IMG/VR virus record: IMGVR_UViG_3300030104_000569
Location: 1 to 25,988 of that record
Direction: 5' to 3' (one strand)
Length of the DNA: 25,988 nt
From: a virus
The number at the start of each line of letters is the position of its first letter. The stretch's first letter is position 1. Below are positions 1 to 25,988 of this stretch, in pieces. The translations under genes were made by a program, and so were the position numbers. A model generated the notes under the pieces. The model was not told where the DNA came from. It worked only from the letters and a program-made list of their open reading frames with translations, and did not search any database.

Positions 1-891
1 TTCTGCAAATGTAAATGTTTCCATCTCCATTGGCATTTCCATTTCAAATTGTGGTTCTTCGTTAAAAGTAAATGTTTCTTCCTCAAAGAAAAATTCTTCC
101 ATGTCTTCAAAAACTTCTTCTTGTAAGTCTTCTAACGCTTCCTCAACATTGTCCAAAGCTGTTGAAGTTTCTGTATCTAATACAGTATTGTCATAAGTCA
201 TTGTAAGTTTAGCGCCCAAAAGATTTGGTCCACCTCTGCTCGATGTACCTGTATTATTATCAGTGCCACTCCAGGACCAATCTACTTTGTTAGATCCTGT
301 GTTGTTATATATAACTTGATCATTGTATTGACCACAATTAGCTGAAACACCTGCAGAAGAAGATGTTGGATAACCATTACAGTTTCCTTTAAACCCATCT
401 ATATCTGTTCTTGTTTGAGTTGTGGTTGATAGCACCGTGCCACTTGAGTCTTTTAATTGAATGGTTATGGTATGTGAATCTGTGTTTCCAGTATCACCTT
501 CACAATTACCGGCTTCATGGTCACAGTTTGCAATGTCTATGTAGTTATTAAGAGTAATACCATTATCTAACATCTCTTGAGTACGAGTATTATTAGTTAA
601 AGCAATATCATCTACAGACAATGTTGCAGTGCCAGTAACTTCAAAATCTCCACCCACATTATGTTTATAACCACAATTAGATTGAGAAGCAGAACAGGTA
701 ACAGTAAAACCATTTAAATCAGAACCATTAGAAACATATCCCGAACTTCCAGGGTTAATTTGATCTGTAGAACTAGAGTTCCAGTCTACACCATCTCCTG
801 CGTTAGGAAGTAAATTATTTGTTGTTATTTCTTCTGCTGAAGTTGTAAAGGTTAACATCGTCAGCAAACTTATTAATACGATAAAACGCAT
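1..891 (-). CDS. Secreted protein with signal peptide and acidic C-terminal part (3' end beyond left edge)
   Basis: The frame is open from an ATG at 891-889 to the window edge, giving 297 codons with no stop, so the C-terminus is missing. A Shine-Dalgarno AGGAG lies about 8 nt upstream of the start. Residues 1-19 form a typical signal peptide: a positive start, a hydrophobic core, and a TSA|EE-like cleavage site. The mature part is rich in Ser, Thr and Asn and carries several Cys pairs (around residues 65-72, 120-128 and 160-173), which could form disulfides outside the cytoplasm. The visible C-terminal 50 residues are very acidic, with alternating Glu, Phe and Met. It is the last visible gene of the replication-side block, directly after another signal-peptide protein, so the two may act together in the periplasm or at the cell surface. 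I do not recognise a domain and infer no function beyond export. Confidence 0.72.
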   Translation of the reverse strand, partial: MRFIVLISLLTMLTFTTSAEEITTNNLLPNAGDGVDWNSSSTDQINPGSSGYVSNGSDLNGFTVTCSASQSNCGYKHNVGGDFEVTGTATLSVDDIALTNNTRTQEMLDNGITLNNYIDIANCDHEAGNCEGDTGNTDSHTITIQLKDSSGTVLSTTTQTRTDIDGFKGNCNGYPTSSSAGVSANCGQYNDQVIYNNTGSNKVDWSWSGTDNNTGTSSRGGPNLLGAKLTMTYDNTVLDTETSTALDNVEEALEDLQEEVFEDMEEFFFEEETFTFNEEPQFEMEMPMEMETFTFAE

Positions 892-928
892 ATCCCGCTC
901 CTATTATTATTATTGTTAACCAAATCAT
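818..928 (-). CDS. Possible 36-residue membrane peptide overlapping the next gene
   Basis: The ATG at 928-926 overlaps the TGA stop of the upstream gene (ATGA), and the frame runs 36 codons before a TAA. Residues 2-15 are hydrophobic (IWLTIIIIGAGYAFY) and a short charged tail follows. It overlaps the first 74 nt of the secreted-protein gene that starts at 891, in a different frame. ATGA coupling is common in this window and favours translation. The long overlap and the lack of a Shine-Dalgarno sequence argue against it. Treat it as a candidate only. Confidence 0.25.
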
Positions 929-1662
929 CTAACGTTTTTTAAATTTTTAAGTTCTTCTTTAATTTTATCTTTAGCAGCTTCTCTATCTGCTTTTTCAAAT
1001 TCTTTTGTCATCTTAGCTTCTTCTTCAATTTTTTTTTTTTCAGCTATTGCCGCTTCTTTAGCTATTTTTTCTTCTTTGTCTTTTCTAGCTTTCATACGTT
1101 TTACATATAAATCATAGTCTGGTCTTTCATGATCATACTTAGACCATAATGCTTGAGCTTCTTTTCCAATTCTACCATCGATGGGACATGGAGTGCCTGC
1201 TTGTATCATTGACTCAAACACACGCTCATCTTGGCAAAGAATAGCAACTGCTGCTACCTTCATACCAAAATCATTAAGTATTCTTGCTAATTTTAATCTT
1301 TCACAGTTTTCATCAATTACATGTTTTCCACCAGAAAGACCAATACCAAATGTTTGAATACCTGCAGAAACTCCAACAGCGCAAACATCTTGAGTCATAG
1401 AATTATATGATGGTGCAGATGCTGACGGCGGTGCAGATTTTATATCTGAATTTGTAGTGTTGTTAGTTGTTGAGGTAGATTCAGAACCGGATTGATATGT
1501 AGTTGTGGCAGTTGAAGTGTATCCTCCTTCAATTGCTGTATTAGATCCGGATGTGTTTGTTTGTGTAGAACCACCATAAGCTGGTTTTACGCAAAAAGCC
1601 AATAAGGTCATTAAAATAATTAATATACCTGTAAAATAATAGTTCATCCTGTTAACTTCCAT
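925..1662 (-). CDS. Secreted protein with conserved Cys core and charged coiled-coil tail
   Basis: The protein has 245 residues. The N-terminal 30 are a signal peptide or anchor (hydrophobic stretch about 8-24). A low-complexity Ser/Thr/Asn/Gly region runs from about 30 to 85. A compact core at about 90-170 holds four Cys in the pattern DVCAVG, ENCERLK, ILCQDERVF and GTPCP. The tail from about 180 to 245 is Lys/Glu/Ala-rich and predicted helical. From memory, the same order (signal, Ser/Thr/Asn linker, ENCER and CQDERVF core) recurs in many marine phages, where it has no assigned function. The ATG at 1662 overlaps the stop of the upstream Cys-rich gene (TAATG). A second ATG at 1647 could also start the signal peptide. 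A role in altering the host envelope or in superinfection exclusion is speculation. Confidence 0.8.
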   Translation of the reverse strand: MEVNRMNYYFTGILIILMTLLAFCVKPAYGGSTQTNTSGSNTAIEGGYTSTATTTYQSGSESTSTTNNTTNSDIKSAPPSASAPSYNSMTQDVCAVGVSAGIQTFGIGLSGGKHVIDENCERLKLARILNDFGMKVAAVAILCQDERVFESMIQAGTPCPIDGRIGKEAQALWSKYDHERPDYDLYVKRMKARKDKEEKIAKEAAIAEKKKIEEEAKMTKEFEKADREAAKDKIKEELKNLKNVR

Positions 1663-1829
1663 TATTTTTGTTTAACCTCGTTTTCGTATGACATATCGGT
1701 CCCATGATCTTGCTTTTTCTTATATGTTCTTTTACATGCACAATTATCGCAAGCACAAATACCATATTCATCTGCATGTAAATCTCCATCGCAATGGCAG
1801 TCGTGATGACATTTTTTACATTTAGTCAT
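1662..1829 (-). CDS. Cys-rich 55-residue putative metal-binding protein
   Basis: I chose the ATG at 1829-1827 because a GAGGAG Shine-Dalgarno at 1838-1843 sits 8 nt upstream. The open frame extends further, to 1910, but would then overlap the upstream gene heavily. The first 33 residues contain eight Cys (4, 7, 11, 13, 25, 27, 30, 32) in one CxxC and three CxC-type pairs, plus several His. The C-terminal 20 residues are charged and lack Cys. The spacing looks like a small zinc ribbon or metallothionein-like metal-binding fold. It overlaps the upstream gene by 8 nt and the downstream signal-peptide gene by TAATG. No signal peptide is present, so it probably acts in the cytoplasm. Metal binding is inferred from composition and the biological role is unknown. 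Confidence 0.7.
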   Translation of the reverse strand: MTKCKKCHHDCHCDGDLHADEYGICACDNCACKRTYKKKQDHGTDMSYENEVKQK

Positions 1830-2472
1830 TTTTTTTCTCCTCAATCTCGTAAAAAAATTTATCAGTATCTTCTGTTCTCCATTTACGAGTATCTTCAACA
1901 TTCCATTCACTTGTTTGTACTTTCCAGTCAGGAATCTCGTCCTTAACTGTAAATGATGGGATGTCCCAAATTAATCTATTGTTTGGCTGTGCCGCATAGT
2001 TGCCGTCATCTAAGGCAAGTATATGTGCGCACTTATGTTCGTGCGGTATTTCAGAATGATCTGTATCTATTATATTACTCTCTGGATGTGCAAAGTCAAC
2101 TGTGAAAAGGTATGCACCATAATGCCATTTTTTATCTTTACCAATATATTTTCCTGATTGTCCATCTAAGATATCGTAAGAAGTAACAGCAGGATAATAA
2201 CTAAAACAATTCCATAGCTGCAGTTCATCAAGTCGTCGCCCAGGTACTTCTTTTGGATCAAAACCTCTTTGTATAAACGCAGAGATAGGCAATCTATAAA
2301 AGATTGCACCATTTTCCATAATCGCATGAAAGAGTATAGGGCGACCTGTGATTGATGTAAGGCCAAATACAATGCAGTCTTCAGTTTCGCCGTGATGCTT
2401 TTTAAGATCGTAAAGATATTCTCTTCTGATCTGTGCATAAGTCACAGGTATGTTTGCATTTAAATAGGCCAT
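1822..2472 (-). CDS. Conserved marine-phage protein of unknown function (216 aa)
   Basis: This is a soluble 216-residue protein with no membrane segment or signal peptide. From memory, its N-terminus (MAYLNANIP...RREYLYDLK) and the following CIVFG...GRPILFHA segment are typical of a family widespread in marine tailed phages that has no known activity. The central part is rich in aromatic residues (WHYGAYLFTVDF), a His-rich HEHKCAH segment lies near residue 145, and the C-terminal 40 residues are charged with repeated Trp. The start at 2472 has no clear Shine-Dalgarno sequence. The preceding 34-residue gene ends only 9 nt upstream, so translation may be coupled. It lies between the DNA polymerase and the secreted proteins. 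Coding status is confident; function is not. Confidence 0.82.
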   Translation of the reverse strand: MAYLNANIPVTYAQIRREYLYDLKKHHGETEDCIVFGLTSITGRPILFHAIMENGAIFYRLPISAFIQRGFDPKEVPGRRLDELQLWNCFSYYPAVTSYDILDGQSGKYIGKDKKWHYGAYLFTVDFAHPESNIIDTDHSEIPHEHKCAHILALDDGNYAAQPNNRLIWDIPSFTVKDEIPDWKVQTSEWNVEDTRKWRTEDTDKFFYEIEEKKND

Positions 2473-2481
2473 GTGTCATAA

Positions 2482-2586
2482 TTATTTAATTAAATTATAT
2501 ATTATAATTATTGCAACAACAGCTACTCCAATTTGTACTTTTCTATCAGACTTAACTTTTGCCACTATTTTGTTTATCATTTCCAT
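2482..2586 (-). CDS. 34-residue single-span membrane peptide
   Basis: The ATG at 2586-2584 has the best Shine-Dalgarno I found in the window (AGGAGG, about 7 nt upstream). That site is embedded in the last codons and stop of the DNA polymerase gene. The peptide begins with a short Lys/Arg-rich amphipathic stretch (about residues 5-17: NKIVAKVKSDRKV). One hydrophobic segment follows (about 19-30: IGVAVVAIIIIY) and it ends NLIK. The layout predicts an inner-membrane peptide with its basic N-terminus in the cytoplasm. It fills the otherwise empty gap between polymerase and the 216-residue gene. It is too short for routine gene callers. Function is unknown; small holin-like or membrane-anchor roles are possible. 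Confidence 0.65.
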   Translation of the reverse strand: MEMINKIVAKVKSDRKVQIGVAVVAIIIIYNLIK

Positions 2587-2588
2587 AA

Positions 2589-4484
2589 TTAACCTCCTGG
2601 TTTATTATATATATCTCCCCAACTGTTTCCAGATTCATAATCTACTTTATTAGGGATCTTTAACTTAACAGCATTTTCCATAATCTCAATAATTTTTTTA
2701 GCTTGTTTATCTGATTCAACAGAAATATCTAATTCATCATGTATTTGTATGTGTGGCACAATACCTTCTCTATATAAATTTAACATAGATTGTTTTGTCA
2801 TGTCGGCTGCACTACCTTGTATTAATTTATTTAATGCTTTGTAAGTCATAGCTCTTCTTATATTTGCTTTTGTAGCTTTAGGATATTTTTTAAAGTATGC
2901 TGCCTCTGCATCTGCTTTACTCATTGGTGCAACAAATTTACCGTTGTTCCATTCCGCTATTTCCCATTTATCAAACCTACATTTTCTACCACCAAATGTT
3001 TTTATGTACCCAAATGCAGCACCATCTCTTGATATTGCATCCATAAGATCTTTTACAAAAGGCACGCTATCATGATATTTGTTAAATAATTTTACTGCTT
3101 CTTCTTTTGTAGACAAACCTAACTCTGCTTGTAGTTTAGCTTTACCCATACCATAAAATAATCCGAGGTTAATTGTTTTAGCTTGTGTTCTCGATATGTT
3201 AGCCATGTTTGCAACAGTTTGATGGAAGTCTACTGTATTGTTTTGAAACCTTTCTACAATTTCAACTACTTCTTCATCACTTTTAAATTTTGTAGCTGCA
3301 TAGTGTACAACTAGTCTTGGTTCTTGCTGACTGTAATCAAAACATCCCCACTTGTGATTGTGTTCTGGTATAAATAATGATCTAATCATTGGCCCCAGCT
3401 GCTTGTTCCTCGCTGGAATTTGCTGAAGGTTAGGATTAGAATATGAAAATCTACCAGTTACCGTGCCCCCACTATCTCCTCTAATAGGATTAATATCCGC
3501 ATGTATTCTACCTTTATACTGATACTTAATTATAGTATCTATAAATGTAGTATGTGCCTTGTTTATTTCTCTAGCTTTTGCTATTCTCTGCACAACAGGA
3601 TTTGTATGCTCTTGTAAAAAATTTTTAGTAAAGGAGGGAGCTTTTGTTTTTGCGGTTACTTCATAGTCTAATTTCAATTTATCAAAAACTTTGGCAATGC
3701 TTCTTGCTGCCCATATTTGAGGCTCTATTCCTGTTTCTTTTTTTACTTCTAGGAGTAACGTTTCTTCTTGTGATGCTAATTGTTTCTTTAATTTATGAGC
3801 AGCTTCAACGTCTACGCGTACTCCCTTAAATTTCATATCAATTAAACACGGAAACAATTGTGTTTCAAGATCAAATACTTTTGTAAGATCCTGTGCTTTA
3901 ATTTCTTTAGATAATCTTTTAAACAAACTTAAAGTTAGCTCTGCATCTTTTTCTGCATAAGACCCCACATACATTGCAGGTAGTTTCCACATTTCAGCTT
4001 TAGCATCTATGCCTGCTTTATCTGCTGCAGCTCTTAGTGCTGTTTCATCTTTTACTTGATTAAGATAATCTAGAGATAAACTGTTTAATGAATACCAAAA
4101 TCTATTTTCATCTATAAGTGATGCCATAACCATTGTATCAACAATGTGGCCATTTATTTGCACTCCGTATGCTCTTAACCAACATACATCATACATTGCA
4201 TTGTGAAATAACTTTACGTTTGGTAGTGCACATACTTCTTTTATCCATCGCATTACTACAGCTTCGTCAAAAAAGTTTCCTTCTTTATGTCCAAAAGAAT
4301 AATAACCTGACCATCCTTCTACAGCTACAGCTATTCCTACAATTTCTCCTTCGCCAACTAATGCACCAGATCCTTTAGACTTTAGACCTGGATCTCTTGT
4401 TTCTAAATCTATTGCTATGTATTTGTGCTCTTTAAGGTCCGGAAAAGACTCTGGACTTATCCATTCCGTTTGAGCTTCAAACAT
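2589..4484 (-). CDS. polA: Family A DNA polymerase with 3'-5' proofreading exonuclease
   Basis: This is a replicative DNA polymerase of the Pol I (family A) type, 631 residues from the ATG at 4484, which overlaps the upstream stop as TGATG. A GTG one codon earlier is an alternative start. The N-terminal DnaQ-like exonuclease is complete: D26 and E28 (IAIDLET), D99 (FHNAMYD), Y176 and D180 (SYAEKDAE). The polymerase domain shows motif A with D383 (CFDYSQQEPR), motif B with R432, K436, L440 and Y444 (RTQAKTINLGLFYG), and motif C H582-D583-E584 (IQIHDELD). No 5'-3' exonuclease domain is present, as in other phage PolA. Position 440 corresponds to E. coli Pol I Phe762 and is Leu here. The gene follows the DUF3310 gene and, further upstream, the UvrD-like helicase and primase genes, so it belongs to the replication operon. 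Confidence 0.97.
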   Translation of the reverse strand: MFEAQTEWISPESFPDLKEHKYIAIDLETRDPGLKSKGSGALVGEGEIVGIAVAVEGWSGYYSFGHKEGNFFDEAVVMRWIKEVCALPNVKLFHNAMYDVCWLRAYGVQINGHIVDTMVMASLIDENRFWYSLNSLSLDYLNQVKDETALRAAADKAGIDAKAEMWKLPAMYVGSYAEKDAELTLSLFKRLSKEIKAQDLTKVFDLETQLFPCLIDMKFKGVRVDVEAAHKLKKQLASQEETLLLEVKKETGIEPQIWAARSIAKVFDKLKLDYEVTAKTKAPSFTKNFLQEHTNPVVQRIAKAREINKAHTTFIDTIIKYQYKGRIHADINPIRGDSGGTVTGRFSYSNPNLQQIPARNKQLGPMIRSLFIPEHNHKWGCFDYSQQEPRLVVHYAATKFKSDEEVVEIVERFQNNTVDFHQTVANMANISRTQAKTINLGLFYGMGKAKLQAELGLSTKEEAVKLFNKYHDSVPFVKDLMDAISRDGAAFGYIKTFGGRKCRFDKWEIAEWNNGKFVAPMSKADAEAAYFKKYPKATKANIRRAMTYKALNKLIQGSAADMTKQSMLNLYREGIVPHIQIHDELDISVESDKQAKKIIEIMENAVKLKIPNKVDYESGNSWGDIYNKPGG

Positions 4485-4747
4485 CACTTAGTTATTCCCC
4501 ATGAGTTTGGTTTTTCTTTTTTTTCTTCTTTCGGTTTTTCTGGATAGTCTCTATCAATTGCCATATCAATATAATGTTTAGCTTTTAGTAAGTCTTCTTT
4601 CTGATTTTTCTGCTTGTGCCTGCACAAATATTTTATAGCGTTTCCTTCTGCAAAGGGCAAGTTGTTTTTGTTTATAAACTCTGATGGCTGTATCACCATA
4701 GATCTATAGTGAGTTCCTCCTACTTGTTTTTTATATATGTCGCTCAT
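4484..4747 (-). CDS. DUF3310 family small protein
   Basis: The 87-residue protein shows the DUF3310 (Pfam PF11753) signature. GGTHY is at residues 10-14, a Pro-Ser-Glu-Phe segment follows, and then NLPFAEGNAIKYLCRH (about 29-44) and a DLLKAKHYID helix (52-61). The last 20 residues are a Lys/Glu/Pro-rich tail. Family members are frequent next to phage replication or nucleotide-metabolism genes. They have sometimes been labelled nucleotide kinase, but I know of no firm activity. The ATG overlaps the stop of the UvrD-like helicase gene (ATGA) and the TGA overlaps the polymerase start (TGATG), which suggests translational coupling of all three genes. Confidence 0.88.
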   Translation of the reverse strand: MSDIYKKQVGGTHYRSMVIQPSEFINKNNLPFAEGNAIKYLCRHKQKNQKEDLLKAKHYIDMAIDRDYPEKPKEEKKEKPNSWGITK

Positions 4748-6282
4748 ACTATTGGTTCTCCTATTGTGTAATGATAATCTGATGATGGTTGCATTATATG
4801 TAAATTTTCTTTTGCTCTTGTTGTGCCTACATAAAATAATCTATGTTCAGGATCTGGGTCATCATATGCTGCTCGATAAATAAATTCATCTTGTCCTTCA
4901 ACACCATAGTCTGTGAACAAACATATGTTTTCACATTCTTTACCTTTTGAACCATGTAAAGTAAGCAGTTGTATATTTGATTTATCCATTAAAGTATCTC
5001 CTCTTTCTAATAACGTTTGCATATATTCTTTTGTTTCTTCCGGAATATGCAATTGTTTCCAATCACCATCTATTAATAAACCATGATCTTTTTTTAATTT
5101 TTGTAAGTCTACACTCGTCTCTCGCTGCACGGTTCTACCATCAGAATAACCTCTTGCTACATGTCCTTTCTTAACTACTAAATGCGCGTAAAGTTTTTCA
5201 GCTTCTTCGGCAGAAACAGAAGCTCCTTGATTTAATCTTGTCCAAATTCGATAGACTTCTAATATAGAGTTGGGTAAATGTTTATTTGTTTTACCACTAA
5301 ACCTCATACCTAAAGAATAAAAATGCTCTGAAATATTTAGTAATAATTTGTTCGTTCTAGCCAATATCATCCACTCACCTTTAGAAAAATCAATCTCTTC
5401 TAGTATTTGATTATAGTGAACCATGCCTTCTGCATCTCTTGGTACCCATTTTTTCTTTATTCTAACACCAAGTCTATCTAATATCTTAACAGCTTCTTTG
5501 TGTACAGTTCTTGGAACTCTTCGTGATATTTCTTGATCGTCTCTTTCTCCTTCTTGCAACATAAAGCAATTAGGATCTGCTCCTTGAAACCCATAAATAG
5601 TTTGATCATCATCACCTGCTATGTAAGCTCTCTTGCAATTAGATTTTATATAATCAAAACACTTCCATTGATGTGGACTAAGGTCTTGGGCTTCATCGAG
5701 GAAGATGACATCGAGTGGAGGACATCTTTCTTCCTCGACAAACTTGTTGATCATATCATAGAATTCAATCATCTTAGATCCTTCTTTGTATAATCTTAAA
5801 TCTGTTTCTAATTGTATTGTAGTATCTACATCTACATCATGATGTTTCTGTAATTCAACAGTTGCACTTTCTATAGAAATTAATTTAGATCTTGCATATT
5901 GTATTATTTCTAAATGCTTGTTTTTATACATTGGATTACCCACCGCATCAGGTTTTGTTTCAAACGATATGTTTGTCCATTCTGGATACTCTTGTTTAAA
6001 TCTATTCCATTTTTTATTTTTAAGTAAATAAATGTTTGTATCTATACCGCATTCGTCTTTACCCATTTTATGCATGGTAGATATATGTTTTAGTTTTTTG
6101 TCAGGAAATAATTCTGAGATTCTTTCTTCTGCTTCTTCTGCTGCAGCCTTACTAAACGTAATATATATTATTTTTTGTGGGTCAGTATTATACTCATTTA
6201 ATTCTTTTTTTAAATAGTGGTTTACTAGTCTGTATGTTTTACCTGTTCCGGGTGGTCCCATTATTTTTTTTACTATAGCCAT
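4744..6282 (-). CDS. UvrD/Rep-like superfamily 1A DNA helicase
   Basis: This is an ATP-dependent 3'-5' DNA helicase by family. The 512 residues carry the superfamily 1 motifs in order: Walker A GPPGTGKT (9-16), motif Ia around YITFSKAAAEEA (40-51), motif II DEAQD (196-200), motif III GDDDQTIYGFQGA (223-235), a motif IV-like AR near 308-309, motif V LTLHGSKGKE (440-449) and motif VI YVGTTRAKE (484-492). At 512 residues it is much shorter than bacterial UvrD or Rep (about 670-720), with reduced accessory 1B/2B regions. It overlaps the primase stop by 10 nt and is followed by the DUF3310 and polymerase genes. Because no hexameric replicative helicase is visible, this may be the helicase that opens the fork for the phage polymerase; that is inference. 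Confidence 0.93.
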   Translation of the reverse strand: MAIVKKIMGPPGTGKTYRLVNHYLKKELNEYNTDPQKIIYITFSKAAAEEAEERISELFPDKKLKHISTMHKMGKDECGIDTNIYLLKNKKWNRFKQEYPEWTNISFETKPDAVGNPMYKNKHLEIIQYARSKLISIESATVELQKHHDVDVDTTIQLETDLRLYKEGSKMIEFYDMINKFVEEERCPPLDVIFLDEAQDLSPHQWKCFDYIKSNCKRAYIAGDDDQTIYGFQGADPNCFMLQEGERDDQEISRRVPRTVHKEAVKILDRLGVRIKKKWVPRDAEGMVHYNQILEEIDFSKGEWMILARTNKLLLNISEHFYSLGMRFSGKTNKHLPNSILEVYRIWTRLNQGASVSAEEAEKLYAHLVVKKGHVARGYSDGRTVQRETSVDLQKLKKDHGLLIDGDWKQLHIPEETKEYMQTLLERGDTLMDKSNIQLLTLHGSKGKECENICLFTDYGVEGQDEFIYRAAYDDPDPEHRLFYVGTTRAKENLHIMQPSSDYHYTIGEPIV

Positions 6283-7811
6283 GGTGATTTTTCTATTTTA
6301 GTTGTTCTTGGATTTGGTCTTTCTAATTTAATAGTAGGCATCTTTAATAACCTAATTGTTTTTGTGCCAACTTTAGGTGATGTTTCTTCTGCTTCAAATA
6401 AAGATTGTAATAGTCTTACTGTTTTTTGTTTAGGGTAAGTTCTTTCTGCCCACGATTTAGTTTTTAATAAATACTTCCAAAAATCTTTAAATTTAAAATA
6501 AGTAAAACCATCGGTATCTGTAAAAGCAATACCTCTCATAACATCTTTTAATTCTTTACCTGGAGTTTTATTTATATAGTCTGCTAGTATTTCTTTTAGC
6601 TGCACATCTAGTTTAGATGACGCTGGCGCAGGAATAGTTTCTAAATTAGCAAATAATTTTATAAGTAGCCTTCGCCACATATGTTTTGGTACAGGCATCA
6701 TTGGTTTACCTATTTGATTCATACACGCCAAAGAAAACTTTTCTGGATCGTGCAGTGTTGCATCATCCACTTCAACACTTTCGCCATCAATAGATGCAAA
6801 GTATATTGGTGGATCAGAATCATACTTTCTAATCTCTGTAATCTCTGGTGTAGGAGCATTATCGCCTACGCCAAATTGTTGTAGTGCACACTTTTTAGCA
6901 TCACAAAAACTATGTATAGGCTCATCCTTACATTTATAATTATATTCTTTACTATCTAAAGAACCTATTAAAGTATTTATTTCTGTTGCATCTAACGGAG
7001 GAGTCATAAATTGTTTGTTGTAAGTAAACATATAACTTTGCCATTCTTCTTTATCTGGATATCTTTTCTTTAAATAAACTCCAACATTATACATGCAGTT
7101 GTTTCTTTGACCATCTGGCACACCATCACTTAACAATGTAATTAAACAAGGAGGCATTCCTTTAAAAAGATCTGTTTCTTCTTTTTTGTTTTCTATTTTT
7201 AAATTATTTAATTGCTCTCCTGTTAAAGCTATCTCTTCATGTAGTTTAAAAAATTCATCTATCTTTAAAACATTACCATTTAAATCATATGCATATCTAA
7301 CTGTTCTTTCATTTGCATGATAAGGTAGGTTTAAAAAACTACCCGTGTCTCCACGATCTACTCTTATATAATCTTGTTTAGGAAATATTTCTGCACCTGC
7401 AAACCCCATTGCAGATGCAATAAGTTTTAGTTTTACTCTCATTACTGTTGCAGGAACAAATTCTTTTGTAAATAAAAATGCGTGCGCTCCGCCCGACTTA
7501 GATCTACAAACAATTATAGGTATGTTTTTTTCTTTTAGTTTTAATATAAATTTTTTATGATCAAATGGATAAGTGTCAATATCAATACATCCCCACTTAC
7601 ATTTGTTTTCTTTATTGATTGGTACAATACCTAATGCAGGATCTTTACCCTCTAGGTGTTCTCTCCATAATTTTTTAGTTACAGGATTTGATATTGTAAA
7701 TGATTTAGTTTTATGTTTACCTTTTTCACTGAATTGATCTGTCTTTACGGTTTGACCGTAAGCACTATTCAAGCCTTCAAATATATTTATAAATTTATCT
7801 AATTCAGTCAT
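6273..7811 (-). CDS. Archaeo-eukaryotic primase (AEP/PrimPol, TOTE-like) with Cys-rich C-terminal extension
   Basis: Start taken at the ATG 7811-7809; an in-frame GTG lies two codons upstream. Residues from about 40 to 170 match the AEP-type primase core. The order is W..H with GIVPI, the catalytic pair D77 and D79 (GCIDIDTY), the SGGxH motif with S106-G107-G108-H110, then AEIFPKQ and FLNLPYH. These last elements are typical of primases related to TOTE conflict-system primases. Residues of about 215-310 look like a PriCT-type helical module. It ends in a possible zinc site (C294, C303, C308, with H300 nearby). The C-terminal 190 residues are unassigned and show no Walker motifs, so no helicase is fused. 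It follows the putative SSB gene after a strong hairpin and precedes the helicase gene. It would make primers, and possibly extend them, for the phage polymerase. Confidence 0.85.
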   Translation of the reverse strand: MTELDKFINIFEGLNSAYGQTVKTDQFSEKGKHKTKSFTISNPVTKKLWREHLEGKDPALGIVPINKENKCKWGCIDIDTYPFDHKKFILKLKEKNIPIIVCRSKSGGAHAFLFTKEFVPATVMRVKLKLIASAMGFAGAEIFPKQDYIRVDRGDTGSFLNLPYHANERTVRYAYDLNGNVLKIDEFFKLHEEIALTGEQLNNLKIENKKEETDLFKGMPPCLITLLSDGVPDGQRNNCMYNVGVYLKKRYPDKEEWQSYMFTYNKQFMTPPLDATEINTLIGSLDSKEYNYKCKDEPIHSFCDAKKCALQQFGVGDNAPTPEITEIRKYDSDPPIYFASIDGESVEVDDATLHDPEKFSLACMNQIGKPMMPVPKHMWRRLLIKLFANLETIPAPASSKLDVQLKEILADYINKTPGKELKDVMRGIAFTDTDGFTYFKFKDFWKYLLKTKSWAERTYPKQKTVRLLQSLFEAEETSPKVGTKTIRLLKMPTIKLERPNPRTTKIEKSPWL

Positions 7812-7825
7812 TTCCACTCAGTGAC

Positions 7826-7857
7826 GTAGGCGGCTTCAGTCTCCCTTAGCCGCCTAC
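7826..7857 (-). promoter_or_regulatory. GC-rich hairpin between SSB-like and primase genes
   Basis: This is a perfect 10-bp inverted repeat (GTAGGCGGCT and AGCCGCCTAC) with a 12-nt loop. In the minus-strand transcript it begins 8 nt after the SSB-like stop and ends just before the primase start. The stem is 7/10 G:C in a genome that is mostly A+T. No U-run follows on either strand, so it does not look like a classic intrinsic terminator. It could stabilise the upstream mRNA 3' end, be an RNase processing site, or limit primase translation. The loop contains AGGGAG, which resembles a Shine-Dalgarno sequence but is too far from the start to serve it directly. Confidence 0.6.
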
Positions 7858-7865
7858 TATTCACA

Positions 7866-8591
7866 CTATTTACCGGACAAACTAGTGTAAAATTTCTTAG
7901 CACGTTCGTATAAAGCAGCGTCTTTAACTTGACTCTCTTTAACGACATTGTAACCGTACCATTGGTTACCTTTACCAGAATTTAAAACAGTTGTTAGTTT
8001 ATAAGAGTGGCTAAATGATGGTGGTGTGTAAGAACCATTCTTTCCATCAAGTGAAATAGACATCATCATAGAATTCCATTTCCTGCTTATCTTACCTTGA
8101 GATGAACTCATGGATATTAAAGCTTGTTCAGCTCCTCCGTCATCTCCAACAACCAATACATAGTGTTGGCCAACAGTTAGAATATAGTTACCATTTTCTA
8201 ATCTATCTTTACCTCCACCATCTTTAGTTGTTGATTCTAGAATGTCTGACCCATCTGGAAAAAGGTTTTCTGGTCTACCAGAACCTGTCCCAAAGTCAGC
8301 CCATTCTTGGTACTCTAACTTATAATGACATGGAATAACCGATACCCCATTTGCTCCATCATACAGTTTTTTAGTAACTGTATTTAAAAGCATACCAGGT
8401 TCTGCACCGTCAACATAATTTTGATTACGTTTCTGTGCTTCCCCAGAGCCATTCTGTAAAAGTTTTAAGATAGGTAAAGCCAAACTACTTGTCTTTACAT
8501 TCTCAAAACCTGACGCAGCATCATCTTCAAATAATATAGATGAAGGTAAGCCCGCCTCTTTCTTTATCGCTACTTGTTTCTCGTCACTCAT
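7866..8591 (-). CDS. Putative single-stranded DNA-binding / replication-associated protein
   Basis: This is a 241-residue soluble protein whose ATG is preceded by AGGAGATAG (good Shine-Dalgarno). From memory, the pattern (FENV...LALPILKLLQNGSGE, then GAEPGMLLNTVTKKLYDG, then GVSVIPCHYKLEYQEW) is a conserved phage family found beside DNA polymerase and primase genes and sometimes annotated as ssDNA-binding. The middle is beta-rich with aromatics (YQEWADF, YILTVGQHYVLVVG). A glycine-rich stretch falls near 120. The C-terminus is a helix without the acidic tail of E. coli SSB. It lies between the coiled-coil protein and the primase, the expected place for an SSB. The SSB role is inferred from position and recalled family resemblance only. 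Confidence 0.62.
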   Translation of the reverse strand: MSDEKQVAIKKEAGLPSSILFEDDAASGFENVKTSSLALPILKLLQNGSGEAQKRNQNYVDGAEPGMLLNTVTKKLYDGANGVSVIPCHYKLEYQEWADFGTGSGRPENLFPDGSDILESTTKDGGGKDRLENGNYILTVGQHYVLVVGDDGGAEQALISMSSSQGKISRKWNSMMMSISLDGKNGSYTPPSFSHSYKLTTVLNSGKGNQWYGYNVVKESQVKDAALYERAKKFYTSLSGK

Positions 8592-8593
8592 TT

Positions 8594-9145
8594 CTATCTC
8601 CTTGTTATTTTTGTACTGTTACCCGCGTAAGTTTTAAATAAGTCAGAGGGCATCTCACGTCCAGCTTCAAGACGCTCCCTGACTACTGCTTTAAGTGTCT
8701 GAGCATGAACCCCTATTTTCTGGACTGGTTCATATCCCTGACCTTTTGCAAGGTCTGCGTAAACGCTCGCCTTGTTGTCTTCGCCTCGACCAAAGGTAAC
8801 GGTAATATCATTTTTAATAATATCACCTAAGTCGTTGTCTCGAAGCCATTGAAAAGCTTGTTCCTGATGTTCAGGTAAGATAGCAGCACTATAGAATTTT
8901 TTTATTTCTACAGCCTCGCCGTCTTTAAGCTTTAATTTTGTAATATGCATCTTCTCCATCATCTCAGGTATTTCAAACTGAGATAATACTTTAGCTTGCT
9001 CTTTAAGTTTAGAGACGCTTTTTTCTGCATTTGCAATTTCGTCCTCTAAATTTTTTAATTCTATAACTTTACTAGACAAACTTTTAGCTGCGTCTGCCTG
9101 TGTTACAGATTGTACTCTATCTTTTTCATAGTCTATTTGACTCAT
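8594..9145 (-). CDS. Coiled-coil phage protein of unknown function in the replication block
   Basis: I chose the ATG at 9145 (183 aa) because AGAGGTG lies about 7 nt upstream. An in-frame ATG at 9163 lacks such a site. The first 35 residues are polar, and about 24-55 form a Leu/Lys/Glu-rich coiled coil. A beta-like segment (KLKLKDGEAVEIKKFYSA) follows at about 68-88. The C-terminal segment about 140-170 (VHAQTLKAVVRERLEAG, then MPSDLF) resembles, from memory, the ending of small proteins found beside SSB-like genes in other podoviruses. It overlaps the upstream gene by 20 nt and stops just before the SSB-like start. No catalytic motif is visible. A structural or adaptor role in replication or recombination is a guess. 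Confidence 0.78.
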   Translation of the reverse strand: MSQIDYEKDRVQSVTQADAAKSLSSKVIELKNLEDEIANAEKSVSKLKEQAKVLSQFEIPEMMEKMHITKLKLKDGEAVEIKKFYSAAILPEHQEQAFQWLRDNDLGDIIKNDITVTFGRGEDNKASVYADLAKGQGYEPVQKIGVHAQTLKAVVRERLEAGREMPSDLFKTYAGNSTKITRR

Positions 9146-9512
9146 CGATTTCACCTCTTTCATGTATGTTAAACTCAGTTGAGTAGTACATTTTTTCCTG
9201 CCTGTCCCAAGTTAACGTTTTATACTTTCCATTGTTAATATCACACGCAACAGCAATTGCCAAACCTATAACTTTTGGATCTCCAGATAAAAGTAAATAA
9301 TCTTCATCAGAAAAATCTTTTAATAAACGTCTAAGTTGATAAGTTATTGGTCCTGGACTTCTTACGATTTGTGTATCTTCTTTAAGAAGAACTTTTATCT
9401 GACCAAATTTTTGTGCACCAACAATATTATATTTTGGACGACCTATTTTTGTACCAGGAACTTCTTGTAGCAGATAAACTATCGGCTCACTGTTTAATGT
9501 TTTTTCTTTCAT
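9126..9512 (-). CDS. Small conserved protein, first gene of the replication block
   Basis: This is a 128-residue protein starting at the ATG 9512-9510. A frame extension to a TTG at 9521 is rejected because that codon lies inside the -10 element of the promoter. The promoter places the transcript start at about 9513, so the mRNA would be leaderless or nearly so. The sequence begins with a Lys/Glu-rich segment and continues with YLLQEVP and a GRPKYNIVGA segment. It includes a FSDEDYLLLSGDPKVIGLAIAVA region, suggesting a mixed alpha/beta domain, and ends acidic. It has no recognised domain. Being first after a near-consensus promoter, it is likely expressed early and strongly and could be a regulator, but no helix-turn-helix is evident. 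Confidence 0.75.
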   Translation of the reverse strand: MKEKTLNSEPIVYLLQEVPGTKIGRPKYNIVGAQKFGQIKVLLKEDTQIVRSPGPITYQLRRLLKDFSDEDYLLLSGDPKVIGLAIAVACDINNGKYKTLTWDRQEKMYYSTEFNIHERGEIDESNRL

Positions 9513-9514
9513 GC

Positions 9515-9543
9515 TTGACAATATAATCTTTTACATTTATATT
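9515..9543 (+). promoter_or_regulatory. Sigma70-type promoter for the SNF2-like helicase gene
   Basis: A consensus -35 TTGACA at 9515-9520, a 17-bp spacer, and a -10 TATATT (5/6 match) at 9538-9543. The predicted start is near 9550, about 14 nt before the ATG at 9564. The leader is purine-rich (AGAAAGAAAA) with only a weak Shine-Dalgarno. Confidence 0.75.
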
Positions 9544-9548
9544 GTCAA
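9520..9548 (-). promoter_or_regulatory. Sigma70-type promoter for the replication block
   Basis: On the minus strand TTGACA lies at 9548-9543 and TATATT at 9525-9520, with a 17-bp spacer. This mirrors the plus-strand promoter exactly. The predicted transcription start (about 9513) coincides with the ATG at 9512, implying a leaderless message for the first gene. I saw no other clear promoter in the leftward block, so this one may serve the entire replication operon. Confidence 0.75.
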
Positions 9549-9563
9549 CTAGAAAGAAAAAAA

Positions 9564-10997
9564 ATGATAAATTATAAATTTAAGACTAAACCTTACGCGC
9601 ATCAATTAACTGCCTTAGAAAAGTCATGGGAGAAACAAGTTTACGCCTATTTTATGGAAATGGGTACAGGTAAATCAAAGGTATTAATTGACAATATATC
9701 AATGCTTTACGACAAAGGTAAGATTAATGCTGCCTTAATTATAGCTCCAAAAGGAGTATACCAAAACTGGCATGATTCTGAGATACCCACACACTTAGTA
9801 GATCACATAGATAAAAAAATGGTCTTGTGGCAAGCCATGATTACAAGAACACAGGAAAAAAAATTAGAAACTTTGTTTGAAGCAGGAGAAGAATTACATA
9901 TTTTAATTATGAATGTAGAAGCTTTTTCTACTAAAAAAGGCGTAGCGTTTGCTAATAAATTTTTAAATTGTCATAATACACTAATTGCAATTGATGAGTC
10001 TACCACTATTAAAAACCCTGGTGCTAAACGTACAAAAAATATTTTAGCTTTATCTAAACAATCTAAATATAGAAGAATACTTACAGGTTCTCCTGTAACT
10101 AAATCACCATTAGACTTATATACACAATGCCAGTTTTTGGACTCTTGGTTATTGGGGCATGCTTCTTATTATGGGTTTAGAACTAGATACGCCGTAATGC
10201 GTAATGCAAACTTTAGTGGTAGGACTGTACAGATTGTTGTTGGCTATAGAAATTTAGCGGAATTATCTTCTAAATTAGAGCCTTTTTCATACAGAGTATT
10301 AAAAGACGATTGCTTAGATTTACCTGAAAAAACATTTATTAAACGTATAGTACAACTAAGTCCAGATCAATCTAAACTATATTTACAGATGAAAGAAAAA
10401 GCGCTTGCAGTATTAAATGGTAAGATGGTCAGTACAACAACTGTAATGACTCAACTTATGAGACTACAACAAATAACATGTGGGCACTTTACTGCTGATG
10501 ATGGCTCTACTCAAGAGATACCTAATAATCGTATAGACGAGTTAGTAGATGTGCTAGGTGAGATTGAAGGTAAAGTTGTCATATGGGGCCATTGGCAAAA
10601 AGATATGACGCAGATAATAAAAGCAATAGTTAAAGAGTATGGAGAAAAATCTGTTGTAGATTATTATGGTTTAACACCTAAAGAAGATAGACAAAGTAAT
10701 ATAAATAAATTTCAAAACGATCCAGAATGTAGGTTCTTTGTAGGAACGCCAGCAACGGGTGGTTATGGTATTACTCTTACGGCTGCATCAACCATGATTT
10801 ATTATTCTAATGGTTATGATCTTGAAAAGAGAACACAATCACAAGCCAGAATAGATCGTATTGGCCAAAAATATCCTATGACTTATATTGATATAATTTG
10901 TAAAGATACTGTTGATGAAAGAATTGTAAAAGCTCTTCGTAAAAAAATTAATATAGCTAGTCAAGTTATGGGTGAAGAACTTAAAGCTTGGATATAG
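9564..10997 (+). CDS. SNF2-family (superfamily 2) helicase/ATPase
   Basis: The 477-residue protein has both RecA-like lobes of an SNF2-type DNA translocase. The Q-like motif PYAHQ is at 10-14 and Walker A EMGTGKS at 32-38. Motif Ia is around LIIAPKGVYQNW (58-69). Motif II is IAIDEST (141-147, DEST in place of DEAH) and motif III is TGSPV (174-178). Motif V is around GYGITLTAAS (400-409) and motif VI QARIDRIGQ (427-435). No nuclease or other fused domain is present, so it is a minimal SNF2 core. It is the only plus-strand gene, with its own promoter, diverging from the replication block. Phage SNF2 helicases are often placed with replication or recombination proteins; a role in remodelling forks, stripping bound proteins or countering host defence is possible but not shown. 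Confidence 0.93.
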   Translation: MINYKFKTKPYAHQLTALEKSWEKQVYAYFMEMGTGKSKVLIDNISMLYDKGKINAALIIAPKGVYQNWHDSEIPTHLVDHIDKKMVLWQAMITRTQEKKLETLFEAGEELHILIMNVEAFSTKKGVAFANKFLNCHNTLIAIDESTTIKNPGAKRTKNILALSKQSKYRRILTGSPVTKSPLDLYTQCQFLDSWLLGHASYYGFRTRYAVMRNANFSGRTVQIVVGYRNLAELSSKLEPFSYRVLKDDCLDLPEKTFIKRIVQLSPDQSKLYLQMKEKALAVLNGKMVSTTTVMTQLMRLQQITCGHFTADDGSTQEIPNNRIDELVDVLGEIEGKVVIWGHWQKDMTQIIKAIVKEYGEKSVVDYYGLTPKEDRQSNINKFQNDPECRFFVGTPATGGYGITLTAASTMIYYSNGYDLEKRTQSQARIDRIGQKYPMTYIDIICKDTVDERIVKALRKKINIASQVMGEELKAWI

Positions 10998-11023
10998 GAA
11001 ATTATAGGACTTACGTATAGGTG

Positions 11024-11221
11024 CTACAATTTTTGTATTAAGACTACAATTACGCCGCCCATGCCGGTCATAACGGCTCCCATAGATACTAAAAGTATTC
11101 TTTCTATTCTAGTAATATGAGCTTGTAGTTGGTTCATTCTATCGTAAGTTTGCTTTTGCATTATTCTGCAAAGCTTTTCGTGAGAGTCTATTCTTTGTAT
11201 TGCTTCTTGTTTACTTGGCAT
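11024..11221 (-). CDS. Small membrane protein, holin-like / XhlA-like
   Basis: This is a 65-residue protein with an amphipathic, charged N-terminal half (about 5-40, heptad-like Leu/Ile spacing) and one C-terminal transmembrane segment (about 42-61, Gly/Met/Val-rich), ending QKL. The layout matches small XhlA-type membrane proteins and some class III or pinholin-like lysis proteins. It is the last gene of the virion block and overlaps the upstream stop by 11 nt, with GGTAGG as a modest Shine-Dalgarno. No endolysin gene is adjacent, so the lysis assignment rests on size and topology only. Its stop codon faces the SNF2 stop 26 nt away. Confidence 0.7.
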   Translation of the reverse strand: MPSKQEAIQRIDSHEKLCRIMQKQTYDRMNQLQAHITRIERILLVSMGAVMTGMGGVIVVLIQKL

Positions 11222-13919
11222 ATTTACCTACCCAATAACAAATTGGCTCAAGAATTTTTCTATAGACTCTACCTAATAAATGTCTCTTGCCTCTCGCTTT
11301 TTGTCTGATGTCTATAGTTCTGTGAACTGCTATGTGTTCTAAAATTTTTTTAACTATTCTATTAGTTGTCCCATCTTGTTTTGCATACTTAACTAATGGT
11401 AAGAATATTTTATGATATCCTTTTTGATATTCTGGAGATAGATGATCTCTTGCATATTTTATCCAAATTTTATTTCTAAAAGATCCAAAACCATAAGACT
11501 GGTTCATCATAGTGCAAACTATTTTACCACCTTGACTTGGTGGTCCGCCACCTCCACCACCTCTACTTGGTGGTCCACCAGTTCTCACATTACTGTAATC
11601 AGGTTGACTAGGTGCGCTTGGTCTTGAACTAACTGATGGTGGTCCGCCTCTGCCCCTATCCGGTATACTTTTAGGTGCAGGTGCAGGTCCAAATTCTCCG
11701 CCGCCACCTTGATCAACAAATCCTCCTCCTGGATCAAAACTAGGTGCGCTTGGTGGAGGACTATCATCTCTTTGATTCATTCTCTCCTGAGCTTTTCGTG
11801 CTTCTTCTTCTCTAGCTTTAGCTTTCTCAGCTGCTGCTATTTGTTCTTGCATTGCTCTTTGATCGTCTACACGTTGTTTATCTTCTCGTTGTTTTACAAT
11901 TCTGTCTTTTTCTTGTCGTGTATCAAACTCACTCATAGGCTGAGTTATAATTTCATTAGGAAAAACATAACTTTCTTGATAAGGATCTATTTCACCTATT
12001 TCAATAGGTGTTCTAGCTCCTGGCATTTGAATACCAGTTGGTTGTGTCATTGCTGCTCTTGCTTCTGCAAGACTCATTGCAGCTGGATCTACTGGTGTCT
12101 CTATTGGTTCATCAAAAGCAGTCATGTCAAACTCGTCCATTAAATCAGGAAGATCTGGTCTTCCTGCTAAAGTTCCTTTTGTTGGTTGATCAACCATACC
12201 CATAATTGGATCTCTGTATATATCTTTTCCACTAATAATTTCTTGATACTGTATTTGCTCTTCTGGTGTTATGTTTCCTGATACACCTTGAATGTTTCTA
12301 ACCGTATCATCTATTGCTTCGCCAATAGGTTGATCAGCCACAGCTTCACCCATACCTAATAGTGATTGTATTCCTTGATAAGCACCTGAAGCTAGTGTTC
12401 CTGTTACCGCTCCTAGTCCCATTGTTTTTCTTGCATCAAAAGCACTTAATCTGTTGTAGGTTTCATTTGAAATTTTTCCTTCTCGTACAGCATCTTTTAA
12501 TTTTTCTGTGTTATCAAAATGCTGTTTTCTATTAATAGGGTTTAAAGCATCTACAGGAGTTCCTGTTTTTGACGCTCCTTCTGGTAACGTTTCGTAAGTA
12601 GGTATTCCTCCTGCAATATTTATATTATTAGCTGCAGCTACTTCTTGTAGTGTGGGTTCTGTACCCATTATATCAAACTCTCCAACTCCTGTATCTATAC
12701 CTGCAAAAGGATTAACTCCTGCAGTAGTTTTCATTGTTCCAATGTCTGTGTCTATTGTAGGTTCTGCATATTGTCTGTCAGGTATACCTAAAAAAGGATC
12801 TGTTGGTTGAATTCCTGCTCTAGTTTTTGCTGCTTCTAATTCTGCAAGACCAGCATCTCCTGTGTCTTGTATATCCCCTGAGAATAAATCTAATCTATCT
12901 TTTTCTTTTGCTTTTGCTTCGTCAAGATCAGTTAATGTTTGTAATAAATTAGTATCTACATCTCCTGTATAACTTCCTGCTCTTACATCTGCTATTTCAG
13001 CATCTGTCATATTGTATTTGTCTTTCAAAGTATTTTCTATATTGCCAATTCTTTTATCGTAAGCATCTTGTAATCCGTAAGTTGGTTCACTAATACCAGG
13101 AATTCCTCCTGACACAGGATTGTACCCTGCCATAAGACCACTTTGTATTGTGCCATCTTTAACATCATACAGTTCATTTAATGCTGTTTGTCTTGGATCT
13201 TGTTTTGGTAACATTTCTCCAACAGCTTGAATCGCTGTACCTAATAAAGGTATTCCTGTAACTTTAGAACCTGCTAAGTTTGCTATAGCTTCTCCAGCCA
13301 TGTTAGTTATATCCATTCCTTGATTCTTAAGATTAGTAAAAAAGTTACCTACGTCTTCTCCAGTAGCAAGAAATTTATTTTTTGCAGTTTCCCAAAAAGA
13401 TGGATCTTTCTGAGTGTAATCTATTTTTTCTCTTGGGTCAGCTAAAGTTCCTGCAACATCAGAATAATCTCCTGGTGCAAACACATCTCCAGTTTTAGGA
13501 TCTACTATATTTCCTGATGTAGGTTGACCTGTTACTGGATCTGTTGCTGATAAAACATTTGGAGATGTTTCTATAAAAGGAGCAGTTGTAGGTATAGTGG
13601 TAGATGTTATTGGCGCTGTGGTCGTTGCAGATACTGTTCCTCCACCACCGCCTCCGTCTGATCCTCCTGGTAAAGACACGTTTACATTTGATGCCGTTGG
13701 TGTTTGCGGTAATCTAGGTAATCCACCAGAAAAATATGCTAATAAATCAGTAAAAGAAGATTGTAGTGTGGGATCATATTTTACACCTGGAAGTGTTGAT
13801 ATACCACCTAACAATTCTTTTCTTGTTGGCGTTGTAGTCGCTAATTTAGATACATCTAATTGTTGATCAACTAAATTTGGATCTGTTACTACAAACGATT
13901 TAAAATCTTCTCTAGACAT
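11211..13919 (-). CDS. Large Gly/Pro-rich virion-associated protein with conserved C-terminal domain
   Basis: The 902-residue protein starts at 13919 with TAATG overlap to the upstream stop. An N-terminal region of about 70 residues is followed by a Gly/Ser/Thr/Pro linker (about 75-125, including a run of Gly). A long, mostly polar, probably partly disordered middle comes next. Then there is a Gln/Arg/Glu/Ala-rich coiled coil near 680-720 and a second Gly/Pro/Ser linker (about 725-795). The last 103 residues are different: a basic, Tyr- and Lys-rich domain (MNQSYGFGSFRNKIW... to YWVGKYAK). I recall this domain as conserved at the end of otherwise variable marine phage proteins. The position after the internal-virion-like genes suggests a structural or ejected protein. 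Function is unknown. Confidence 0.82.
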   Translation of the reverse strand: MSREDFKSFVVTDPNLVDQQLDVSKLATTTPTRKELLGGISTLPGVKYDPTLQSSFTDLLAYFSGGLPRLPQTPTASNVNVSLPGGSDGGGGGGTVSATTTAPITSTTIPTTAPFIETSPNVLSATDPVTGQPTSGNIVDPKTGDVFAPGDYSDVAGTLADPREKIDYTQKDPSFWETAKNKFLATGEDVGNFFTNLKNQGMDITNMAGEAIANLAGSKVTGIPLLGTAIQAVGEMLPKQDPRQTALNELYDVKDGTIQSGLMAGYNPVSGGIPGISEPTYGLQDAYDKRIGNIENTLKDKYNMTDAEIADVRAGSYTGDVDTNLLQTLTDLDEAKAKEKDRLDLFSGDIQDTGDAGLAELEAAKTRAGIQPTDPFLGIPDRQYAEPTIDTDIGTMKTTAGVNPFAGIDTGVGEFDIMGTEPTLQEVAAANNINIAGGIPTYETLPEGASKTGTPVDALNPINRKQHFDNTEKLKDAVREGKISNETYNRLSAFDARKTMGLGAVTGTLASGAYQGIQSLLGMGEAVADQPIGEAIDDTVRNIQGVSGNITPEEQIQYQEIISGKDIYRDPIMGMVDQPTKGTLAGRPDLPDLMDEFDMTAFDEPIETPVDPAAMSLAEARAAMTQPTGIQMPGARTPIEIGEIDPYQESYVFPNEIITQPMSEFDTRQEKDRIVKQREDKQRVDDQRAMQEQIAAAEKAKAREEEARKAQERMNQRDDSPPPSAPSFDPGGGFVDQGGGGEFGPAPAPKSIPDRGRGGPPSVSSRPSAPSQPDYSNVRTGGPPSRGGGGGGPPSQGGKIVCTMMNQSYGFGSFRNKIWIKYARDHLSPEYQKGYHKIFLPLVKYAKQDGTTNRIVKKILEHIAVHRTIDIRQKARGKRHLLGRVYRKILEPICYWVGKYAK

Positions 13920-16120
13920 TATGCCATTCCTCTTGATCTAAGTCTTATTGATTGTTCTTCAGGCGATAATAAAGCTTGCTCTGTTGGTGTTAAGCCAGTT
14001 GCATTGATACCTGTTGGGGCTTGACTCATAATACCAGTTGGAGCTTGATTAAATAAAGTAGGATTTATTGCTGGTGTTGCTGGAGCCGTTGCTCTTGTAG
14101 GTTGTGTTACTAATTGTTGTGGTTCTTCTGTAACTCCTACATCATCCATAGTAGGAAATTGTGAAGGATCTACTTTACCTTGTAAATCTTCCCTAATTGA
14201 TTCTTTTAATTCTTCTAAATAATCTTCACCCTCATCTCTATCAATTAATCCATTACTAATCATAGCACCAATTAATTGAGATGCATTAGTGTAAGCTTCT
14301 TTACTACCTGGATTTAAAGAAAAACCTTTTTTAATAAATTTAATAAATTTTGGATTTGTAAATAAACGACCTACTACACTTGGGCCAAAAACAATGGCCG
14401 CCGACGGCACTGTAAACATACCAGATAATAATCCCATTACAGCCCCTGCTTGTCCTAATTGAATAAATATAGCTCCTGGTATACCCTCACCAACTGCTTT
14501 CTTTTGAGCAACAGATAAAGCATCAAGTAAATTTTCAAATTGCCTAACTTCTCTAGCAGAAAATAATCCACTTTTTACTAAAACATCATCTCCAAATTTT
14601 TGAAATTCTTTTAATATATAATCAGCGTCTACTTTACCTTTTTTTAATCTAACAGATTCTCCAACGATATCGCCTATTACTGTGCCTTTTATTGTATTTA
14701 ATAATTCTTCTTTTTTCTTTACATCTTTAGTGCCTTTTATAGCGTTCATTAATGCATTTACTGTAGCAGGTCTTTTAGGTTTTATTAATGTTGTATAAAC
14801 TTCTTCAGGAGCTTTTTCAGCTAAATTTCTTAAAATTTTATTATTGTATTTGGTTACTCCTAATCTATAAAATCTTTGTGCACTATCATAGGCTGCTCTT
14901 AATCCTGGCGATGCAGTAGCATCAATCGCATCTACTGTCTCATCTATATTTTTAGATATGTCTTTTACTAATTTTGCCGCATATCTTTCAGACTGACCTT
15001 TTACTAAATCTTTATTAGATCTGGTAATTGCTAAAAATCTTGATCTTAAACCATTTGCAACATCAAAAGTAACGTTAGGGTCATTATCTAATCTAGCAAT
15101 AGTTCTTAAAACTTTTTGTGCATCAGGCTCTAGTTCTCTAAAAGCTTTTGTGTTTTCTATTAATTTTTTTGCCTCATCTATAGTGGATCTTAAACTAACT
15201 GCTATGGGTCTAGTAAGCGTTCCAGCAGTTCTCCCTAAAGCGTCTCTAACAGGTTCTCTAGCAAGTTGATCTACTTTAGCGTACTTATGTCTTGCAGTTG
15301 CTCTAAAGTAATCTAATGAATTTTGAACTGAATGTAATGCTAAATCTCCCGCATTAACTCTTGTTGCTTTATTAGAAAATTCATCAATAAAATCAATTAA
15401 TTCAGCTGTTAATAAACGTTCTGCTTTTTTTCTACTCGATATAATTCTACCACCTGCTACAAAAGATTTTTCTGTAATGTTTTCTAATATATCTATAAAT
15501 CTATTTTCACTACCTATTCCTGGTGTAATTAAACCCTCTATGTTGTCATCATCAATATCTTTGGTGGTAGTTCCTTTGTTTTGTTTATTTTTAATTTTTA
15601 TGTCTTGTAAAATTCTTTCTGCTTTTTCAGCTTCAGGTTCATATTTAATACCTTTAAAACCAATCTTCCCGATTAATTTAGGTATCGCTGCTCCAATACT
15701 TTCTGCACTTGCACCAGTTACAAATCCTCTAATTACTTCCTTTGATAAATCATCTCGTGGATCAAATATCTGTGCTGCACCTGCTGCAGCTCCTTCACCA
15801 ACACCCGCTCCTAATGATCTATATAACAACGCTAAAGCAGGACGTAATGCTGCTTGCGCTGCATAAAAAGTACCACCTGTATAAGCTCCTGCTATACCAC
15901 CTGCTACTTCTAAAAATAATCTTCTAAATTTAGGCGAAGCTAAATATTCTTCTATTGCCTCTGTTCTAGCGTTACCCTCTGGAACATCCATGTAATCTGT
16001 AATTTCAGTGTAAGGACTCTCACCTCTTTTTTTAATTTCTGCATCTACATCTTCTAAAGAAAATTTAGGTTGATTTTTTTCTAAACTTTTAATTTCTTCA
16101 ATAAGTTTTTGTCTATCCAT
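13919..16120 (-). CDS. Large internal virion / DNA-ejection-like protein
   Basis: Start taken at the ATG 16120 (733 aa), which is directly preceded by GGGTGAT and lies one base after the upstream stop. An in-frame ATG at 16135 is the alternative. An acidic/basic helical N-terminus leads into a Gly/Ala-rich hydrophobic region (about 70-130). A long Lys/Arg/Glu-rich helical middle follows (about 150-530). A second hydrophobic Gly/Ala block (about 545-585) precedes a Pro/Thr-rich tail. Size, helical content, hydrophobic Gly/Ala blocks and position in a virion block resemble podovirus core or ejection proteins (compare T7 gp15/gp16 or P22 gp16/gp20), but no transglycosylase motif is visible. The assignment is by analogy. 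Confidence 0.78.
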   Translation of the reverse strand: MDRQKLIEEIKSLEKNQPKFSLEDVDAEIKKRGESPYTEITDYMDVPEGNARTEAIEEYLASPKFRRLFLEVAGGIAGAYTGGTFYAAQAALRPALALLYRSLGAGVGEGAAAGAAQIFDPRDDLSKEVIRGFVTGASAESIGAAIPKLIGKIGFKGIKYEPEAEKAERILQDIKIKNKQNKGTTTKDIDDDNIEGLITPGIGSENRFIDILENITEKSFVAGGRIISSRKKAERLLTAELIDFIDEFSNKATRVNAGDLALHSVQNSLDYFRATARHKYAKVDQLAREPVRDALGRTAGTLTRPIAVSLRSTIDEAKKLIENTKAFRELEPDAQKVLRTIARLDNDPNVTFDVANGLRSRFLAITRSNKDLVKGQSERYAAKLVKDISKNIDETVDAIDATASPGLRAAYDSAQRFYRLGVTKYNNKILRNLAEKAPEEVYTTLIKPKRPATVNALMNAIKGTKDVKKKEELLNTIKGTVIGDIVGESVRLKKGKVDADYILKEFQKFGDDVLVKSGLFSAREVRQFENLLDALSVAQKKAVGEGIPGAIFIQLGQAGAVMGLLSGMFTVPSAAIVFGPSVVGRLFTNPKFIKFIKKGFSLNPGSKEAYTNASQLIGAMISNGLIDRDEGEDYLEELKESIREDLQGKVDPSQFPTMDDVGVTEEPQQLVTQPTRATAPATPAINPTLFNQAPTGIMSQAPTGINATGLTPTEQALLSPEEQSIRLRSRGMA

Positions 16121-16121
16121 A

Positions 16122-17105
16122 TCACCCACTTTCATTTAAAAGAGATTGACGATATGCTTCTAATTCGTCGTCAGACATATCTTCTAATTCTTTTTCTCTT
16201 GTTGGAAGAAAAGCAGAGGCAGACACTCCAGCTTTCATCAATGCTTCTACATCTCCTCCATAATTTTTAACTGCCTCCCCTAAATATGCTCTTAAACTTT
16301 TAAGTTTTGCTTCAAACTGAACTTCAGTATCATTTAACTGTGGTATTAATTTTCTAATTCTTTCGGCCTCTTGTTCAGATACCTGTGCACCAGATATAGC
16401 TTGTGTTAAAAATGTAGTTGTTTTATCTATATCAGATTTTAAAGTTGCATAACCTGTACCTTTTTTTGTTCCAAAAAATTGCCCTATTTGTCCAGACAGT
16501 CTATCTGGATCTACACTAAAAAAACCTGAAACAGGTTTGCCTAATTCAAGATACTTTTCTTCAACTCTATTTAATAAACCAATAGTGCTTTTTAAATCTG
16601 CTCTCTTTTTAATTGTTGAAGCGTCTGGTTTACTCACTACATTAATTGTTCCGTCGCCTTTTTCTTGAGCAACAGAGCCCTCTGGTAAACCTAATTTTTC
16701 AACTTCAGCTTCACTTAATGTTCTAGCTTTACCAGGTTGTTTTTTTAACTGCATTTGAAGTGCAGTAGATACAGCGCCTTGGCCTCTCTTAGCTAGTTGC
16801 GCTCTTCTTATATCATCTGCTTTGGTGAACTGTGCATACGGATCTCTTAACGCATCTGTTATATTCATACCCGATGCTATGTTTAAACCAAATGCACCAA
16901 TAGGTAATCTTGTTTTAGGCACAGGTGCAAACTCATTTAATATACTTTGAATAGTTGCAGCATCAGCTCCCAATTGTTCTCTATTAATTTTACCTGTTAC
17001 AAAAGGATCGTTAGCATGCTTAGTTCTATCAACGATACCAGACATGATACCTTCATTAGCTGGCCCACCTCTTCTAAACATAGGTCGTTTTAATATTCTA
17101 GACAT
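16122..17105 (-). CDS. Putative internal virion protein with GAQVS motif
   Basis: This is a 327-residue protein. It opens with a basic segment and an MFRRGGPANEGIMSGI motif (9-24), a type of Gly-Gly motif I recall in many marine phage proteins. Residues 165-190 and 220-280 are helical. Around 239-265 it carries a conserved-looking element SGAQVSEQEAERIRKLIP followed by a Leu/Lys coiled coil. Related wording occurs at the start of the preceding gene product. The C-terminus is acidic (EKELEDMSDDELEAYRQ). TAATG overlap joins it to the upstream gene. Position within a run of large helical proteins suggests a virion-internal, ejection or scaffold role. Confidence 0.75.
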   Translation of the reverse strand: MSRILKRPMFRRGGPANEGIMSGIVDRTKHANDPFVTGKINREQLGADAATIQSILNEFAPVPKTRLPIGAFGLNIASGMNITDALRDPYAQFTKADDIRRAQLAKRGQGAVSTALQMQLKKQPGKARTLSEAEVEKLGLPEGSVAQEKGDGTINVVSKPDASTIKKRADLKSTIGLLNRVEEKYLELGKPVSGFFSVDPDRLSGQIGQFFGTKKGTGYATLKSDIDKTTTFLTQAISGAQVSEQEAERIRKLIPQLNDTEVQFEAKLKSLRAYLGEAVKNYGGDVEALMKAGVSASAFLPTREKELEDMSDDELEAYRQSLLNESG

Positions 17106-18367
17106 TAGTTTTTAAATATCCTTCCATAGATATCAGCACCAGCTAAACCTAAACCTAAAGCTGTAGCTAATGGACTAGCTTGTTGCGCTGCTGGTGATTC
17201 GTCAATAGAAACTGTTCCAGCTCCCGGTGTTAACCCTGTAATACCTTGGCCAAACATAGTAAGTCTTCTTCTTGGATCATCGACTGCCATTTGCGCCGCT
17301 TGTCTTTCTGCATCAAGTATTGCTTGTTGTTGTGCTTGTTGACCTGCACCTAATGTACCAAGACCAGCTATTTGTGCTCTTGAGAAGTCTTGTGCAGCTC
17401 CGCCTAATCCTTGTTGTAAATTTGCTATACCCATTTGATTTGCAAGATCTCGTTGTCTTGCAGTTGATGCTTGTTGAAATCCTCTCTGTTGTAAGTCAGC
17501 TAATATTCTTGATCTATTTGCATCACTCGTTGTTTGATATTCAGCTCTTTGTACACCCTCTCTACCTCCACCAAATGCACCAGGTGTTCCTAATGCTTGT
17601 GCTGCTAATTGGTTTTGTCTTATCTGAGCCTGTTTATCAAACTCAGCAAGAGTTGTGTCAATAACCTGTTGTTGATAAGGTGACATATAAGCAGTTCTTT
17701 GTGCCGCTGTCATTGGCCCTGTAAGTCCTGTTGCTGCATCTGCAGCTGTTCCTGCTTTTGTTAAGAATGGTTGAAATGATCCAAGACCTGTTGTTGGATC
17801 AACTGCTTGAGTTAAAGCTGCAGTTTGTAATGCATCTTGCTGTGCAACTTTTGGCGCAAGTCCTGCCATACCTGCTTTTGTAATTTGAAACTGTTGCGCT
17901 TGTGCTTGTCTTTGTGCAAACTGTTGCGCTGTTTCACCAGGCTGTTGTGTTGTAGCCGTGGTAATACTTGGTATACCTGCTTGTCTTGAAAGATCAGTTA
18001 AATATGTTTTTTGTGCTGCTTCTATAAATTCTGGTGGTAATGTTCTTGATTCTGTTACACCACCTGTCTGATAACCTACTCTACCCCCTAATGCGAATGC
18101 ATCAACACCTAATTCATCTGCTAACATTTTTAATTTTCTTTTTTCTGAATCTGTTTGTGCTTCTTTAAATAATCTTGGAATTATAGTTTTATAATAAAAA
18201 TTTTTAGTTTCATCATCTACTTTACCCTCCATGTCATTCATTAACATGTTTAAAAAACTTTCATCTTTTGAAACATTTGGTACCGTACTTTTCATTTGCT
18301 CTGCCTCTCTGTCAGAAACCTGTGCGCCAGCTAAATTTTTTATAATGTCTAATATTCCTTCTGCCAT
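17105..18367 (-). CDS. Gln/Ala-rich putative internal virion protein
   Basis: This is a 420-residue protein. Residues 14-40 repeat the GAQVS motif of the next gene (GAQVSDREAEQMKSTVP). A LGGRVGYQTGGVTES Gly-Gly motif follows near 90-105. The rest, about 130-390, is unusually rich in Gln, Ala, Gly and Arg. It includes a TAYMSPYQQQVIDTTLAEF segment near 225-245 and an ALGTPGAFGGGREGVQRAEY segment near 255-275. I recall both from marine podovirus virion-associated proteins of unknown role. The C-terminus is hydrophobic (PLATALGLGLAGADIYGRIF). TAATG overlaps occur on both sides. It is probably a virion-internal or DNA-ejection protein. Confidence 0.77.
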   Translation of the reverse strand: MAEGILDIIKNLAGAQVSDREAEQMKSTVPNVSKDESFLNMLMNDMEGKVDDETKNFYYKTIIPRLFKEAQTDSEKRKLKMLADELGVDAFALGGRVGYQTGGVTESRTLPPEFIEAAQKTYLTDLSRQAGIPSITTATTQQPGETAQQFAQRQAQAQQFQITKAGMAGLAPKVAQQDALQTAALTQAVDPTTGLGSFQPFLTKAGTAADAATGLTGPMTAAQRTAYMSPYQQQVIDTTLAEFDKQAQIRQNQLAAQALGTPGAFGGGREGVQRAEYQTTSDANRSRILADLQQRGFQQASTARQRDLANQMGIANLQQGLGGAAQDFSRAQIAGLGTLGAGQQAQQQAILDAERQAAQMAVDDPRRRLTMFGQGITGLTPGAGTVSIDESPAAQQASPLATALGLGLAGADIYGRIFKN

Positions 18368-19401
18368 TATCTTACCCTTCCTTCTAATTTTTTCATTGTA
18401 TCATACATTCTTTGTGCTCCTTTTTCAATGCTCCCGCCGCCCGCTCCTCGAACCGCGTTAGCTGTCATTACAAATTCGTTCTTAGATAACATAGCTGGTA
18501 CATCATCTGCCTTTTCTTTTACACCTACTGGTACAAAACCACCTTTATCTCTATAATCTCTTTCCATAACTCCAGCTTGATTAGTTCTCATAATACCCAT
18601 TGGCATACCTCCACCTCTTAAATTATATCTTGCAACAAATGCATCTTTTTCTTCATCTGTCATTGCAGAATATTCTTTATCAAAAGCAAAATAATTGTCA
18701 AAATATGCTCTCATTTTATTACCAACATTTTCTTTTCTTCTAGCCATGTATTCTTCCATAGTTTCGCCTTCTTCTTGAGGCGGTTCTTCAGCTAAAAATG
18801 CATTATAAAGATATGTTCCTGCAGCAGTAGCACCACCAACAAGTATTTGTTGTTGTACCATGCTTGGTAATTCTCCTAATATTGGAACATCTTTAAATAA
18901 ACTTGTTGCGTCTCTTATTGATTTTAAGCCTTTTGCTGTTGTTGCAGGTGTTGGTTTAGTTCCAAGTAAATCACCTTTGTTAGCATCACCACCAGTAAAA
19001 TTTGGATCACCTTCTGTTAAAGGTTTTTTAAATAATCTACCAACAGGACCTTCTCTAAATCTGTCCATAGAAAATGTGCTAGGTCCACCACTAGCTCCTT
19101 CAGCGCCTGCTAAAAATCTTGCTCCTCTTCCAAGAGCATAAGTTCCTAATCCTTGTTTAAGTGCATCCCTGACGCTACCTCTTTGATCAAATCTACCTAT
19201 ACCTCTCATTGCTGCTGCAATACCTGGTTGAAAAGGTGCAACAAACGGTGCAGCCTTAACTGCAAAATCTGCTAATTCATTTGGTATAAGTTTTCTAATT
19301 CTTTTTTTAATACCACCTAATAAAAAACCTGTTCTAGGAACTGTGTTTGTTATCCCGCCTTGTGCACGTAATTGTCTTCTAATTTGAGCTCTTGTTATCA
19401 T
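18367..19401 (-). CDS. Putative internal virion protein with KADDVPAMLS motif
   Basis: The 344-residue protein has a very basic N-terminus (RAQIRRQLRAQ, then GGIKKRIRKL), a Gly/Ala-rich hydrophobic first third, a second hydrophobic region (about 165-200), an acidic helical stretch (about 205-245), and a Gly-rich end. The last 60 residues hold GGFVPVGVKEKADDVPAMLS followed by KNEFVMTANAVRGAG. I recall this block at the C-terminus of many marine phage proteins. It is first in the run of large virion-internal candidates, 85 nt after the previous gene, and may have its own promoter. There is no Shine-Dalgarno before the ATG. Confidence 0.76.
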   Translation of the reverse strand: MITRAQIRRQLRAQGGITNTVPRTGFLLGGIKKRIRKLIPNELADFAVKAAPFVAPFQPGIAAAMRGIGRFDQRGSVRDALKQGLGTYALGRGARFLAGAEGASGGPSTFSMDRFREGPVGRLFKKPLTEGDPNFTGGDANKGDLLGTKPTPATTAKGLKSIRDATSLFKDVPILGELPSMVQQQILVGGATAAGTYLYNAFLAEEPPQEEGETMEEYMARRKENVGNKMRAYFDNYFAFDKEYSAMTDEEKDAFVARYNLRGGGMPMGIMRTNQAGVMERDYRDKGGFVPVGVKEKADDVPAMLSKNEFVMTANAVRGAGGGSIEKGAQRMYDTMKKLEGRVR

Positions 19402-19417
19402 ATATGTGTTGTTATTT

Positions 19418-19428
19418 ATTATATTATA
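19418..19428 (-). promoter_or_regulatory. Candidate -10 region upstream of the internal-virion genes
   Basis: Reading the minus strand, two overlapping perfect TATAAT hexamers (19428-19423 and 19423-19418) lie about 20 nt before the ATG at 19401. This is one of the few gaps in the right-hand block. I could not find a convincing -35 at 16-18 bp. In an AT-rich genome TATAAT alone is weak evidence. Confidence 0.3.
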
Positions 19429-19459
19429 TAGGCAGGGATTTCACCTGAATTTATATTAC

Positions 19460-19478
19460 TACTCGTTTTTAACGAGTA
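19460..19478 (-). terminator. Small hairpin after the 113-residue gene (weak or partial terminator?)
   Basis: A perfect 8-bp stem (TACTCGTT / AACGAGTA) with a 3-nt loop lies 9 nt after the stop at 19487. No U-run follows in the direction of transcription, so termination would be inefficient at best. It may instead mark an mRNA processing or stability site. Confidence 0.35.
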
Positions 19479-19486
19479 AATCAAGC

Positions 19487-19828
19487 TTATGTTGTAACGG
19501 TTCTAGGCGTTACTTCCATAGCGGACAGGATCACATGGAGCCTGTTTGCATTGGCAGCTGTAACTTTTACTATCTCTCCAGTTTCAACTATCAATGGGTT
19601 TGTTATTATTTCAGTAGGTGTATTAGCTGATATAGTCTTTAAATATGCAACACTAAATACAGCCTCTAAAGGTGTAGTCACTGTTATTGTAATAGTGGAT
19701 CCGCTACCACTATCATCACTTACCAATATAGATTTTACAATAGCAGTCGTAGCATCTGGAACTGTATATAAAGTTGTAGCGTCGGTAGTAGTTAAATCTA
19801 CTTTTTTATTAACAAAATTATTAGCCAT
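19487..19828 (-). CDS. Small beta-rich putative virion protein
   Basis: The 113-residue protein is mostly beta-prone: Thr, Val, Ile and Ser alternate throughout, with no Cys, Trp or membrane segment. It resembles a small Ig-like or jelly-roll structural domain. The ATG overlaps the stop of the 55-residue gene (TAATG), and its Shine-Dalgarno AGGAGG is made by the last codons of that gene. It lies directly after the nozzle-like tail gene. A tail, head-completion or decoration role fits, but no family is recognised with certainty. Confidence 0.8.
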   Translation of the reverse strand: MANNFVNKKVDLTTTDATTLYTVPDATTAIVKSILVSDDSGSGSTITITVTTPLEAVFSVAYLKTISANTPTEIITNPLIVETGEIVKVTAANANRLHVILSAMEVTPRTVTT

Positions 19829-19995
19829 TATCCTCCTAAAAAGAAGACTATTGCATCGTTATCTTCTCCTTTTTCTTCTTGAAATGTTGTATTTAATTTT
19901 TCTATTAAACCGTTTAAATCTCTAACTAAAGATAAAAATGAAAGTTGATCGTATTCTTTTGGTGGTTGTGTTAATGATTGTACAATTTTTGCCAT
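19828..19995 (-). CDS. 55-residue small protein between tail genes
   Basis: An open frame of 55 codons exactly bridges the nozzle-like gene and the 113-residue gene, with TAATG overlaps at both ends. The sequence begins MAKIVQSLTQPPKEYD, continues with a helical LSFLSLVRDLNGLIEKLN segment (about 18-35), then a Glu/Asp-rich stretch, and ends FFLGG. The terminal GGA GGA codons double as the ribosome site of the next gene. It is too short for routine length cut-offs but explains the gap precisely. Function is unknown; a small virion or assembly protein is likely from context. Confidence 0.72.
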   Translation of the reverse strand: MAKIVQSLTQPPKEYDQLSFLSLVRDLNGLIEKLNTTFQEEKGEDNDAIVFFLGG

Positions 19996-22142
19996 TATCT
20001 TCTCCCGTCTGGTTGGTAATCAATTCTAAATGTACCTAGTTTCCAAAATTGACCTGTGCTTGTGTTATCTATTTTTAATGATATCGATCTAGCTCTTGCT
20101 CTTGTATCTATTTTTTGTGTGCCACTACTAATTGTAAATGGCCCTAACGTAGAACTAGCTGCAGTATCATTTGGAAAATCTCTTAAGTTTAATGTAACTC
20201 TTGCATCACCTGTTTGTGTTAAAAAATCTGGTATAACTCTTCTTATTTTCATCATGAATTCTCCATCACCACCTAATCCTTGTGCACCAATATCAAAATC
20301 TCCAGATTCAATTGATGCAGTAATTGCAGTTGTTGCACCTTCTTTAACTTGATTTAAACCTGTTTCATGTTCATAATAAGTTGACGTACCATCGCTATTA
20401 CCAAAAATATAATTTGTATCTGTTGTTGCAGTTGTACCTGATGAATCATAAGCTGTTGCATGAGGTTTACCGAACACAGCAGAATCTTGCCACGCGCTTC
20501 TTGCTAATGTGCCAACAGTCCATACAGGTCTATCTGGGGATGAATCTAAATAATTAAAAGTTACAACTCTATTAACTGTGCCTGATCCTGAGTTAGGGTA
20601 AAACCACATAACTTCACCAAACAAGTTATTTAGTCCTGCATTAATATGTTGTTTAGGAATTGTATTAATATCATCAAAGACATGATCTTCAACTAAACAT
20701 GGCAATGATTCTAATCTACCAGAGTATCTAAAGAAACCATTCTCTGACATCCAATAAGCTGTACCATCTACTTCGACAGCAGCATTCTGTCCTATTAATC
20801 CACAGTTGGTACCAACTTGTTGAAACGAGAATGTAAACGGTGGACCAACAAATCTCATAGTAAATAAAGCTGTGTCTGTCCAAACATATATTGCATCTCT
20901 ACCTCTAATTGCTCCCATAATTTTAGATCCATCTGCAAGTCTTTGTGTACCTGCAGTATTAGTTGCTGAAGGCGCGTACGTGTTAATATCTTCTTGTGAC
21001 GAGAATCTAACAAACATGGGATCTTGTGTAGATTTTGTTCCAATAGTTGTTTCTGTTCCAAAAAATATTAAGTGTCTATCTGGTGTAGATACTAAACTAA
21101 ATGCTGACGCAGTTGGTGCGTTGCTTACAATAGTTGCTCTTGTATCTGTCGCACCTGTTGGGTTTGAATTCCATTCAAATGTTTCTCCACTATTAATTGT
21201 TGCAATAAGTTTATTACCAAAATTATCTAGTGACCATAAACCTGGTGCTGTTATAATATCTCCTGATGCTGCAGAGTTCCATGCAAAAAAGTTTGATGCA
21301 TCAGTAACTGTTGCACCTGAACTATGACTAGCTGCAGTTGTACCATTAGCTCCTCTTGTTAAGCCTGATAACGTTCCACCACTATTTCCTGTGTAAGTAA
21401 TTAATTCTGTTCCTATAATAACTGTTCCGGAAGATGGAAAAGATGATGAACTTGCCATTGTTAAACTTGTAACTGATGTATTAATACTTGACGATAACGT
21501 TGAGGTAAACTGTCCTGCTTGTTGCCCGCCCCACGATCCAAGACCCCAACCAGTAGATGCAACCTCTACAGCTGGCCCAACAGGATAGTAGTGTTTAACT
21601 CTAATACCGCCTGATGTAGATGCGCCTGAACCAGATTCATTAGATCCAACATCAATAGTTAAAGTAGTATCTGTTGGAATGGTAGTTACCATAAATTTAT
21701 TGTCATTAAAATTACTTGCTGCAAAATTAGAGTTAGTTGCAGAACTAAAATTGTCTAATAATATAATGTCAAATTTGTTTATATTGTGCGCTGATGAAAA
21801 AGTTAAAGTTACAGTTGAAGATCCATTAGTTGTAGAAAAAGCACTTGTTAAAGTTGTTGTCGCTTTAATTGGATGTATGTCGTAAAAAATACCTCCAGAA
21901 TATACATATAAAATTCTATTAGTTCCTAGTGCAGCGTACTTAATACCTGATGTATTTATAAAATGATGAATAGCTGTGTTACGCCCTGTTATATCAACAG
22001 AACCTAATTGTGCCCAGCCGCCTATTTTTTCAGGTGAACCATATCTAAAACGAACATTGTCGCCATTAACCCATTGGCTTTCGCCACCCGTTGATGTGAC
22101 TTGTTTATTGAATCCTGGTTGAAATTTTACCTTCTGTAACAT
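19995..22142 (-). CDS. Tail nozzle-like / DNA-stabilisation-like protein (P22 gp10 or T7 gp12 analogue)
   Basis: This is a 715-residue virion protein. The N-terminus (QPGFNKQVTSTGGESQWVNGDNVRFRYGSPEKIGGW) and following AALGTNRILYVYSGG suit the start of a beta-propeller head-to-tail or nozzle protein. Two insertions seem to interrupt the propeller. Residues about 95-180 are a Thr/Ser beta domain (GSSTVTLTFSSAHNI...). Residues about 212-284 form a module (SINTSVTSLTMASSSSFP, GTELITYTG, LTRGANGTTAASHSSGATV) that I recall in many phage structural proteins. Blade-like strands resume to the end, with an RRVIPDFLTQTGDARVTLNLRDFP segment near 630-655. It has AAAGGG as Shine-Dalgarno. By analogy it would sit at the tail tip or connector and hold packaged DNA. 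Confidence 0.75.
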   Translation of the reverse strand: MLQKVKFQPGFNKQVTSTGGESQWVNGDNVRFRYGSPEKIGGWAQLGSVDITGRNTAIHHFINTSGIKYAALGTNRILYVYSGGIFYDIHPIKATTTLTSAFSTTNGSSTVTLTFSSAHNINKFDIILLDNFSSATNSNFAASNFNDNKFMVTTIPTDTTLTIDVGSNESGSGASTSGGIRVKHYYPVGPAVEVASTGWGLGSWGGQQAGQFTSTLSSSINTSVTSLTMASSSSFPSSGTVIIGTELITYTGNSGGTLSGLTRGANGTTAASHSSGATVTDASNFFAWNSAASGDIITAPGLWSLDNFGNKLIATINSGETFEWNSNPTGATDTRATIVSNAPTASAFSLVSTPDRHLIFFGTETTIGTKSTQDPMFVRFSSQEDINTYAPSATNTAGTQRLADGSKIMGAIRGRDAIYVWTDTALFTMRFVGPPFTFSFQQVGTNCGLIGQNAAVEVDGTAYWMSENGFFRYSGRLESLPCLVEDHVFDDINTIPKQHINAGLNNLFGEVMWFYPNSGSGTVNRVVTFNYLDSSPDRPVWTVGTLARSAWQDSAVFGKPHATAYDSSGTTATTDTNYIFGNSDGTSTYYEHETGLNQVKEGATTAITASIESGDFDIGAQGLGGDGEFMMKIRRVIPDFLTQTGDARVTLNLRDFPNDTAASSTLGPFTISSGTQKIDTRARARSISLKIDNTSTGQFWKLGTFRIDYQPDGRR

Positions 22143-22158
22143 ATAACCCTTTATATTA

Positions 22159-22725
22159 CTAAAAAGCCCAGCTTACAAATGAATATCTAGTGCCTTTAGT
22201 TGCTTCCTTAACTTCATGTGGGTACATAAAAGTTGATGGAAATAATAATATATCTCCTGTTTTTAAAGGAATTTTTTTGCCCCTGCAATAAAATTCTGCA
22301 CCCTCGTAGTTATCATTTAAATTTGCAACGATAGATACTATAGGAACTCCCTTCATTTTTCCATCAAAAATACTGTGTATATGGTCATAGTGTTCTCTCA
22401 TCATATTACCTATTTCATATTTATTAAATCTTATAGGTGAAAATTTGGTAAGCCATGGAGGACTAGTTTTTTCTCCTGGCCAACTATGTTTTTTTTGATA
22501 CTCTTCTAATGCTTTAACAAGATATGGTGTAATTTTATTTTGTTGTTCTTGTGTACAATTCATTACATCTAATTCTTTTTCTGACTCAGATTCAAATGTG
22601 CCTTCAGAATAGTTATTCCAAGTATGTTTTTTCCATTCTTTTTTGTTACATTCTTCTATCAATGATTTACACAGCTCTACTGGTATGTAATTTTCTACGT
22701 ATATATAATCTTCAATTGTGTTCAT
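22159..22725 (-). CDS. 2-oxoglutarate/Fe(II)-dependent oxygenase (prolyl-4-hydroxylase-like)
   Basis: This is a 188-residue protein with the double-stranded beta-helix oxygenase signature. H112-x-D114 (REHYDHIHS) and H170 (MYPHEV) would bind iron, and R180 (GTRYSFVSWAF) would bind 2-oxoglutarate. The segment PIVSIVANLNDNYEGAEFYCRGKKIPLKTGDILLF supplies the core strands, though longer here than a single motif. Family members hydroxylate proteins, nucleobases or small molecules; the substrate cannot be told. AGGAG lies 8 nt before the ATG, and the gene overlaps the end of the preceding oxygenase-like gene. Its place between fibre and nozzle genes hints at modification of virion or host surface components, but this is inference. 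Confidence 0.88.
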   Translation of the reverse strand: MNTIEDYIYVENYIPVELCKSLIEECNKKEWKKHTWNNYSEGTFESESEKELDVMNCTQEQQNKITPYLVKALEEYQKKHSWPGEKTSPPWLTKFSPIRFNKYEIGNMMREHYDHIHSIFDGKMKGVPIVSIVANLNDNYEGAEFYCRGKKIPLKTGDILLFPSTFMYPHEVKEATKGTRYSFVSWAF

Positions 22726-23338
22726 TCATTATTCTCCTTATATCTAAATGGGTTAAACTATCTTCACTACCTAATGTATCAACACTAAATGTATTAAAAG
22801 ACATACTTAATCTTGATTCTTTTCCTAAATTTAATGGCACGCTATGTTTTAAATCTGATGGAAACAATAGTAATTCTCCAGATGTACAAGGTAATAAAAA
22901 TGTTTCTGAATTTAAATTATTGTATTTCTTAGGATCTAATTTCATAGCAGCTTGTACTGATTTAGAGAATTGTATAGGTGGTAATGTTTTATCTTGTCTT
23001 AAATAAAAAACTCCACTTAATATACTATTAGGATGCACATGTTCATGGTGCTTGGAACCTGGTGGATTTTTATTAGCCCAGCATTGAGTAATAACTAATC
23101 TTTGTTCTGACTGTGAAATATTTTTAGTATACTTATTTAAACTTTCGTAAAAAAAATTTTTTAAATTTTTTAATTGTTCTATCTCTAATAAATAACTATC
23201 TGCAGATTTAAAATTAGCATTAGCTTTTTGTTCCTTGTAAGGTAAAGAATCCACGTACTTTATTTCTTTACTTAAATCACCTTCGTATTTTGTAATAAGC
23301 ACTGGTGTTGGAAATATTTGTAATAATTCTTCTTTCAT
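22712..23338 (-). CDS. Putative 2OG-Fe(II) oxygenase, PF13759-like
   Basis: The 208-residue protein begins QIFPTPVLITKYEG, the typical opening of the PF13759 / TIGR02466 group. It carries an H-x-H pair at H100 and H102 (SKHHEHVHPNSILSGVFYL), a distal H165 (SDLKHSVP) and R176 (ESRLSMSFNTF). This gives a plausible Fe/2-oxoglutarate site with His replacing the usual Asp of HxD. It is distinct in sequence from the next gene, so the two are not a recent duplication. The start at 23338 lacks a Shine-Dalgarno; a 23-nt AT-rich gap separates it from the fibre gene. Members are common in marine phages and the substrate is unknown. Confidence 0.82.
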   Translation of the reverse strand: MKEELLQIFPTPVLITKYEGDLSKEIKYVDSLPYKEQKANANFKSADSYLLEIEQLKNLKNFFYESLNKYTKNISQSEQRLVITQCWANKNPPGSKHHEHVHPNSILSGVFYLRQDKTLPPIQFSKSVQAAMKLDPKKYNNLNSETFLLPCTSGELLLFPSDLKHSVPLNLGKESRLSMSFNTFSVDTLGSEDSLTHLDIRRIMNEHN

Positions 23339-23361
23339 ATATAGGACTATACTATATTATT

Positions 23362-25236
23362 TTAGGATTGTAAACCTCCGTGCGAGTCTGATGCACTACC
23401 TTTTTCACTAGCTGCTGCTTTTAAATCTCCAAAATCAGCGGCATCTCCTGTAGAAGCAATAGTTATATAATCTATAGTAGTTTCTTTTCCTGGTGTATGA
23501 CGACCAGCAAACACTGCCCTAGTTCCATTTGAACCTGGACAAGCCGCTTTTCCAGCTTGTGTTAAATCACCGAAATCAGAAGCATCTCCAGTTGATGCAA
23601 TCGTTACATAATCTATAACATCTGAATTACTTGGTGATCCTCCACCTGCCGCAACGGCTCTTACTGATGAAGCTGCTCCAGAACAGTTTGATCTCGATAG
23701 CGTTAAATCACCAAAATCACTTGCATCTCCAGTTGACGCAATAGTAACATAATCTATAATATTTATTTGTGATGGTGTTGTTCCTCCAAGAGACAAACCT
23801 CGTGTATTACTAGATGCACCAGCAGGAGCTTGTTTAACATTTGTTAGATTTCCAAAGTCAGTAGCATTTCCCATAGTTGCAATAGTAATATAATCAATTA
23901 TATTTACAATGTATGGTGAACCAGGTGCATATCCTCCCATAAAAAGTCCACGAGTAGTATTTCCAACATTACCATAAGCATGCCCATAACGTTCCTGTGT
24001 TGTGTCACCAAAATCACAAACGTTGCCTTCAGTAGCAAACTCTATTGCTTGCATTTCAGCAGTGTAATATGGTGATCCAGGAAAATAATATCCGCTAGAA
24101 AAAACAGCTCTAGTATAACTAGAAGCACAACCTATACCATTTGATATTTGACTTCTTAAATCACCAAAATTTCTTGCATTACCTAAAGTTGGTATATTGT
24201 ATGTATCTATATCAACTGTTCCACTACCAGGTGAAAGTTGACCGCCGCAAATTAATGTTTTTCCTGATCCAGGCATATGGGTTACTGATGGACGTTGTAT
24301 AGAATCTAAATCTATTCCACCGTGAGCTGGCATTGCTATGGAATTTAACGTATCTCCATTAGCTAAATCTCCAAAATCTGTTGCATTACCAAAAGTTGCA
24401 ATAGTTACAAAATCAATTACATTAACAACAGTACCTCCACCCGTAGTTCCCCCTAAACACAAACCTCTAATTGAATTTGAAGCTGATCCATTATCTCCTC
24501 TAGCTACTGTTATATCACCAAAATCTGCAGCGTTTCCTGTTGTAGCTATTTGTACAGTGTCGATAGTGCTAACCACTGATGGACTATGGTTTCCCATAAA
24601 AACTGCTCTTGTTGAACTTGAATTAGCTGCTGGTCCATTTTTAGCGGCAGTTAAATCTCCAAAATCTGTTGTATTACCTGTTGTTGAAATTGTAACATAT
24701 TGAATAACATCAATATCACCAGGTGCACCCCCTCCTGCAAATAAACCTCTAGTAGTTGAACTAACTGCCCCTCCACTTCTTGTAGCAGCAGCTAAATCTC
24801 CAAAGTCAATGGAATCACCAAGAGATGCCATAAAGTTATAATCTATTACATTAGAATGACTAGGAGTTGCACCTCCTCCTCTAATTCCCCTAACATTATT
24901 TCCAAGTGCACCCTCACTACCATCTCTTGTGCTATTTGTACTATCTCCAAAATCTGCAGCATTACCTTCTGAAGCTATGGTAACATAGTCTAATATGTTT
25001 GTTTGAGCTGTTCCTGGAAAACTTCCATTTACACAAATACCTCTTGTAGTAGAAGTAAAACAAGAATTAGATCCTCGATTTTGTGTTAAAGTTCCAAAAC
25101 TACTACTATTTCCTGTTGTGCTAATATTAATTTTTTCAATTGCGTCTGATCCATTATTCTGTAATAAAGCTCTATCATTTCTACTCTCATTAGCTCTAAC
25201 TATATTATATCGTTCTTTAATATCCCAAACAGCCAT
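23362..25236 (-). CDS. Tandem-repeat (kelch-like) fibre protein, 624 aa
   Basis: After a unique N-terminus (MAVWDIKERYNIVRANES), the protein is almost wholly made of about twelve repeats of roughly 47-50 residues. Each has an RGLF-GG segment, then NVIDYVTIASTGDASDFGDL or a variant, then a variable polar linker. The Gly-Gly doublet and four-strand rhythm recall kelch beta-propeller blades. It ends SDSHGGLQS. From memory, such proteins are frequent in marine phage fibre regions, often as several copies. A receptor-binding or fibre-associated role is inferred from repeats and context. It starts by TAATG overlap with a paralogous gene. Repeats near the C-terminus are almost identical and those in the middle have diverged. 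Confidence 0.85.
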   Translation of the reverse strand: MAVWDIKERYNIVRANESRNDRALLQNNGSDAIEKINISTTGNSSSFGTLTQNRGSNSCFTSTTRGICVNGSFPGTAQTNILDYVTIASEGNAADFGDSTNSTRDGSEGALGNNVRGIRGGGATPSHSNVIDYNFMASLGDSIDFGDLAAATRSGGAVSSTTRGLFAGGGAPGDIDVIQYVTISTTGNTTDFGDLTAAKNGPAANSSSTRAVFMGNHSPSVVSTIDTVQIATTGNAADFGDITVARGDNGSASNSIRGLCLGGTTGGGTVVNVIDFVTIATFGNATDFGDLANGDTLNSIAMPAHGGIDLDSIQRPSVTHMPGSGKTLICGGQLSPGSGTVDIDTYNIPTLGNARNFGDLRSQISNGIGCASSYTRAVFSSGYYFPGSPYYTAEMQAIEFATEGNVCDFGDTTQERYGHAYGNVGNTTRGLFMGGYAPGSPYIVNIIDYITIATMGNATDFGNLTNVKQAPAGASSNTRGLSLGGTTPSQINIIDYVTIASTGDASDFGDLTLSRSNCSGAASSVRAVAAGGGSPSNSDVIDYVTIASTGDASDFGDLTQAGKAACPGSNGTRAVFAGRHTPGKETTIDYITIASTGDAADFGDLKAAASEKGSASDSHGGLQS

Positions 25237-25988
25237 TATCCTTGTAAACCTCCATGAGAATCTGAGTTTCCAACTAAACCTCTTATAGCAGCTATTAAAT
25301 CTCCAAAATCAGCAGCATCTCCAGTAGAAGCAATAGTTACATAATCAATTACATTTGAAACACCAGGTGCAGCTCCACCTCCTGTCACACCTCTAATTGA
25401 GTTTGATAGAGAACCAGTATCATATCTTGCTGAAGTTAAATCACCAAAGTCTGTTACATCACCCGTTGAAGCTATTGTAATATATTCTAAAATATTGTGT
25501 GAGGCTGGATGTACTGATCCTCCTGAAACTATACCTCTTGTGCTAGAAGAAAAACCAGTTGTTTCTGTTCTAGCTGCACTTAAATCTCCAAAGTCTGTTG
25601 TATTTCCAGTTGAAGCTATGGTAACATATTCAATTATATTTACTTCAGCACCTGGTGCTGTTCCACCAGCAAACACACCTCTTGTATTATTACTAATACC
25701 GCCTGTACTTTGACGACCTGCACTTAAATTTCCAAAATCACTTGCATCCCCCATAGTTGCCATTGTTACATACCCTATTGTATCATTTTGAGTAGGACTA
25801 ACATGACCTCCTCCAAAAAGTCCTCTAGTAGTACTACCTACATTTCCATTTTGTGGATCATAAACAGAAACAGTTAAATTTCCAAAGTCGGCAGCATTAC
25901 CTAATGATTGGAATTCAACAGATTCAATTGTATTTGTGTAATCAGAACCATATCCTCCTGCTGAAAGAGCACGAGTTAAACTTGAAGC
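25236..25988 (-). CDS. Tandem-repeat fibre protein, paralogue of the next gene (5' end beyond right edge)
   Basis: The reading frame is open from the right edge of the window to a TAA at 25236, giving 250 visible residues. The true start is outside. A Met at 25763 is internal, since repeat sequence continues in frame upstream of it (RALSAGGYG, DYTNTIESVEF, SLGNAADFGNL). It contains five full repeats of the same kind as the downstream gene and ends SDSHGGLQG, almost the same C-terminus. A tandem duplication of a fibre gene is the simplest explanation. The last codons include AAGGA, the ribosome site for the downstream gene. Confidence 0.85.
   Translation of the reverse strand, partial: ASSLTRALSAGGYGSDYTNTIESVEFQSLGNAADFGNLTVSVYDPQNGNVGSTTRGLFGGGHVSPTQNDTIGYVTMATMGDASDFGNLSAGRQSTGGISNNTRGVFAGGTAPGAEVNIIEYVTIASTGNTTDFGDLSAARTETTGFSSSTRGIVSGGSVHPASHNILEYITIASTGDVTDFGDLTSARYDTGSLSNSIRGVTGGGAAPGVSNVIDYVTIASTGDAADFGDLIAAIRGLVGNSDSHGGLQG

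Follow-up and report, generated by a model that had tools for sequence, protein, structure and literature searches.

Divergent promoters that occupy the same stretch of DNA have been described in the Bacillus plasmid pLS20, in which the −10 and −35 boxes of one member of the pair Pc/Pr coincide with the −35 and −10 boxes of the other. RNA polymerase binds one of these promoters at a time, and the polymerase itself is held to be the selector (PMC4207663). For the switch, promoters of unequal strength and a regulator that acts differentially have been cited as requirements; the pLS20 promoters are very unequal and are placed under RcoLS20, with flanking operators and looping (PMC4207663). A second group of such elements comprises the bidirectional promoters studied by Warman, Grainger and colleagues, whose divergent starts lie 7–25 bp apart, most commonly 18 bp (PMC10268837, PMC12825309).

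Among phages, the HTVC023P-type pelagiphages (HTVC023P, HTVC027P and 023Pt_psg01, hereafter psg01) carry the same gene block as the DNA analysed here, with an SNF2 helicase gene divergent from a first small gene that is followed by primase, helicase and family A polymerase genes. HTVC027P lacks an RNA polymerase gene of its own and depends on the host polymerase (PMC12753301). No promoter analysis of the gap between the SNF2 gene and the first small gene was found in the literature on HTVC023P-type pelagiphages.

In this work, we describe this gap in IMG/VR virus record IMGVR_UViG_3300030104_000569, of which a stretch of 25,988 nucleotides (the window) was analysed. The site shares its head-to-head arrangement with pLS20, but its boxes are equal in score and abut with one common base, and a repeat search of the window and the adjacent gene product revealed no regulator. 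It also differs from the bidirectional class, which is characterized by reciprocally overlapping −10 boxes and starts 7–25 bp apart, because its −10 boxes are not shared and its predicted starts are approximately 37 bp apart. HTVC023P, without paired TTGACA boxes, and HTVC027P, with a shared −10 layout, are both unlike the window. We consider it likely that the gap holds overlapping divergent sigma70-type promoters for the RNA polymerase of the SAR11 host, which compete and divide initiation between the SNF2 gene and the replication genes.

Paired promoter boxes between the SNF2 gene and the replication block

The SNF2-family DNA helicase gene (9564–10997, + strand; PF00176 and PF00271; phrog_62) is separated by 51 bp from the Pam3 gp32-like gene (9126–9512, − strand; PF23992). 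The latter heads the replication block, and the genes downstream of it on the − strand (1822–9163) encode Pam3 gp33-like and gp34-like products, an AEP-type primase, a UvrD-like helicase, a DUF3310 protein, a family A DNA polymerase and a phrog_3704 member. The same gene order occurs in HTVC027P and psg01, and a similar one in HTVC023P, the deposited records of which were opened at the corresponding gap. Because the conserved order of PolA, primase, helicase and SNF2-type helicase matches these phages, the window is read as a fragment of an HTVC023P-type pelagiphage, an assignment made by gene content and homology for a partial record. The phrog_3704 ORF (1822–2472, − strand) is annotated as ‘ferredoxin’ in the host-takeover category and is without a Pfam match. 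At the other end of the window (23362–25988, − strand) lie long ORFs of repeated ‘TIASTGDASDFGDL’-type units, apparently a single repeat protein split between two frames, or else a tandem pair of such proteins.

Direct reading of the sequence confirms the perfect inverted repeat that had been described in an earlier note, which occupies 34 bp (9515–9548) with 12-bp arms, TTGACAATATAA (9515–9526) and TTATATTGTCAA (9537–9548), around a variable 10-nt centre (9527–9536, tcttttacat). The repeat writes TTGACA-17-TATATT on both strands. The predicted SNF2 promoter (9515–9543, + strand) consists of a −35 box at 9515–9520 and a −10 box at 9538–9543, separated by a 17-bp spacer; the predicted promoter of the replication block (9520–9548, − strand) has its −35 box at 9548–9543 and its −10 box at 9525–9520, with the same spacer. 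As the note had also proposed, each −35 overlaps the −10 of the other strand, but by a single base, at 9520 and at 9543. Both strands therefore carry −35 and −10 boxes within the 16–18 bp spacing, and overlapping, that define divergent sigma70-type promoters of this kind.

Each site scores 12.7 bits, and together they are the two top sigma70-type scores in the 26-kb window, a ranking to be read with the promoter rules of SAR11 not established. The record of 25,988 bases holds no further exact copy of TTGACA-17-TATATT. First-order Markov simulations of the window predict 0.017 such sites on both strands summed, while two are present at one place. The same simulations predict 0.075 perfect inverted repeats of at least 12 bp (loop 0–20 nt), and at least one appeared in 6% of runs. 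From these expectations, the palindrome alone is marginally unusual, but the promoter pair is not due to chance. The simulated frequency of perfect repeats is what speaks for a chance palindrome or for a hairpin element, for example a terminator or an origin feature. We regard this as extremely improbable, because the repeat is kept at the same gap in relatives as distant as approximately 68% identity in SNF2 and 47% in gp32, where its centre is unrelated, its spacing obeys promoter rules, and the predicted transcripts begin outside it. A hairpin or terminator was rejected on this last ground, the repeat being absent from the predicted transcripts. An Rfam search of the window and of two relatives that carry inserts (L110 and L026) gave no match.

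Judged from spacing, transcription would start at approximately 9550–9551 on the + strand and 9513–9512 on the − strand. The predicted + start near 9550 is directly followed by AGAAAG (9551–9556, + strand), which probably serves SNF2 as a ribosome-binding site, and then by the SNF2 ATG. An exact complement to this motif is available in the one SAR11 16S 3′ end that was read from the fetched loci, CCTCCTTTCT, which is able to pair with AGAAAG. On the opposite strand, the gp32-like ATG at 9512 lies 7 nt past the −10 box, so that a leaderless or near-leaderless mRNA is predicted from this spacing. The same distance from −10 to ATG occurs in 21/21 upstream regions of the span-34 class (P0001 set).

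Comparable boxes were also sought on the host side and elsewhere in these phages. CTTGAC is present in 12/12 SAR11 rRNA upstream regions, approximately 230 nt before 16S and with an unclear TATAAT; this is weakly supportive, as the regions were chosen by a neighbouring conserved block. That position in L432, L435, L437, L445 and other SAR11 loci bears a conserved block, AATATACGCCTTGACTTAT...TTGTAATAAAAC, a candidate rRNA promoter. Two further candidates were set aside: a TTGTCG..TATAAA block approximately 73 nt before SAR11 16S, picked by a best-match scan, may be a processing site, and the tRNA-Ile TTGACC is uninformative, as it lies inside the rRNA operon. Literature searches returned no paper on an alphaproteobacterial CTTGAC consensus and no relevant paper on SAR11 transcription start sites. 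TTGACA is enriched in non-coding phage DNA, with 7 occurrences in HTVC027P (1.7 expected) and 8 in psg01 (2.3 expected). In HTVC027P (MN698241), TTGACA with a TATAGGAT- or TAGGAT-like −10 occurs at 388+, 17395−, 17718−, 19224+ and 19774+, 46–75 nt before gp02, gp33, gp34, gp36 and gp38; high expression, early to middle, has been reported for gp33 and gp34 (PMC12753301).

Conservation and the seat of the symmetry

The exact arms were found in 16 IMG/VR contigs, every one beside the same gene pair and with differing centres. As that search selects on exact arms, a set independent of the site was assembled through SNF2 and gp32-like protein searches; it comprises 250 unique 100-nt upstream regions and includes a few of the 16 contigs. 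The pair TTGAC..GTCAA is present in 111 of these 250 upstream regions of SNF2 homologues, against 0.2 expected from shuffling, although the counts are not independent owing to shared ancestry. Its span takes the values 33 (11 regions), 34 (20), 36 (3), 37 (58) and 38 (19), and no other. Among 90 unique cores, 58 have TATA at a spacer of 16–18 on each strand, compared with 0.5 in shuffles that preserve the −35 ends.

Some observations count against paired promoters: 7 of the 27 cores of the 33/34 class have a degenerate minus −10 (TAAAAG and similar) although the arms are still present; the minus −10 is weak in many psg01-type sites; and divergent genes without paired TTGACA boxes are found in the HTVC023P clade and in relatives further removed. 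Comparison of the gap among relatives, which the earlier note had put forward as a check, thus shows paired boxes kept in many of them, but the perfect symmetry is confined to one set of relatives and the HTVC023P clade is without the boxes. That many relatives retain the overlap yet alter its spacing suggests that the start signals are genuine and compete with each other, and that the site does not serve to dock a repressor.

Divergent gene pairs are common flanks of a regulator's operator, and such a setting, together with the perfect symmetry in the window and the retention of TTGAC..GTCAA at loci with a degenerate minus −10, would suit a dimeric phage regulator, repressor or activator, that binds the symmetric arms and makes the likeness to promoters secondary. 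An operator of this type would have half-sites at a fixed distance and symmetry extending beyond the boxes. Among the relatives, the distance between half-sites ranges instead from 33 to 38 bp, and the −10 moves with its own −35. At span 38, the −10 lies at offset 23 from its own −35 on 13/15 + strands and 14/15 − strands; at span 37, it does so on 38/45 + strands, with the minus TATA mostly at 22 or 24. E. coli weights alone underrate TATATA, TATATG and TATATC as the minus −10 at spans 37–38, and for this reason a test of TATA position was added. Over spans 37 and 38 combined, TATA stands at +23 from its own −35 on 70/120 strands, compared with 4/120 at the position, counted from the opposite arm, that a rigid half-site would take.

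The bases between the boxes point in the same direction. At span 38, arm complementarity at positions 6–10, between the −35 and the opposite −10, is 66, 0, 6, 6 and 33%, while positions 11–15, which form the boxes, reach 80–100%; it is thus the promoter boxes that carry the symmetry. Within the class of the window, the + −10 varies (TATATT, TATCTT, TATGTT, TAACTT) with no matching change in the − −10, unlike a palindromic operator. Since each −10 keeps approximately 17 bp from its own −35 as the span changes and the intervening bases are asymmetric, the palindrome is best read as a by-product of two promoters. A rigid operator was rejected on the span variation and the tracking of the −10.

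The site with 12-bp arms has no second copy in the window. The model of the adjacent gp32-like protein (pLDDT 84) has an alpha/beta architecture in which no helix-turn-helix was seen, and comparison of its fold with the PDB gave no match at E ≤ 0.001. The weak Foldseek matches of this protein (E 0.005–0.1, TM 0.4–0.5) are mostly CARF/SAVED domains, including ring nuclease Sso2081, Cad1-CARF, Csa3, a viral SAVED ring nuclease and Cap4/Cap5, and are too weak to claim kinship. Taken with the comparative evidence, a dimeric regulator acting on the arms, as the earlier note had suggested, appears very unlikely.

Natural controls and alternative layouts

A natural control is provided by relatives in which the upstream gene is co-directional with SNF2 (10 unique regions, the L070–L084 group). 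The + TTGAC is kept in 10/10 of these regions and the GTCAA partner in 0/10, so that the partner promoter is absent from these loci, in which the neighbouring gene is not divergent; the regions form one clade and therefore represent one or few events. In another group of loci (L026, L110/L111, L187, L228 and L241), inserts lie between the pair and SNF2; the pair stays upstream with its span unchanged. Some of these inserts contain inverted repeats, and that of L228 resembles the terminal part of a small ORF rich in cysteine.

Other relatives present different layouts. In the HTVC027P clade, TTGACT-17-TATATA is found on the + strand in 47/51 regions and TTTACT-16-TATATA on the − strand in 43/51, both built on one palindromic TATATA; with predicted starts approximately 19 bp apart, these sites would belong to the bidirectional class. 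The HTVC023P clade has TTGAT-type + boxes in 27/44 regions and TTTGCA-type − boxes in 37/44, which may serve as promoters there. On an approximate FastTree phylogeny of 137 SNF2 proteins, the grouped layouts require 16 changes, as labelled by an automatic procedure that missed some HTVC027P-type sites (AGTAAA overlapping ATG). Classes 33/34 and 36–38 each require at least 5 changes on starred branches of the same tree, with several interconversions.

Proposed division of initiation and possible function of the overlap

The proposed mechanism begins with two promoters interdigitated within approximately 34 bp between SNF2 on the + strand and the replication block on the − strand, of which the host holoenzyme would bind either. 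Given the overlapping footprints, initiation at one promoter would block the opposite one while polymerase stays on the DNA, and since the predicted starts are 33–37 bp apart, two polymerases should not fit. That only one direction can be used at a time is a sound inference from an overlap well inside the polymerase footprint and from published overlapping promoters (PMC4207663, PMC12825309). With equal boxes, the site would act as a divider that apportions initiation events to SNF2 and to the replication genes, and a bistable switch would not be expected. The perfect palindrome itself would arise because both strands use one pair of hexamers, with each −35 abutting the opposite −10.

A true regulatory switch would need a phage or host factor that biases occupancy during infection, so that SNF2 and the replication genes are timed differently. 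The core of the pLS20 switch is likewise a pair of overlapping divergent promoters (PMC4207663), and the overlap at our locus survives inserts and span changes. The unequal promoter strength of pLS20 is not seen here, as the two boxes in the window have equal scores, by sequence score only. Furthermore, no bias is conserved, since the stronger side varies from relative to relative, and neither a candidate regulator nor a flanking repeated operator was seen in a repeat search of the window or in the product of the adjacent gp32-like gene. For these reasons, division of initiation is better supported than switching, which we consider unlikely. Of the earlier note's interpretation, the paired divergent promoters are well supported by box conservation and by the near constancy of each promoter's own spacing, while the simple switch and the operator for a dimeric regulator are not.

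The overlap may also be nothing other than compaction, with two ordinary promoters squeezed into a 51-bp gap and the resulting exclusion having no function of its own; we regard this as nearly an even call. Fifty-one base pairs are too short for two 29-bp promoters plus leaders side by side, so compactness alone could force the overlap, and these genomes are dense (2.8 kb of the 57.6 kb of HTVC027P is non-coding). Against this, spans of 33–38 bp are unchanged in gaps of 61–70 bp and, with inserts, in gaps of up to approximately 257 bp; the extra length never parted the promoters, which inheritance could explain too. Retention of the overlap in longer gaps therefore tips the balance towards a function, though it may be inherited. 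Compaction is compatible with competing promoters that divide initiation and differs only on function, and for this reason our confidences in the two should not be expected to add up to one.

More tentatively, selection may keep the overlap itself. The geometry would then have been rebuilt repeatedly, at 33–34 bp, at 36–38 bp or around a shared −10, and exclusion between polymerases would be a conserved device that sets the ratio of SNF2 to replication gene expression across one phage family, a possibility that we hold to be somewhat doubtful. The gap supplies a concrete and testable promoter consensus together with approximately 250 natural variants. Because most of these variants keep the overlap under changing geometry, the locus is a good model for asking whether overlap between divergent promoters is functional or only compaction.
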